From Candidatus Thioglobus autotrophicus (GTDB lineage Bacteria > Pseudomonadota > Gammaproteobacteria > PS1 > Pseudothioglobaceae), in the NCBI RefSeq assembly GCF_001293165.1, contig NZ_CP010552.1, positions 124,001 through 188,000 on the forward strand: a DNA stretch of 64,000 bases. Direction: 5' to 3'. Below the pieces are notes generated by a model. That model did no database searches. It was given only the letters and a program-made list of their open reading frames with translations, and had not been told where the DNA came from. The position numbers and the translations under genes were made by a program. This document shows, in pieces, positions 1 through 64,000 of the stretch (positions within the stretch are counted from its first letter, which is position 1; every line of letters starts with the position of its first letter).

Positions 1-1173
1 GTCATACTTTAAAGGGCGGTTATCTAGCGCAGAAGGCAGGCGAAATCCAAACTCTACCAGTGTTTTTTTGCGCGCCCTATCGCCGTTATACATGCCACCA
101 ATTTGGCCAACAGTCACATGCGACTCATCCAAAATAATTAAGGAGTTTTCAGGCAAATAATCCAACAAAGTTGGTGGTGGATCGCCTGGTTTGCGTGAAG
201 ATAGATAACGCGAATAATTTTCAATACCCGTGCAATAACCCAGCTCACGCATCATTTCGATATCCATATGCACACGCTGAGTCAGACGCTGCTCCTCTAC
301 TAATTTATTTAAAGAAAGCAGTTCTTTTCTTCGAACCTTTAACTCATCTTTAACATCATCCAGCATATTTAAAATCTTGGATTTTGGTGTTACATAATGC
401 GTTTGTGGATAAATGGTTATACGTTGTAAGGACTTAAGGCGCTCACCCGTTAATGGATCAAACCAATATAGTCGCTCAATCTCTTCGTCAAACATTTCAA
501 TACGTAAGGCTTGCTCTTCGGAGTCTGCTGGAAAAATATCAATCACTTCACCTTTCACTCGAAAGCAGCCTCTTAGCAAAGTAACATCGTTACGCGTATA
601 TTGCATTTGCGATAAACGTGATAATATTTCTCTCTGGTTAGAAACCTCTCCAACGCTCAAATGCAACAGCATTGACATATAACTCTCAGGATCACCCAAA
701 CCATAAATAGCGGATACACTGGCAATAATAATAACGTCGTCTCGTTCTAAAAGAGATTTGGTAGCAGACAGGCGCATTTGCTCAATTTGCTCATTAATTG
801 AAGAGTCTTTTTCAATAAAGGTGTCAGAGGCTGGCACGTAGGCTTCAGGCTGGTAATAATCATAATACGAGACAAAATACTCCACCGCATTATGCGGGAA
901 AAATTCTTTCATCTCAGCGTACAGTTGGGCGGCTAATGTCTTATTAGGCGCCATAATCAAGCTTGGGCGCTTGGTTTGTTTAATCACATTTGCCAGGGTA
1001 AATGTCTTGCCTGAACCGGTAACACCTAAAAGCGTTTGAAACTTCTCACCTGCATTTATACCGTCCACCAAAGTCCGAATAGCACTTGGCTGATCTCCAC
1101 TGGGAGAAAATTGTGATTCTAGTTGAAATTTTTTGCCCACTACTTGTATTTTTTCATTAACATTAACACTCAA
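1..1173 (-). CDS. uvrB: UvrABC excinuclease subunit B, 3' end cut by the window edge
   Basis: UvrB is the DNA-damage-verifying helicase-like subunit of nucleotide excision repair; it receives damage from UvrA and recruits UvrC. Translating leftward gives the UvrB N-terminus: a SPSGDQP segment, then the Walker [10 protein letters not shown], then the region around the [10 protein letters not shown] hairpin. The last visible residues, [16 protein letters not shown], are the conserved mid-protein UvrB block, so about 391 of the usual ~670 codons are present. No ATG lies in a suitable place. The candidates are TTG at 1173 and GTG at 1140; GTG gives [15 protein letters not shown] and fits the family start better, while TTG adds eleven residues. 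Neither has a clear ribosome binding site. The gene is divergent from aspC, only 26 bp away if TTG is used. Identity is certain; the start is not. Confidence 0.93.
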
Positions 1174-1199
1174 TTTTAATCTATTTTTTATCAAAAATT

Positions 1200-2375
1200 A
1201 TGTCAGAGTTACTTTCTAAAAGAGTTCAAAAAGTTAAACCTTCAGCCACCTTAGCGGTCACCGCAAAAGCCAACGAATTAAAATCTCAAGGCATTCAAAT
1301 TGTGCCAATGGGTTCCGGCGAGCCAGATTTTGATACGCCTTTAAATATTCAGAAAGCAGGTATTGATGCGATTAAAAATGGGCAAACTAGATACACAGCA
1401 GTTGATGGTACGCCTGTTTTAAAACAAGCCATTGTTGATAAATTTAAACGTGAGAACAACCTAGACTATAGTGCTACCGAGGTTATGGTGTCATCAGGTG
1501 GTAAGCAGGTTTTTTATAATTTATGTCAAGCGATACTCGATAAAGGCAATGAAGTCATTATTCCAGCGCCTTATTGGGTTAGCTATCCTGATATGGTGAT
1601 TTTAGCTGATGCCACGCCAGTGGTAGTAGAAACAGGGCTAGAGCAAGATTTTAAAATCACGCCTGAACAATTAGAGGCAAATATTAATAATAAAACCAAG
1701 CTATTTATTATTAACAGTCCTTCTAACCCTACTGGTGCGGTTTATACCAAAGAAGAATTACAAGCCCTGGCTAACATCCTTAAAAGTCATCCTCATGTGC
1801 TTGTTATCACTGATGATATTTATGAACATATTCGCTGGGGAAGTGACGATTTTATTAATATTGTCATGGCTGAACCCGAATTAAAAGACCGCACTATCAT
1901 CCTTAACGGTGTCTCCAAAGGTTACGCTATGACGGGTTGGCGTATTGGCTATGGCGCAGGCCCAGAAACTGTCATTAAGGCCATGAAAAAGATTCAAGGA
2001 CAATCAACCTCTAACCCTTGTTCTATTGCACAAGCAGCGGCTCTAGAAGCGCTAAATGGCGATCAAGGCATTATTGGTACAATGGTAAGTGCCTTCGAAG
2101 AAAGACACGAATTTATTGTTAATGCACTTAACGCCATTGATGGTATTGAATGCCCTAGATCGCAAGGTGCGTTTTACTCATTCCCAAGGGTTGAAGGTCT
2201 GATCAAACGCCTTGGCCTTAAGGATGATGTGGAGCTTTCCACTTTCTGTTTAGAAAAGCTAAATATTGCTTTGGTACCAGGCTCTGCATTTGGTGCGCCT
2301 GGCTACGTAAGATTCTCATTTGCAACTAGCATGGACAACATCAAGCTTGCTGTTGAGAAGCTCGCTCAAGTTTAA
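1200..2375 (+). CDS. aspC: Aspartate aminotransferase, class I PLP-dependent
   Basis: Transfers an amino group between aspartate and 2-oxoglutarate, in the cytoplasm, using pyridoxal phosphate. The 391-residue protein has the full fold-type I layout: MGSGEPDF near residue 37, [10 protein letters not shown] near 173, TDDIYEH near 204 and the PLP-lysine motif [16 protein letters not shown] with Lys240. Length and motifs match the bacterial 1-gamma (Thermus/Rhizobium-like) group rather than the E. coli AspC group, so it may accept other acids such as prephenate or arogenate. It reads away from uvrB, and its 3' end overlaps the convergent ygiQ by 4 bp. No classic Shine-Dalgarno sequence precedes the ATG. 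Family assignment is secure; substrate is inferred. Confidence 0.93.
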
Positions 2376-4540
2376 TTCTTTTTAATCTTTCTGGTCTTTT
2401 TTGTAGAGATTCGATGATGAAAATCATTGTTTCTTTTTCGTGAAGGCTTTGATTTTGATGTGCTGCCAACTCTAGAATAAGGCACTAAACATTCGTCTCT
2501 ATTACCGATCAAATCACCACGACCCATTTGCTTTAGCGCTTGTCGTAAAACATCCCAATTCTCAGGATCATGATAACGTAGAAAGGCTTTATGTAATTTT
2601 CGCTGCTGCCCACTACGCGGCGTTTTTACTGCCTCTGAGTATCGAGTAATCTTCTTCAGTGGGTTGAGTTCACTATGGTACATGGCAGAAGCTATCGCCA
2701 TCGGCGTGGGGATAAAAGCTTGCACTTGGTCGGGCTTAAAATCGTTACGCTTCAGCCAAAGTGCCAAATTCAACATATCTTTGTCACTCGTTCCAGGGTG
2801 TGATGAAATAAAGTAAGGAATTAAGTATTGCTCCTTCCCTGCTTGTTTGGAGTAGCGCTCAAACAATGTCTTAAATTGATGGTAAGAACCAATTCCAGGC
2901 TTCATCATTTTTGACAAGGTATTGTCTTCAGTATGTTCAGGCGCAATTTTTAAGCGCCCGCCTACGTGATGAGTTACCAATTCTTTAACATACTCAGGAT
3001 CACGAACCGCCAAATCATAGCGTAGACCTGAAGCAATAAAAACGCGTTTAACACCTTTTAGCTGGCGCGCACGTTTGTATAGTTTGGTCAGTGGCTCATG
3101 ATCTGTTCCCAAATTTGGGCAAATACCCGGATAGACACAACTCAGACGGCGACACGCAGATTCGATTTTTTCATCTTTACATTGTAAACGGTACATGTTA
3201 GCCGTTGGACCACCAAGATCAGAAATATTACCTTTGAAATTCTCGTCAGTATCACGAATAGTTTCAATTTCACGAATCACTGAATCTTCAGAGCGACTCT
3301 GAATAATACGCCCTTCATGCTCGGTAATGGAGCAGAAAGTACAGCCGCCAAAACAACCTCGCATAATATTAATTGAATAACGAATCATATCAAAAGCCGG
3401 GATTTTCAGCTTGCCATAGGCAGAATGTGGTTTGCGCGTATAAGGCAATTCAAACACACTATCAAACTCTTCCATTGACAAAGGAATCGGCGGCGGATTA
3501 AGCCAAACATCGCGCTCACCATGACGTTGCACCAATGCCCTTGCATTGCCCGGATTTGTTTCCAAATGAAAAACACGGGATGTATGTGCATACGAATAGC
3601 GATCTTTCGCCACCTGCTCAAAAGAAGGTAGACGAATCACTGTATTTTCTCGCTTCAAGCCTTTGATACGCTGACCAAAATCAATCACCTGCAGTGCACC
3701 CTGATTAGGGTCAATTTTATTAGACTTGGTTTGGCTATTTTTATCACCGCAACCCTGCTCATCCTTAGTAGAAGTATCTGCATAAGGATCTTTTTGCGGA
3801 TGATCTAGACTTTTTTCAGCATCAATTTCACTTGAATCTAATACCGTCCAACCATCAGGAATCCCTTGACGCATAAACGCTGTGCCACGAATATCAGTCA
3901 TTTTCTTAATATCCTCACCCACTGCAATTCGGTGTGCAACCTCAACAACAGCGCATTCAGCATTACCAAAAAGCAACAAATCAGCCTTAGAATCGGGCAA
4001 GATAGAGCGGCGAATATTTTGCGACCAATGGTCATATTGTGCAATACGCCTCAAACTAGCCTCGATACCGCCAATAATTACAGGAATGCCCTTGTAAGCC
4101 TCTTTAGCACGCTGAGTATAAACAGTAGTCGCACGATCAGGGCGTTTTCCTGCTACAGCACCTGCGGTGTAGGCATCATCAGAACGAGGCCTTTTCTCAG
4201 CCGTGTAATGATTAACCATAGAATCCATATTGCCTGATGCAACTGCAAAAAATAAATTAGGCTTTCCTAGCTTGCGAAAGTCATCAGCAGAATGCCAATC
4301 TGGCTGAGAAATAATCCCTACACGAAACCCTTGAGATTCCAAAAGTCGGCCAATAATTGCCATACCAAAACTCGGATGATCTACATAAGCATCGCCTGTA
4401 ACAATAATAATATCGCAAGAATCCCACCCCAATTTATCCATCTCTTTTCGAGACATGGGCAACAATGGCGCAGGAACAAGGTCCTTCTTATGGGGCCAAA
4501 ATTTTGGGTAAGAGTAAAGATTCTTAGGCGGCAATTGCAT
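2372..4540 (-). CDS. ygiQ: YgiQ family radical SAM protein
   Basis: A 722-residue member of the YgiQ/UPF0313 radical SAM family, whose biochemical role is not established. The N-terminus ([20 protein letters not shown], near residue 38) is the family signature of a B12-binding-like domain. The radical SAM cluster motif CFGGCTFC, near residue 394, binds the [4Fe-4S] cluster that cleaves S-adenosylmethionine. A low-complexity, Lys/Asn/Asp-rich insertion sits near residues 250-280, and the last ~35 residues are strongly basic (Lys/Arg), suggesting nucleic acid contact; that is inference only. Length is close to the E. coli protein (~740). It is convergent with aspC. The start is chosen because the first residues line up with the family N-terminus. 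Confidence 0.9.
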
Positions 4541-4639
4541 GATGTTGAATTATACAGTAACCGCTCAATAGTTTAATAAATGCCGTTTTAGCAAAAACGA
4601 TATTTTGCACTATCGATCTTTTTTTATAATCAGACATAA

Positions 4640-4670
4640 AAAAAGGCCTACAATCAATGTAGGCCTTTAT
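4640..4670 (-). terminator. Rho-independent terminator, originally of tRNA-Asn
   Basis: Perfect 11-bp stem (AAAGGCCTACA at 4642-4652 with TGTAGGCCTTT at 4658-4668), loop of 5, followed on the minus strand by a run of T. It lies 8 nt past the displaced 3' end of tRNA-Asn at 4676, so it was probably the tRNA's own terminator before the island inserted. Confidence 0.8.
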
Positions 4671-4675
4671 TTAAC

Positions 4676-4724
4676 TGGCTCCTCGAGCTGGGTTCGAACC
4701 AGCGACAAACGGATTAACAGCCCA
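4676..4724 (-). repeat. Distal attachment site: duplicated 3' part of tRNA-Asn
   Basis: These 49 bases repeat the 3' portion of the intact tRNA-Asn gene at 9414-9462 (from CCA back to the anticodon stem), with about three mismatches. Past 4724 the match stops and no 5' half of a tRNA follows, so this is a tRNA fragment, not a gene. It is the expected footprint of a tyrosine-recombinase element that inserted into the tRNA 3' end and rebuilt the tRNA with its own copy. Confidence 0.88.
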
Positions 4725-4815
4725 CGCAAAAACACTTAAAAACGGCTAAAAACCCTCTGTTACAACATTTAAGCAACCAACTTGAGTGTTTTTAGCTGTT
4801 TTTAAAGGTTTGTCG

Positions 4816-4879
4816 TCGTCAACTTGTCGTCAACTTTTTTTGGTGCTTTTCATCAAAATGATGTCAATTTATCGTCAAC
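4816..4879 (+). repeat. TCGTCAAC direct repeats, possible integrase arm sites
   Basis: TCGTCAAC occurs at 4816-4823, 4827-4834 (11-bp step) and 4872-4879, just inside the left end of the tRNA-Asn island. On the minus strand these read as TGACGACA-like, one base from the TGACAACA pairs at the other end of this island and in the tRNA-His island. Arm-type integrase sites are the likely reading; this is inference. Confidence 0.5.
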
Positions 4880-4958
4880 ATTTTGTATATTGTAACCTTA
4901 AAAAATTAGTCAAATTTATTGGATTATTTTTAAACAAATTTAATATTTAAACTCTAAA

Positions 4959-5246
4959 TCAGCCATCAAACCAACCTTCTTTTTGATGCCTAACTCTAAC
5001 CACTAATATATTATTACTACTATCAACAAGATAGACAATTAAATGGGATTGAAAAGGATAAATTCTTACAGGTGGGTTAATCTCAAATCTTTGCTGAGCC
5101 AGCTCAGGATTTTGACTTAGTAGTTCAAATGTATTTGATAAAGATAAGTGATATGCTTGCGCTTGGTTAACACCGAATCCTTTGCCACCTTCAATAAAAA
5201 TTGAAATAATATCTTCTTCGGCCTCAGCAGTTAGAGAATAACTGAT
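4959..5246 (-). pseudogene. ParE/RelE-family toxin reading frame lacking a start codon
   Basis: Directly downstream of the antitoxin at 5260-5490, an open frame runs from 5246 to a TGA at 4959. It reads ISYSLTAEAEEDIISIFIEG, then VRIYPFQSHLIVYLVD and VVRVRHQKEGWFDG, which is the normal order of ParE-family toxin motifs over ~95 residues. The frame has a TAA at 5247-5249 immediately before the first sensible residue, and no ATG, GTG or TTG near its beginning. The start codon therefore appears to have been lost while the rest stayed open. Initiation at a rare codon such as ATC cannot be excluded. If inactive, the antitoxin is now an orphan. Confidence 0.7.
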
Positions 5247-5259
5247 TTATATACTACTT

Positions 5260-5490
5260 TTATTTAAGAGCTACTTTAGCTAACTCTTCCATAGATCGTG
5301 ACCCTACACCACTCTCAAGACCTTTAGTTACCATAGCCTGCATTTGCTGAATTTTGATACTGGTATCTTGATCTTTTCTGATTAAATCTCTAACGTAATC
5401 GCTGGTATTTGTATATCTACCAGAGTTTTGCGCTTGAAACTCTACCCAAGTTTTCATTTCATTTGGTAATGAAACATTCATTGTAGCCAT
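5260..5490 (-). CDS. ParD-like ribbon-helix-helix antitoxin
   Basis: A 76-residue antitoxin-type protein. The N-terminus MATMNVSLPNEMKTWVEFQ is a ribbon-helix-helix DNA-binding arm, followed by the SDYVRDLIRKDQ helix and a C-terminal tail (SRSMEELAKVAL) that in ParD proteins wraps the toxin. These proteins neutralise the cognate ParE toxin and repress their own promoter. It starts close to the debris of an IS3-like element and is followed 13 nt later by the toxin frame at 4959-5246, which lacks a start codon. Family call is firm; whether it still has a working partner is doubtful. Confidence 0.85.
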   Translation of the reverse strand: MATMNVSLPNEMKTWVEFQAQNSGRYTNTSDYVRDLIRKDQDTSIKIQQMQAMVTKGLESGVGSRSMEELAKVALK

Positions 5491-5599
5491 AACAACCCCT
5501 ATATTGCTTAATATTTATGACATATATTAGCAGATATTGACAAATATTGCTATTATTGTAAAAAACTCTACTCTTGTTAGGAGTTAATTTTTGGGAGGA

Positions 5600-5731
5600 T
5601 TACAGACCTGCACCAGATATCTCAATGATTTGTTTATTGGTGTAGCCTTCATTGATCATTAATTTAACGTAATCTAGCTTTTGTTCAACCGTGAACATTA
5701 CACTTTGCTTCCTGGTTTTTACTTGTGTCAT
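5600..5731 (-). pseudogene. IS3-family OrfA transposase, N-terminal fragment
   Basis: Forty-three codons starting MTQVKTRKQSVMFTVEQK, then MINEGYTNKQIIEISGAG, resemble the helix-turn-helix start of IS3-type OrfA. The frame stops at 5600, just where the rest of the helix-turn-helix (usually ...SRWKKQY) should follow, and no OrfB is present. It keeps a strong ribosome binding site (AAGGAGGTCAG, 3 nt before the ATG), and an IS-end-like sequence lies upstream at 5766-5796. Treat it as a truncated insertion-sequence remnant in the tRNA-Asn island. Confidence 0.72.
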
Positions 5732-5765
5732 TTACTGACCTCCTTATAGTTTGTATTATAAGGCT

Positions 5766-5796
5766 ATCTTTGTGTCCAAGTTTTTCAGACCACTAC
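5766..5796. repeat. IS3-like terminal repeat, copy 1 (with transposase fragment)
   Basis: Sequence of the type TTTGTGTCCAAG, a short spacer, then CAGACCACTAC. It sits ~35 nt upstream of the truncated OrfA start at 5731 and faces outward like an IS end. A second, half-matching end (TTAACGGACCACTGC) abuts it at 5799-5813. Similar solo copies occur at 6474-6504 and 7344-7374. Confidence 0.6.
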
Positions 5797-5918
5797 AAAT
5801 TAACGGACCACTGCTCAGATTAGTACTTCTATTCAAGCAAAGTTTCTGTTAATATATTAATTCTAAAGGGGTTTATGAAAAATACCAGTACGCTCCAAAC
5901 ACAATAGGATGGTTCACC

Positions 5919-6428
5919 ATGAAAAAATCAATCATAAAGAAGATAGTAGTCAGTTCGATGTTTGTATTAATGCCTGTATCAAGCTATGCCAATGATGTTG
6001 TTACTGATAAGAGTATTGCCATGGAGTTGTCTCGTGATATAGCCAATGAAACCATTAACGCCTGTCGTAAAGACGGTTACCATGTTAGTGCCGTGGTGGT
6101 TGATCGCTTTGGCTTAATGCGCGCAGCATTGCGAGATGACCTAGCATCGCGCTTTACTTTAGAAATTGCTCAGCGTAAGGCTAATATGACAGTTATGGCG
6201 TGGACGGATAGTGGTGTATTTAAAAATGCACGCTCGGACATACAGCAAGAGTTAAATCACATTGAAGGCCTTATTGTTATGGAGGGTGGGATTAAGATCA
6301 CTGCCGGAGGTTATAATATTGGTGCCATTGGCGTTAGTGGTGCTCCGGGCGGAGACAAAGACGCCGCTTGTGCCCGTACAGCCTTAGGTAAGTTATCTGA
6401 ACGCATTGAATTTGCAATTGATGATTAA
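5919..6428 (+). CDS. Secreted GlcG/HbpS (DUF336) family protein
   Basis: The 169-residue protein has a cleavable signal peptide (basic start MKKSIIKK, hydrophobic core to about residue 24, cleavage near SYA-ND). A single GlcG/HbpS domain follows: IANETINACRKDGYHVSAVVVDRFG, then an ALRDD segment near residue 67, and the glycine-rich end IGAIGVSGAPGGDKDAACA. HbpS-type members bind haem; GlcG members sit beside glycolate genes. The export signal suggests a periplasmic ligand-binding role, which is inference. It lies alone inside the tRNA-Asn island between insertion-sequence debris, so it is probably transferred cargo. A hairpin-like repeat (cgtcagacagtctaaagactggcg) of dyad arms GTCAG/CTGGC follows the stop and may end transcription. 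Confidence 0.8.
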   Translation: MKKSIIKKIVVSSMFVLMPVSSYANDVVTDKSIAMELSRDIANETINACRKDGYHVSAVVVDRFGLMRAALRDDLASRFTLEIAQRKANMTVMAWTDSGVFKNARSDIQQELNHIEGLIVMEGGIKITAGGYNIGAIGVSGAPGGDKDAACARTALGKLSERIEFAIDD

Positions 6429-6473
6429 ACAACGTCAGACAGTCTAAAGACTGGCGTTTATGATTATGTAGTC

Positions 6474-6504
6474 ATCTCTTGTGTCTAGGTTTGTCAGACC
6501 TCCC
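6474..6504. repeat. IS3-like terminal repeat, solo copy 2
   Basis: TTGTGTCTAGGTTTGTCAGACC aligns with copy 1 (5766-5796) with a few substitutions and one indel, but no transposase follows. The surrounding 6429-6707 holds nothing else I can identify. Confidence 0.45.
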
Positions 6505-6707
6505 TAGAACATCTAAAAATACCCTATACCGCCCTACTAAACCACCTTTTATCACTTTAAAATGATATAGAGGGTTTTAAGTAGTTCTTTGTTGCGGTTA
6601 TGTTGCGACTTTTAACCCTTATTCAGCTTTAACCAATCTATCTTAATTTAGCCACCATATTACGACCCTTTGTTATTGATCTTATTACACAGATTTATCA
6701 AATAATC

Positions 6708-6995
6708 CTAATCAAAATGTTTCTGAACATCCATGCTTTTGTGCAATATACGAATGACAAAAACACCCTTACTTTTGTTTTTGTAAAAAATAGCATGAGA
6801 TCGATGATAAAAACAACGATAACCCAAGCCAACATGGTCATAATTTAAACCAATATTGGAATTCTTAGATAGTATTTCTAGGCACCCTTCTAAAGATTGA
6901 TGATAATCCAACATAGCATCATAACCAAAGCTTTTAAAGGTGTGGTTAATTATCCCCTCAATATCCTCTATTGCTTTAGAAGATAAACTAGCCAT
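6708..6995 (-). CDS. parE: ParE/RelE-family toxin
   Basis: A 95-residue protein of the ParE/RelE superfamily. It opens with SLSSKAIEDIEGIINHTFKSFG, where the SxxAxxDI helix is typical, and ends with the core strands LGYRCFYHRSHAIFYKNKS and VFVIRILHKSMD; the RILHxxMD end is a strong ParE signature. ParE toxins of this type poison DNA gyrase, while RelE relatives cut mRNA; the sequence favours ParE. Its start overlaps the end of the ParD-like antitoxin by 8 bp, implying coupled translation. Unlike the other two toxin frames in this island, it looks intact. Confidence 0.85.
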   Translation of the reverse strand: MASLSSKAIEDIEGIINHTFKSFGYDAMLDYHQSLEGCLEILSKNSNIGLNYDHVGLGYRCFYHRSHAIFYKNKSKGVFVIRILHKSMDVQKHFD

Positions 6996-7233
6996 CTATA
7001 TTAAGATTCTTTTTAACCTTAATCAGAATGTCATTCATTGATAATGTACTTTCTCCACTATCCTCACCTTCTTTAAGGGCCACTTGCAATGCAGATAGTT
7101 TTTGATTGTATTCTTGATCTTTACGCACAAGATCTCGCATGTATTCACTATCGTTACCATACTGGCCCGATTCTATTTGAGATTTAATCCAAGAGTTCTG
7201 CTGCTCAGTAACTGTGATTGTTTTTCTTAACAT
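6988..7233 (-). CDS. parD: ParD-like antitoxin
   Basis: An 81-residue ribbon-helix-helix antitoxin. MLRKTITVTEQQNSWIKSQI is the DNA-contacting strand and helix, NDSEYMRDLVRKDQE the second helix, and the acidic C-terminal tail should bind the toxin encoded next. Antitoxin precedes toxin with an 8-bp overlap, the usual ParDE order. The complex normally represses its own promoter. The upstream 7234-7340 is very AT-rich with overlapping TATATA motifs that could hold the promoter and operator; no exact site is assigned. It shares the xYxRDLxRKDQ core with the antitoxin at 5260-5490, so the two modules are related but not recent duplicates. Confidence 0.87.
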   Translation of the reverse strand: MLRKTITVTEQQNSWIKSQIESGQYGNDSEYMRDLVRKDQEYNQKLSALQVALKEGEDSGESTLSMNDILIKVKKNLNIDG

Positions 7234-7343
7234 TTTAAACCTCTTTAGCTAAAGTATGAATATATCATACCATTTATATATTGTTGTTTATATAAAAAAT
7301 ATATATTTTAGCAATATTGTCTTGCAACCAAAGTGGCTTAATT

Positions 7344-7374
7344 ATCTTTGTGTCCAAGATTAATGGACCGCTAC
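7344..7374. repeat. IS3-like terminal repeat, solo copy 3
   Basis: ATCTTTGTGTCCAAGATTAATGGACCGCTAC type sequence: the first 15 bases match copy 1 exactly and the end is diverged. No transposase is attached. The rest of 7234-7549 is AT-rich. Just before the Fic gene a repeated ATTGGATAT (7505-7525) overlaps a TATAAT at 7511-7516 that could be its -10. Confidence 0.45.
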
Positions 7375-7549
7375 ACCCCAACAAATTAAGACAATAATTT
7401 AAGATTTCTTATTTCGAACGAGTTAAACTTAACCAAAAAATCAAGGATATGGATATTTATGCGATTTTCAGTAATTTAATTATTATTGGTTATTTCTCCA
7501 ATTAATTGGATATAATTGGATATTATTAGATAGTCACTCAATAGGTCCC

Positions 7550-8596
7550 ATGAATTTAACAGCATTAAATATTACACCAGAATTACTAAAACTAATCACT
7601 GAAATTGATGAGTTTAAAGGCAGCTGGATACAGATTGGTGAAAACAATCCAGAACAATTAAACGCACTACGTTATGTGGCTACTATTGAGAGTATCGGGT
7701 CATCTACTCGTATTGAAGGATCAAAATTAAGCGATCAAGAAATCGAATCTTTATTAAGCAATATAAAACAGCAATCTTTTAATACACGAGATGAGCAGGA
7801 AGTTGCTGGATATAGTGAAACCATAGAGACCATCTATCAAAATTACTTAGACATTCCAATTACTGAGAATTACATTAAACAGCTTCATATTCAACTACTG
7901 AGACACTCAACCAAAGATGAGCGCCATAGAGGGGAATATAAGAAGCACTCAAACTCTGTTGAAGCTTTTGATAGCAGTGGCAAAAGTCTAGGCGTTGTAT
8001 TTAAAACAGCTTCTGCATTTGACACACCTTTTGAAATGCAAACCCTTATCAAATGGACATCACAAACACTAGAAGATAAAAGTTTTCATCCGCTTATTAT
8101 TGCTGCAGTATTTACAGTTGTGTTTCTGGCCATTCATCCATTTCAAGATGGTAATGGCAGATTGTCACGCCTACTATCAACCTTGATTATGCTTAAATCT
8201 GGATATAACTATAGCCCTTACTCTTCAATAGAAAGTATTATTGAAAAAAATAAAGAGGCCTATTATCTTGCACTACAAAGAACTCAAAAGACATTAAAAA
8301 ATGATAAAGTGGATTGGACTCCATGGCTTAACTTCTTTTTATCGTCGCTTAAGCGCCAAAAGGACCATCTACAAAACAAAACTGATAATCTAAACAAGTA
8401 TGGCGATCTAGATCATGAAAGTGCATTAATTATGCAATATATCGATATTAATGGTCGAATTACTATTGCACAAGCGCAAAATATAATTACGACAATCAAA
8501 AGGCCAACTATTAAAAATAGACTTAATAATCTTGTTAATACCAACCTTTTAACTCGTCACGGTAAAACTAAAGGCGTTTGGTATTCTAAAGAATAA
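7550..8596 (+). CDS. Fic family protein (class II, N-terminal inhibitory motif)
   Basis: Fic proteins transfer AMP or another nucleotide-derived group from a cofactor to a target hydroxyl. This 348-residue protein has the catalytic loop HPFQDGNGR at 196-204, with the essential His196, and the flap region around residue 135. Near the N-terminus SSTRIEG contains the self-inhibitory motif S-x-x-x-E-G (Ser52, Glu56), so activity is probably held in check in cis. A helix-turn-helix-like segment occupies roughly residues 290-345, as in many stand-alone Fic proteins. It lies in the tRNA-Asn island, convergent with the broken toxin frame ending at 8598. Its target is unknown. A second Fic protein sits in the tRNA-His island. 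Confidence 0.9.
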   Translation: MNLTALNITPELLKLITEIDEFKGSWIQIGENNPEQLNALRYVATIESIGSSTRIEGSKLSDQEIESLLSNIKQQSFNTRDEQEVAGYSETIETIYQNYLDIPITENYIKQLHIQLLRHSTKDERHRGEYKKHSNSVEAFDSSGKSLGVVFKTASAFDTPFEMQTLIKWTSQTLEDKSFHPLIIAAVFTVVFLAIHPFQDGNGRLSRLLSTLIMLKSGYNYSPYSSIESIIEKNKEAYYLALQRTQKTLKNDKVDWTPWLNFFLSSLKRQKDHLQNKTDNLNKYGDLDHESALIMQYIDINGRITIAQAQNIITTIKRPTIKNRLNNLVNTNLLTRHGKTKGVWYSKE

Positions 8597-8597
8597 G

Positions 8598-8921
8598 TCA
8601 CCCTTTAAGCAAGCCATCAAAATGGAAGTGTGTTTCAAGAGGTTTTGGGGTGATAAAGTTAGCCTTTTCCCCTTTACCAAATACAGTTAATAAAAATAGT
8701 GGAATAGATTTATTGTAATAATAGTAAATTACCCTTACACCGCCACTTTTACCTTTTCCTTGCGCAGACCATCTTAATTTACGAATACCGCCTGTACCCG
8801 TCATTAAATCACCTGATTTAGCATGCTTTGCTAAATGATTAATAAGCTCATCTTTTTCTGTAGCATTTAATAACTTATCAGCTCTTTTTATAAATTCAGA
8901 TAATTATACGATGGCTTGCAT
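8598..8921 (-). pseudogene. RelE/HigB-type toxin with nonsense codon at position 6
   Basis: From an ATG at 8921 the frame reads MQAIV, then TAA, then LSEFIKRADKLLNATEKDEL and on to MTGTGGIRKLRWSAQGKGKS, GGVRVIYYYY and LLTVFGKGEKAN. The latter part is the RelE/HigB core (GIRKLRW, GVRVIYYY, TVFGKGEKAN). The TAA replaces what is normally a Tyr or similar residue, one base change away. After KAN the usual C-terminal helix is replaced by an unrelated tail (ITPKPLETHFHFDGLLKG), so the 3' end also seems rearranged. The usual downstream helix-turn-helix antitoxin is absent. Restart at the internal ATG at 8804 would give 68 residues lacking the N-terminal helices. Best read as a dead toxin. Confidence 0.75.
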
Positions 8922-9345
8922 GTGTGTATTGTAATCCAATGGATTATAGTTATCAATTTTTTAACCTCTTTAACTTTTTTTGTCTCAAGTATTGGTTTGG
9001 TGATTTTAATAATCTTTGACATAGATTGAACTTTATAAAACTCAAAAATTCAACCTTAAAAAATACTTAACAACACACATTATTATCATCCATCTTGCCA
9101 GACAAAAAGCAGCTTAAAAATGGAATGATTTCTCACTTAAATTAGGGGGTTTTTAACGAATTTTTAAGCCTTAAAATCCATGCATAATTAGCATTAAATT
9201 TCAAAGGAATTATTGATAAAAATGTATGGAGAATTTGTCTAAGAAAAACAACAAAAAAATCTCAAAACTAAAACCCCTTAATTTGCTGAATTTTTAATAA
9301 AAAAAAGACTCAAATTAAGAAGAAAATAAAAATATTTTGAAAAAT
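8922..9345. other. AT-rich non-coding stretch in the island
   Basis: No convincing gene. A 44-codon minus-strand frame (9022-8888, beginning MSKIIKITKPILETKKVKEV) runs into the toxin pseudogene out of frame; it could be an antitoxin remnant but has no recognisable motif. The remainder is low-complexity A/T sequence with runs of A. Confidence 0.4.
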
Positions 9346-9364
9346 TGTTGTCACTTTGTTGTCA
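9346..9364 (-). repeat. Paired TGACAACA repeats, likely integrase arm sites
   Basis: Read on the minus strand, TGACAACA starts 50 and 61 nt downstream of the last base of tRNA-Asn (plus-strand TGTTGTCA at 9346-9353 and 9357-9364). The tRNA-His island has the same 8-mer at exactly the same two distances. Confidence 0.6.
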
Positions 9365-9380
9365 CTTTTGACAAAAATGA

Positions 9381-9406
9381 AAAAGGGTTTGCAATGCAAA
9401 CCCTTT
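9381..9406 (-). terminator. Rho-independent terminator after tRNA-Asn
   Basis: Stem AAAGGGTTTG (9382-9391) with CAAACCCTTT (9397-9406); the minus-strand copy is followed by TTTTTCATTTTTG. It lies 8 nt past the tRNA and inside the island, so it was probably brought in by the element to replace the terminator now stranded at 4640-4670. Confidence 0.82.
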
Positions 9407-9413
9407 AGTTGTA

Positions 9414-9489
9414 TGGCTCCTCGAGCTGGGCTCGAACCAGCGACAAATGGATTAACAGTCCATTGCTCTACCAACTGAGCTATCGAGGA
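9414..9489 (-). tRNA. tRNA-Asn (anticodon GTT)
   Basis: Minus strand gives a complete 76-nt cloverleaf: acceptor TCCTCGA pairing with TCGAGGA, D-loop AGCTCAGTTGGTAGAGC, anticodon loop CTGTTAA (GTT), T-loop GGTTCGAGCC, and an encoded CCA. Its 3' part is duplicated at 4676-4724, marking it as an integration target. Confidence 0.97.
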
Positions 9490-9500
9490 ATGAAATTGAA

Positions 9501-9528
9501 ATTATAACGGCTTTTTAAATTGAGTCAA
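9501..9528 (-). promoter_or_regulatory. Sigma-70 promoter of tRNA-Asn
   Basis: Minus strand: TTGACT (9528-9523), 16-bp spacer, TATAAT (9506-9501), ending 11 nt before the tRNA 5' end. A near-consensus pair at the right distance. Confidence 0.78.
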
Positions 9529-9559
9529 TCTAAAAAGCAGTTATTTTTGTATTTATTTT

Positions 9560-10150
9560 TTAATAACTAGGTGCGGGGAAACTGTTGCCTGTGGCGGGCA
9601 AAAAGCCTAAATGACCCTTTTGACCATAACCCTCAAAACGACCATTGCCACGTGCTGTGCCGTAACCATCTAATTGGCCTTTGTAATAAGCATCTGCATT
9701 ACCTTTTGTGTAGCCATCTGCATAGCCAATACCGCGTGCTTCTAATTCAGCAGCGTACTTGCTATCCGCGCGAGCATAGCCTTTGTTTGAGGTTTTATTT
9801 TTATTTTCATAATAAAAACCCCAATCTGAATCGTTAACCATGTCGTTCATATTACTCAAAGGACCCCAGTTTTGATTAGCATTAAATGGACCCATGTTTG
9901 ATCCGCCATCAAATGGATTAAAATTTGAACCAGATTCAAAAGGAGAAAAGTTTGAGCCGCTATCAAATAGGCCGAAATTAGAACCTGAATCCATTGGATT
10001 CCAGCTTGAGCTAGAATTGCCAAACGGGTTCCAAGAGTCCATCATGTTGTTGTTAGAAGCGTTATTGTCCCACGGCATCCATGGTGCTGCGCTAACGACT
10101 GATGACGTTAATACAATTAGGCTAAATAGTGTTTTTATCATAGTGTTCAT
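9560..10150 (-). CDS. Secreted Asn/Gly/Phe-rich repeat protein, paralog 1 (divergent)
   Basis: The 196-residue protein has a signal peptide (MNTMIKTLFSLIVLTSSVVSA, cleavage before APW). A repeat zone of about residues 45-100 holds 9-10-residue units such as SGSNFNPFDG and GGSNMGPFNA. The conserved block NDSDWGFYYENKNKT follows near 107, then a Gly/Tyr-rich C-terminus (YADGYTKGNADAYYKGQLDG). It is the most diverged of four neighbours that share this plan (10289-10819, 11006-11530, 12006-12521). I do not recognise the family with confidence. Small exported Gly/Asn/aromatic repeat proteins recall sulfur-globule envelope proteins, and the likely host is a sulfur oxidiser, but that link is inference. 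A GAGGGG ribosome site lies 8 nt before the ATG. Confidence 0.85.
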   Translation of the reverse strand: MNTMIKTLFSLIVLTSSVVSAAPWMPWDNNASNNNMMDSWNPFGNSSSSWNPMDSGSNFGLFDSGSNFSPFESGSNFNPFDGGSNMGPFNANQNWGPLSNMNDMVNDSDWGFYYENKNKTSNKGYARADSKYAAELEARGIGYADGYTKGNADAYYKGQLDGYGTARGNGRFEGYGQKGHLGFLPATGNSFPAPSY

Positions 10151-10240
10151 ATCGATACCCCTCTTATCTCTATAAATTTTTAATAAACATATTATACACT
10201 ATTTATATTATAAAATTATAATATATTTTCACAAGACGAA

Positions 10241-10264
10241 AAAAAGGGTGTAAAAACACCCTTC
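10241..10264 (-). terminator. Rho-independent terminator after paralog 2
   Basis: Stem AAGGGTGT (10245-10252) with ACACCCTT (10257-10264), loop AAAA; the minus-strand copy is followed by seven T. It lies 24 nt after the stop of the 10289-10819 gene, so that gene is probably its own transcription unit. Confidence 0.85.
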
Positions 10265-10288
10265 TTGATCAACTACTAAGCAAGGAAA

Positions 10289-10819
10289 TTACTGAGCTGC
10301 TGGCGCTTGATTACGTGAATCAATTGCTGCATTTGTTTTTGCATCAGCATAGCCTTTTGCGTATGCATCAGCAATACCTTTAGCAAAACCGTCCGCTGCA
10401 CCTTTAGCGTAAGCATCAGCAACACCTTTAGCATTAGCAGAAGCAGCACCGGCATACTGGCCGTCTGTAGTAGCGTTAGACTTGTTGGCAGTCTTGTTCT
10501 TGTTGTTGTAATGGAAACCCCAATCAGAATCGTTATCCATGTTATTGCTGTTAGCAAAAGGACCGAAGTTTTGAGCACCACTAAACGGACCCATGTTTGA
10601 ACCGCCATTAAACGGACCCATGTTCTGGCCGCCAGTAAATGGACCCCAGTTGTTAGCGCCATTAAAAGGACCCATGTTTGAACCACCGTCGAAAGGACCG
10701 AAGTTGCTCACGCCATTGCCGTTAGTCCAACCGTTGTTGTTATTGTTACCAAAAAAAGCTGAAGCTGCTGTTGCAGATACTAGCGTTGCAATTGCCACTG
10801 TTTTTACTAATGTTTTCAT
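10289..10819 (-). CDS. Secreted Asn/Gly/Phe-rich repeat protein, paralog 2
   Basis: A 176-residue protein, starting at MKTLVKTVAI because a GGAG site lies 6 nt upstream; the in-frame ATG four codons earlier overlaps that site. The signal peptide ends at ASA before FFGNNNNN. About six tandem 10-residue units follow (pattern G-G-x-N-M-G-P-F-x-G, residues ~36-90), then the block NDSDWGFHYNNKNKTANKSN. The C-terminal tract has an 8-residue period of the type x-A-D-A-Y-A-K-G (residues ~128-160) and ends DSRNQ. The two repeat types are quite different: the first flexible and Gly-rich, the second Ala/Lys-rich and probably helical. Terminators on both sides suggest independent, possibly strong expression. 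Function unknown; exported. Confidence 0.87.
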   Translation of the reverse strand: MKTLVKTVAIATLVSATAASAFFGNNNNNGWTNGNGVSNFGPFDGGSNMGPFNGANNWGPFTGGQNMGPFNGGSNMGPFSGAQNFGPFANSNNMDNDSDWGFHYNNKNKTANKSNATTDGQYAGAASANAKGVADAYAKGAADGFAKGIADAYAKGYADAKTNAAIDSRNQAPAAQ

Positions 10820-10931
10820 TTCTATCTCCATTTGATTAAAGTGCGAAAAACTAAATAATAGTAGAAAAAATCTCTAATATTCAATGAATTATATCAAAAA
10901 TAATATAACTGTAACAAGCTTTTTAAAGACC

Positions 10932-10960
10932 AAAAAAAGCCACCCCTAAGGGTGGCTTTT
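10932..10960 (-). terminator. Rho-independent terminator after paralog 3
   Basis: Stem AAAAGCCACCC (10935-10945) with GGGTGGCTTTT (10950-10960), loop CTAA; the minus-strand copy continues into seven T. It is a strong GC-rich hairpin, ~45 nt past the stop of 11006-11530. Confidence 0.88.
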
Positions 10961-11005
10961 AATACGCGACAACCGAACAAGTCAGTTGTCGTAGTCAGTG
11001 GCTAA

Positions 11006-11530
11006 TTACTTAGCTGCTGGAACTACAGTCTCACGAGAGTCAGCTGCGATTTGTGACTTAGCATCTGCAACACCTTTAGCGTATGCATCAGCTTGAGCCT
11101 TAGCAAAAGCGTCAGCTTGACCTTTAGCGTATGCATCAGCAACACCTTTAGCGTTAGCGTCAGCAACACCAGCAAACTTACCGTCTGTAGTAGCGTTAGA
11201 TTTGTTAGCAGTCTTATTCTTGTTGTTGTAATGGAAACCCCAATCAGAATCGTTGTTCATGTCATTGCTGTTAGCAAAAGGACCGAAGTTTTGAGCGCCA
11301 TTGAAAGGACCCATGTTTGAACCACCGTTGAAAGGACCCATGTTCTGGCCGCCAGTAAATGGACCCATGTTAGAACCTGAGTTCATAGGACCGAAGTTAG
11401 AACCACCGTCGAAAGGACCCCAGTTTGACATGCCGTTACCGTTAGTCCAACCGTTGTTGTTGTTGTTACCAAAAAAAGCTGAAGCTGAAGTAGCTGCTAC
11501 TAAAGTAGTAATTGCGATAATTTTTTTCAT
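11006..11530 (-). CDS. Secreted Asn/Gly/Phe-rich repeat protein, paralog 3
   Basis: A 174-residue protein with signal peptide (MKKIIAITTLVAATSASA, then FFGNNNNNGW). Six units of the GGSNMGPFNG type follow at residues ~35-90, then NDSDWGFHYNNKNKTANK, then the 8-residue ADAYAKG-type tract and an end DSRETVVPAAK. It is very close to paralog 4 through the N-terminal repeats, including at DNA level, so the two are probably a recent duplication or kept alike by gene conversion. AGGAG lies 7 nt before the ATG. It has its own promoter (11620-11647), a ~90-nt leader with a small hairpin (ACACAC.../GTGTGT at 11562-11586) and its own terminator. There are no cysteines in the mature protein. Confidence 0.88.
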   Translation of the reverse strand: MKKIIAITTLVAATSASAFFGNNNNNGWTNGNGMSNWGPFDGGSNFGPMNSGSNMGPFTGGQNMGPFNGGSNMGPFNGAQNFGPFANSNDMNNDSDWGFHYNNKNKTANKSNATTDGKFAGVADANAKGVADAYAKGQADAFAKAQADAYAKGVADAKSQIAADSRETVVPAAK

Positions 11531-11619
11531 GTTAATCTCCTAGATTATTTTTTAAATTTTTGACACACTCATTATTGGGTGTGTTTTAAGTACTGAGCCA
11601 GTTGCTCTGTATGGTGAGT

Positions 11620-11647
11620 ATTATACAACACTTATATTAGAAGTCAA
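11620..11647 (-). promoter_or_regulatory. Sigma-70 promoter of paralog 3
   Basis: Minus strand TTGACT (11647-11642), 16-bp spacer, TATAAT (11625-11620), giving a leader of about 80 nt. The rest of 11650-11955 is very AT-rich with no gene seen. Confidence 0.72.
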
Positions 11648-11956
11648 TGATATTCTAATATAAATTATCAAAAAATCTTAAAAAGGTTGATATATAAAGG
11701 TTTTAAGGGTATTAAAAATATTGAAAAAAATGAAAATTGAGTAAAAATTCATCCAAATACCTCTAAATTTAGTCAAAAATTCTGGTTTTACAGCTAAAAA
11801 ATAAGCTTTTTTATTAAAATAATGAATAAAAATCAAAAAAAATACGCATTATCATAAAATTTGGCAAATTATGCGTTTGGATCAAATACCAATGTTTTGA
11901 TCGGTTTGTTACATACTTATATATAGGTTATTAATAAAAGCTGAATTTTTGACATA

Positions 11957-11982
11957 AAAAAACCAGCTCGAAAGCTGGCTTT
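11957..11982 (-). terminator. Rho-independent terminator after paralog 4
   Basis: Stem CCAGCT (11963-11968) with AGCTGG (11973-11978), tetraloop CGAA, extended by G-T pairs; the minus strand then runs into seven T. It lies ~25 nt beyond the stop of 12006-12521. Confidence 0.8.
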
Positions 11983-12005
11983 AAAATCAAAACACTAATT
12001 AAGTA

Positions 12006-12521
12006 TTACTGATTTCTACTGTCAGCAGCTGCTGCTGCCTTAGCATCTGCATAACCTTTAGAATACGCATCAGCTTGACCTTTAGCAAAACCGTCCGCTG
12101 CACCTTTAGCGTAAGCATCAGCTTGTGCCTTAGCAGTTGCAGAAGCTGCACCGGCGTACTGGCCGTCTGCGGTTGCATTAGAAACATTCTTAGTTGTGTT
12201 TTTATTGTTGTAATGGAAACCCCAATCAGAATCGTTATTCATATTGTTGTTGTTGGCGAATGGACCCATGTTTTGAGCGCCATTGAAAGGACCCATGTTT
12301 GAACCACCGTTGAAAGGACCCATGTTCTGGCCGCCAGTAAATGGACCCATGTTAGAACCTGAGTTCATAGGGCCGAAGTTAGAGCCACCGTCGAAAGGAC
12401 CCCAATTAGACATGCCGTTACTGTTGCCCCAACCATTGTTGTTATTGTTGCCAAAAAAAGCGGAAGCTGAAGCAGCTGCCATAATTGTAGCGACTGCTAC
12501 TACTTTTGTTACGTTTTTCAT
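12006..12521 (-). CDS. Secreted Asn/Gly/Phe-rich repeat protein, paralog 4
   Basis: A 171-residue protein. The start MKNVTKVVAVAT is chosen because AGAGGAG lies 5-6 nt before it; an upstream in-frame ATG has no such site. The signal peptide ends ASASA before FFGNNNNNGW. The layout is that of its neighbours: six GGSNMGPFNG-type units, NDSDWGFHYNNKN, then 8-residue ADAYAKG/ADGFAKG units and the end DSRNQ. It is the first gene leftward of icd but is not obviously co-transcribed with it. Function is not known; the signal peptide and lack of membrane segments indicate a periplasmic or extracellular protein. Confidence 0.87.
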   Translation of the reverse strand: MKNVTKVVAVATIMAAASASAFFGNNNNNGWGNSNGMSNWGPFDGGSNFGPMNSGSNMGPFTGGQNMGPFNGGSNMGPFNGAQNMGPFANNNNMNNDSDWGFHYNNKNTTKNVSNATADGQYAGAASATAKAQADAYAKGAADGFAKGQADAYSKGYADAKAAAAADSRNQ

Positions 12522-12640
12522 TGTTTCTCCTCTAAGAGTTATTTTTATAGATTGATTACAAAGCAAATAAATTAATGTCTACTTGAAGGCCATAATACGC
12601 CACTCTATTTACTTTGCAACATTATTAGTAGAGGCTAATA

Positions 12641-13891
12641 CTATGATATAGAGTCAATCAGTGCATCGCCAAACTCTGAGGTTGATAACAAAGTAGCACC
12701 TTCCATAAGTCGCTCAAGATCATAAGTAACCGTTTTGTTTTGAATAACGGTTGACATGGCCTCCAAAACTTGGTCAGCAGCTTCTACCCAGCCTAGATGT
12801 CTTAGCATCATTTCTGCTGAGAGAATAATAGAACCTGGGTTAACTTTATTAAGGCCTGCATACTTTGGCGCTGTACCGTGAGTCGCCTCAAAGACAGCTG
12901 TTGTATCTGATAAATTAGCACCTGGCGCAATACCAATACCGCCTACCTGAGCTGCTAAAGCATCAGATACATAGTCGCCATTTAGATTTAACGTAGCAAT
13001 CACTGAGTACTCATCTGGGCGCAATAAAATTTGCTGTAAAAAAGCATCGGCAATGACGTCTTTAATTGTAATTGTTGTGCCTGTTTTTGGATTAGCAAAC
13101 TCACACCACGGACCATCGCCAATTATTTTAGCGCCAAATTCTTCTTGTGCTAACTGGTAGCCCCAATCTCTAAAACCACCTTCGGTGAATTTCATGATGT
13201 TACCTTTATGCACTAGAGTGACAGAATCCTTGTCGTTATCAACTGCATACTGAATGGCTGCACGAACTAAGCGCTCAGTACCTTCTTTGGAAACTGGCTT
13301 AATACCAATGCCTGAAGTTTCTGGAAAACGAATTTTGGTTGTACCCATTTCATTTTGTAAAAAATCAATGACTTTTTTAACTTCTTCTGTGCCCGCTTGA
13401 TACTCAATACCGGCGTAAATATCTTCTGAATTTTCTCTGAAAATAACCATATCAACTTTCTCAGGCGCTTTAACGGGTGTCGGTGTACCAGTAAAGTATT
13501 GCACAGGACGCTGACAAATAAACAAATCAAGCTCTTGACGAATAGCCACGTTTAAAGAGCGCATGCCACCGCCAACAGGGGTTGTTAGTGGGCCTTTAAT
13601 AGAAACGCCAAATTCTTGAATAGCATCAAGCGTTTCTTGAGGTAAGTATTCACCATAGATCTCATTGGCCTTTTCACCCGCATAAATATCCATCCATTGA
13701 ATGGACTTTTCACCGTTGTAGGTTTTTTCAATAACCTTATCAATGACTTTTTTCATCACCGGAGAAACGTCAGAGCCAATACCGTCGCCTTCAACATAAG
13801 TAATAATGGGATGATTTGGCACCTGAATAGTACCATTGTCAAAAGTAATTTTTTCGCCCTTTTCTGGCACTTGAATGTGTTGATAGCTCAT
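12641..13891 (-). CDS. icd: Isocitrate dehydrogenase, NADP-dependent
   Basis: Oxidises isocitrate to 2-oxoglutarate with release of CO2 in the TCA cycle. The 416 residues follow the E. coli enzyme closely: [11 protein letters not shown] near residue 34, [17 protein letters not shown] near 100 with the substrate-binding Ser, [14 protein letters not shown] near 150, [15 protein letters not shown] near 227, and [11 protein letters not shown] near 340, whose surroundings favour NADP over NAD. It ends 115 bp from repeat-protein paralog 4 and follows rimI by 20 bp in the same direction. The Ser in RSLNVA is the phosphorylation site used by AceK in enteric bacteria; no aceK is in the window. Confidence 0.96.
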
Positions 13892-13911
13892 GAGTATTCC
13901 CGGGTGTTTGG

Positions 13912-14394
13912 TTAGATAAGTAAACGTAGTATTTTAGCATCCTCAAGGTTCGAGTAGTATTTTTCGCGTGTATCGATCAACTCGAAGCCGTATTGCTGAT
14001 AAAAGTTAATAGCCGATACATTAGAAATTCGTACTTCTAGCAAGATAGCTTGTGCATTATGCAGCTCTAAACGCTGCAACAAATCATCCAATAGTCTTTT
14101 TCCCAGTCCTTGTCGTTGCAACTGAGGGGCGATAGCAAGCGTTAAAATATCTAAAAAATCGATTGAATTTAGAGTAATCAGATAGCCAGAAATTTGCTCA
14201 TTGTGCATAATCAATTGCACATGCGCATTTGGATTTGAAAACGAATCTAGTAGTTTTTGTCGACTCCAAGGTGTTGCAAAGACACTTTGTTCAATCGTCA
14301 ATATTTCATCTATATCTTGACGAGTTGCCTCTTTAAAGGAAGTATTGATAAGCCTTGTTGTCAGTTTCGTTTTGGTAAAAATACCCCAACTCAT
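13912..14394 (-). CDS. rimI: Ribosomal protein S18 alanine N-acetyltransferase
   Basis: A GNAT-fold acetyltransferase of 160 residues. It has [20 protein letters not shown] near the start, the acetyl-CoA loop [16 protein letters not shown] (Q/R-x-x-G-x-G/A) near residue 90 and [19 protein letters not shown] near 122, the block that distinguishes RimI from other GNATs. RimI acetylates the N-terminus of ribosomal protein S18. With this ATG it overlaps the end of ilvA by 62 bp. No later ATG or GTG exists before the conserved domain, so either the long overlap is real or a weak start codon is used. Confidence 0.86.
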
Positions 14395-15826
14395 TAAAAC
14401 TCTGCTCTAGTTGAGTAACGTCTTGGGCCTGCAAGCCAATCAAAACCCGGCCAAAATCAGCACCATGATTACGGTAATGGAACAAAGTAATATTCCAATG
14501 ACTGCCGACCTTCTTTAGAAAGTTTAACAAAGCACCTGGGCGCTCTGGAAATTCAAATCGGTACAACACTTCATGCTCACAATTACTACGTCCGCCAACC
14601 ATATAGCGAATATGCGTTTTAGCAATGGAATTATCACTCATATCTAGCACATCAAATGAGCCAGATAACCGATCTAACAACGCTTGTTTTTCACTAAGGC
14701 CTTCGCTAAGCGAAACACCTACAAAAATACGTGCTTGAGAGTCTGAACCATAACGATAATTAAACTCAGTGATTGAATGATCTTCCAGCATTTGGCAAAA
14801 TTTCAAAAAACTGCCAGGTTTTTCATCAATGGTAACAGCAATAATAGCTTCATTATGTTCACCAATATCAGCACGCTCTGAAATATAACGCAAACGATCA
14901 AAGTTAACATTAGCGCCTGAGACCACAGCCACCAAATTTTTACCCTGTACATTATGCTGCTTAACATATTTTTTAATACCGGCTGTTGCTAAGGCGCCAG
15001 CAGGCTCTGAGATGGAACGAACATCTTCATAGATATCTTTAATAGCCGCACAGATTTCATCATTACTCACCAAAATAACTTCATCAACCACTTGTTTGGC
15101 AATCTCAAAGGTTTTTTCGCCAATTTGTCTAACTGCCACACCATCAGCAAAACGACCGACTTCTGGCAAAATAACGCGCTTATTTTGTTTTAAGGCTTCA
15201 TACAAGGTTGGAGAGTCTTGCGGCTCAACCCCAATCACGCGAATTTGTGGCGCATAGTGCTTAAGGTAAGTTGCCATGCCAGCGATCAAACCGCCACCAC
15301 CTACCGGAATAAACACCATGTCTATCGTCGATAGTTGATCCAATAATTCTTTAGCGATGGTCGCTTGGCCTGCCATGACTTCGATGTCATCATAAGGATG
15401 AATAAAGACCAAATCTTGTTGTTTTTCAAGCTGTTTGGCATACTGATAGGCATCATCATAAACATCCCCATGCAAGACTACCTTGCCCCCCAACTGCTCA
15501 ACCGCATTCACCTTGATCTTAGGGGTTGATAGTGGCATTACAATCACTGAATCAATGCCCAACTTTTTCGCAGATAAAGCCACGCCTTGCGCATGATTAC
15601 CAGCACTAGACGCTACCACCCCTTTAGCGGCTTGTTCAGCCGTTAATGAAGATATTTTTTGATAGGCACCTCTGAGCTTAAACGCATGAATGCTGAGTTC
15701 ATCCTCACGTTTTAAATAGATGTCGTTCTCTAGACGCTCAGAAAGCTGATGCGCATGAGAAAGTGGTGTGACTGTTGCCACATCATAAACGCGTGTGGTG
15801 TCGGCCAGTTTAACAATGCTGTGCAT
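14333..15826 (-). CDS. ilvA: Threonine ammonia-lyase, biosynthetic (long form)
   Basis: Deaminates threonine to 2-oxobutanoate, the first step of isoleucine synthesis. It is a PLP enzyme of fold type II: KREDELSIHAFKLRGA contains the PLP-lysine near residue 55, SAGNHAQGVA and VGGGGLIAGMA follow. The last ~180 residues form two ACT-like regulatory domains (EKPGSFLKFCQ, ERPGALLNFLKKVG), giving the feedback-sensitive long form of ~497 residues. The start at 15826 is chosen because CAGGAG lies 5 nt upstream and MHSIVKLADTTRVYDVA fits the family; an ATG eight codons earlier lies inside cbbY. It overlaps cbbY by 17 bp and rimI by 62 bp. Confidence 0.94.
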   Translation of the reverse strand: MHSIVKLADTTRVYDVATVTPLSHAHQLSERLENDIYLKREDELSIHAFKLRGAYQKISSLTAEQAAKGVVASSAGNHAQGVALSAKKLGIDSVIVMPLSTPKIKVNAVEQLGGKVVLHGDVYDDAYQYAKQLEKQQDLVFIHPYDDIEVMAGQATIAKELLDQLSTIDMVFIPVGGGGLIAGMATYLKHYAPQIRVIGVEPQDSPTLYEALKQNKRVILPEVGRFADGVAVRQIGEKTFEIAKQVVDEVILVSNDEICAAIKDIYEDVRSISEPAGALATAGIKKYVKQHNVQGKNLVAVVSGANVNFDRLRYISERADIGEHNEAIIAVTIDEKPGSFLKFCQMLEDHSITEFNYRYGSDSQARIFVGVSLSEGLSEKQALLDRLSGSFDVLDMSDNSIAKTHIRYMVGGRSNCEHEVLYRFEFPERPGALLNFLKKVGSHWNITLFHYRNHGADFGRVLIGLQAQDVTQLEQSFNELGYFYQNETDNKAYQYFL

Positions 15827-16571
15827 GCAACTCCTGTAAATAAGCCACATTCACAAAACTGGCTTGTGTCGGATTGCCATTGATCAATTTAAACGGCTGA
15901 TCTGGCTCACCCAAATTACTAAGCGTAACAATAGCGCCGGTAAAATCATGGGTGTCAGTATATTCATTCACCGTAATCAGGGTTTTAATATTAGCCTCAG
16001 TGGTAGAAACTATACCATTATAAGAATCTTCAAAAGCCAAACATTGTGACGCATCAAGATTCATTTGCTCTAAAACATAATGATAGATATCGCCCGCTGG
16101 CTTTAAATTAGACACAACATCGCCCGCACCGATCACTTCAAACCAGTCCAGCGCTTCTTTACCTAGCGTGTTGCCAATCAATGCGTCAACATTAGCGGGC
16201 GTGGTAGTGGTGGCAATAGCAAGACGCAAGCCCGCTTCTCGAGCCTCCTTAAACAAACGCTCAACGCCTGGACGTAAAGGCATAGCGCCTTCATCCATAA
16301 TACTGACATATTTTTTGGTTTTAAGTTGGTGCAGTTTTAAAGCAAAGGCGTCTAAATCTTGTGTGTCAAAATTAGGCAAATACTTATTCACATAATATTT
16401 AATACGCAATTGTCCGCCTGTGACATTCAGTAATTCATGATAAAGTTCATTAGACCACTCCCAATCTAAGCCCAATTCTTTAAAGGCCAGATTAAAAGCA
16501 ACCAAATGCCCGTCTTTTTCAGTGTTAGCAAGGGTTCCGTCAACGTCAAAAATTAATGCTTCTAATGCCAT
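15810..16571 (-). CDS. cbbY: CbbY-type HAD phosphatase
   Basis: The 253-residue protein is a HAD-IA hydrolase. The nucleophile motif is FDVDGTLANTE (Asp9, Asp11), motif II IATTTTPANV near residue 121, motif III lysine in SNLKPAGD, and motif IV FEDSYNG near 185. The cap segment DGHLVAFNLAFKELGLDWEW and VTGGQLRIKYY match CbbY, which removes xylulose-1,5-bisphosphate, a misfire product that inhibits RuBisCO. Its presence hints at a Calvin cycle in this organism, although no RuBisCO gene lies in the window. It is the first gene of a leftward cbbY-ilvA-rimI run and divergent from dksA. Confidence 0.87.
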   Translation of the reverse strand: MALEALIFDVDGTLANTEKDGHLVAFNLAFKELGLDWEWSNELYHELLNVTGGQLRIKYYVNKYLPNFDTQDLDAFALKLHQLKTKKYVSIMDEGAMPLRPGVERLFKEAREAGLRLAIATTTTPANVDALIGNTLGKEALDWFEVIGAGDVVSNLKPAGDIYHYVLEQMNLDASQCLAFEDSYNGIVSTTEANIKTLITVNEYTDTHDFTGAIVTLSNLGEPDQPFKLINGNPTQASFVNVAYLQELHAQHC

Positions 16572-16661
16572 AATAGTTTTATAATGAAATATGTGAAAAA
16601 TAAATTGCTATTTTAAGTCACTTTAGGTATAAACATATTTTTTTTAAATGAATCTTACATC

Positions 16662-17072
16662 ATGTCACAGACAGACTATCAAGATATTCCACATTACACT
16701 CCTAAGAAGGGAGAAGAGTTTATGAGCATTGCTCAGCTTGAACACTTTAAAAGCAAGCTTAACACTTGGAGAGATCAGCTGGTGAGTGATGCTGAATCAA
16801 CTATTAGCCATATTCAAGAAGACTCAACACAAGTAGCCGATATTAATGATCGCGCAACATTAGAAGAAGAGTTTGCATTAGAGCTAAGAACTCGAGATCG
16901 TGAGCGTAAGCTAATTGGCAAGATTGATAAAACTTTGCATATTATTGAAATGGGTGATTATGGCTATTGCAAAACTTGTGGTGCTGAAATTGCACTTGTA
17001 CGTCTAGAGGCTCGTCCTACGGCTGATGAATGTATTGATTGTAAAACTATTGCTGAAAAGAAAGAAGTTTAA
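16662..17072 (+). CDS. dksA: RNA polymerase-binding transcription factor DksA
   Basis: DksA enters the secondary channel of RNA polymerase and, with ppGpp, sets rRNA and amino-acid promoter output. This 136-residue protein has the coiled-coil tip region with the acidic pair (VADINDRATLEEEFALELRTRDRERKLI) and the C4 zinc finger CKTCGAE...CIDCKTIAE near residues 103-127. The first ATG is used because the preceding HYTPKKGEEFM aligns with the E. coli N-terminus. A strong AAGGGAG site precedes an internal ATG at codon 21, so a shorter product is possible. Divergent from cbbY, convergent with thiL. Confidence 0.94.
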   Translation: MSQTDYQDIPHYTPKKGEEFMSIAQLEHFKSKLNTWRDQLVSDAESTISHIQEDSTQVADINDRATLEEEFALELRTRDRERKLIGKIDKTLHIIEMGDYGYCKTCGAEIALVRLEARPTADECIDCKTIAEKKEV

Positions 17073-17100
17073 TTTACGGCTTTTTTTTCGATGTTAGGTT

Positions 17101-18030
17101 TTAAAAGTGCTGATAGGACTGGCACTTTTTATCAAAATCACCCACTCTTTCAATACCTTTATTTTGGGTAATTACCCCAATTTCACTGAGTTTAATCTTT
17201 AAATTTTTCTCAATCGCTTTTAGTTTTTCAAGATTTTCTGGTGCAACACTAAAGCATAGTTCGTAATCATCACCACCTGCAAGTGCTACACACCAGTCTT
17301 GGGTTTTTTGAATGTAAGATTGCACTTCTTTGTTGAGCGGTATCTGAGATAAATCAATGCGTGCACCAACGTTCGAGCGCTTAAGAATATGGCCAAGATC
17401 TTGCTCCAAGCCATCTGATATATCAATACAAGCATTTGCAACCCCGACCAATGCACATCCAAGTTCTACTTGAGGGTTGGGTGTATTAAAATGCTGTAAC
17501 AGCTGATCACTCGGCGTTAGTTTTTGCTGAATTTGGCGCCAAGCGAGTGCTGCATCGCCAATGCTATTAGACACAAAAATATGATCGCCTGCTTGCGCTG
17601 CAGATCTCAGTAGCGCCCTACCTTGGCTAATCGTACCGGTGACATTAAGGGTAATACTCAGAGCCCCTTTAGTAGTATCACCACCTACCAAAGTAATCTG
17701 ATATTGATTAGCCAAAACTCTAAGTGTGCTAGAAAAATCTAGCAGCCAGCTTTCGTCAAATTCAGGCAAGGTTAATGCCAAGGTAAAATATTTAGGGGTT
17801 GCACCCATGGCAGCCAAATCACTTAAGTTAACCGCTAATGCTTTATGAGCAATATCGCTGGCAGAAGTGCCTTTGGGAAAATGCACGCCTTCAATTAGCG
17901 TGTCTACGCTGGTTGCTATTTGCTGGTGAGCATCAATTGAAACTAGCGCACAATCATCGCCAATTCCTAGATCGTTTGAGTTTAAATTCTTCCAATTGAA
18001 ATATTTTTCAATTAAATCAAATTCATTCAT
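17101..18030 (-). CDS. thiL: Thiamine-monophosphate kinase
   Basis: Phosphorylates thiamine monophosphate to the active diphosphate cofactor. The 309 residues show the ThiL signatures IGDDCALVSI near residue 21, ATSVDTLIEGVHFPKG near 38, NLSDLAAMGATPKYFTLAL near 70, VGGDTTKG near 115 and ISDGLEQDLGHI near 203. It is the last gene of a leftward run, overlapping the membrane-protein gene upstream by 4 bp. thiC (25032-26900) supplies the pyrimidine half of the same vitamin. Confidence 0.93.
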   Translation of the reverse strand: MNEFDLIEKYFNWKNLNSNDLGIGDDCALVSIDAHQQIATSVDTLIEGVHFPKGTSASDIAHKALAVNLSDLAAMGATPKYFTLALTLPEFDESWLLDFSSTLRVLANQYQITLVGGDTTKGALSITLNVTGTISQGRALLRSAAQAGDHIFVSNSIGDAALAWRQIQQKLTPSDQLLQHFNTPNPQVELGCALVGVANACIDISDGLEQDLGHILKRSNVGARIDLSQIPLNKEVQSYIQKTQDWCVALAGGDDYELCFSVAPENLEKLKAIEKNLKIKLSEIGVITQNKGIERVGDFDKKCQSYQHF

Positions 18031-18533
18031 TGTGGATATTTTTGAGCAAATTTTTGCTCCACTTCCCCACGACCTGCATTAAACATTGAGCCAGAGCCCA
18101 AAACGGCTGAAACAAGTACAGCAAAAAATAAGGGTACAGTGCCGAGTAACGTCAAAATTGAACCGGTAATACTTGTCCCATCCATACTACTAACACCGCC
18201 ATCACCAATCACTAGTCCGAGCGCGCTGATCAGTATGTAGAACACGTAAGCGGTGATTAAAATCTTATAGCGGTTAAGCGACATCTGCCAATGCAAATAA
18301 ACCAAGTAGGCGCCGTCTTTTTTAGTCTTTTTAGTGCGTAGATAGGTGTAGAAAATAATACCCATAGAAATGACAATAGTAAGTCCAATGGCAATATTCA
18401 TACTGGTATTTAATAGCTTTATCAGTCCTAACGTACCAATAACATGGACCAAAATAGTATTAACTGTGAATAACTCATGTGCTGCTTTAGCGGCCTTACG
18501 TTCTTGCTCGGTCGCATCTATTTTTATAATCAT
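18027..18533 (-). CDS. Membrane protein of unknown function, four predicted segments
   Basis: A 168-residue protein. The N-terminal amphipathic part (ATEQERKAAKAAHELFTVNT) is followed by hydrophobic spans at about residues 28-43, 46-64, 90-110 and 125-146. A cytoplasmic-looking basic loop YLRTKKTKKDGAYL lies between spans two and three. No known motif is seen. It starts 50 bp after nfuA and overlaps thiL by 4 bp, so it is translated with thiL; the spot is taken by pgpA in some other bacteria, but the sequence lacks phosphatase motifs. Function not assigned. Confidence 0.75.
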   Translation of the reverse strand: MIIKIDATEQERKAAKAAHELFTVNTILVHVIGTLGLIKLLNTSMNIAIGLTIVISMGIIFYTYLRTKKTKKDGAYLVYLHWQMSLNRYKILITAYVFYILISALGLVIGDGGVSSMDGTSITGSILTLLGTVPLFFAVLVSAVLGSGSMFNAGRGEVEQKFAQKYPQ

Positions 18534-18583
18534 GGTGCGTAGTTTACACTATCTAAACTCAAGACTTGAGTCTTGCGTATTTT

Positions 18584-19162
18584 TTACATATAAGCGTTAT
18601 CTGTCTGGGTATGATCAGTAACATCACGTACTGATTTAATCTCTGGAAAACGATTTCTAAGCTGTGTCTCAACACCTTGTTCTAAAGTTGCTTTAACCGA
18701 TGAACAGCCTTGGCAACCACCACCAAAATTAAGAATCACATCTTTGTTCTCCGTAATTTCAACCAGATCTACAAAGCCACCGTGTGAAGCAAGTCCTGGG
18801 CTGATTTCAGCAGCCAATACGTATTTAATTCTCTCTTCTAATGGCGCATCCTCTTTCGGCTCTTCGCCTTTAGCATTTGGTGCTGTAATCGTGAGTTTTT
18901 TACCTGTGCCCTCGTCTTTTAAAGCCACTTCAGATTCTTTTAAATAAGGGAAATTAGCCTTGTCAATATAAGCTAAAAAACCTTTGTATTCAAATTTTTC
19001 ATAGCCAGGTGTTAAATCTTTTGGATGACAAAAATTAAATGAAACAGTTGCTGCAGGCGTTCCTGCGCGCGTTACATCAACTTTAAGACCTAATTCTTGA
19101 TCGTCTTGTTGTGCAAATAAGTCTGCAACATAATCTTGCGCTTCATCAGTAATGGTAAACAT
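18584..19162 (-). CDS. nfuA: Fe-S cluster carrier NfuA
   Basis: NfuA holds and delivers [4Fe-4S] clusters to target proteins. The 192 residues have the two expected parts: a degenerate A-type N-terminal domain (VSFNFCHPKDL near residue 40) and a C-terminal Nfu domain (SHGGFVDLVEI, then NFGGGCQGCSSVKATLEQGV) whose CxxC near residues 152-155 binds the cluster. Customers in this window include NadA, ThiC, AcnD and the YgiQ protein. It follows panC with a 2-nt gap. Confidence 0.95.
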   Translation of the reverse strand: MFTITDEAQDYVADLFAQQDDQELGLKVDVTRAGTPAATVSFNFCHPKDLTPGYEKFEYKGFLAYIDKANFPYLKESEVALKDEGTGKKLTITAPNAKGEEPKEDAPLEERIKYVLAAEISPGLASHGGFVDLVEITENKDVILNFGGGCQGCSSVKATLEQGVETQLRNRFPEIKSVRDVTDHTQTDNAYM

Positions 19163-19164
19163 GG

Positions 19165-20007
19165 CTATCCTTGGTTAAAAATAATATTATCGATCAAGCG
19201 AGTTGATCCTAAAAATACCGCACATAATATCGCAATTTTGGAGGTATTGTCAGTAATAGATTTAAGGGTATTAGCGTCAAGTGCGGATAAATATTCTATT
19301 TTAAAATCTTGGCTCAATATTGTTTTCGCATCCTGTATAGCCGTTGCCAGGTTTCGACCGTTTAAAGTCTCTTGCTTAAGTTCTGTTAAAACTTGATACA
19401 ACTTAAGTGCCTGCTGTTTTTGCTCTATTGATAAATACTGATTTCTAGTACTCATAGCCAGCCCACTTTGTTCACGAACAATGGCGCCAGATAGGATTTG
19501 AATTGGCAAGGATAATGCTGCTACCATTTGCTTAATAACCAATAACTGCTGGTAATCTTTCTGACCAAAAATAGCGATATCAGGCGCAATAATCTCAAAC
19601 AAACGATGTACCACTTGCACCACGCCATCAAAATGTCCAGGGCGGGCATTACTGCACAAGCCCTGAGACAGGCTTCCAGCCTTTAGGTGACTTGTAAAGC
19701 CATCTGGATAAATATGTTCTTTATTAGGGGTAAAAACAGCATCAACTTGACAAGCTTCAAGCTCATACAAATCTTGCTCTAATGTATTTGGATAGTTATC
19801 AAAATCTTCATTTTCACCAAATTGTGTCGGGTTAACAAAAATACTTACCACGACTTTATCAGCATTGGCTTTAGCTTGATGAACCAAAGACAAGTGTCCG
19901 GCATGTAGCCCACCCATCGTTGGCACAAAGGCAATTACTTGACCTTGGATTTTCCAGGTTGAAACTACATCAGTCATTTGCTGATTATCTAAACAAACTT
20001 GCATCAA
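19165..20007 (-). CDS. panC: Pantothenate synthetase
   Basis: Joins pantoate and beta-alanine with ATP to form pantothenate, the precursor of coenzyme A. Seen in the 280 residues: FVPTMGGLHAGHLSLV near 28, the nucleotidyl-transferase HxGH-type motif; SIFVNPTQFGENEDF near 56; GQKDYQQLLVIKQM near 148 and MSTRNQYLS near 184 (the KMSKS-like region). It overlaps panB by 4 bp, so the two are translationally coupled. Confidence 0.96.
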   Translation of the reverse strand: MMQVCLDNQQMTDVVSTWKIQGQVIAFVPTMGGLHAGHLSLVHQAKANADKVVVSIFVNPTQFGENEDFDNYPNTLEQDLYELEACQVDAVFTPNKEHIYPDGFTSHLKAGSLSQGLCSNARPGHFDGVVQVVHRLFEIIAPDIAIFGQKDYQQLLVIKQMVAALSLPIQILSGAIVREQSGLAMSTRNQYLSIEQKQQALKLYQVLTELKQETLNGRNLATAIQDAKTILSQDFKIEYLSALDANTLKSITDNTSKIAILCAVFLGSTRLIDNIIFNQG

Positions 20008-20786
20008 TAGCTGTACTCATCATTCGGAAAGGTTTGGCTTTTTACTGAGTAAATATAACCTTTTACAGCGGATTCAATTGAGCTGTGTTCGGACAAGAAA
20101 TTTTTGACAAATTTAGGTAAATAGCCGGTATTAATACCCAACATATCGTAACTCACCAACACCTGTCCATCACAATCAACACCTGCACCAATACCAATTG
20201 TTGGAATATTAATTGACTGGCTAACTTTCTTGGCCAACTCAGCAGGTACACACTCTAAAACCAGCGTTTCAACCCCCCAAGATTCAAGAAATTTAGCATC
20301 TGCTAAAATTCTCTGAGCGCTACTGTCATCTCTACCTTGTACTTTATAGCCGCCCATTTCAATAACCGATTGTGGCTGCAAGCCAAGATGGCCACAGACT
20401 GGAATATTGTTAGCTTGCAAAATTTTAAAAGACGCCTCGTGTTCAGCGCCACCTTCAAATTTGACCATTTGTGCACCAACACTCATCAAGCGCTGGGCAT
20501 TTTCTAAGGTTTTCTCAGCGTGAGTATAGCTTTGATAAGGCATATCAGCAATCAGCAAAGCCTCTTTGATACCCTTTACAACCGCTTGCGTATGGTAAAG
20601 CATATCTTCCATAGAAACGCCCAAGGTGTTTTCACCCCCTTGAATGACATTACCCAAAGAATCACCCACCAAAATAACATCAACGCCACACGCATCAAAT
20701 AGCTTGGCAAATGAGGCGTCATACGCCGTTAAGCAGGTGATTTTTTCACCTTTTTTCTTGAAAGATTGTAAGTCAGCGAGATTCAT
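20004..20786 (-). CDS. panB: 3-methyl-2-oxobutanoate hydroxymethyltransferase
   Basis: Makes ketopantoate from 2-oxoisovalerate and methylene-tetrahydrofolate, the first committed step to pantothenate. The 260 residues carry CLTAYDASFAKLFDACGVD near 18, VGDSLGNVIQG near 41 (metal-binding Asp), DMPYQSY near 79, VKFEGG near 108, PVCGHLGLQPQSV near 130 and a QVLVSYDMLGI block near 208. It lies between folK and panC with 4-bp overlaps on both sides. Folate and pantothenate genes share the operon, which fits PanB's folate need. Confidence 0.96.
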   Translation of the reverse strand: MNLADLQSFKKKGEKITCLTAYDASFAKLFDACGVDVILVGDSLGNVIQGGENTLGVSMEDMLYHTQAVVKGIKEALLIADMPYQSYTHAEKTLENAQRLMSVGAQMVKFEGGAEHEASFKILQANNIPVCGHLGLQPQSVIEMGGYKVQGRDDSSAQRILADAKFLESWGVETLVLECVPAELAKKVSQSINIPTIGIGAGVDCDGQVLVSYDMLGINTGYLPKFVKNFLSEHSSIESAVKGYIYSVKSQTFPNDEYSY

Positions 20787-21256
20787 AATTTGGTTAATTG
20801 ATACGCGCCTAATTCTTGAATAATATCTTCAATAGGGCCTAAAACTGGCACTTTCAAATCTGGCTCAAGCTCAGCCAGAGGTATCAGTACAAAAGCTCTA
20901 TTCATCATCTCAGGATGTGGAATGACTAATTGTTTAGAGGCTACCACTTGAACCCCATAGGTAATAATATCTAAATCAATGGTTCTAGCACCCCACTTTT
21001 TCTCACGCACTCGATGCTGTTGGGTTTCAATCGCTTGACAAGCATAGAGTAATTCTAAAGGGGTTAAATGGGTATTAACTTGTGCAATCGCATTAATATA
21101 GTCAGGCTGTTTTGAATCGTCCACCGGTGGTGATTGATACAAACTCGATAGATTAACCACCTCAACATCTTTAGTTGCATGCAGAGCCATCACCGCTGTT
21201 TTGATTTGCTGCTTAGGATTGTTTAAGTTTGACCCAAGTCCAATATAAGCTAACAA
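20783..21256 (-). CDS. folK: 6-hydroxymethyl-dihydropterin pyrophosphokinase
   Basis: Transfers pyrophosphate to the pterin precursor of folate. The 157 residues show [15 protein letters not shown] at the start, [20 protein letters not shown] near 40, the signature [17 protein letters not shown] (R-x-x-x-R-W-G-x-R-x-x-D-x-D) near 94 and [15 protein letters not shown] near 127. Overlaps proB by 7 bp and panB by 4 bp. Confidence 0.95.
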
Positions 21257-22020
21257 TGGATTAATGTCCCAACATGCTCATTAGCAGCTAATTTAACCAA
21301 AATATCTGCTTGTCGACCTGAGGCAATAACAGTATTAGTATTTGAATGAGAGGCCGTTCTAGCAGCTAACACCTTGGTGTACATACCGCCCGATCCTAAT
21401 GAGCCACCCGTTCTACCCGCTACTCGCTCTAACTTCTCATCATCAACCTGAATTTTCTCAATCAACTCAGCCTTAGGATTTTTCCTTGGATCGGCATTAT
21501 AAACACCGCCTTGGTCGGTCAAAATAACCAGCTGAGTGGCGCCAACTAAATTAGCAACTAGGGCTGCCAAAGTATCATTATCACCAAATTTAATTTCTTC
21601 AGTGGCAACCGTATCATTCTCATTAACAATTGGTACTGTATTTAGCTCAAGAAGCGCATTTAAGGTTGCTGAAATGTTATCACTCTGCTGAGTATCAGCT
21701 AGATTGTCATGAGTTAATAGCACTTGCGCTGTATGAATTGTGTGCTTTGAAAATAAAGACTCATAGGTTTGCACTAAGCCCATTTGCCCAACAGCAGCGG
21801 CGGCTTGAAGCTGATGAATAGCCTCTGGTCGACTTGACCAACCTAAGCGCTTTATACCTTCTGCAATAGCACCACTAGACACTAAAATAACTTCAATATC
21901 TTGATTTTTTAATTGTACAATTTGCTCAACCCAAGAACTGATGGCGTTGACATCTAGCCCTTGTCCATCATTGGTTAAGAGTGCCGATCCAATTTTGACC
22001 ACCCACCTTTGTTTACTCAT
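21250..22020 (-). CDS. proB: Glutamate 5-kinase without PUA domain
   Basis: First step of proline synthesis: phosphorylates glutamate. An amino-acid-kinase fold of 256 residues with [12 protein letters not shown] near the start, [16 protein letters not shown] near 46, [19 protein letters not shown] near 133, [16 protein letters not shown] near 167 and [14 protein letters not shown]-type glycine segment near 208. It ends there, lacking the C-terminal PUA domain of the ~367-residue E. coli enzyme. The stop is followed at once by folK, so the short form is probably native. proA is not in the window. Confidence 0.94.
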
Positions 22021-23026
22021 TAGTATTATTTTTAACCAGTATGAATAAGCCTTTGACTAAGTCTTTACAGCCCAGGCCGTTTAATGCTGAAATATTATAA
22101 AATTCACCCTTGTAACCAATGTCTCTTAACAAAGTTTTAACTACTTCATCACGCTCATCTTCAGGCAACAAATCCATCTTATTAACTGCAAGCATTCTCG
22201 GCTTGTCAGCTAATTCTGGATCGTATTTCCTTAATTCTTTCTCAATAGTTAAAAAGTTTTTAGCTGGGTCTGATGCATCTGCTGGCAAAATATCAACCAC
22301 ATGCAATAAAGCTTTAGAACGAGACAAATGCTTCAAGAATTCAAAACCCAGGCCAACGCCTTCACTCGCATCTTCGATTAATCCAGGGATATCGGCCATG
22401 ACAATATGCTCATCATAATAAGACACTACGCCTAGTGATGGATGTAGCGTGGTAAATGGATAATCAGCCACCTTAGGGCGTGCGCTAGATATCTGACGAA
22501 TCAGGCTCGATTTTCCGGCATTAGGCATACCAAGCAGGCCAATATCGGCCATCACATTCATTTCTAGGCCAATTTCACGCGCCTCACCGAGTGAACCCGG
22601 CGTGGTTTTTCTAGGTGCACGATTAATACTAGATTTAAAGCGAGTATTACCCAAACCATGAAAACCACCCTTGGCAACCAAGATTATTTGCTCATGCTCA
22701 ATCATCTCGCCAATCAGCTCATCGGTTTCTAAATCATAAACTTTGGTGCCGAGTGGAATCTCCACGGTTAAATGATCAGCAGATTTTCCACGCTTATTTT
22801 GACCTGATCCAGGCTGACCATTTTTTGCTCTAAATAAACGATTGAAGCGAAACTCGCTCAGCGTATTTAAACTCTCTTGTCCACGGAAATATATATGCCC
22901 GCCATCACCGCCATCACCGCCATCTGGACCGCCATCTGGGATATATTTCTCTCGACGAAAGCCTAAGCAACCAGCCCCTCCTTTTCCAGCTTCAACACGA
23001 ATACTGGCAGAATCAACAAACTTCAT
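22013..23026 (-). CDS. obgE: GTPase ObgE (CgtA)
   Basis: Large-subunit ribosome assembly and stress GTPase. The 337 residues contain the glycine-rich Obg fold ([21 protein letters not shown] at residues ~16-37) and a G domain with [14 protein letters not shown] (G1) near 166, [12 protein letters not shown] (G3) near 213 and [10 protein letters not shown] (G4) near 283. First gene of the leftward run obgE-proB-folK-panB-panC-nfuA. No rpmA-rplU genes precede it, unlike the common arrangement; instead waaA is divergent 43 bp away. Confidence 0.96.
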
Positions 23027-23069
23027 AAAAAACCGCTAAAATACAATAAAGCTATTATACCACCGACAA

Positions 23070-24320
23070 ATGAATCGAACTCTATACAGCCTAGTTGGAT
23101 ATTTATTATTACCCATTTTAATTATTCGATTATTTGTGAAATCTATCAAGGCTCCAAGCTACAGAAAAAGAGTGTCTGAAAGACTGGGGCTTATCCAAAA
23201 AATATCCACGCCTACTATCTGGGTCCATTGTGTTTCAGTGGGTGAGTTTAGAGCCTCTATCACCCTTATTGATACCTTAATTAGTGAACATCCTAAGCAT
23301 AAAATATTGGTGACTAGTACCACTCCAACAGGCTCTAGTGCACTTACACAGCATTATGGTGATAAGATTTTGCATTGCTATTTTCCATTTGATTTAAGTA
23401 TTATTGTTAAGCGCTATATTAAACGCATCAATCCAGATTTATGTATTCTCATGGAAACTGAAATATGGCCAAACTTAATTCATGCTTTAAGGCAAAACAA
23501 CATTCCCAGTATTTTAATTAATGCCCGATTATCGGATCGATCGTTAAAAAAATATCAAAAATTTGCACCAAAACTTATCCGTGAAACGCTCAACAACTTA
23601 ACTTTAATTGCCACACAAAATCAAAACTCAGCAACTCGATTCATTCAGCTGGGTGCGCATGACAAAAAAGTAATTAACGCGGGCAATATTAAATTTGATC
23701 TAAACCCAGTGCCTAATAGCACTGTAACGCAAACCTTAAAGAAAATAGTTGGCCATCAAAAAGTTATTACTTTTGCCAGTACACATTTAGGCGAAGAGAG
23801 TCAAATTATTAATAGTTTTTTAAAAGTTCAATCTCAGCTTAATGCATTACTTGTTATCATCCCAAGACATCCTGAGCGATTTAATAGTGTGGAAAAGCTC
23901 ATAAAAAACGCCTCTTTAAGTGTATCTCGTCGCTCAGATACTCACGTTGTTGGCAAAGATCATGTGCTACTAGGTGACTCAATGGGGGAAATGCTGAGCT
24001 ATTTTGAAATCAGTGATATTGTGTTTATGGGGGGTAGTTTGAATGAGACAGGTGGGCACAATATGTTGGAACCAGCAGCCCTATCTAGGCCAATTATTTT
24101 TGGCCCTAATGTCTTTAATTTTGCTGAAATTTCTTCTGATTTATTGAAAAATAAAGCCAGTATTCAAGTACAAAATTCAGATGAATTATTTGAAAATCTG
24201 ATTCAATTGCTTAATAATCCTGAACAGTTAAAATCGTTAGGCTCTAATGCTAAACACTATTTTGAATCTCAACAAGGTGCGGTTAAAAAAATCGCTAAAC
24301 TTGTTGAGAGTATTATTTAG
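23070..24320 (+). CDS. waaA: 3-deoxy-D-manno-octulosonic acid (Kdo) transferase
   Basis: Adds Kdo to lipid A precursor, an inner-membrane-bound glycosyltransferase of family GT30. The 416 residues begin with a single membrane anchor (LYSLVGYLLLPILIIRLFV), then WVHCVSVGEFRAS near 51, the typical Kdo-transferase acceptor loop with its catalytic Glu, LMETEIWPNLI near 128, and the donor-site block MGGSLNETGGHNMLEPAAL near 327. It indicates a normal lipopolysaccharide core. The 3' end overlaps the convergent ion-channel gene by 8 bp. Confidence 0.94.
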   Translation: MNRTLYSLVGYLLLPILIIRLFVKSIKAPSYRKRVSERLGLIQKISTPTIWVHCVSVGEFRASITLIDTLISEHPKHKILVTSTTPTGSSALTQHYGDKILHCYFPFDLSIIVKRYIKRINPDLCILMETEIWPNLIHALRQNNIPSILINARLSDRSLKKYQKFAPKLIRETLNNLTLIATQNQNSATRFIQLGAHDKKVINAGNIKFDLNPVPNSTVTQTLKKIVGHQKVITFASTHLGEESQIINSFLKVQSQLNALLVIIPRHPERFNSVEKLIKNASLSVSRRSDTHVVGKDHVLLGDSMGEMLSYFEISDIVFMGGSLNETGGHNMLEPAALSRPIIFGPNVFNFAEISSDLLKNKASIQVQNSDELFENLIQLLNNPEQLKSLGSNAKHYFESQQGAVKKIAKLVESII

Positions 24321-24768
24321 CATCCCAGTAACGCTGCATCTCATAATACAAAAAAGAAGCTGTCCAGGTAATAAGCACAAAACCTACCAACGCCTCCATG
24401 CCCACTAAAAACCGAATAGAGCCAAAAGGCTCAATGTCGCCAAAACCAAGTGTGGTGAAATTGCTAAACGAAAAGTAAACGCTGTCCATAAATGAGCCGT
24501 CAAAGTTACCTTGTATTTCGCCCCAAGCTTTATCTTTGCTCATCAAGAAATAGGCAATCGCAAATAGCCATATTTCCACTACGTGGGCAATTAAAGCAAT
24601 AAAAACAACGGATAAAATCCTAAATCGATGTTTGATTCGAACCTTGGGGAGTAGATTAGTAGCCCGATACAAAAATTCATAATGAATTAAAACGCTGAGT
24701 GTCACAATAATGGTATTGATTAATGCTGCAAGCCACATAGGGAAAATCCTTATAATAAGAGGTGCCAA
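24313..24768 (-). CDS. Two-pore-helix ion channel, potassium-channel type
   Basis: A 151-residue inner-membrane protein with hydrophobic spans near residues 7-27, 52-73 and 117-140. Between the last two spans lies a pore loop (VYFSFSNFTTLGFGDIEPFG), whose TTLGFGD replaces the classic TVGYGD potassium filter. This is the Ion_trans_2 arrangement with one extra N-terminal span. No regulatory domain is attached. Potassium selectivity is inferred from the filter; Phe in place of Tyr is common in bacterial relatives. Confidence 0.85.
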   Translation of the reverse strand: MAPLIIRIFPMWLAALINTIIVTLSVLIHYEFLYRATNLLPKVRIKHRFRILSVVFIALIAHVVEIWLFAIAYFLMSKDKAWGEIQGNFDGSFMDSVYFSFSNFTTLGFGDIEPFGSIRFLVGMEALVGFVLITWTASFLYYEMQRYWDAK

Positions 24769-24799
24769 TTGTACTGAAAAAATTTAGGAAAAAATCGAA

Positions 24800-25024
24800 A
24801 TGGGCTGTTGTAATACCAAGACTGACGAAAAACCTTTATGCTATTGCTTCAACATTAGCGAAAATGCCTATTTAGAGGCAATCAAAGCTGGAAAAGGCAG
24901 TGTCTTGAAAGATTTTGTGGTGTTTCAGACCAAACACAACTATTGCAATTGTGAAAACCTTAATCCTAGCAAGCAATGCTGCCTAAAAGCCTTTAAGGCT
25001 ATAGAAATTTCGCAAAAAACGTAA
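24800..25024 (+). CDS. Small Cys-rich protein, Bfd/CopZ-like [2Fe-2S] domain
   Basis: A 74-residue protein with nine cysteines: MGCCNTK at the N-terminus, then LCYCFNISENAYLEAI near 13 and the end block YCNCENLNPSKQCCLKAF near 48. The C-x-C ... C-x-C-(x)n-C-C pattern around NPSKQCC resembles the bacterioferritin-associated ferredoxin (Bfd) fold, where four Cys bind a [2Fe-2S] cluster. Copper chaperones of the CopZ type carry the same domain. There is no bacterioferritin gene nearby, so the partner is unknown. It lies between the divergent channel gene and the convergent thiC. Confidence 0.75.
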   Translation: MGCCNTKTDEKPLCYCFNISENAYLEAIKAGKGSVLKDFVVFQTKHNYCNCENLNPSKQCCLKAFKAIEISQKT

Positions 25025-25031
25025 ATACGTT

Positions 25032-27926
<2,895 letters not shown>

Positions 27927-28029
27927 CTAAGCTTATTTTAAATATTAAAATATAATAATATTCTTATATAGTTCTCAAATTAGTGTATAATGTGCGTCTA
28001 ATTACACACCCAATTAATGAGAACTCATC

Positions 28030-28746
28030 ATGGAAAACAAATCACTTTTTAGCACTATTATTTTAGCTTTTGCACTGATTGCAGGCTATTTCTTTTATAG
28101 TGAAAAACTAAACACCTTAGAACAAGAAGTTGTAGAAATCACGCAAGAGTACAATCATAAGTTAGAGGCTTTACAGCCAGTCAAATCAACAAATAACATG
28201 ACTGAAAACTCGGCACTTGAAACGCTTAATAACCAGCTTATTAAAGCACAATCAGCCCTTAAAACTTCTCAAAAAAAGCTTTCTTTAGTGACTAGCAAAA
28301 CCAGTGTTTTGGGTGATGAAATTTCACAAATTGGCGATGCGAGAGATCAGGTTAAAACGCTCAAGGGCTCTTTGCAATCAGTTGAGAAAAAGCTCAATAT
28401 TTCTACGGAAAAACTTAGCTATCTTGAGCAAGTATTTGAAACTCAAAACAAAGCAACTGTTGAGCAAAACATTGCCAGAATTAAAGAACTTAAAGAGACT
28501 TCTAGTGGTATTGCAGTGACTGGATTAATCGTGCCAGCTATTGGCGTGGCGACATTGATCTCATACACAACTGAAGAAATTGATAACTATTGTGCCAATA
28601 TTAAAAACACCATTGAGCTTGAAAATCAAGTGTTTGGTAAAGTGATTTCTCTAGATGGTACTATGCAAAAAAGCTACCACAACCAATGTGAAGTAAGCCT
28701 AAAAGATAAAATTAAAAAAGGCCTGAAAAAACTTCAAGCCCATTAA
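28030..28746 (+). CDS. Membrane-anchored coiled-coil protein of unknown function
   Basis: The 238-residue protein has one N-terminal membrane span (SLFSTIILAFALIAGYFFY), then a long Lys/Glu/Gln-rich heptad region from about residue 28 to 160 that should form a coiled coil. A short hydrophobic segment follows (SGIAVTGLIVPAIGVATLI, near 157-176), and the basic tail ends with two cysteines (Cys187, Cys220). No domain is recognised. A TATAAT at 27986-27991 and the inverted pair TTCTCA/TGAGAA around 27972 and 28018 may form its promoter region. It is convergent with acs. Function not assigned. Confidence 0.75.
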   Translation: MENKSLFSTIILAFALIAGYFFYSEKLNTLEQEVVEITQEYNHKLEALQPVKSTNNMTENSALETLNNQLIKAQSALKTSQKKLSLVTSKTSVLGDEISQIGDARDQVKTLKGSLQSVEKKLNISTEKLSYLEQVFETQNKATVEQNIARIKELKETSSGIAVTGLIVPAIGVATLISYTTEEIDNYCANIKNTIELENQVFGKVISLDGTMQKSYHNQCEVSLKDKIKKGLKKLQAH

Positions 28747-28754
28747 GATAACGT

Positions 28755-30668
28755 CTAAGCGATTCGATTATTAATTAGATCTACCACTACTTCTGGCTCT
28801 GCCAAAGTAGAGGTATCGCCCAAATTATCAAAGTCATTTTCTGCAATCTTTCTTAAGATTCGGCGCATAATTTTACCGCTACGTGTTTTTGGTAGGCCTG
28901 GTGCAAACTGGATTTTATCGACCGTTGCAATTGGACCAATCTCACTACGTACTAGCTTAACTAGCTCTGTTTTTAACGCATCGGTTGGTTCAACGCCACT
29001 CATAATAGAGACATAAGCATAGACGCCTTGTCCTTTAATATCGTGCGGATAACCTACTACTGCAGCTTCCGAAACACTCTCATGCAAGACTAGTGCTGAT
29101 TCAATTTCAGCTGTGCCTAGACGATGTCCAGAGATATTTAAAACGTCATCAACTCGCCCAGTAATCCAGTAATAGCCATCTGCATCACGCTTCACACCAT
29201 CACCTGCAAAATATTTGCCTGGGAAGGTTGAAAAATAAGCCTCCATAAAGCGCTCATGATTATTGTAAAGTGTACGCATTTGCCCCGGCCAAGATCTGGC
29301 TAGTACCAAAATACCTTCAGCCTCACCTTCCAGAATATCGCCTTTCTCGTTAACAACTTGTGGCTCAATACCAAAGAAAGGTTTACTGGCTGATCCAGGT
29401 TTTAAAGCAGTAGCATAAGGTAATGGCAGAATCATATGACCGCCTGTTTCTGTTTGCCACCAAGTGTCCACAACAGGACATCTAGACTGGCCAATAGTAT
29501 GGTAGTACCATTCCCAAGCCTCTGGGTTAATTGGCTCTCCAACTGTACCCAAAATACGCAAACTAGAACGATCAGTTTTTTCAACAAACTCATCACCCGC
29601 ACCCATAAGTGCACGAATAGCAGTTGGCGCTGTATAGAAGGTATTAACCTGATGTTTATCAATCACCTGCCAGAAACGTGAAGCATCTGGATAGGTAGGA
29701 ATACCTTCAAACATAAGCGTTGTTGCACCATTGGCCAACGGACCATACACAATATAAGAGTGGCCCGTTACCCAGCCCACATCAGCCGTACACCAGTAAA
29801 TATCGCCTTCTTGATAATCAAATGCATATTTATGTGTCATCGCTGCATACAGCAAATAGCCACCTGAAGTGTGTAGAACACCTTTAGGCTTGCCAGTAGA
29901 TCCAGAGGTGTAAAGAATAAACAATGGCGTCTCTGCATCAAACGATTCGCAAGGACATTCGCTTGGCACATCTTCTACTAAATCATGGTACCAAACATCC
30001 TTATCACCCCACTCAACCGAGCCTTTGGTATTTTGCACGACCACAACTTTACTGATGCAATCGCAACCTTCAATAGCCAAATCAACATTTGCTTTAAGTG
30101 CTGTCGATCTACCGCCTCGCAAACCTTCGTCAGCTGTGATCACAATCTTGCACTCAGAGTCTAGAATTCTGTCTTTTAGCGCTTCAGGTGAAAACCCGCC
30201 AAATACAACCGAGTGAATAGCACCAATACGTGCACACGCCAACATCGCGTAAGCAGACTCTAAAATCATCGGCATGTAAATACAAACTCGGTCGCCTTTT
30301 TTGATACCTAAATTCTTTAAGCCATTAGCAAGCTTTGCCACTTCATCGTGTAATTGCTGGTAAGTCACTTTTTGACTCACATTAGGATCATCACCCTCCC
30401 AGATAATAGCTGTTTGCTTAGCTCTATGAGGTAGATGTCTATCAATACAATTATAGGCGACGTTTAATTCGCCACCCTTAAACCACTCTATTTTTCCTTG
30501 AGTGTAATCCACATTAGAAACTTCATTCCAGTCCTTATCCCACTGCAAGAATTCTTTTGCCTGGGTTGCCCAAAATTCATCGGCATTATTAATCGAGTCG
30601 TTATACATTGACTCATATTTTTGCTCATCACATAAAGGGGTTTTGTCTGACTGGATAATTGGATACAT
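28755..30668 (-). CDS. acs: Acetyl-CoA synthetase
   Basis: Activates acetate to acetyl-CoA through an acetyl-AMP intermediate. The 637 residues carry the adenylate-forming motifs [17 protein letters not shown] near residue 257, [13 protein letters not shown] near 405, [23 protein letters not shown] near 490 and the regulatory lysine motif [14 protein letters not shown] near 600, which in relatives is acetylated to switch the enzyme off. It is the last gene of the leftward block holding the symporter, DUF294 regulator and exonuclease; the gap to the exonuclease gene is 63 bp. A propionate-specific paralog (prpE) lies at 37356-39224. Confidence 0.95.
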
Positions 30669-30731
30669 AATAATAGCTAATTCAATAAATTAAATTAATA
30701 ATACCTAAAAACTAATTTTCCAGAAAGTTAT

Positions 30732-31430
30732 TTACGACATCAGGTCTTTTAATTCTATCGAGTGAGAGTCGCCCATATGACTCACTTGTGCCAAAAATAA
30801 TTCAGCCGTTGAGATGGCATCTTGCATGGCATTATGGGCTTTATATCTTGGCAGATTGTATTTCTCTCTTAAAGAAAACAAACGCAAACCTTCTGACTGA
30901 ATGTAGCCTTTGGTATTCATCATTTTTTTAGTCTCTATTTTTAAAGTGTCCAACATCACCATAGGTAGGCAGTTAATTTTGTATAATTTTTGACAAGCGC
31001 AATTAATAAATCTTCTCTCAATATTGTCAAAATGTGCAATTACCACTCTATTACGCATTTCACTAAACAGTTGATCCATAGCATCATTCAAGCCTACTCC
31101 TTGGCTTAAATCATCATCAGTTAACTGATGAATACTCACATTTTCTTCGGTTAATGACTGCTTTGGGTTAATGAGTAAATGCCGACTTGAGGCAGCCAAC
31201 AAATGCAAATCTTTAATGATGGTATACCCCATGCTAATAATTTTTTCTTTAGCGGGGCTCAATCCAGTTGTTTCAAAATCAAGCACTAAAAATTCAATAT
31301 CTTTAATAGGTGTTTTTTTATCGATCAAAGGCTTGAGTAAATATTGCCTAAGTGCAGGTGATAAATTAGACCTCGATAACAATGTTTTTTGGTAATACTT
31401 AGGGAATAAGTAATAGGCCAATTTTTTCAT
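30732..31430 (-). CDS. DnaQ-like 3'-5' exonuclease of the acetate locus
   Basis: A 232-residue DEDDh exonuclease domain protein. Motif I is LDFETTGLSPAKE near residue 49, motif II HFDNIERRF near 136, and motif III HNAMQDAISTAELFL near 200. It overlaps the DUF294 gene by 4 bp and stands next to acs and a sodium symporter, an arrangement seen in other gammaproteobacteria. Its role there is unknown; the replicative proofreading subunit is more likely the separate dnaQ at 46370-47041. Confidence 0.85.
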   Translation of the reverse strand: MKKLAYYLFPKYYQKTLLSRSNLSPALRQYLLKPLIDKKTPIKDIEFLVLDFETTGLSPAKEKIISMGYTIIKDLHLLAASSRHLLINPKQSLTEENVSIHQLTDDDLSQGVGLNDAMDQLFSEMRNRVVIAHFDNIERRFINCACQKLYKINCLPMVMLDTLKIETKKMMNTKGYIQSEGLRLFSLREKYNLPRYKAHNAMQDAISTAELFLAQVSHMGDSHSIELKDLMS

Positions 31431-33259
31431 AATATGGATGTTTGATACTGAGAACTCATAGCTGATTGCATATTAGACACAATATCAAACGCATCTTTCA
31501 GGTGCTTCTGATCCAAAGAAGATATCTCTTTAGTGGGAACAAAATTATCAATAGATTGTCCATTTTTTATTTGCCTAGATTGATGCTCAATTCGAACCAA
31601 GTTAATAAATTTATAAGCCTCAATCAGGTCATTGGCGCCAGAACTGCTAAGTGCACTAACATCCATCAATTCTCTTAATCTATCTTGGGTGTTAATCGCC
31701 CTAACTCCCTGTGATAATGCATAAACTCGAGCAAAATCAACAATGGGAACCACACCCTTTCTTTTTAAATCCAAGGTTTTTTTATCCGCACCATGACGAT
31801 CTACAATAAAATTTCTAAAAAATCCTAAAGGCGGTGTATAGTGCTCAGCGTTATGTGCCATATGTGTTTGAAAAATGGTATTTTTTTTCGTTTTTCTTAA
31901 AACACTTGGTAGCAAATTATCCAGTAGCTCAGAGCTGCCATAAATACACTTCAAGTCAAAGAAAATACTAGCGTACATCAGTGCTTTTGGATCGGGGCTT
32001 GATATCCAGCTATTAAAATAGGAGCGCCAAACAGAAATACGCTGTCGCCATTTAGGATTAGTTGCCATAACCTCGCCCGGACAATAGACATAACCACACT
32101 CGTTAAGACCATCACTCACATAATTAGTCAGTTTAGAAAAATACTCTCCATGTAATTTTTCATCATAATCATCTGACAAAATAAGTAAATTATCCTGGTC
32201 GGTATGTGCAATTTGTTCAGATCTTGCAAGAGAGCCCGCTACCACCCACGCATAAGCAACAGGTGCAGGACCTAACAAGGCCTCTGCTTGCTTTAATAAC
32301 TGCTGATTAATAGAGCGACCCACCGAACTGATTGAGTAAGTAATATCGTGCTCATCCATGTTGGATTCAAAGCTATGCTGCAATAAAAGCGGCACTTGCT
32401 CAGATATTTTCTTTAAATCTTCAACCGTCTCAGAAACTAGCACTTCATTAATGAGAAAAACCACATTATGACTTTGCTTTCTTAACAAGTCAGCCGCAGT
32501 AATCACGCCTACCACCTGATTATTTTTCACAATAGGTAAATGCCTAATATGTGAATTTGCCATCAATAACATTGCTTCAACGCCACTTTTATAATGCGCA
32601 ATCGAGATTGGATTGGTAGTCATAATATCACTAACCGGGGATGTGATATCTAACCCAGTGGCCGCTACCTTGGTGCAAAAAGCCCTGTCAGTCACAATAC
32701 CTTTCAATACATTGTCATCTGTCACCACAACCGAGGTCACATTTTTACTACTCATGAGTTGAGCAACATCACGAATACTGGTGCTAGAATCAATAGTATA
32801 GGCATCGTTTGCTCGTGACATAGAAAGTACTGAATTATCAAGCAGACTATTCTGCTTAGCAATATTTTGCACCTTAATGCTAGACTCTAACCCGGCATCA
32901 ATAAAGAAATGATGGACGTTGCTCTGCTCTGAAAATAACTCAAAAAATAGTTTTTTAGGTATTTTGTAAAACAGCGTATCTTCTTGGCAACTATGCGAAT
33001 ACAAAACCAATTGAGCACTATAACCAAACCACTGCCTTTCACCCAGAATAGAAAACAACTGCTCATTTTCATCCTCGATTAGGACAGCACCCTTGCGCAC
33101 CAAATATAAAAAATCTGGCTTAAGGGTTAGAATGTGCTTTCTTTTTCTATAGCCAATTTGTATTTCCTTAACTAAAGACGCAAGCTGCAAAGAGGTAGCA
33201 CTATCAAGTGGTAGTGTCGATTTAAGAAAATCAATAACTTCTAGCTCTTCAATATCCAT
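31427..33259 (-). CDS. DUF294 nucleotidyltransferase-like regulator with cNMP-like and CBS domains
   Basis: The 610 residues have four parts: a cyclic-nucleotide-binding-like domain (residues ~1-140), a CBS pair (~150-270, with MSSKNVTSVVVTDDNVLKGI and ANSHIRHLPIVKNNQVVGVI), and a DUF294 nucleotidyltransferase-like core. That core carries GSLARSEQIAHTDQDNLLIL near 345, the G-S...D-x-D signature. A DUF294 C-terminal helical domain ends the protein. Such proteins accompany acetate permease and acs genes and are thought to regulate acetate use post-translationally; that is known of the family by context, not shown here. It overlaps the exonuclease gene by 4 bp. Confidence 0.88.
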   Translation of the reverse strand: MDIEELEVIDFLKSTLPLDSATSLQLASLVKEIQIGYRKRKHILTLKPDFLYLVRKGAVLIEDENEQLFSILGERQWFGYSAQLVLYSHSCQEDTLFYKIPKKLFFELFSEQSNVHHFFIDAGLESSIKVQNIAKQNSLLDNSVLSMSRANDAYTIDSSTSIRDVAQLMSSKNVTSVVVTDDNVLKGIVTDRAFCTKVAATGLDITSPVSDIMTTNPISIAHYKSGVEAMLLMANSHIRHLPIVKNNQVVGVITAADLLRKQSHNVVFLINEVLVSETVEDLKKISEQVPLLLQHSFESNMDEHDITYSISSVGRSINQQLLKQAEALLGPAPVAYAWVVAGSLARSEQIAHTDQDNLLILSDDYDEKLHGEYFSKLTNYVSDGLNECGYVYCPGEVMATNPKWRQRISVWRSYFNSWISSPDPKALMYASIFFDLKCIYGSSELLDNLLPSVLRKTKKNTIFQTHMAHNAEHYTPPLGFFRNFIVDRHGADKKTLDLKRKGVVPIVDFARVYALSQGVRAINTQDRLRELMDVSALSSSGANDLIEAYKFINLVRIEHQSRQIKNGQSIDNFVPTKEISSLDQKHLKDAFDIVSNMQSAMSSQYQTSIL

Positions 33260-33262
33260 GGC

Positions 33263-33739
33263 TTAATAGTCCTTATCCTGATAAGTAAAAATAGCGGGCA
33301 CTTCTGCATAAAAGACACTACCACTAACAGAAATCACAAACTGTAAATAGTCAGATTTTTTAACATCAACCAAAGAACTTTGCCATAGTTGATTACCTGG
33401 CTTTACTAGACTCATAGACTCTGGCTGAGAGTGAGCACCCTGCTCGCTAACCAAAGCAAAACTAACTTCTTGCAAAGGGGTTTCAGACTGCAAGCGAAAA
33501 TGATTTTGTCCGTATTGTTGAGTATCAGAAGTTACTAACAATTCCAAATCGCCATTCACCAAATCACAATGGCCACTTTCCCAGCGACAATTTGGCTTGG
33601 CAAGCATTTTATACAATTGACCGTCTTTGGCCTTATGAGGGACTTCAGCCACATAGTAATCGACTGCAAAATAACTCATAATCGCCAAGATAGGGGCGAC
33701 AATCATTGATGTAATAACGTGTTTATTTTTAAAAAACAT
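33263..33739 (-). CDS. Single-span periplasmic protein of the acetate locus, unknown function
   Basis: A 158-residue protein with one N-terminal membrane segment (VITSMIVAPILAIMSYFAV) and a beta-rich remainder exposed to the periplasm. Two cysteines (CRWESGHC, near residues 51-58) could form a disulphide. No family is recognised. It is 3 bp upstream of the DUF294 gene and 71 bp downstream of the symporter, separated from it by a strong terminator, so it probably starts the acs-side transcript. Confidence 0.72.
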   Translation of the reverse strand: MFFKNKHVITSMIVAPILAIMSYFAVDYYVAEVPHKAKDGQLYKMLAKPNCRWESGHCDLVNGDLELLVTSDTQQYGQNHFRLQSETPLQEVSFALVSEQGAHSQPESMSLVKPGNQLWQSSLVDVKKSDYLQFVISVSGSVFYAEVPAIFTYQDKDY

Positions 33740-33756
33740 AATTCCTTTATTTTAAA

Positions 33757-33784
33757 TAAAAAAACACCCGGCATTGCCGGGTGT
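33757..33784 (-). terminator. Rho-independent terminator after the symporter gene
   Basis: Stem ACACCCGGC (33764-33772) with GCCGGGTGT (33776-33784), 3-nt loop; the minus-strand copy runs into seven T. It separates the symporter pair from the DUF294-exonuclease-acs genes, perhaps as a partial stop that lowers downstream expression. Confidence 0.88.
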
Positions 33785-33810
33785 CAAAGTAAAAAACTTA
33801 AAAAGTTTTT

Positions 33811-35523
33811 TTAGTTAGATGCTGGAACACGAATGTTCTCAACCATCTGCTCAACCTCTGCAGGTACTTTAGCTGTACGACTCATTACAAAGAACGCAAC
33901 AGCGAAGTTAACCACGGCACCAATAGCACCGAACGCATTAGGCTCAATACCTAAGAACCAGTTCGGATCCATATCACCTAAGAAAGACGTTGATTTAACA
34001 AACATGATGCCCTTGTGCTGGAATACATATAACAATGTAATACCAATACCTGACAGCATACCTGCAATTGCACCTTCTTTGTTCATCTTCTTAGAGAAGA
34101 TACCCATCATCAGTGCAGGGAAGATACTAGATGCTGCTAGACCAAAGGCTAGTGCAACCGTACCTGCGGCAAAATCCGGAGGATTAAAGCCGTAGTAACC
34201 TGCAATTAAGATAGCACCAATCATTGAGATTCTAGAATATCTAAGCTCTTCCTTCTCAGTGATATTAGGTCTCCACACACCTTTTAACAAGTCATGTGAA
34301 ATCGAAGACGCAATCGCTAATAATAAACCAGCCGCTGTTGATAATGCTGCTGCTAAACCACCGGCTGCAACAATTGCAATCACCCAGTTCGGCAAGCCAG
34401 CGATCTCAGGATTCGCAAGAACCATGATATCTCTATCAACTTTTACCATTTCATTCGTTTTCTTATCACCTGTGTATGAAATCAAGCCATCGTTATTCTT
34501 ATCTTCAAACTTTAACAAACCAGTCGTTTCCCAGTTTTTAAACCAAGATGGACGATCAGCATATGCTAAGTTTTGCTCAGCGTTAGGCTGATCAATCGTT
34601 TGCATTAAGTTTAATCTTGCCATTGCTGCAACTGCTGGAGCCGTTGTGTAAAGTAGCGCAATAAATACTAAAGCCCAACCTGCAGACTCACGTGCTGCTT
34701 TCACTGAAGATACAGTGAAGAATCTCATGATTACGTGAGGAAGACCCGCAGTACCAATCATTAGAGATAGCGTGTAAACAAACATGTTTGTTGTGCTTAA
34801 TCTAGCCTGTGTCGTGTACTCAGCAAAACCAAGTTGTGTAACCACTTGATCGAGCTTATCTAATAGATACGTACCATCTGCCATTTCACTACCTAAGCCT
34901 AACTGAGGAATTGGATTGCCTGTTAGCATGAATGAAATAAAGATTGCTGGAATTGTATAAGCAATAATCATAATCACGTATTGTGCGATTTGCGTGTATG
35001 TAATACCTTTCATACCACCCATAGTTGCATAGAAAGCAACAATCACCATACCTGATACTAAGCCTGTCTCATAATCCACTTCTAGGAATCTTGAGAATGC
35101 CACACCGATACCCTTCATTTGACCAATTACATAAGTAACTGACGCAATGATTAAACAAATTACCGCAACAACACGTGCAGTTTTTGAGTAGTAACGATCA
35201 GAGATAAACTCTGGCACTGTAAATGCACCATGCTTCCTTAAGTAAGGCGCAAGTAACATTGCTAGTAGTACATAACCACCTGTCCAACCCATTAAGAATA
35301 CTGAACCGCCGTATCCATAAAATGCGATTAAACCCGCCATTGAGATGAATGACGCTGCACTCATCCAGTCTGCCGCTGTCGCCATGCCGTTTGCAACAGG
35401 ATGAATACCACCACCTGCAACATAAAACTCTTTGGTCGATCCGGCTCTTGCCCAGAAGGCAATACCTATGTAGAGCGCAAAAGTTACGCCTACAAATAAA
35501 AACGTTAATGTTTGTAAATCCAT
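33811..35523 (-). CDS. Sodium:solute symporter, large subunit (acetate-type)
   Basis: The 570-residue SSS-family transporter has about 13 membrane spans, starting FVGVTFALYIGIAFWA, and the conserved ADWMSAASFISMAGLIAFYG near residue 51. Together with the small DUF4212 protein directly upstream it forms the two-gene symporter class related to acetate permease ActP. Neighbouring acs makes acetate or another short acid the likely substrate. An extramembrane loop near residue 341 (DKNNDGLISYTGD) looks like a calcium-binding EF-hand-type loop (D-x-N-x-D-G-x-I). A strong terminator follows. Confidence 0.9.
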   Translation of the reverse strand: MDLQTLTFLFVGVTFALYIGIAFWARAGSTKEFYVAGGGIHPVANGMATAADWMSAASFISMAGLIAFYGYGGSVFLMGWTGGYVLLAMLLAPYLRKHGAFTVPEFISDRYYSKTARVVAVICLIIASVTYVIGQMKGIGVAFSRFLEVDYETGLVSGMVIVAFYATMGGMKGITYTQIAQYVIMIIAYTIPAIFISFMLTGNPIPQLGLGSEMADGTYLLDKLDQVVTQLGFAEYTTQARLSTTNMFVYTLSLMIGTAGLPHVIMRFFTVSSVKAARESAGWALVFIALLYTTAPAVAAMARLNLMQTIDQPNAEQNLAYADRPSWFKNWETTGLLKFEDKNNDGLISYTGDKKTNEMVKVDRDIMVLANPEIAGLPNWVIAIVAAGGLAAALSTAAGLLLAIASSISHDLLKGVWRPNITEKEELRYSRISMIGAILIAGYYGFNPPDFAAGTVALAFGLAASSIFPALMMGIFSKKMNKEGAIAGMLSGIGITLLYVFQHKGIMFVKSTSFLGDMDPNWFLGIEPNAFGAIGAVVNFAVAFFVMSRTAKVPAEVEQMVENIRVPASN

Positions 35524-35539
35524 ATTTTTCTCCCCTTAT

Positions 35540-35794
35540 CTATTTTTCGTCAACGCCAAACTCTTTGTCGATTTTTCCCATGCTTTTCGCATAGTAAAAG
35601 ACTAAGATTACGAACGTATAAATTGAACCTTGTTGTGCAAACCAAAATCCTAGTTTATATCCGCCCATTCTGACAGTATTTAAAACATCTACTAGCACAA
35701 TGCCAAATAGATATGAAACCACAAACCAGATTGATAAACATTTCACAATTAGTGCAATGTTAGCTTTCCAGTAGCTATTGTTGTTGCCGGCCAT
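35540..35794 (-). CDS. DUF4212 symporter small subunit
   Basis: An 84-residue membrane protein with two spans (CLSIWFVVSYLFGIVLVDVL and QGSIYTFVILVFYYAKSMG) and the family signature GYKLGFWFAQQGSIY between them, ending KIDKEFGVDEK. It is the small partner of the SSS symporter 16 bp downstream. The two are almost always found together and probably form one transport complex. Confidence 0.92.
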   Translation of the reverse strand: MAGNNNSYWKANIALIVKCLSIWFVVSYLFGIVLVDVLNTVRMGGYKLGFWFAQQGSIYTFVILVFYYAKSMGKIDKEFGVDEK

Positions 35795-35928
35795 TTAGAC
35801 TCCCCTTTTTGATTAAATCACTGAAAAATGATACACACTTTACCTGGGTGAAATAAACTATCATCATTCCTTAATATAGCTTTCTAGAAAGATACATTTA
35901 AGTCTTGAAAAATATCCAATAAATAGTG

Positions 35929-36408
35929 TTAGTCTTTGAGTAATTTTGTTAGCAAAGTGGTTAGTAGCGCTAGTTCTCGCTTAGATAGCTTAGACTCAAA
36001 GAACTGTTTGGACATGTACTGAACCTGAGGGTAATATTTTTCAATAAAGCCAATTCCTAGCTTAGTTAGTCTAACAATTTTGCTTCTTTTATCCGTTGGG
36101 TTGGCATCTCTAACAATATAGCCTTTAGACTCCAGCTTAATCAAGACCTTGGTTAGACCTCCTGAAGAGACCATGAGTGAGCTAGACAATAATGAAGGTG
36201 TTAATCGGTGCGGATAAGGGAAAGATCTGAGTAGTACCATCACTTCCAGCTCAAATACAGAGAGATTAAACTGCTCACAAACCGCCTCTACCAATAAGTT
36301 AAATTGAGAAGATGCTCGACCTAAATTAAGCACGACCATGGCTAGATTGACATCTATATCAGGCCAATTTTCATGGAAGCGAATCTCTGTATTTTCAACC
36401 TTAATCAT
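35929..36408 (-). CDS. MarR-family transcriptional regulator
   Basis: A 159-residue winged helix-turn-helix protein. The recognition region LTPSLLSSSLMVSSGGLTKVLIKLESKGYI near residues 78-107 and the wing DKRSKIVRLTKLG near 116 are typical. MarR proteins usually repress nearby genes until a small ligand binds. It lies upstream of the symporter pair in the same direction, so that pair is a candidate target. An IS1595-type element sits 41 bp before its start codon and may have displaced its native promoter or operator. Confidence 0.87.
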   Translation of the reverse strand: MIKVENTEIRFHENWPDIDVNLAMVVLNLGRASSQFNLLVEAVCEQFNLSVFELEVMVLLRSFPYPHRLTPSLLSSSLMVSSGGLTKVLIKLESKGYIVRDANPTDKRSKIVRLTKLGIGFIEKYYPQVQYMSKQFFESKLSKRELALLTTLLTKLLKD

Positions 36409-36441
36409 CTTATATTGACTCTAACAGTCATTTAAAAAATA

Positions 36442-37197
36442 AAATTTTTGGGTCATGACAACTTAAGCGACTCTTTTCTAAACATTCCAAGCAAAACTTT
36501 ATAAATATTTTGCTTGCGATTATTAAATCTAAATTCGCATTCTTTTAAGTGTAAATTAAACATACTTTTATCCATTCCTTTAAACTTTACCAATCTATTT
36601 TTAGCATAACCCCAGAATGATTCAATTCCATTAATATGTGAATTACCTCTGGCAAATTCATTCTTACTATGATGCACTCTAAAGTGCTTCTTATAACCAA
36701 AATCTACAAACCCATTATACCCGCGCCATCCATCTGAATGAATAACGCTATCAATACTAGTCTTACCCTTGATAATCCTTTGCAGGGTGGCGCTACTACA
36801 GTCTGGAACTATTTCAGTGTACACTTGATCGCCACGTTTCAATAAACCAAATACTATTGTTTTACCCCTGGCACCACGGCCGCGTTTTCCGCGGACGCGC
36901 CGTGCGCCAAAATAACTTTCGTCAACTTCAATCTGACCCACTAAAGGATCAGATTGAAGCAAAGATAACTCTAAAATTCTAAGTCTAATAGCAGTTAAAT
37001 ATTTGTTAATTGTTTGCCTGCTTAAACTTGTTAAATGAGAGATTTGAGTTGCACTCAAATCCTCAGAAAACAACAAAATTATTTGCCTAAATTTGGCCTC
37101 TGAAATACGTGAACGAATCACATACTTGTTTTTTACTTTCATGACGGTACTTTAACAGGTTTTTAAACATGCTTAAGTTGTCATGACCCAAATTTTT
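36442..37197. mobile_element. Intact IS1595-type insertion sequence (740 bp) with target duplication
   Basis: Ends are perfect 19-bp inverted repeats, GGGTCATGACAACTTAAGC at 36450-36468 and its complement at 37171-37189. The 8-bp sequence AAATTTTT flanks both sides (36442-36449 and 37190-37197) as the target duplication; 8 bp is the IS1595-family size. One transposase frame fills the element. The perfect ends and duplication indicate a recent insertion. Confidence 0.93.
36453..37142 (-). CDS. IS1595-family (ISXO2/IS1016-like) transposase
   Basis: A 229-residue transposase. It has a helix-turn-helix near residues 30-50 (LSATQISHLTSLSRQTINKY) and the ISXO2-like catalytic domain with QIEVDESYFGARR (Asp74), SVIHSDGWRGYNG (Asp137) and SHINGIESFWGYAK (Glu174). 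No N-terminal Cys zinc ribbon is present, as in IS1016-type relatives. The frame is complete and its stop lies inside the left inverted repeat, so the element could still be active. Confidence 0.92.
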   Translation of the reverse strand: MKVKNKYVIRSRISEAKFRQIILLFSEDLSATQISHLTSLSRQTINKYLTAIRLRILELSLLQSDPLVGQIEVDESYFGARRVRGKRGRGARGKTIVFGLLKRGDQVYTEIVPDCSSATLQRIIKGKTSIDSVIHSDGWRGYNGFVDFGYKKHFRVHHSKNEFARGNSHINGIESFWGYAKNRLVKFKGMDKSMFNLHLKECEFRFNNRKQNIYKVLLGMFRKESLKLS

Positions 37198-37355
37198 AAA
37201 TGAATAATACCTAAAAATGAATAATATCTAGGAATGATTCGCCTTAAGGTATTAAACTAACAAGTGTTTAGATGATACGATGTTAAGCCGAAAATGGGCA
37301 GTTAGTCGCGTGCCATTTGGTATTTATTGCAGAAAATTACAACGCTATTGTTTTT

Positions 37356-39224
37356 TTATAAAGCTTGTTGAATCTCATCCAAAATAGCCGGATCGTCAAT
37401 GGTTGATGGAATGACATAATCTTCACCATCTACCAATTGTCGTAGTGTTTTTCTTAGAATTTTTCCAGAACGTGTTTTAGGCAATCTTTCAACAATAACA
37501 GTGTCTTTGTAACATGCTACAGCGCCAATTTTATCTCGCATTAATTGAACCAATGCACGCTTAATGTCTGCTTGATCTGTTTCGACACCTGATTTTAAAA
37601 TAGCAAAACCTAATGGCATTTGCCCTTTCAACTCATCACTTCTACCAATAACAGCACATTCTGCTACTGCAGGATGTGTGGCAATAATTTCTTCCATCTC
37701 GCCCGTAGACAGCCTGTGACCTGAAACATTAATCACATCGTCAGTACGTCCCATAACAAATAAATAGCCATCATCATCAATATAACCACCATCACCACTG
37801 ACATAAAAACCGGGGAAAGTTTCTAAATAGCTCGCTTTAAATCGATTAAGATCTCCCCATACACTGGTTAAACAACTAGGAGGCAAAGGCAGCTTAATAG
37901 CAATATTACCTTGCTGATTAGCCGCAACTTCCTGACCATTGTCATCCAAAATATGCACATCAAATCCTGGCACAGGTACGGTTGAAGAACCTGGCTTAAC
38001 AGGCATTTTTTCAATGCCTCGCATATTAGCAGAAATCGCCCAACCTGTTTCTGTTTGCCACCAATGATCAATGACTGGCAATTTAAATTGCTCATTAAGC
38101 CATTCATAAGTCGGTGGATCTAGGCGCTCACCAGCAGCAAACAAAGTTTCCAAAGAAGACAGATCGTATTGCTTGATAGATTCACCCTTGGGATCTTCTT
38201 TTTTAATCGCTCTAAATGCAGTTGGTGCAGTAAACAATGCCTTTACCTTATACTCAGAAACCACTCGCCAAAAAGCACCCGCATCAGGTGTCATAATCGG
38301 TTTTCCTTCAAAAAATACCGTAGTACAGCCTTGCAATAATGGTGCGTATACAATATAGGAATGCCCTACTACCCAGCCTACATCAGAAGCAGACCAAAAA
38401 ACCTCACCCGGATTCATATCATAAATAGCATCCATACTATATTTCATTGCCACCGCATGTCCACCATTTTCGCGCACCACGCCCTTGGGTTTGCCCGTAG
38501 TTCCAGAAGTGTACAAAATATAAAGTAAATCAGATCCTTTAACAGGTGTGCACTGCACTGGCTGGGCTTTACTAACAACTTTTACCCAATCCAGATCACC
38601 CTCTTGAGAAAGCTCAGATGTTGCTTCAGGGCGTTGGTATACAACGACATTTTTTGGCGTATGTTCAGCAATCTTGATTGCATTGTCAATTAATGGCTTG
38701 TACTCAATAATGCGCTTTATTTCAACACCACAAGAGGCGCTCAAAATGACTTTTGGCTTAGCGTCATCAATTCTAAGAGCTAGCTCAGGTGCAGCAAAGC
38801 CACCAAAAACCACCGAATGAATTGCACCAATACGAGCACAAGCCAACATAGCAACCGCCGCCTGAGGAATCATCGGCATATAAACAATCACACGATCACC
38901 TTTTCCCACCCCCAGATCTTTTAACATACCTGCAGTTTGTGCTACTTCATCACGCAATTCACGGTAAGTGTAAGTCTTTTTTGTATCTGTAACTGGTGAA
39001 TCATAGATCAAGGCTGCTTGATCAGCACGGCCGTTTTCAACATGATAATCAAGCGCCATATAAGCTGTATTCATTTCACCATCCGCAAACCAGTGATGAA
39101 TACCGTGTTCATCCTGAGTTAAAACCTTTTGTGGCGATTTAAACCATTCAAGCGCTTCTGATTTTTCTTTCCAGAAGTCTTCTGGATTGTTTTTTGATGC
39201 GTTTAATTCTTGTTGATAGCTCAT
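37356..39224 (-). CDS. prpE: Propionyl-CoA synthetase
   Basis: Activates propionate to propionyl-CoA, the entry to the methylcitrate cycle. The start at 39224 (MSYQQELNASKNN) is chosen because TAGGAG lies 7 nt upstream and it follows the prpF stop; a longer frame would overlap prpF. The ~622 residues show LLYILYTSGTTGKPKGVVRE near 233, WWQTETGWAIS near 395, FYVSGDGGYIDDDGYLFVMG near 473 and KTRSGKILRKTLRQL near 590. The GW in WWQTETGW is the pocket feature that separates propionate from acetate enzymes. Last gene of the methylcitrate operon. Confidence 0.93.
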   Translation of the reverse strand: MSYQQELNASKNNPEDFWKEKSEALEWFKSPQKVLTQDEHGIHHWFADGEMNTAYMALDYHVENGRADQAALIYDSPVTDTKKTYTYRELRDEVAQTAGMLKDLGVGKGDRVIVYMPMIPQAAVAMLACARIGAIHSVVFGGFAAPELALRIDDAKPKVILSASCGVEIKRIIEYKPLIDNAIKIAEHTPKNVVVYQRPEATSELSQEGDLDWVKVVSKAQPVQCTPVKGSDLLYILYTSGTTGKPKGVVRENGGHAVAMKYSMDAIYDMNPGEVFWSASDVGWVVGHSYIVYAPLLQGCTTVFFEGKPIMTPDAGAFWRVVSEYKVKALFTAPTAFRAIKKEDPKGESIKQYDLSSLETLFAAGERLDPPTYEWLNEQFKLPVIDHWWQTETGWAISANMRGIEKMPVKPGSSTVPVPGFDVHILDDNGQEVAANQQGNIAIKLPLPPSCLTSVWGDLNRFKASYLETFPGFYVSGDGGYIDDDGYLFVMGRTDDVINVSGHRLSTGEMEEIIATHPAVAECAVIGRSDELKGQMPLGFAILKSGVETDQADIKRALVQLMRDKIGAVACYKDTVIVERLPKTRSGKILRKTLRQLVDGEDYVIPSTIDDPAILDEIQQAL

Positions 39225-39237
39225 GTTAAATCTCCTA

Positions 39238-40416
39238 TTATTGAACATTGCCCGGAATATAAACCGAACCTTTCATTAAAACTCTAGCACTACGACTCAT
39301 AACCACTTTATTCACAACCCAATCCTCTTTATTCTTCACCGCCTCTGCGCCCACTTTTAGAGTGCCAGATGGATGCCCAAAGGTAGCTGATTTACGCACA
39401 CCACCACCCGCTGCAAGGTTGACCAGTGTTCCAGGAATAACGGCGGCTGTGCCAATAGCGACAGCAGCAGTACCCATCATTGCGTGGTGCAATAGCCCCA
39501 TGGATAAAGCGCGAACATTCAAATCAATATCACCTGCATTGATCTCTTTACCACTAGAAGAGGTGTAGCTTTTTGCTTGACCCACAAAAGCAACTTTGGG
39601 GGTATGTTGACGACTAGCCGCTTCTTCAATACTATCTATCAAACCCATTTTTAACGCGCCATAGCTGCGAATAGTTTCAAACATTGTTAGTGCATTTTTA
39701 TCGCCATTAATGTCAGCCTGAAGCTCTGCAGCAGTGTAATCGATTGCCTCAGCATTTAAGAAAATTGTTGGAATACCTGCATTAATCATAGTCACCTTAA
39801 AGGTGCCAAACCCTGGAACTTCTAGATCATCCACTAAATTTCCAGTTGGAAACATAGCATCAGAAGAATCCACAGGACTAATAAATTCTACTTGTACTTC
39901 TGCTGCTGGAAAAGTTACCCCATCTAATTCAAAATCACCAGTTTCTTGAACTTCACCATTCGTTACAGGCACTTGAGCAATAATAGTTTTTTGGATATTT
40001 TTCTGCCAAATACGAATAGTGGCAATCCCATTTTCAGGAATACGATTTGCATCAACCAAGCCATTACTGATTGCAAAAGAGCCAACTGCAGCTGTTAGAT
40101 TGCCACAATTACCACTCCAATCTACAAAAGGCTTATCAATAGATACCTGACCAAAGAGATAATCAACATCATGGTCTGATTTTGAACTTTTCGAAACAAT
40201 AACAGTTTTGCTAGTGCTGGAAGTTGCACCTCCCATGCCGTCTGTTTGTTTTTTGTATGGATCAGGACTACCAATAACTCGAAGCAACATCGCATCACGT
40301 GCAGGGCCTGCAACCTTGCATGCTTCGGGCAAGTCTTCTAAATTAAAGAAAACACCTTTACTGGTACCGCCACGCATATACGTAGCAGGAATTTGAATTT
40401 GAGGTGCAAAAGTCAT
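39238..40416 (-). CDS. prpF: 2-methylaconitate isomerase PrpF
   Basis: Isomerises the 2-methylaconitate isomer made by AcnD so that aconitase can hydrate it. The start at 40416 (MTFAPQIQIPATYMRGGTSKG) overlaps the acnD stop by one base (TAATG), giving 392 residues. YMRGGTSKGVFF, DGMGGATSSTSKTVIVS near 62, DWSGNCGNLTAAVGSFA near 103 and GGGVRKSATFGHPSG near 351 are PrpF/DUF1446-type diaminopimelate-epimerase-fold motifs. The catalytic pair in the fold is usually Cys/Lys; Cys in SGNCGN is present. Confidence 0.93.
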   Translation of the reverse strand: MTFAPQIQIPATYMRGGTSKGVFFNLEDLPEACKVAGPARDAMLLRVIGSPDPYKKQTDGMGGATSSTSKTVIVSKSSKSDHDVDYLFGQVSIDKPFVDWSGNCGNLTAAVGSFAISNGLVDANRIPENGIATIRIWQKNIQKTIIAQVPVTNGEVQETGDFELDGVTFPAAEVQVEFISPVDSSDAMFPTGNLVDDLEVPGFGTFKVTMINAGIPTIFLNAEAIDYTAAELQADINGDKNALTMFETIRSYGALKMGLIDSIEEAASRQHTPKVAFVGQAKSYTSSSGKEINAGDIDLNVRALSMGLLHHAMMGTAAVAIGTAAVIPGTLVNLAAGGGVRKSATFGHPSGTLKVGAEAVKNKEDWVVNKVVMSRSARVLMKGSVYIPGNVQ

Positions 40417-43031
40417 TATGAATTTTCCTCTAAAAAATCTTGAGCAAAGCGTTGTAGCACGCCACCAGCTGAATAAACATGCACTTCTGCTGCCGTATCT
40501 AAACGACACTTAACAGGGATATTAACCAATTCGCCATTAGCACGAGTCATCTTCACAGTTAGATCCGATCCTGGTGCAATCTCACCTTCAACATCAAAGG
40601 TTTCACTGCCATCAATACTATAAGTTACCCGTGTTTCACCTTTAATAAACTCAAGTGGCAGAACACCCATACCCACCAAGTTAGTACGATGAATACGCTC
40701 AAAACCTTCGGCAATAATTGTTTCAACACCTGCTAGACGAACACCTTTAGCCGCCCAATCACGAGATGAGCCTTGGCCGTAGTCAGCACCTGCAACAATA
40801 ATAAGAGGTTGTGCGCGCTGCATATAAGTTTCAATCGCTTCCCACATGCGCATTTCTTGGCCTTCTGGCTCAACACGAGTGAGTGACCCTTGTTTAATCT
40901 CCCCTGTTTTTCCATCAGCGCCATCACGGCACATTTCATTCAATAATTTAGGATTGGCAAATGTTGCACGTTGCGCTGTTAAATGATCGCCACGATGCGT
41001 TGCATAAGAGTTAAAGTCTTCTTCTGGTAAGCCCATTTTGTGCAAATAAGCACCTGCAGCGCTTTCTAACATAATCGCATTTGATGGAGATAAATGATCC
41101 GTGGTGATATTGTCACCCAATACAGCAAGAGGCCTCATACTCTTCATAGTGCGTTCACCTGCTAGCGCGCCCTCCCAATAAGGCGGGCGAGTTATGTAAG
41201 TGCTTTTATCATCCCAGTTGTATAAAGGACTCTTTGCTTCTTGTATAGTGCCAAGATCAAACATTGGATTATAAATTTGTTGAAACATTTCTGGTTTAAC
41301 ACTGGTTTTTACAATTTCATCAATTTCTGCGTCTGTAGGCCAAATATCCTTTAATGTAATTGGATTGCCGTCTTTATCATTACCTAGGCTATCTTGCTCG
41401 ATGTCAAAACGCATAGTGCCTGCAATTGCATAAGCAACAACCAGTGGTGGTGATGCTAAAAATGCCTGCTTAGCATAAGGATGAATGCGGCCATCAAAGT
41501 TACGATTGCCAGAAAGAACCGCAGTTGCATATAAATCACGCTCAATAATTTCATCTCGAATAACAGGATCAAGTGCGCCAGACATGCCGTTACAAGTCGT
41601 GCAGGCAAACCCTACAATACCAAAACCAAGTGCTTCAAGCTCGCTCAATAAACCCGCCTCTTTTAGGTACAGTTCAGCAACTTTTGAGCCTGGCGCAAAC
41701 GAAGTCTTAACCCAAGGCTTTCGAACCAAGCCAAGCTCATTTGCCTTGCGTGCAACCAAACCAGCAGCAACAACATTGCGTGGATTAGAAGTGTTGGTAC
41801 AAGAGGTAATGGCGGCAATAATAACAGCGCCGTCAGGCATTCTGCCTTTAGCTTCTTCAGCCTGAGCCTTATCAAGCTCTTTTGCGATGCCACTTGATGT
41901 AAGGTTGGCAGTTGCCAATCGACGGTGAGGGTTTGATGGGCCAGCCATATTGCGCCCAACCGATGATAGATCAAACGTTAGTACACGCTGGTATTGAGCA
42001 TCAACTAGATCATCCACCCAAAGACCTGTTTCTTTTGCATACTGCTCAACTAAAGCCACCTGTTCAGGTTCACGACCCGTTAGCTTTAAATAGTCAATGG
42101 TTTGCTCATCAATGTAGAACAAACCTGCGGAAGCGCCATACTCAGGCGTCATATTAGAGATAGTTGCACGATCTCCAATGGTTAAGCTTTTAGCACCCTC
42201 GCCAAAGAATTCAAGATAAGCCGACACCACTTTCTGATTACGTAAAAACTCAGTGATCGCTAATACCACGTCAGTGGCAGTAATACCCTCTTGACGCTTA
42301 CCCGTTAGCTTAACACCAATAATATTCGGCAGACGCATCATAGATGGCAAGCCTAGCATAACCGTTTCCGCCTCTAATCCGCCCACACCAATTGCCATGA
42401 CACCAAGCGCATCAACGTGTGGCGTGTGTGAATCAGTGCCCACACAAGTATCAGGAAATGCAACGCCTTCACGTGTTTGAATAACGGGCGACATTTTTTC
42501 CAAATTAATCTGATGCATGATGCCATTACCCGCAGGAATAACATCAACATTTTGAAAAGAAGTTTTGCACCATTCAATAAATTCAAAACGATCTTTATTG
42601 CGACGATCTTCAATAGCACGGTTTTTGGCAAATGCATCTGCATCAAAACCAGGTGCCTCTACCGCAAGTGAATGGTCAACAATTAATTGAGTTGGAACGA
42701 CTGGATTAACCTTAGAAGGGTCTCCACCTTGATCTGCAATTGCATCACGCAAACCTGCCAAGTCAACTAACGCTGTTTGTCCTAAAATATCATGACAAAC
42801 AACACGAGCAGGATACCAAGGGAAATCTAAATCTTGCTTGCTATAGATAAGTTGTTTCAACGAATCCGTCAGCATATCTGGCTGACAACGGCGAACCAAT
42901 TGTTCAGCAAGAATACGGGAAGTATAAGGCAGCCTGGCATAAGACCCAGAATCAATCGCTTCAACTGCTTGGCGCGTATCAAAGTAATCTAAATTTGTAC
43001 CCTCAAGCTGCTTACGGTAATTTGTATTCAT
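40416..43031 (-). CDS. acnD: 2-methylcitrate dehydratase, Fe/S-dependent
   Basis: An aconitase-family enzyme of 871 residues that dehydrates 2-methylcitrate in organisms using PrpF in place of PrpD. It has the aconitase blocks VGTDSHTPHVDALGVM near residue 193, AAITSCTNTSNPRNV near 408 (first cluster cysteine), GFACTTCNGMSG near 475 (other two), the SGNRNFDGRIHPYAKQAFLASPPLV block near 498 and GADYGQGSSRDWAAKGV near 743. The [4Fe-4S] ligand set is complete. It sits between prpC and prpF; the acnD-prpF pair is diagnostic of this pathway variant. Confidence 0.93.
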   Translation of the reverse strand: MNTNYRKQLEGTNLDYFDTRQAVEAIDSGSYARLPYTSRILAEQLVRRCQPDMLTDSLKQLIYSKQDLDFPWYPARVVCHDILGQTALVDLAGLRDAIADQGGDPSKVNPVVPTQLIVDHSLAVEAPGFDADAFAKNRAIEDRRNKDRFEFIEWCKTSFQNVDVIPAGNGIMHQINLEKMSPVIQTREGVAFPDTCVGTDSHTPHVDALGVMAIGVGGLEAETVMLGLPSMMRLPNIIGVKLTGKRQEGITATDVVLAITEFLRNQKVVSAYLEFFGEGAKSLTIGDRATISNMTPEYGASAGLFYIDEQTIDYLKLTGREPEQVALVEQYAKETGLWVDDLVDAQYQRVLTFDLSSVGRNMAGPSNPHRRLATANLTSSGIAKELDKAQAEEAKGRMPDGAVIIAAITSCTNTSNPRNVVAAGLVARKANELGLVRKPWVKTSFAPGSKVAELYLKEAGLLSELEALGFGIVGFACTTCNGMSGALDPVIRDEIIERDLYATAVLSGNRNFDGRIHPYAKQAFLASPPLVVAYAIAGTMRFDIEQDSLGNDKDGNPITLKDIWPTDAEIDEIVKTSVKPEMFQQIYNPMFDLGTIQEAKSPLYNWDDKSTYITRPPYWEGALAGERTMKSMRPLAVLGDNITTDHLSPSNAIMLESAAGAYLHKMGLPEEDFNSYATHRGDHLTAQRATFANPKLLNEMCRDGADGKTGEIKQGSLTRVEPEGQEMRMWEAIETYMQRAQPLIIVAGADYGQGSSRDWAAKGVRLAGVETIIAEGFERIHRTNLVGMGVLPLEFIKGETRVTYSIDGSETFDVEGEIAPGSDLTVKMTRANGELVNIPVKCRLDTAAEVHVYSAGGVLQRFAQDFLEENS

Positions 43032-43065
43032 AAATCCTTTTATTATTAGTTGGATTAATAGTTAT

Positions 43066-44226
43066 TTATCCACGATCGGCCAAAGGCACAAAGTCAAGAT
43101 TCTCAGGGCCAATGTAGTTAGCTGATGGGCGAATTATTTTGCCGTCTTGACGCTGCTCAATCACGTGAGCACCCCAGCCTGTTGTTCTAGCAATAACAAA
43201 GAGTGGCGTAAACATAGCTGTTGGAACACCCATTTGCTCATAAGAAACAGCCGAAAACCAATCTAGATTTGGAAACATTTTCTTTTCATCCATCATCACA
43301 GATTCAATACGCTCGGCCACTTTAAACATAGTCATATTGCCATTAGATTCAGACAGTTGTTTGGCGACGCGTTTGATAACCTCATTACGTGGGTCAGAAA
43401 CGGTGTAAACAGGATGGCCAAAGCCAATAATAATTTCTTTTTTAGCCATGCGTTCACGAATATCTGTCTCAGCTTCATCCGCATTGTTATAGCGTTTTTG
43501 AATGTCAGAAGCCACTTCATTTGCACCACCATGCTTTGGTCCGCGTAATGCGCCAATAGCACCGGTAATACAAGAATGGATGTCTGATTCAGTGCCAGCG
43601 ATAACGCGACCTGCGAAAGTTGAGGCATTAAACTCATGCTCAGCATAAAGTATTAACGAAACATGCATGGCTTTTACCCATTCTTTAGAAGGCGACTCAC
43701 CATGAAGCATATGCAAAAAATGTCCGCCAATTGAGTCATCATCAGTTTGCGTTTCAATACGCTTGCCATTATGACTAAAATGGTACCAATAAAGCAGCAT
43801 TGAGCCAAAACTAGCCATTAGACGATCTAAAGCAGCTCGCGTTTCCGCTTCAGGATGATCGTCCTTTTCTGTCATACAAGTACCCATAGCTGAACAACCT
43901 GTACGCATCACATCCATTGGATGTGCTGATGGCGGAATATTCTCTAAAATAGTTTTGACAGCAGTTGGTAATCCGCGCATACCTCTTAACTTATCTTTAT
44001 AAAATTTAAGCTGCGAAGCATTAGGTAATGTGCCGTGAATAATAAGGTGTGCAATTTCTTCAAATTCAGCTTTTTCTGCAAATTCAAGAATATCGTAGCC
44101 ACGATAATGCAAGTCATTGCCGGTGCGGCCTACTGTACATACCGCAGTATTTCCTGCTGGCGTACCTGAAAGGGCAACTGATTTTTTCGGCTTAAATCCG
44201 GGTGTCGCTTGATTGATCTCACTCAT
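43066..44226 (-). CDS. prpC: 2-methylcitrate synthase
   Basis: Condenses propionyl-CoA with oxaloacetate. A citrate-synthase-fold enzyme of 386 residues with [20 protein letters not shown] near 37, [20 protein letters not shown] near 200 (catalytic His), [10 protein letters not shown] near 232 (second His) and [13 protein letters not shown] near 272. The length and the FGHPVYT segment match PrpC rather than the larger GltA. Two base pairs separate it from prpB and 34 bp from acnD. Confidence 0.93.
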
Positions 44227-44228
44227 TG

Positions 44229-45104
44229 TTATTTCTCCTCACTTGCAAATAGTTGGTCTAATTTTTGTTCGTATTCGTGATACCCTAGAAAGTCATACAA
44301 CTCCATGCGAGTTTGCATTGTGTCAACCACATTATTCTGATGACCATCGGCTTTAATATGCTCATAGACATTTAGCGCTGCTTTGCTCATAGCACGAAAT
44401 GCACTTAAAGGGTACAGTTGCAGTTTGACACCAACAGCCGCAAGCTCTTCAGATGAGAACAAAGGTGTTGCGCCAAATTCAGTAATATTGGCTAATACAG
44501 GCACATCGACCGCCTGAACAAACTCCTCGTATTGCTTTAAGGTATTAATAGCTTCTGGAAAGATCATATCGGCGCCAGCTTCCACGCAAGCAACTGCACG
44601 ATCAATAGCAGATTGCATGCCTTCAACCGCTAGCGCATCTGTGCGTGCCATAATCACAAAATCCGCATCTGTTTTTGCATCAACAGCAGATTTGACACGA
44701 TCAACCATTTCTTGTTGGCTAATAATCGCCTTATTAGGACGATGACCACAACGCTTTTGCATAACCTGATCTTCAATATGAACAGCGCCCGCACCCGCAC
44801 GAGTAAACTCGCGCACACACCTGGCGATATTAAAAGAGCCGCCCCAGCCTGTATCAATATCAACCAATAAAGGCAACTCAGTAGCATCAGTAATGCGATA
44901 AGCATCCTCCAAGACATCCTTCATAGTGGTAATACCAAGATCTGGAATACCCATTGAACAAGCAGCAACCCCGCCACCTGAAAGGTATATAGCCTGGTGG
45001 CCCACTTTTTCTGCCATAATTGCCGAATAGGCATTAACTGCACCAACGACCTGTAATGGATTGTTATCTTCTACCGCTTGACGAAACGCATTGCCTGCAC
45101 TCAT
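44229..45104 (-). CDS. prpB: 2-methylisocitrate lyase
   Basis: Cleaves 2-methylisocitrate to pyruvate and succinate, closing the methylcitrate cycle. An isocitrate-lyase-superfamily protein of 291 residues with [18 protein letters not shown] near 38, [16 protein letters not shown] near 82 (Mg-binding Asp), [18 protein letters not shown] near 110 with the catalytic Cys in KRCGH, and [12 protein letters not shown] near 150. The start at 45104 is chosen because AAGGA lies 7 nt upstream; it directly follows the gntR stop (45107). Confidence 0.94.
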
Positions 45105-45106
45105 AT

Positions 45107-45796
45107 TCATTCCTTGTTTTCTTCTTGATTTAATAAATTTTCTACCATTTTCCACGCACCACTAATATGTCTACGCATTAATATCTCTGCTAGCTCAGGA
45201 TCTCGATTATTAACAGCATCAACAATTGCATAATGATCATGCAAAGCGGGCTCTACTCGAAAGGGCATTTGACTGGTGCGATGACGGCACATTCTTAGTA
45301 CTTGATACAATTTATTATTCAAATAATCGATCAGCCATTGATTTTGACATTTGGAAAAAATATAATAATGAAAATCCAAATCCCCTTCCTTTTGAAAATA
45401 ACGCTGCCCTTCTGAGCGCTTGATAGAGCTCTCATGCTTTTCTAATAATCGATATAAATTATCAATATCGGCTTGAGACATGGCAATACATGCCAATCGT
45501 GTTGCAAACCCTTCCATAGCTTCGCGCATCTGATAAACATCTCGCATCATAGTGCTATCTAGCGTGATCACTCTAGAGCCAGAGTGTGGACGACGATCTA
45601 CCAGATGAATAGATTCCAGCTTTTGCAAAGCTTCGCGCAATGGTCCACGACTAATATGATACGATTTAGCCAAGTCGGCCTCGCCTATTTTTTGCCCTTG
45701 AGGGATGACGCCAGTAATGATATCTTCTTTGATCTGCTCAAAGACATGTTCGGAAAGCGTATCCTGTTTGCTAGCTTGTAAAGAATTAATACTCAT
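45107..45796 (-). CDS. GntR/FadR-family regulator of the methylcitrate operon
   Basis: A 229-residue regulator. The N-terminal winged helix holds [29 protein letters not shown] near residues 34-62, and the C-terminal FCD domain has the metal/ligand residues Asp, His and His (DLDFHYYIF near 137, [10 protein letters not shown] near 185). It heads the prpB-prpC-acnD-prpF-prpE operon, and family members in this position (often called PrpQ) repress propionate genes until a methylcitrate-type ligand binds. Two palindromes in its own leader (45795-45810 and 45855-45872) make autoregulation likely. Confidence 0.87.
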
Positions 45797-45810
45797 ATTG
45801 TTAACAATAT
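45795..45810. promoter_or_regulatory. Operator O1: perfect 16-bp palindrome at the gntR start codon
   Basis: ATATTGTTAACAATAT is a perfect palindrome whose left end includes the first bases of the start codon. It shares the TTGT-N2-ACAA core with O2. Binding here would block translation-proximal elongation. Confidence 0.75.
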
Positions 45811-45836
45811 TTCAAATAAAAACTAAATTAAGCAAA

Positions 45837-45865
45837 ATTCTACTAAGTTTAGTAATTATTGTCAA
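45837..45865 (-). promoter_or_regulatory. Promoter of the methylcitrate operon
   Basis: Minus strand TTGACA (45865-45860), 17-bp spacer, TAGAAT (45842-45837). The -35 box lies inside operator O2, and the spacer holds a further inverted repeat TACTAA/TTAGTA (45841-45854). Confidence 0.8.
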
Positions 45866-45872
45866 CAATAAT
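45855..45872. promoter_or_regulatory. Operator O2 overlapping the -35 box
   Basis: ATTATTGTCAACAATAAT, 8 of 9 bases symmetric, with the same TTGT-N2-ACAA core as O1. It covers the TTGACA box, so a bound repressor would exclude RNA polymerase. Confidence 0.75.
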
Positions 45873-45906
45873 AAAATAAAAAATCACCATTTGAAAAAAC
45901 GGGCAA

Positions 45907-45935
45907 AAAAAAATGACGCATAAGCGTCATTTTTA
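45907..45935 (-). terminator. Rho-independent terminator after rpoZ
   Basis: Stem AAAATGACGC (45910-45919) with GCGTCATTTT (45924-45933), loop ATAA. The minus-strand copy ends in a run of T; 25 nt past the rpoZ stop. Confidence 0.85.
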
Positions 45936-45957
45936 TCCAATCTATAAAAGCTTTAAA

Positions 45958-46299
45958 TCATTCTTTAGTATCAGTGACTTCAGTTACCTCATCTACACCC
46001 TCGTCAACAGCAGATGTCGATAATTCCGCTTCAATCTCTTGAGTCGTTTGTGCATCGTTCGCCTTTTGCTGTGCTGTTAGCTCTTCTTCCATAGCGTACT
46101 CTTCAGTTAAGATCGACGCATTAATAAGACCTGCTTCAATTTCTCTAAGCGCAACCACTGTTGGCTTATCTTTACCAACATCTAAAGTTGATCTATGACC
46201 GCCTGAGCTCAACTGGTGGGCACGTTTTGCAGCAACCAACACTAGCTCAAAACGATTATCTACAAAATCCAAACACTCTTCAACAGTTACTCTTGCCAT
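45958..46299 (-). CDS. rpoZ: RNA polymerase omega subunit
   Basis: Small subunit that helps assemble RNA polymerase and forms part of a ppGpp site. The 113-residue protein begins [20 protein letters not shown] and has [33 protein letters not shown] near 22-55, the conserved omega core. The tail is long and acidic (Glu/Thr-rich, residues ~70-113). spoT usually follows in related bacteria, but here a terminator and the methylcitrate promoter come next. Divergent from dnaQ. Confidence 0.95.
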
Positions 46300-46369
46300 A
46301 ATACTCTCTAACTTTTAGTTATGATAAAATCAATCAATTTTACACGAAAATTAACGAACGCAATATTTT

Positions 46370-47041
46370 ATGGAAAGACTAATTGTTTTAGATACTGAAA
46401 CCACCGGCATCGAACCTTCTGAAGGGCATCGTATTATTGAAATCGGCTGCACTGAAATCGTTGACCGAGAAATTACTGAGAATAATGAATACCATCAATA
46501 CGTCCAGCCTGAACGTAACGTTGGCGATTCGGTACGAATTCATGGTATTACTGATAAATTTCTAACAGGAAAGCCTAAATTTGAAGAAATTGTTAGTGAG
46601 TTTATGGACTACATTAAAGGCGCTACATTGGTCATTCACAACGCCCCATTTGACTTAGGATTTCTTAATCATGAACTTAAATTATTTGGATCTGATGAGC
46701 GCATTGAAGATCAATGTACGATTATCGACTCATTAGAACTCTCTAAACAACAGCGTCCGGGTACACTTCACAACCTAGATTCTTTATGTCGTCGCTTTGA
46801 AATTGACGCCAGTGCTCGAACCGTACACGGTGCACTACTCGATGCGCAAATTCTGGCACAGGTTTATCTAGCCATGACAGGCGGACAATCTACTTTATTT
46901 AGCAGCGAACAATCCTCTGATGGACAAGATCAGAAAAATCAGAAGATTATTCGAGTCAAGCGTGACATTGGCACCATTAAAGTAGTTGAGGCCAATGCAC
47001 AAGAGCTTGAAGCGCACCAGAATTATTTTTCACAAACGTAA
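46370..47041 (+). CDS. dnaQ: DNA polymerase III epsilon subunit (proofreading)
   Basis: The 3'-5' proofreading exonuclease of the replicative polymerase. DEDDh motifs: LDTETTGIEPSEGHRIIEIG at residues ~5-24, VIHNAPFDLGFLNHEL near 91 and HGALLDAQILAQVYLAM near 158. The C-terminal ~45 residues after ALLDAQ, ending around ELEAHQNYF, would be the polymerase-binding tail. Length (223) is slightly under the E. coli 243. Transcribed with ubiD, 16 bp downstream. Confidence 0.93.
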   Translation: MERLIVLDTETTGIEPSEGHRIIEIGCTEIVDREITENNEYHQYVQPERNVGDSVRIHGITDKFLTGKPKFEEIVSEFMDYIKGATLVIHNAPFDLGFLNHELKLFGSDERIEDQCTIIDSLELSKQQRPGTLHNLDSLCRRFEIDASARTVHGALLDAQILAQVYLAMTGGQSTLFSSEQSSDGQDQKNQKIIRVKRDIGTIKVVEANAQELEAHQNYFSQT

Positions 47042-47057
47042 TGATTAAGGATTTTTT

Positions 47058-48524
47058 ATGAATTACCAAGATTTACGAGAATTTATCTCTGAGCTTGAAA
47101 AGCGCGGAGAACTAAAACGCATTACAACTGAAGTAGATGCTCATTTAGAAATTACTGAGATTTGTCGTCGCACCTTAGACCAACAAGGACCAGCACTCTT
47201 GTTTGAAAATGTTAAAGGCTCCAGTATCCCTGTTTTGGCTAATTTATTTGGCACTACCGGTCGTGTGGCTAGCGCTATGGGTCAAGAAGATTTAGCAGCA
47301 CTTAGAGAATTGGGAAAGCTTTTAGCGGAACTCAAACAACCGGAACCACCCAAAGGTTTAAAAGACGCTATTGAAAAACTCCCAACACTCAAAAAAGTCT
47401 TAAACATGCCGGTTAAAACTGTCAAAAAAGGTTTGTGTCAAGAGGTTATTATTGAAGGTGATGAAGTAGATTTATCTCAGCTACCTATTCAAACTTGCTG
47501 GCCAGGCGATGTTGCACCGCTCATTACCTGGGGGCTAACCATCACTAAAGGCCCTTTGAAAAAACGTCAAAATCTAGGTATTTATCGTCAACAAGTCATT
47601 GGTAAAAACAAGCTTATTATGCGCTGGCTATCGCATCGCGGTGGTGCGCTGGACTTTAAAGATTGGTGTGAAAAATACCCAGGAAAGCCTTATCCAGTAG
47701 CGGTTGCTATTGGCGCTGACCCGGCCACCACGCTTGCTGCCGTAACCCCTATTCCTGACAATTTGAGTGAATACGCATTTGCCGGATTATTACGCGGCAA
47801 AAAAACCAAAGTATGTACCTGTATTGGCAACGATTTACAAGTACCTGAAAATGCTGAAATTATCTTAGAAGGTGTTATTCATCCAGACGAGATGGCAGAT
47901 GAGGGGCCATATGGTGATCACACGGGTTATTATAATGAAGTGGAACGCTTTCCAGTATTTACGGTAGAGCGCATCACCCATCGCAAAAATCCAATTTATC
48001 ATTCTACCTATACGGGTAAGCCAATTGATGAGCCAGCAATATTAGGCGTTGCGCTTAATGAAGTATTTGTACCTTTATTACAGCAACAATATCCAGAAAT
48101 TACTGATTTTTACCTACCACCAGAAGCTTGTTCTTATCGAATGGCTGTGGTCAGTATTAAAAAGCAATATCCCGGTCATGCTAAGCGCGTAATGATGGGC
48201 GTCTGGTCATTCCTACGTCAATTCATGTACACCAAATTTGTGATTATTGTCGATGATGATATTGATGTAAAAGATTGGAAAGAGGTTATTTGGGCCATGA
48301 CCACACGTGTTGATCCAACGCGTGACACCACGCTGATTGACAACACACCAATTGATTATCTTGATTTTGCCTCGCCCATTTCCGGCCTAGGCTCAAAGAT
48401 GGGTATTGATGCCACCAACAAACTTCCAGGGGAGACCGATCGAGAGTGGGGCACGCCAATTGTGATGGATAGTGACGTCATTCAAAGAGTGGATGATATC
48501 TGGTCAGATTTAAAGATTGATTAA
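47058..48524 (+). CDS. ubiD: 4-hydroxy-3-polyprenylbenzoate decarboxylase
   Basis: Prenylated-flavin-dependent decarboxylase of ubiquinone synthesis. The 488 residues start [22 protein letters not shown] and contain the UbiD blocks [16 protein letters not shown] near 151, [20 protein letters not shown] near 174 and [12 protein letters not shown] near 291, whose Glu is catalytic, and [22 protein letters not shown] near 358. The flavin prenyltransferase UbiX is not in the window. Follows dnaQ. Confidence 0.95.
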
Positions 48525-48549
48525 TTATAAAAAATCCTAAATTTAGCTA

Positions 48550-48577
48550 TTTACATTTCAACTTAACAAAGTATAAT
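48550..48577 (+). promoter_or_regulatory. Sigma-70 promoter of the tRNA-Pro/Arg/His cluster
   Basis: TTTACA (48550-48555), 16-bp spacer, TATAAT (48572-48577), ending 10 nt before tRNA-Pro. Confidence 0.78.
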
Positions 48578-48587
48578 TCTTTTCTTT

Positions 48588-48664
48588 CGGAGTGTAGCGC
48601 AGCTTGGTAGCGTATCTGGTTTGGGACCAGGTGGTCGAAGGTTCAAATCCTTTCACTCCGACCA
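48588..48664 (+). tRNA. tRNA-Pro (anticodon TGG)
   Basis: Complete cloverleaf: acceptor CGGAGTG with CACTCCG, anticodon stem CTGG/CCAG around loop TTTGGGA (TGG), T-loop GGTTCAAATCC, encoded CCA. First of three tRNA genes read together; the order Pro-Arg-His resembles the gammaproteobacterial argX-hisR-leuT-proM cluster with rearrangement. Confidence 0.97.
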
Positions 48665-48737
48665 TATTATTAATTTGCTCATAAACCTCTACAAATCTTT
48701 ATAGATTTCAACAGAGAGGCACCTATTTCAGGTTTAT

Positions 48738-48814
48738 GCGCCCTTAGCTCAGCTGGATAGAGCAACGGCCTTCTAAGCCGTAGGCCTCAGGTTCGAATCC
48801 TGAAGGGCGCACCA
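48738..48814 (+). tRNA. tRNA-Arg (anticodon TCT)
   Basis: Acceptor GCGCCCT with AGGGCGC, D-loop AGCTCAGCTGGATAGAGC, anticodon stem ACGGC/GCCGT around loop CTTCTAA (TCT, reads AGA/AGG), T-loop GGTTCGAATCC, encoded CCA. Confidence 0.97.
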
Positions 48815-48821
48815 AGTTTAT

Positions 48822-48898
48822 GGCGGGAATAGCTCAGTTGGTAGAGCCCCGGATTGTGATTCCGGTTGTCGCGGGTTCAAACCCCGTTTCTCGCCCCA
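48822..48898 (+). tRNA. tRNA-His (anticodon GTG)
   Basis: Acceptor GGCGGGAA with TTCTCGCC, including the extra G at -1 typical of tRNA-His, anticodon loop ATTGTGATT (GTG), T-loop GGTTCAAACCC, encoded CCA. Its last 23 bases plus one are repeated at 51279-51302, marking an integration site. Confidence 0.97.
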
Positions 48899-48899
48899 C
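48876..48899 (+). repeat. Attachment site, tRNA-His copy
   Basis: TTCAAACCCCGTTTCTCGCC followed by CCAC; identical over 24 bases to 51279-51302. It spans the T-loop to just past the CCA end. Confidence 0.92.
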
Positions 48900-48904
48900 T
48901 ACAC

Positions 48905-48930
48905 ACCCTATTGCGATAGGGTTTAGTTAA
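48905..48930 (+). terminator. Rho-independent terminator after tRNA-His, element-borne
   Basis: Stem ACCCTAT (48905-48911) with ATAGGGT (48916-48922), loop TGCG, then TTTAGTTAAATTTTT. It lies inside the element, 7 nt past the tRNA, mirroring the arrangement at tRNA-Asn. Confidence 0.75.
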
Positions 48931-48947
48931 ATTTTTACCTGTTTCAA

Positions 48948-48966
48948 TGACAACATTTTGACAACA
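48948..48966 (+). repeat. Paired TGACAACA repeats, likely integrase arm sites
   Basis: TGACAACA at 48948-48955 and 48959-48966, that is 50 and 61 nt past the tRNA-His 3' end. The same octamer occurs at the same offsets past tRNA-Asn. Confidence 0.62.
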
Positions 48967-49035
48967 TGTAAAAATTTTTCTCCCTTTCTTCCTTTTTTTA
49001 AGCTTAAAAATAAGAGGTAGAATTGTGCGTTAATT

Positions 49036-49998
49036 TCAGTGAGAAATTTCTACAGATGGTGCAAATTTAAGGACATCATCAAGATGATTTGGAGATAAGT
49101 GAGCATATCTCATTGTCATTTTTAAATCGCTATGACCTGATATTCGTTGCAAAGTCAAAATATCTCCACCATTCATAATAAAATGACTGGCAAATGTATG
49201 TCGCAAAATATGAGTATTCTGCCCTACCGTTTTTTTAATTTTGACTTTCTTAAAGCATTTAGCAAAAAATTTACTATCCGCCTGATCTAATGGGAAATTT
49301 AATGTTTCATTCAATTCTTTATTAATTGGGATGTATCTATTTTTGCCACTCTTGGTATTAAAAAGATTGATTTTTCCATTTTTCAAATGTTCTGGCTGTA
49401 ATCCTTTGGCTTCACCCCATCTGGTTCCACAGGTTAAGCATATTAGGCTTGCTTGATAAGTAGGCTCATGTTGTCTTAACTCTGTAAATAAATCTTGAAT
49501 GTCGTCATTCTCGAGATACGACAGCTCACGTTCAGGAATTTTAATTTGCCTTATGTCTACTAGTGGGTTCTCATAGTTAATTTCATTGAGTCTTTTCAAT
49601 TCATTAAAAATACTAGATAGATAGGTTTACTCATTATTTGCAGTTTTTGGTTTAATTTTTTTCAGTCTTCTAGCTCTATGGTGACTAAAGTCTTGCGCTG
49701 TTAAATTTTTAGCAACTGGATTTCCTAGTGCTTCAATGGTATGTTGCAATAACCCTACTCTACCTTGTCCATCCTTTAGTGTTTGCCCGTGAAGATCATA
49801 CCAAATATCAACAAGCTGCGACAAGGTACGATTATCTTGCCTGTCACCCTGCCACGGCTTACCAGCATCCAGCTCATTTAAATAATGACGCTCATATCTT
49901 TGAGCCTCAATTCTTGTTTTAAAGGTTCGCCTATGACGCTTACCTCTGCTTAAAGATATATCAGCACAAAAAGTACCATTTGAATTTTTTCTAATCAT
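49036..49998 (-). pseudogene. int: Tyrosine-recombinase integrase split by one in-frame stop
   Basis: Read as one frame of 320 codons, the protein starts MIRKNSNGTFCADISLSRGK (arm-binding domain). It continues through a core-binding domain and ends with the catalytic set Arg193 (CGTRWGE), His263/Arg266 (HILRHTFASHF), His289 (ISGHSD) and nucleophile Tyr298 (MRYAHLS). Codon 124 is TAA, flanked by KPKTANNE and TYLSSIFNELKRL; relatives usually have Gln or His there, and a single C-to-T change from CAA would produce it. There is no frameshift. Two fragments could be made (49627-49998, and from a TTG at 49599), the second keeping all catalytic residues. It resembles P2-type phage integrases and is probably inactive. 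Confidence 0.85.
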
Positions 49999-50013
49999 TT
50001 TATCGCCCCATCA

Positions 50014-51105
50014 CTAAAATTCAACAATATGATATTTAGTTGACCTTCCTCCACCAGTAGATTTTAAAATACCTTTACTTGCAAGATCTATCAAGTCTCT
50101 TGCTGCAGTTATATCAGTAGCACTCACTAAATTTTTGTATTTTTTCCTAGATATACCATCATTAAAATCTTCAGTTTCCAATAATCTACCAACCAATTTT
50201 ATTTGTCTATCATTCATACTAATATGACGATATCGATCCCAAAACAAAGTTGTGCTTCTGATTTTATTGAGCTTATGCATGCTACTTTGCGCCGCCAAAC
50301 TCACTTGCTCCAAAAACCAGACAATCCATTGAGTAATATCTAGCTCACCTTTTTGGCATTTTTCTAAAACTTCATAGTACTGTTTTTTATTTTTCTCTAT
50401 CTCAGTTGATAATGAATAAAGCCTAATATCAGTATTCTCGGCATCTGCAAGACAGCGCTCTGCAATCATTCTAGAAAAACGTCCATTACCATCATCAAAT
50501 GGATGAATAGTGACAAAGTAAAATTTTGCAATAGCTGCTTTAATATAACCAGAATTAATATTGTCAGATTGCAGCCAATTTAGGAATACATTCATTTCAT
50601 CATTGATACATTGACGGTCAAGGCATGGCGCTTCAAAATGAATCTGCTCTTTGCCAAATCTACCTGAAATTACTCTCATTTGCGTGTTGCGATAATTGCC
50701 AATAATTAAATCATCAAGAATTGGCTTATCAAGAAACATCATCCCATGCCATTTAAATAGGTCATTTTCTGTTAAGGTGTTTGACGAACTTCTAATAGAT
50801 TCAAGTAAAACATCAATAAAAGCCTCAGAATTTCTAGATATCTGCCCCACCTTGCCGATACCTAACCGATTGGCAATGCTTGAACGTACAGAGTCTCGAT
50901 CAAGAATTTCACCTTCAATTTTTGCACTTGATAACGCCTCATCTAGTAATGATTTAGATTCTAATGCAAGTTTTTTATCCTGATCTAGTTCATTAGCCAA
51001 TAGCATTAATGGAGAAACGTGACTGATTACCTCGGACAGAGCTGACATGACTATTTCAGCATCATATTCAAAATTTGGCCAATTGCCTTGTTGCCATATC
51101 CACAT
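50014..51105 (-). CDS. Fic family protein with DUF4172-type N-terminus
   Basis: A 363-residue Fic enzyme. The N-terminus MWIWQQGNWPNFEYD is the DUF4172 start found in a large Fic subgroup. SSAKIEGE near residue 59 contains the inhibitory motif S-x-x-x-E-G (Ser60, Glu64). The catalytic loop HPFDDGNGR is at 201-209 with His201. A winged-helix-like tail follows near 300-360. It sits 15 bp before the integrase start codon, in the same direction, as the only cargo of the tRNA-His element. It is not a close copy of the Fic protein at 7550-8596. Target unknown. Confidence 0.9.
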   Translation of the reverse strand: MWIWQQGNWPNFEYDAEIVMSALSEVISHVSPLMLLANELDQDKKLALESKSLLDEALSSAKIEGEILDRDSVRSSIANRLGIGKVGQISRNSEAFIDVLLESIRSSSNTLTENDLFKWHGMMFLDKPILDDLIIGNYRNTQMRVISGRFGKEQIHFEAPCLDRQCINDEMNVFLNWLQSDNINSGYIKAAIAKFYFVTIHPFDDGNGRFSRMIAERCLADAENTDIRLYSLSTEIEKNKKQYYEVLEKCQKGELDITQWIVWFLEQVSLAAQSSMHKLNKIRSTTLFWDRYRHISMNDRQIKLVGRLLETEDFNDGISRKKYKNLVSATDITAARDLIDLASKGILKSTGGGRSTKYHIVEF

Positions 51106-51278
51106 ACTGTTACCTCATTAATGAAATAATTAAAGTTATAATAATATCATAAAATGATATGAATAATTATTTAATCGTGTCACCCTACTTTATTATTTTC
51201 ATCCTTTGTCTTCTCCTTCATATGAGGATCAACCTGAGGCATTGTTTCAGAATCTCCGGTCATAATCCATGACATGTA
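51106..51278. other. Non-coding right end of the tRNA-His element
   Basis: No gene is assigned. A 31-codon minus-strand frame (51275-51180, MSWIMTGDSETMPQVDPHMK...) begins next to the attachment repeat and ends GG TGA; it may be the left-over N-terminus of a lost cargo gene. No TGACAACA repeats are seen here. Confidence 0.35.
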
Positions 51279-51302
51279 TTCAAACCCCGTTTCTCGCCCC
51301 AC
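51279..51302 (+). repeat. Attachment site, distal copy of tRNA-His 3' end
   Basis: Exact 24-base copy of 48876-48899. It is followed directly by the terminator at 51311-51334, the expected original neighbour of the tRNA. Confidence 0.92.
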
Positions 51303-51310
51303 ATTTTAAA

Positions 51311-51334
51311 AAAAAGGCCTTGCGGCCTTTTTTT
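51311..51334 (+). terminator. Original terminator of the tRNA cluster, displaced by the element
   Basis: Stem AAAAAGGCC (51311-51319) with GGCCTTTTT (51324-51332), loop TTGC, then further T. It can also work leftward for the prx-grx gene. Confidence 0.85.
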
Positions 51335-51389
51335 TATCTCTAATTTTTAAAATGTATTAAACTTTTACATACAATTAGTAAAGAATTTT

Positions 51390-52118
51390 TTAACTGAAAT
51401 ATTCTTCCAATTCATCAGCACCACCAATGTATTTACCACCAATAAAAACTTGTGGTGTCGAGCTTTTACCGCTTACCGCTCTAAGAGATCTAGAAGTAAT
51501 ATGTTGATCAAGCTCTATCTGTTCTACATAAATACCCTGTTGATTTAATAGCGTTATCGCACGCTCACAGTGTGGGCAGCCTTTTCTACTAAACATAGTG
51601 GCAGTCTCTGGAATATTGGCATTTTTATTAATATATTGAAGCATCGTATCAGCGTCAGAAACTTCAAAAGGGTCGCCTTCTACTTCAGGCTCAATAAACA
51701 TTTTCTCAATTGTGCCATCTTTAACCAGCATAGAATATCTCCAAGATCGATTGCCAAATCCTAGCTCGTCTTTATTAACCAGCATACCCATGGCTTTAGT
51801 AAATTCACCACTTCCATCGGGAATCATTAAAACGTTTTCAGCTTCTTGGTCTTTACGCCACTCATTCATAACAAAAGTATCATTAACCGATATACAAACC
51901 ACTTCATCAACCCCATTGGCCTTTAAAACTGGCGCTAATTCATTGTATCTTGGTAGGTGAGAAGATGAACAGGTAGGCGTATAAGCACCAGGAAGAGCAA
52001 ATACTACTACTGTTTTGTTATTAAAAATATCCTCGGTCGATAAATCAACCCACTGATGATTTTTTTGAATTTTAAAATTAATAGATGGAATTTTATTTCC
52101 TGTGTTGTTTTTTAACAT
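51390..52118 (-). CDS. Peroxiredoxin-glutaredoxin fusion (hybrid Prx5)
   Basis: A 242-residue two-domain antioxidant enzyme. Residues ~1-160 are a Prx5-type peroxiredoxin with the peroxidatic cysteine in PGAYTPTCSSSHLP near residue 49. Residues ~168-242 are a glutaredoxin with the active site CPHC (FSRKGCPHCERAI near 182) and GKSSTPQVFIGGKYIGGADEL near 215. The fused glutaredoxin recycles the peroxiredoxin with glutathione, so one protein reduces peroxides. It is divergent from an OxyR-like regulator 104 bp away, which probably controls it. Confidence 0.93.
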   Translation of the reverse strand: MLKNNTGNKIPSINFKIQKNHQWVDLSTEDIFNNKTVVVFALPGAYTPTCSSSHLPRYNELAPVLKANGVDEVVCISVNDTFVMNEWRKDQEAENVLMIPDGSGEFTKAMGMLVNKDELGFGNRSWRYSMLVKDGTIEKMFIEPEVEGDPFEVSDADTMLQYINKNANIPETATMFSRKGCPHCERAITLLNQQGIYVEQIELDQHITSRSLRAVSGKSSTPQVFIGGKYIGGADELEEYFS

Positions 52119-52150
52119 TTTATTGTCCTATTTGTTTTTAATTAGTGTGC

Positions 52151-52179
52151 ATTATAAATCTAGTTTATAATCAAGTAAA
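52151..52179 (-). promoter_or_regulatory. Likely promoter of the peroxiredoxin-glutaredoxin gene
   Basis: Minus strand TTTACT (52179-52174), 17-bp spacer, TATAAT (52156-52151), 33 nt before the start codon. The divergent OxyR-like protein would be expected to bind in this region; no clear operator half-sites were picked out. Confidence 0.5.
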
Positions 52180-52222
52180 ACGAATAATATCTATTAAAAC
52201 AATCTAAAAAAACGATTATAAA

Positions 52223-53074
52223 ATGCTGCCTTCTATTAAAAACCTCCAGTACCTTATTACACTTAGAGAGACGCTACACTTTTCTAAGGCATCAGAAAAA
52301 TGCTTTGTTAGTCAATCAACTTTAAGTGCAGGAATCGCCAAATTAGAGCAAATCCTACAAACAACTCTAGTTGAAAGGAATAATAAAAAAGTAGTCTTCA
52401 CCTCAATAGGAGAAAAAATAGTATTACAAGCAATGCTGGTCATATCAAATACTAAAGAACTGACAGATATGGCAAAAACCAACTTCCTTGAATCTGAAAT
52501 AGTTGTTGGCACCATACCGACCATATCAGCTTATATTCTGCCAAATTTTTTGAGAAATATAGAAAAAATATTCCCAAAATTAAAAATATCCTTTGTAGAA
52601 GATACGAGTGATAATTTATTAGAAAAACTAAATCAAAATAAAATCGATTTTGCAATTTTTGCTTTTCCCTATGACTTGCCTGATGGTGTTGAGGGCTATG
52701 AGTTGTTCAGAGATCCCTTATGTTTGATTCAACATAAAGATCGAAAAAATGAAAAAATTGACAGTGGAGATCTATTATTACTGGAACAAGGTCATTGCCT
52801 AAGAGCTCATGTAATGCAAGGATATGCCATATCTGAAAAACAACTATCTAGTTTTTCTTGCTCTAGTGTTTCTACTTTAGTAGCTATGATTGACATGAAC
52901 CTTGGTATGAGTTTTTTGCCTAAAATTGCCATTGATTTTGGTGTGCTGTCACCCTATCCAAATATAATCGCCAAGTCTAATTGCCAAGCATCAAGAGGTA
53001 TTGGCATTGTTTATAGAAAAAATAACTATCAAGCTGAAAATATTAAGAAAATAGCCGAAAATTTACGAACATAA
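52223..53074 (+). CDS. OxyR-like LysR-family regulator with one conserved redox Cys
   Basis: A 283-residue LysR-type regulator. The N-terminal helix-turn-helix is FSKASEKCFVSQSTLSAGIAKLE (residues 20-42), and the rest is a periplasmic-binding-protein-like sensor. LLLLEQGHCLRAHVMQGYAI places Cys192 where OxyR has its peroxide-sensing Cys199. The position of the resolving Cys208 is Tyr201; the nearest alternative is Cys213 (SSFSC). It is divergent from the peroxiredoxin-glutaredoxin gene, the classical OxyR target, which supports a peroxide-response role. Sensing by an unusual disulphide or by sulfenate only is inference. Confidence 0.85.
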   Translation: MLPSIKNLQYLITLRETLHFSKASEKCFVSQSTLSAGIAKLEQILQTTLVERNNKKVVFTSIGEKIVLQAMLVISNTKELTDMAKTNFLESEIVVGTIPTISAYILPNFLRNIEKIFPKLKISFVEDTSDNLLEKLNQNKIDFAIFAFPYDLPDGVEGYELFRDPLCLIQHKDRKNEKIDSGDLLLLEQGHCLRAHVMQGYAISEKQLSSFSCSSVSTLVAMIDMNLGMSFLPKIAIDFGVLSPYPNIIAKSNCQASRGIGIVYRKNNYQAENIKKIAENLRT

Positions 53075-53102
53075 TATTGACAGCTGAAATGACGGGCACC
53101 TC

Positions 53103-53351
53103 TTAAGTATCTATACCCATTTCTCGCAGCATTAAATACGCCTCAAGATCATCACACCCGCCCACATGCTTGTTACCTAAAAATACTTGCGGATAAGTCA
53201 GTTCATCGGGTGCCATTTTAAGCATCTCGTCGTTTGTCCAATTAACCTCATCAACTAAGCGAGTCTCATACTCAATACCCTCTTCGTCAAGCATTAATTT
53301 GGCTTGAGTACAAAATGAGCAATTTGGCTTGGTCCAAATAATATTTTTCAT
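53103..53351 (-). CDS. Glutaredoxin
   Basis: An 82-residue thioredoxin-fold protein with the dithiol site in TKPNCSFCTQAK (CSFC near residues 12-15), the TYPQVFLGNKHVGGCDDLEAY block near 57 (cis-Pro and glutathione-binding GG-D-D), close to GrxC-type proteins. It is 12 bp downstream of hslO in the same direction, a redox pairing. The extra Cys in VGGCDD is common in the family. Confidence 0.92.
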   Translation of the reverse strand: MKNIIWTKPNCSFCTQAKLMLDEEGIEYETRLVDEVNWTNDEMLKMAPDELTYPQVFLGNKHVGGCDDLEAYLMLREMGIDT

Positions 53352-53363
53352 GATTAATCCTAG

Positions 53364-54206
53364 TTAGTACGTCGTATTAAAAATACGATCAACATCGTCT
53401 TTATTAAAAAACAAATGTTCATTACAAATTTCATTATGAATGGCAATTTCTCCATGTTCTTTGAGTAAGTCACGTGAATCTTGTTCGCCCAAATTCTGGA
53501 TGATTTTTTCAAATCGCCCCTTATCTTTCGGACATTCGTAACTAACCCACTCAGCATTAAAAAGCTCCACTGTTTCTTCGTGGAATAGACGGTGCAATAA
53601 AGACTCTGTATCAAGGCTAGTTAATTCTTCTTGAGTAACAGTATCTGCCAAAATACCAACTCGATGCCAACCCTCGCTGTCGTATTGATCGGCATCTGGC
53701 ATTCTTTGCAAGAGCATAGCACTCAAGTTATCAGGGGTTGAGCTTACCCATAATTTAGACTCTAATTGCTCAGATTGAGCAAAGTAATCTTCAAAGGTGG
53801 CAATCAAACCTTGGGCGTTTCTAGGTACTAATGATTGAAAACTGTGGTCAGTTTGTGCATTGTATAAAGTAGCAACAATTTGCCCTTCGCCTAGAATTTT
53901 ATCTAAAGAGTCATCCTCTTTAATAACACCTTCTGCTCTAACCATACCGCGAATTTTTAGATCATCACTCACCTCAACCAACAACAAATTTACAATCCCA
54001 TCACCCTGAATTTGTAAAGTAAGCTTGCCTTTGTGCTTCATACCATTGGCCAGAAAAATCGCCAAAGCGCTCAGCTCTGCAAATAATTGACGCACCAAAG
54101 GGTTGTAGCCTCGATTTTGAATCATATCTTGCCAAGCATCATCGAGTGATAAGTGCTGGCCGCGAACGTTCAAATCTTTAAATAAAAATCTTGTATGTAT
54201 ATTCAT
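53364..54206 (-). CDS. hslO: Hsp33 chaperonin with altered zinc site
   Basis: Hsp33 is a chaperone switched on by oxidation of four zinc-binding cysteines (C-x-C and C-x-x-C). The 280 residues align over the whole family: LFAELSALAIFLANGMKHKG near 41, GQIVATLYNAQTDHSFQSLVP near 108 and LFHEETVELFNAEWVSYEC near 207. However, the first pair reads C225-P-K (second Cys missing) and the second reads C261-N-E-H (last Cys replaced by His264). So two of four thiols are absent. Zinc binding by Cys/His may persist, but the usual disulphide switch cannot form in the same way. Next to a glutaredoxin gene. Confidence 0.9.
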   Translation of the reverse strand: MNIHTRFLFKDLNVRGQHLSLDDAWQDMIQNRGYNPLVRQLFAELSALAIFLANGMKHKGKLTLQIQGDGIVNLLLVEVSDDLKIRGMVRAEGVIKEDDSLDKILGEGQIVATLYNAQTDHSFQSLVPRNAQGLIATFEDYFAQSEQLESKLWVSSTPDNLSAMLLQRMPDADQYDSEGWHRVGILADTVTQEELTSLDTESLLHRLFHEETVELFNAEWVSYECPKDKGRFEKIIQNLGEQDSRDLLKEHGEIAIHNEICNEHLFFNKDDVDRIFNTTY

Positions 54207-54247
54207 AGGTATGATTTTAATTTATACCCAGGGATACAAGTAAAAAA

Positions 54248-55063
54248 GTGATTGAAAGAAAAATTACCATTGATACCGACAACCAACCTTTGATTGACGC
54301 CTTAGCTGGAGCAACTAACTTATCAAAACAAAGTCTTAAAAGTGCCCTAGATAAGGGCTGTGTTTGGCTAAAAACAGGCAAAAAAATTAATCGAATTAGG
54401 CGTATTAAAAAACCCTTAAAAATAGGTAATGAAGTTTTTATTTATTTTAATGAAAAAATCTTATCTTCAATACCCGCTCAACCCACCCTGCTACTAGACA
54501 AAAACAGCTATAGCATTTGGTTTAAGCCAGCAGGTGTATTTTCTCAGGGTTCAAAATGGGGCGATCATTGCGCACTCACTCGATTGGTTGAGAAAAAACT
54601 AGATCGGCCCACTTTCTTGGTGCATCGCCTTGATCGTGCAACCAGCGGACTAATGATACTCGCCCACTCAAAAACTATGGCCAGAGAGTTGTCCAAATTA
54701 TTTGCCGATAGACTAATTAAGAAAACTTACCTGGCTATTGTAGCTGGAGATTTTACCCATAAAAAAATCAGCTTAAATACTGATATCGATGAAAAACACG
54801 CTTTAAGCCACATAACCAAGCTTATGCAAAACGCACAAAAATCTTTGCTTAGCGTACATATTGAAACTGGTAGAAAGCACCAAATTAGAAAACACTTAAG
54901 TGAGATAAATTTTCCTATTATTGGTGATCGTTTATATGGCACTGCCAAGAAAAATCACCCAGAAGACTTACAATTACAAGCCGTTAATTTAGTCTTTAAT
55001 TGCCCGATCGATCAACAACCAATCAACATTACCTTATCTAGTGAAGATCAGCTAAAACTCTAA
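54248..55063 (+). CDS. RluA-family pseudouridine synthase
   Basis: Isomerises a uridine in rRNA or tRNA. The 271 residues have an S4-like N-terminus (SLKSALDKGCVWLKTGKKI), the catalytic FLVHRLDRATSGLMILAHS near residue 117 with the essential Asp, and SVHIETGRKHQIRKHLSEINFPIIGDRLYG near 199. This is the RluA/RluC/RluD fold, but the exact target is not decided by sequence alone. The start is a GTG; no ATG is better placed. Divergent from hslO. Confidence 0.87.
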   Translation: MIERKITIDTDNQPLIDALAGATNLSKQSLKSALDKGCVWLKTGKKINRIRRIKKPLKIGNEVFIYFNEKILSSIPAQPTLLLDKNSYSIWFKPAGVFSQGSKWGDHCALTRLVEKKLDRPTFLVHRLDRATSGLMILAHSKTMARELSKLFADRLIKKTYLAIVAGDFTHKKISLNTDIDEKHALSHITKLMQNAQKSLLSVHIETGRKHQIRKHLSEINFPIIGDRLYGTAKKNHPEDLQLQAVNLVFNCPIDQQPINITLSSEDQLKL

Positions 55064-55064
55064 A

Positions 55065-55301
55065 TTAAGAACAATCTCGCTCCACTTCTTGATCCCAAAT
55101 AGCAGGAATAATAATTCTTAGACACTCCATAACCGATAATTCTGCACAAATTGCAGGCTCTTCTGGCGCTGGCGGGTGACGATGTTTTTTAATTATGGAG
55201 GTGGCCGGCTCTTTTAAGACCGGATTTTGATCATTTTTCTGATCTTCACAACCAGAAAGAAGTAGAGTCAGTATTATAAAAATTTTAATCATTAATCGCA
55301 T
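55065..55301 (-). CDS. Small putative lipoprotein
   Basis: A 78-residue protein with a lipoprotein signal (MRLMIKIFIILTLLLSGC, lipobox L-S-G-C at Cys18). The mature part is short, Pro/His/Glu-rich in the middle (IIKKHRHPPAPEEPA) and holds three further cysteines. No family recognised. It lies between the convergent rluA-like gene and divergent htpX. Confidence 0.65.
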   Translation of the reverse strand: MRLMIKIFIILTLLLSGCEDQKNDQNPVLKEPATSIIKKHRHPPAPEEPAICAELSVMECLRIIIPAIWDQEVERDCS

Positions 55302-55376
55302 TGTAACCCAATAGACTTGAATCTATTGGATAATACCCACATCTAATACTCAATTAATACCAAACCAGGATCACTC

Positions 55377-56264
55377 ATGAAAAGAATCTTTTTATTTTTA
55401 ATGACCAATATTGCCATTCTCGTCTTGCTAAGCATCACACTCAGTCTATTAGGTGTTGAAGGCATTCTGGCTGAGAACGGCTCAGATCTCGACCTAAACG
55501 CTTTGCTAATTTTCTCAGCGGTGTTTGGCTTTGGTGGTGCCTTTATTTCTCTGGCAATTTCCAAATGGATGGCCAAGCGCATGACAGGCGCAGTCGTGAT
55601 TAAATCCCCAAATAACAATCTTGAAAAATGGCTAATTGAAACGGTTGAAAAACAAGCTAAGATTGTCGGTATTCGTATGCCTGAAGTGGCTATTTTTCCA
55701 TCTACTTCAATGAATGCATTTGCCACTGGTGCAAGCAAAAATAAAGCACTTGTTGCTGTATCTCAAGGCCTACTTGATAGCATGAATAAAAATGAAATTG
55801 AGGCAGTTGTTGGTCATGAAATGAGCCATGTGGCGAATGGTGATATGGTCACTCTAACGCTGATTCAAGGCGTGGTTAACACTTTTGTTATTTTCTTCTC
55901 ACGCGTCATCGGACATTTTGTTGACCGTGTTATTTTGAAAAATCAACGCGGACATGGTATTGGTTATTTTGTTACCACGCTGTTTGCTCAAATCGTTTTG
56001 TCAATTCTAGCTTCCACTATCGTTATGTATGTTTCTAGAAAGCGTGAATTTGTGGCTGATACTGGCGGTGCTGATTTAGCAGGACATCAAAACATGATTA
56101 GCGCACTAAAGCGTCTTGGCCAAGTAGAGCCACAAGCCTTGCCTGAGCAAATGGCCGCTTTTGGCATTAATGATAAAAAAGGCTTTGCCTCTTGGTTTTC
56201 TTCTCACCCACCGATCGAAGACCGTATTGCCGCCTTAGAGGCTCGCGCAAAAGCACAAGGATAA
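55377..56264 (+). CDS. htpX: Protease HtpX
   Basis: An inner-membrane zinc metalloprotease for damaged membrane proteins. The 295 residues have two N-terminal spans, the zinc motif VVGHEMSHVANGD (H-E-x-x-H near residue 140), two further spans near 160-220 and the third ligand region REFVADTGGADLAG near 222. The C-terminal SSHPPIEDRIAALE is the family end. map follows with a 2-nt gap. Confidence 0.96.
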   Translation: MKRIFLFLMTNIAILVLLSITLSLLGVEGILAENGSDLDLNALLIFSAVFGFGGAFISLAISKWMAKRMTGAVVIKSPNNNLEKWLIETVEKQAKIVGIRMPEVAIFPSTSMNAFATGASKNKALVAVSQGLLDSMNKNEIEAVVGHEMSHVANGDMVTLTLIQGVVNTFVIFFSRVIGHFVDRVILKNQRGHGIGYFVTTLFAQIVLSILASTIVMYVSRKREFVADTGGADLAGHQNMISALKRLGQVEPQALPEQMAAFGINDKKGFASWFSSHPPIEDRIAALEARAKAQG

Positions 56265-56266
56265 TT

Positions 56267-57043
56267 ATGGCTATTGATATTAAATCAGCTGATGAAATAG
56301 AAAAAATGCGCGTGGCTGGGCGCTTGGCAGCCGATGTATTAGATATGATTGCACCGTATGTCAAAGCGGGTGTTAGTACCGATGAGCTCGATAAAATTTG
56401 CCATGATTATATGGTTAATGAACAAGACGTCATCCCTGCGCCGCTTAATTATCACGGTTTTCCAAAATCCATTTGCACCAGTATTAATAACGTTGTTTGT
56501 CACGGTATTCCATCGGATAAACACCTTAAAAAAGGCGATATTGTTAATATCGATATTACTGTTATTAAAGATGGCTACCATGGTGACACTTCTAAAATGT
56601 TTGTCATTGGCAAGGCCAGTGTCAAGTCTCAGCGAATTTGCCGTATTGCTCAAGAGTGTTTGTATATTGGCATTAAGGCAGTCAAACCAGGTATTAAGTT
56701 AGGAGAAATTGGCATGGCCATTGGTGCACATGCTGATAAAAACAATTGCTCAATTGTGCACGATTATTGTGGTCACGGCATTGGTCTTAAGTTTCATACA
56801 GAGCCTCAGGTTGTGCATTACAACGATGGCAACGTTGATAGCAGCCCTATTCTTGAAGAAGGCATGACCTTTACGATTGAGCCCATGGTAAATATTGGCA
56901 GTTTTGAAGTTGCCACCTCTAAAGTAGATGGCTGGACAGTGACCACCAAAGATCGTTCGCTTTCAGCGCAATGGGAGCATACTATTTTAGTCACTAAATC
57001 CGGTTATGAAATCCTCACGCTTAGAGCTGAAGAGGATATCTAG
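56267..57043 (+). CDS. map: Methionine aminopeptidase, type I
   Basis: Removes the initiator methionine. The 258 residues, starting MAIDIKSADEIEKMRVAGR, show the metal ligands in VNIDITVIKDGYHGDTSKMF (Asp, Asp), GHGIGLKFHTEPQV (His), MTFTIEPMVNIG (Glu) and QWEHTILVT (Glu). A longer frame begins inside htpX, but the start at 56267 fits the family and lies 2 nt after the htpX stop. Confidence 0.96.
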   Translation: MAIDIKSADEIEKMRVAGRLAADVLDMIAPYVKAGVSTDELDKICHDYMVNEQDVIPAPLNYHGFPKSICTSINNVVCHGIPSDKHLKKGDIVNIDITVIKDGYHGDTSKMFVIGKASVKSQRICRIAQECLYIGIKAVKPGIKLGEIGMAIGAHADKNNCSIVHDYCGHGIGLKFHTEPQVVHYNDGNVDSSPILEEGMTFTIEPMVNIGSFEVATSKVDGWTVTTKDRSLSAQWEHTILVTKSGYEILTLRAEEDI

Positions 57044-57099
57044 ATAGGCATCTGCCTGTGCTAAAATAAACGTTTTTTATTGCTGTTTATATTTAAACC

Positions 57100-57708
57100 T
57101 TGAAAAACCTAAGAAACTATTTCATTTCCGGTCTACTTTTCTGGATTCCGTTAGGATTAAGCATTGTCGTTATTAAGTTCTTTTTAGAATTGATTAATGA
57201 CATCGTACCGCCTGAGTATTTACCTGAGGCACTATTTAACCTTGAAGGTAGCATTCCTGGCTCTGGTATTGTTTGGGTAATACTAATTCTAATCATTACG
57301 GGTGCTTTAGTTAGTAACTTTATCGGTAAAAAATTAGTCGAATTATGGGAAAAACTCCTTAATAGAATTCCAGGATTTCGTGGCATTTACAAGGCTTTAA
57401 AACAACTCTCTGATACGGTTTTAAGCCCGACAGGCAATAGCTTTAAAAAAGCATTATTAATTGAATACCCGCGCAAAGGCCTATGGACAATCGCTTTTCA
57501 AACGGGTAATTATCAAGGTGAAATCGCCAATAAAATTGGCGAAGAAATTATCAATATTTATGTGCCAACCACTCCCAACCCAACCTCTGGTTTCTTCATT
57601 ATGCTGCCTAAAGCCGAAGCGATTGAACTAGACATGAGTGTTGATGAAGCATTTAAACTAATTATCTCTACCGGCGTGGTAGAGCCAAACGAATTATCAA
57701 AAGGATAA
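57100..57708 (+). CDS. DUF502 family membrane protein
   Basis: A 202-residue protein with two membrane spans ([21 protein letters not shown] and [19 protein letters not shown]) and a soluble C-terminal domain with [17 protein letters not shown] and [16 protein letters not shown], the DUF502 signature. The family has no established function and often precedes aspS, as here (4-nt gap). The start is a TTG. Confidence 0.88.
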
Positions 57709-57712
57709 AACT

Positions 57713-59464
57713 ATGAGAACGAACTATTGTGGCGAACTAAATAAAGACAATATTGACCAAACCGTTGAGATTTGCGGCTGGGTAAATCGTAGACGTGACC
57801 ATGGTGGCGTTATCTTTTTAGACATACGTGACAAGCGCGGCATTGCTCAGGTCGTTATCAATCCTGATAATGCTGATTTTGCGATTGCTGAAACCATCCG
57901 TAATGAATTTGTCTTAAAAATTACCGGTACTGTTATTGCTAGAGGAGAGGGTTTAGCTAATCCAAAATTAGCCTCAGGTGATATTGAAATTGTTGCCAGT
58001 CATATTGAAATCCTTAACACCTCTAAGCCAGTGCCTTTCCAGATTGATGCGACCGACACCTCGGAAGAAGTGCGCCTTAAATATCGTTACCTAGATTTGC
58101 GTAACGACGCCATGCAAAAACGTATGCGTCTGCGCTCAAAAGTTACTCACTTTATGCGTGAGTTTATGGACAGCCATGATTTCTTAGACATTGAAACACC
58201 CTTTTTAACTAAGGCAACTCCTGAAGGTGCGCGTGACTACTTGGTGCCATCGCGTACTCACCCAGGTGAATTTTTTGCCCTACCTCAATCTCCACAGTTG
58301 TTTAAACAACTGCTAATGATGTCGGGCTTTGAGCGTTATTACCAAATTGTTAAATGTTTCAGAGATGAAGACTTGCGTGCTGATCGTCAGCCAGAATTCA
58401 CTCAGCTTGACGTTGAAACTTCATTTATGAATGAAGATGAAATTATGAAGATGATGGAAGAATTAACGCGCGGCATGTTCAAAGACGCCATCGATGTCGA
58501 CTTAGGCGATGAATTCCCTAGTATTACCTATGCAGACGCTATGCACTTATACGGTGTTGATCGCCCTGATATGCGTATCCCAATGCAAATGACTGACATG
58601 GATGAGCTTATGCAAGGCGTTGACTTTAAAGTATTCTCTGGCCCTGCCAGTAGTGATGGCTCGCGCGTAGCTGCACTACGCGTTCCAGGTGGCGCTTCTA
58701 TCAGTCGTAAGAAAATTGATAAATACACTAAATACGTTAGCATCTATGGTGCCAAAGGCTTGGCTTACATCAAGCTCAACGAAGACGGCCCTGCTTCACC
58801 AATTTTAAAATTCTTAGGCGATGATGTCACCGCTAAAGTCATTGAAATGACCGGCGCACAAACAGGTGATATTATCTTCTTTGGTGCGGATAAGACCAAA
58901 ATTGTGAATGAAGCCTTGGGTAACTTACGTGAGCAATTAGCCAAAGACATGGATTTATTTGACAAACCATGGGCGCCAATTTGGGTAGTAGATTTCCCAA
59001 TGTTTGACGAAAATGACGATGGCTCATTAAGCGCTATCCACCATCCATTTACCGCACCTAATGTTGATGCAAAAACTTTAGAAGAAACCGCACCAACAGC
59101 CCTATCAAGAGCTTATGATCTAGTCATTAACGGTTCTGAAGTAGGTGGCGGCTCTATTCGAATCCACCAGGTTGAAATGCAACAAACTGTCTTAAAATTA
59201 TTAGGTATTTCTGATGAAGAGGCCAAAGATAAATTTGGCTTCTTGTTAGATGCTCTCGAGTACGGCTGTCCGCCTCATGGTGGTATGGCATTTGGTCTAG
59301 ATCGTTTAGTGATGATCATGACAGGCTCTGACTCTATTCGTGATGTTATTGCCTTCCCTAAAACTCAAACTGCTGCTTGTTTATTAACCGACGCACCTGC
59401 TGAGGTTCCAAGAAAAGTACTACGCGAGTTAAGTGTGCAAGTGAGCTTAGCGAAAAAAGACTAA
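57713..59464 (+). CDS. aspS: Aspartyl-tRNA synthetase
   Basis: Charges tRNA-Asp, class II. The 583 residues have the OB-fold anticodon domain ([20 protein letters not shown] near 20), motif 2 region [27 protein letters not shown] near 211, the bacterial GAD insertion domain (~280-400) and motif 3 [22 protein letters not shown] near 520. It follows the DUF502 gene. Asparaginyl-tRNA synthetase is not in the window, so whether it is discriminating is not determined. Confidence 0.97.
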
Positions 59465-59469
59465 TATTT

Positions 59470-60420
59470 GTGAGTCGTATTACCGATCAAATAAAGGCAG
59501 AGCTTAAAGCTAAAAATGCTGTTTTAGTAGCACACTATTATGTGAGTGCTGAGTTGCAAACTTTAGCTGAAGAAAGCGGCGGTATTGTTTCTGATTCTTT
59601 AGAGATGGCACGTTTTGGTCAAAATTGTAGCGCCGACACCATTGTCGTTGCAGGCGTAAAATTTATGGGCGAGACGGCTAAAATCCTCTCTCCTGAAAAA
59701 ACAGTATTGGTTTTAGATGAAGGTGCCACTTGCTCTTTAGATGAAGATTGCCCGATTGCTAATTTTTCTAAGTTTTGTGATGAGCACCCTGATCGCACCG
59801 TTGTCGTTTATGCCAATACCAGCGCAGAAGTCAAAGCACGAGCTGACTGGGTAGTAACCTCGGGCAGCGCTTTAAAGGTAGTTCAACATCTTAAGAGCCA
59901 AGGCAAAAAAATCCTTTGGGCGCCTGATAAACACCTTGGCAATTATGTGCAGAGTGAAACCGGTGCAGACATGCTACTATGGCAAGGCTCTTGTGTGGTA
60001 CATGAGCGCTTTAAGGCTGATGCTCTCGTTAACTTAAAAAAACATCATCCTGAAGCGGGCGTTTTAGTACACCCAGAATCACCGCAATCAGTGGTTGATT
60101 TGGCCGATGTTGTCGGCTCAACTACCGCACTCATTAATGCGGTTCGAGATCGAGATGAGCAAACTTTTATTGTGGCAACAGATAATGGCATCTTTCACAA
60201 AATGCGTGAAGTTGCACCAAACAAAACTCTAATTGAAGCACCTACTGCAGGACAAGGTGCGGATTGCGAATCATGCGCTCACTGTGAATGGATGGCAATG
60301 AATACATTAGACAACTGCCTAAGCACTTTAAAAACAGCTGGCAATGAAATAAAAATTGACCCATTGGTTAATCAAAAAGCACAAAATTCTATACAAAAAT
60401 TACTCGACTTTACCGCATAA
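59470..60420 (+). CDS. nadA: Quinolinate synthase
   Basis: Makes quinolinate for NAD from iminoaspartate and dihydroxyacetone phosphate, using a [4Fe-4S] cluster. The 316 residues hold [19 protein letters not shown] near 17, [19 protein letters not shown] near 56, [14 protein letters not shown] near 82, [14 protein letters not shown] near 128 and the C-terminal [18 protein letters not shown] cluster region near 273. Start is GTG, 5 nt past aspS. NfuA could supply its cluster. Confidence 0.95.
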
Positions 60421-60471
60421 CGTTTAGACATAAAAGGTAAAATTTAACCCCTATATTCACCGGAGAAAAAA

Positions 60472-61215
60472 ATGGCAGGACATAGTAAATGGCATAACAT
60501 TCAGCACCGTAAAGGCGCACAGGATGCCAAACGTGGAAAAATCTTTACCAAACTCATTAAAGAAATCGTTATTGCTGCCAAAGCTGGTGGTGGCGTGATT
60601 GAAAACAATCCAAGCCTTAGAATGGTGATTGATAAAGCACTTGCTGCCAACATGAAGCGTGACACGATTGAAAGTGCTGTTAAACGTGGCTCAGGCGACT
60701 TAGATGGTGAAAACTATGATGAAGTACGCTACGAAGGTTATGGCCTTGGTGGTACTGCTATTATGGTGGATACACTAACAGATAATCGAAATCGTACTGT
60801 GGCTGATGTGCGTCATGCTTTCACCAAACATGGTGGTAATTTAGGCACTGATGGCTCTGTTTCTTACTTATTTACCAAGCAAGGGTTCATTAGTTTTGCT
60901 GCGGGTGGCGATGAAGATAAGATTATGGAAGTAGCACTCGATGCAGGCGCTGAAGATATTATTACCAATGATGATGGCTCTATTGATGTTATCACCTCTC
61001 CTGAAGAGTTCTTTACTGTTAAAGACGCCTTGACTGATGCAGGCTTAGAAAGCGCACATTCAGAAGTAACGATGGAGCCTTCAACTCGCGTTGAGCTTAA
61101 CTTAGGTGATGCGGAAAAATTTATGAAACTCATTGACCGACTAGAAGATCTTGACGACACGCAAGAGGTTTATCACAATGCAGATATTTCTGAAGAGGTT
61201 ATGGCACAATTATGA
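60472..61215 (+). CDS. yebC: YebC/PmpR-family protein (transcription or translation factor)
   Basis: A 247-residue protein with the invariant start [43 protein letters not shown] near 85 and [20 protein letters not shown] near 118. YebC proteins were described as DNA-binding regulators and, more recently, as helping ribosomes through proline stretches. Here ruvC does not follow; purL overlaps its stop (ATGA), suggesting coupled translation with purL. Confidence 0.95.
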
Positions 61216-64000
61216 TTCATATTCATCAAGGTATTAGCGCACTAGGTGCTTTCAAAACCCAGGCTTTACAAACTAAATTGTCTCAAGCTCAGCCTGGTTT
61301 ATCGCTATTAGGCGCTGAGTTTATTCATTTTGCCGATCTAAGTGCAAGCCTTGATGAAAACCAATCAAACCAATTAACACAGCTACTTTCTTATAGCGAG
61401 TTGCTCACAATTAACAATGCTAAATCTAGTCTTGTTATTATTCCAAGACTCGGCACAATCTCTCCTTGGTCTTCTAAAGCAACGGATATTATGCACTTAT
61501 GCGATCTGGCGCAGATCAAGCGTATAGAGCGCGCTATTATTTATCATTTTGATGCTGAAATCACCAATCAAGCAAAAGTTTTAGCTTGTGTTATGGACAA
61601 AATGACAGAGTCAGAACTTAGCAATATAGAAGATGCACACACCTTGTTTGATCATTTTGAGCCTCAGCCATTTACCAGTGTTGATATTTTAACTCAAGGC
61701 AAAAAAGCCTTAGAAAAAACCAATATAGAGCTTGGCTTGGCGCTATCTGCTGGAGAGATTGATTATTTAGTAGAAAGCTTTACCAAGCTTGAGCGCAACC
61801 CAACAGACATTGAACTAATGATGTTTGCACAAGCAAATTCTGAGCATTGCCGTCATAAAATATTCAACGCTGATTGGAAAATTGATGATACCGAGCAAGC
61901 TAAAAGCTTATTCGCCATGATTCGCAACACCTACCACAAGCATCCTGAAGGCTTGTTAAGCGTTTATTCTGACAACTCAGCGGTAATGGCTGGCCATGAA
62001 GGCGAGCGCTTTTATGCAGATGAAAATGGTAAATACGTTAGTTCAAAAGAACATCGCGCCATTTTAATGAAAGTAGAAACTCACAACCACCCTACCGCTA
62101 TTGCCCCGCACCCAGGTGCAGCGACTGGCTCTGGTGGTGAGATTCGTGACGAAGGTGCAACAGGACAAGGCTCCAAACCTAAAGTTGGCTTGTGTGGCTT
62201 TAGTGTTTCTAATTTAAAAATTAATGATGCCACCCAGCCCTGGGAAAAAGACCATGGTAAGCCTTCACAAATCGTATCAGCTCTTGATATTATGCTCGAA
62301 GGCCCAATTGGCGCTGCTGCTTTTAATAACGAGTTTGGTCGTCCAAATATCTTAGGTTATTTCCGTAGCTACGAGCAACAAACCCCTGATGGTGATATTC
62401 GCGGCTACCACAAGCCAATTATGCTGGCTGGTGGACTAGGTCATATTCAAGAGCAACACATTCAAAAAGGTGAAATCCCTGTCGGCAGTAAAATTATTGT
62501 TCTAGGTGGTCCGGCCATGCTGATTGGTTTAGGTGGTGGCGCTGCATCAAGTATTAAGAGTGGTGAGCAAAGCGAAGACCTAGATTTTGCCTCGGTTCAA
62601 CGGGCCAATCCTGAGATGGAAAGACGCGCCCAAGAAGTGATTGATCGCTGTGCTAATTTGGGCAATGATAATCCTATTATTTCTATTCATGATATTGGTG
62701 CAGGCGGCTTATCAAACGGCCTACCTGAGTTAGTCAATGACTCAGGACGTGGTGGTAAGTTTGAGCTTAGAAATATCCCAAATGACGACAACCAAATGTC
62801 GCCACTTGAAATCTGGTGTAACGAATCTCAAGAGCGTTACGTACTTGCTATTGCCCCATCGAGCCTAGACTTATTTAGCAAAATCTGTGAACGCGAGCGT
62901 GCACCATTTGCTGTTTTGGGTGATTCAACCAAAGAACAAGAATTGGTGCTGAGTGATGAATTATTTGCCGATACACCAATCGATATGCCAATGTCAGTTT
63001 TATTAGGCAACCCGCCTAAAGTAAGTATTGAAGCGACCACACAAAATATTGATCTTAACCCACTAAACACTAGCAATATTAATCTTGATGAAGCGATTTC
63101 TAGAATTTTGCAACTACCAACTGTTGCCAGTAAAAACTTCCTAATCACCATTGGCGATCGAAGCATTACGGGTATGGTAGCGCGTGATCAGCTTGTAGGT
63201 CCATGGCAAGTGCCGGTAGCCGATTGTGCGATTTCTGTGGCTGATTATGTGAGCTACAAAGGTGAGATTATGTCTTTAGGCGAGCGCACACCACTGGCTT
63301 TATGTGATGCCAACTCTGCAGCACGCATGACTATTGGCGAGGCTTTAACCAATATGCTCGGCGGTTACGTGGAAGACATTCACGATATTAGCCTTAGCGC
63401 TAATTGGATGAGCGCTTCTGGCCACAAAGGTGAAGATGCCAAACTGTTTGAAGCCGTTAAAGCGGTCGGCATGGATTTGTGTCCTGAACTCGGCCTTACC
63501 GTGCCAGTAGGTAAAGACTCAATGAGCATGAAAAGCTCTTGGAGTGAAAACGGCGAAGATAAATCCGTTACCTCACCTTTATCACTAATCATTACCGCTT
63601 TTTCAAAAACCAGCGATGTTAGACTCCAAAAAACCCCGTTACTAGAAATGGATTCAGATTCTGAGCTATTACTCATCGACCTTGGTTTTGGCCAAAATCG
63701 TATGGGTGGTTCGTGCCTAGCGCAAGTGTACAATCAAGTTGGTGATATAGCGCCAAATCTTGACGATAGCGCCGTGTTTAAATCATTCTTCACCGTTATT
63801 AATCAGCTTAATAAAGATGGCCTAATTAGTGCTTATCATGACCGCTCTGATGGCGGCGTTATCACTACCTTGCTAGAAATGGCATTTGCCTCACACACAG
63901 GTTTAACCATCAATACAGATGCTAGCATTGAAAGCCTGTTTAACGAAGAGCTTGGTTGTGTTATTCAGGTTAAATCTGAAAACAAAAACGCCGTTGCTGA
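61212..64000 (+). CDS. purL: Phosphoribosylformylglycinamidine synthase, 3' end beyond the window
   Basis: Large single-chain PurL converts FGAR to FGAM in purine synthesis. About 929 of ~1290 codons are present. Seen: the N-terminal PurS-like domain ([19 protein letters not shown]), [18 protein letters not shown] near 209, [22 protein letters not shown] near 291, [12 protein letters not shown] near 497 and [14 protein letters not shown] near 880. The C-terminal glutamine amidotransferase domain lies outside. Its start overlaps the yebC stop by 4 bp. Confidence 0.95.

Follow-up and report, generated by a model that had tools for sequence, protein, structure and literature searches.

In the classical redox-regulated chaperone Hsp33, four thiolates hold a zinc ion, and oxidation is described as leading to disulfide formation, zinc release and unfolding of the linker (PMC10598452, PMC4735815). 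The thiols of this switch are termed 'four absolutely conserved' in the account given by PMC4735815, from which the E. coli numbering of the cysteine motif (C232, C234, C265 and C268) is also taken, and the linker is characterized by the motifs TxxxxE and RL(Y/F), as defined in PMC7423844. According to the same source, fewer than 10 of 1579 homologs depart from conservation of the second cysteine. Literature titles and abstract openings yielded no description of a two-cysteine Hsp33 clade, a weak absence given that such a search leaves subscription papers mostly uncovered. Sequence comparisons across genomes indicate that two-cysteine Hsp33 is a real, clade-wide variant of this known chaperone.

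The window, which is the whole stretch of 64,000 nucleotides analyzed here from the Candidatus Thioglobus autotrophicus genome, encodes one such protein on its minus strand. The gene and the codons relevant to its putative switch are as follows, with residues placed by alignment to the E. coli Hsp33 structure 1i7f, the reference for position numbering.

53364..54206, minus strand: hslO homolog encoding an Hsp33-like chaperone of the two-cysteine subfamily, 280 aa (open reading frame and profile match)
53532..53534, minus strand: C225 codon, first redox cysteine (E. coli C232), kept (1i7f alignment; invariant in 83/83 distinct full-length variants)
53526..53528, minus strand: K227 codon, second redox cysteine position (E. 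coli C234), lost (1i7f alignment; mostly Q or K in relatives)
53523..53525, minus strand: D228 codon, three residues after the first cysteine (C1+3) (Asp/Asn/Glu in 83/83 variants, Ser in 199/220 canonical proteins)
53436..53438, minus strand: H257 codon, possible new metal ligand (histidine counts in variants versus canonical proteins)
53433..53435, minus strand: N258 codon, third redox cysteine position (E. coli C265), lost (1i7f alignment; relatives)
53424..53426, minus strand: C261 codon, fourth redox cysteine (E. coli C268), kept (1i7f alignment; invariance in variants)
53415..53417, minus strand: H264 codon (C4+3), possible new metal ligand (histidine counts in variants versus canonical proteins)

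The reading frame at 53364-54206 is open for 280 amino acids and constitutes the sole Hsp33 match of the 1.51 Mb single-contig genome, a search of which in its entirety found no second, canonical Hsp33. The encoded protein matches PF01430 with an E-value of 4.8e-58 (197.2 bits, above the curated cut-off of 21.4) and can be aligned with Hsp33 through to its C-terminal end, both on the PF01430 profile and on 1i7f. Its N-terminal domain and metastable linker are retained in the sequence, the linker motifs reading T189-x4-E194 and R206-L-F208, and so is a constrained C-terminal switch domain, but only the outer cysteines of the latter, C225 and C261, are present. Against the NCBIfam HslO equivalog NF001033 the protein scores 182.2 bits, below the cut-off of 244. 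A scan for regulatory signals was uninformative, with 6 promoter-like sites, versus 9.3 in shuffles, and 3 terminator-like sites, versus 1.5 in shuffles.

Alignment with E. coli Hsp33 equates C225 with C232, K227 with C234, N258 with C265 and C261 with C268. The four-cysteine set of a CxC and a CxxC motif is absent, the inner two cysteines having been lost, one from each motif, and just two of the four thiols that form the zinc site of the HslO equivalog are found in the window sequence. A preliminary description of this DNA had recognized that two of the four redox cysteines are missing, and the alignment identifies them as the second and third; its reading of the second motif as C261-N-E-H gave letters that do occur in the protein, but the equivalent of CxxC is N258-E-I-C261, with C-N-E-H lying after it. 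Since the window protein was found not to carry the four-cysteine set, its sequence places it in an Hsp33-like two-cysteine subfamily of the broad PF01430 family, and not among the strict redox-regulated Hsp33 proteins. Judging from the residues at these positions, the classical neighboring disulfides C1-C2 and C3-C4 cannot form, and therefore the trigger must differ from that of classical Hsp33.

To establish how widely this pattern is distributed, we read the four cysteine positions in Hsp33 loci from increasingly distant genomes. All 83 genomes searched in the window's order belong to a single family, and an Hsp33 match was found in 27 of them; the two-cysteine site is present in all 22 family genes that are readable at all four positions, and a further match is interrupted by a contig end. 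Searches of the 29 genomes of another genus of the family returned no Hsp33 match. Named relatives with matches comprise Candidatus Thioglobus, Bathymodiolus symbionts and similar genomes, one Thiomicrorhabdus and one betaproteobacterium with four cysteines. In a survey of the class, Hsp33 was found in 196 of 370 gammaproteobacterial genomes, and 193 loci were read, three loci of the window's family being left out. All four cysteines are present in 186 of these; the two-cysteine pattern occurs in four loci, all from family f50, and in genome G364, and the rest are one locus without the second cysteine only and one fragment without the first.

The order to which family f50 belongs carries the variant throughout; because a named Thiomicrorhabdus (L048) falls within its rows, it probably corresponds to Thiomicrospira and its relatives. 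Hsp33 was found in 61 of its 62 genomes, and the 61 proteins read all keep the first and fourth cysteines and lack the second, with Asn at the third position in 60 and an unreadable third position in one. In the order of G364, where 43 of 60 genomes have Hsp33, the two-cysteine form is confined to three of the 43 (G364, G548 and G525; loci L087, L336 and L339), which have Asp in place of Asn at the third position. Searching a phylum-wide sample of 398 genomes with a profile of the variants' C-terminal domain returned four matches at 102 to 128 bits, corresponding to the window's genome and these same three, followed by a gap down to 84 bits; among the best 30 loci read, 4 are variant and 26 canonical. 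In total, more than 80 genomes besides that of the window were found to carry the two-cysteine pattern.

Phylogenetic trees were inferred on N-terminal and linker columns, with the C-terminal domain left out. On these trees, all variants form one clade, both among 170 rows that include 46 variants (SH-aLRT 97) and in a smaller tree of 75 of those rows with 19 variants (bootstrap/SH-aLRT 100/97, the bootstrap being not fully settled), where the window's family is nested within the f50 rows. Repeated independent losses of the inner cysteine pair are needless to account for a single clade. The variant of G364, G548 and G525 was likely acquired by transfer between lineages, since 40 of the 43 proteins of their order are canonical. 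A gammaproteobacterial Hsp33 that lacks the second cysteine only (L151, in G177) falls outside the two-cysteine clade.

The two remaining cysteines are under constraint. An alignment of 83 distinct full-length variants has 20 invariant columns out of 276, to which the 56 columns of the C-terminal domain contribute four, namely C225, G240, C261 and F276; in 38 of the 83 there is no cysteine besides C225 and C261. For the C-terminal domain, four of six pairs give dN/dS ratios of 0.06, 0.03, 0.05 and 0.02, with dS near saturation in each; of the remaining two, a very close pair with few changes yields 0.34, and the other could not be computed because of saturation. The residues around the site also differ from those of canonical proteins. 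Of 85 distinct rows, 82 have Asn and 3 have Asp at the third position, and the C1+3 position is Asp, Asn or Glu in all 83 variants, versus Asp or Asn in 6 of 220 canonical proteins, 199 of which have Ser. His257 and His264 are jointly present in 66 of 83 variants versus 1 of 220 canonical proteins. Among the 82 variants readable at H224, H257 and H264, all carry at least one of these histidines and 69 at least two, compared with 68 and 9, respectively, of 220 canonical proteins.

These histidines are not invariant. One or both of H257 and H264 are absent in 17 of 83 variants, one of which ends before the second histidine, so that a strictly Cys2His2 zinc site is not supported as a feature of the subfamily as a whole. 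Moreover, H257 and H264 need not be ligands, because the 1i7f alignment places both histidines in E. coli Hsp33, beside its four cysteines; their joint presence in the variants may derive partly from a common ancestor. H224 occurs in 7 of 9 variants without H264 versus 4 of 73 with it (Fisher p 2.8e-6), whereas canonical proteins present a weak association of opposite sign (p 0.04). On the tree H264 changes just two times and a test on independent pairs for the H264-H224 exchange was not significant (median p 1), such that the counts offer no more than a hint of H224 compensating for lost H264.

An AlphaFold model of the window protein (mean pLDDT 80, from 18 sequences, with residues 220-224 below 50) predicts that the fold of the Hsp33 N-terminal domain and linker is kept, as residues 1-219 match E. 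coli Hsp33 (3m7m) with a Z-score of 25.8 and 2.5 A over 217 residues. Residues 219-280 match the E. coli redox domain (1xjh) with a Z-score of 5.9 and 5.0 A over 62 residues. As unrelated entries in the same list of matches reach Z-scores of 5.4 to 6.5, this match does not stand out, and the model alone does not support the fold of the switch domain.

From the residues that are kept and gained, we infer that the two-cysteine site has either been rebuilt to bind metal or consists of two bare thiols, with only one disulfide, across the motifs, being possible. The best explanation, which we put forward tentatively, is that the window protein is a functional member of a distinct and old subfamily of two-cysteine, Hsp33-like holdases, with a switch predicted to be tied by metal at rest. 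At rest, the two knuckles would be held together, most likely by a metal on C225, C261 and one or two histidines; these would be H257 and H264, or H224 in some relatives, with the acidic C1+3 residue perhaps helping. Stress, in the form of heat or of oxidation or modification of the two thiols, would open the site, upon which the linker would unfold and unfolding proteins would be bound. With one thiol per motif, C225-C261, across the motifs, would be the sole disulfide possible inside the site, compared with the two neighboring disulfides of classical Hsp33. The preliminary description had envisaged a protein that is constitutively active, differently triggered or zinc-bound through cysteine and histidine: a different trigger is borne out by the impossibility of C1-C2 and C3-C4 disulfides, and the Cys/His site has gained comparative support, short of proof.

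The main rival to a rebuilt site is a metal-free and largely redox-independent holdase, always on or heat-gated through its metastable linker, in which the cysteines would serve in packing or in a minor role. Two zinc ligands have been lost, and zinc loss is realistic given that an algal Hsp33 missing one cysteine is reported in PMC7423844 to be without zinc binding and more sensitive to mild heat and oxidation; PMC4735815 further describes a single linker-destabilizing mutation that renders E. coli Hsp33 constitutively active. A dispensable site, however, sits poorly with the invariance of C225 and C261 in 83/83 variants while most of the domain varies, and with the enrichment of histidine and acidic residues around it, and we regard this alternative as possible but rather doubtful.

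Another mechanism would involve the glutaredoxin gene next to hslO, which is listed here together with two redox genes that lie near it in the window.

53103..53351, minus strand: glutaredoxin gene, active-site letters CSFC, 12 bases downstream of hslO (open reading frame and profile match)
52223-53074, plus strand: OxyR-like LysR regulator (cysteine comparison with relatives)
51390-52118, minus strand: peroxiredoxin-glutaredoxin fusion, divergent from the OxyR-like gene

Under such a mechanism, C225 and C261 would be glutathionylated or persulfidated, opening the domain, and in the window's genus the adjacent glutaredoxin would reverse the modification. Single unpaired thiols would suit mixed disulfides, the cells are sulfide-exposed and sulfur-oxidizing, and hslO and the glutaredoxin gene, likely on one transcript in the window, adjoin each other in 10/10 loci of the genus. 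Using the window's glutaredoxin as query at an E-value of 1e-4, a search that could miss distant glutaredoxins, none was found beside hslO in the 12 other intact loci of the family, one of them with just some 120 bases available downstream, or in 30 loci of f50's order. Because the adjacency was found in the genus only, the glutaredoxin neighbor seems later than the cysteine change, and coupling to it is rejected as the general cause of that change. The glutaredoxin at 53103-53351 may partner the two-thiol chaperone specifically in this genus.

The metabolic context of the clade bears on the same mechanism. The two-cysteine branch consists mostly of sulfur-oxidizing bacteria, and among 32 variant carriers selected for the test, 30 have SoxB above its cut-off, compared with 20 of 40 carriers of canonical Hsp33 from one order; the exceptions are G364, with no SoxB over the cut-off, and G055, below it on a split match. 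The association is suggestive but confounded by descent, as the carriers belong mostly to two related groups, and sulfur oxidation as a strict correlate is rejected by G364 and by the presence of SoxB in half of the canonical carriers tested. With a glutaredoxin that is younger than the variant and a carrier without detected SoxB, a switch by thiol modification appears unlikely. Similarly improbable is an inverted or otherwise changed switch, in which a C225-C261 disulfide would tie the motifs as zinc does, oxidation alone would lock the domain and reduction, sulfide or persulfide chemistry or heat would open it, as an adaptation of sulfur oxidizers with a metal site of the form C-x-x-Asp plus C-x-x-His.

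The suggestion in the preliminary description of a shifted redox system, based on the glutaredoxin and on the altered cysteine of the OxyR-like protein, did not hold up, the former being genus-specific and the latter trait uncoupled from Hsp33. At the positions which we take to be C199 and C208 in E. coli OxyR numbering, the OxyR-like protein and its relatives keep the first in 20/20 rows read and miss the second in 19/20, and a further cysteine, possibly a relocated partner, lies 21 residues downstream in 20/20 rows. Homologs with E-values of 1e-105 or better are present in 18 of the 29 genomes of a genus where none of the 29 has an Hsp33 match, and coupling to OxyR is ruled out by the occurrence of this changed-cysteine gene in genomes without any such match. 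The pair formed by the fusion gene and the OxyR-like gene lies beside hslO in the window and one close relative only (L008 and L031), among loci read of which several have short flanks. A Fic-domain protein with DUF4172 is also encoded near these redox genes (50014-51105, minus strand).

Decay of the gene, whose switch domain would be degenerating toward the loss seen in some of the family's small genomes, would fit the presence of a match in just 27 of 83 family genomes, the stop inside the matched stretch in G050, one of the 22 readable genes, and the state of hslO in four genomes of the small-genome genus g6 (G036, G039, G041 and G042; L024-L030), where it survives only in broken pieces, most with internal stops. 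The window frame, however, is intact, dN/dS is low in four of six pairs, the identical two cysteines are lost and the identical two kept over 83 distinct proteins, and the gene is present in 61/62 genomes of f50's order, which together make decay very unlikely. A sequencing or assembly error or a private mutation of the window genome, which the preliminary description would have recognized by four cysteines in close relatives, is ruled out for practical purposes, as nothing was found in its favor, the pattern is shared by every readable family relative and by f50's order, and no readable family relative has four.

Hsp33 is a standard model of a redox switch, and bacteria of a clade in which each motif has a single thiol offer a natural experiment on it. 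They can reveal which component the switch requires, be it zinc, the two disulfides or a foldable linker alone, and whether sulfur-based energy metabolism alters how cells construct their thiol switches. Because they match the broad family profile, two-cysteine proteins may also be annotated as ordinary redox-regulated Hsp33.

Compared with known systems, the window protein is closest to redox-regulated Hsp33 (HslO; E. coli, PF01430, NF001033), with which it shares the N-terminal domain, the linker motifs, domain order and length, as well as the predicted fold of residues 1-219. It departs from E. coli Hsp33 in having two cysteines instead of four, which makes C1-C2 and C3-C4 disulfides impossible, and from the NF001033 HslO equivalog in its score of 182 bits, under the cut-off of 244. 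Chlamydomonas HSP33 (Segal and Shapira 2015, as cited in PMC7423844 and PMC11664415) is likewise a natural Hsp33 without part of its cysteines; it is eukaryotic and has reportedly lost one cysteine and zinc binding (PMC7423844), whereas the window's clade is bacterial and has lost two, one from each motif. TrypOx of Trypanosoma brucei, as described in PMC7423844, is also an Hsp33 homolog whose C-terminal domain has diverged (25% identity to E. coli), but, unlike the window protein, it keeps all four cysteines and has an extended linker.
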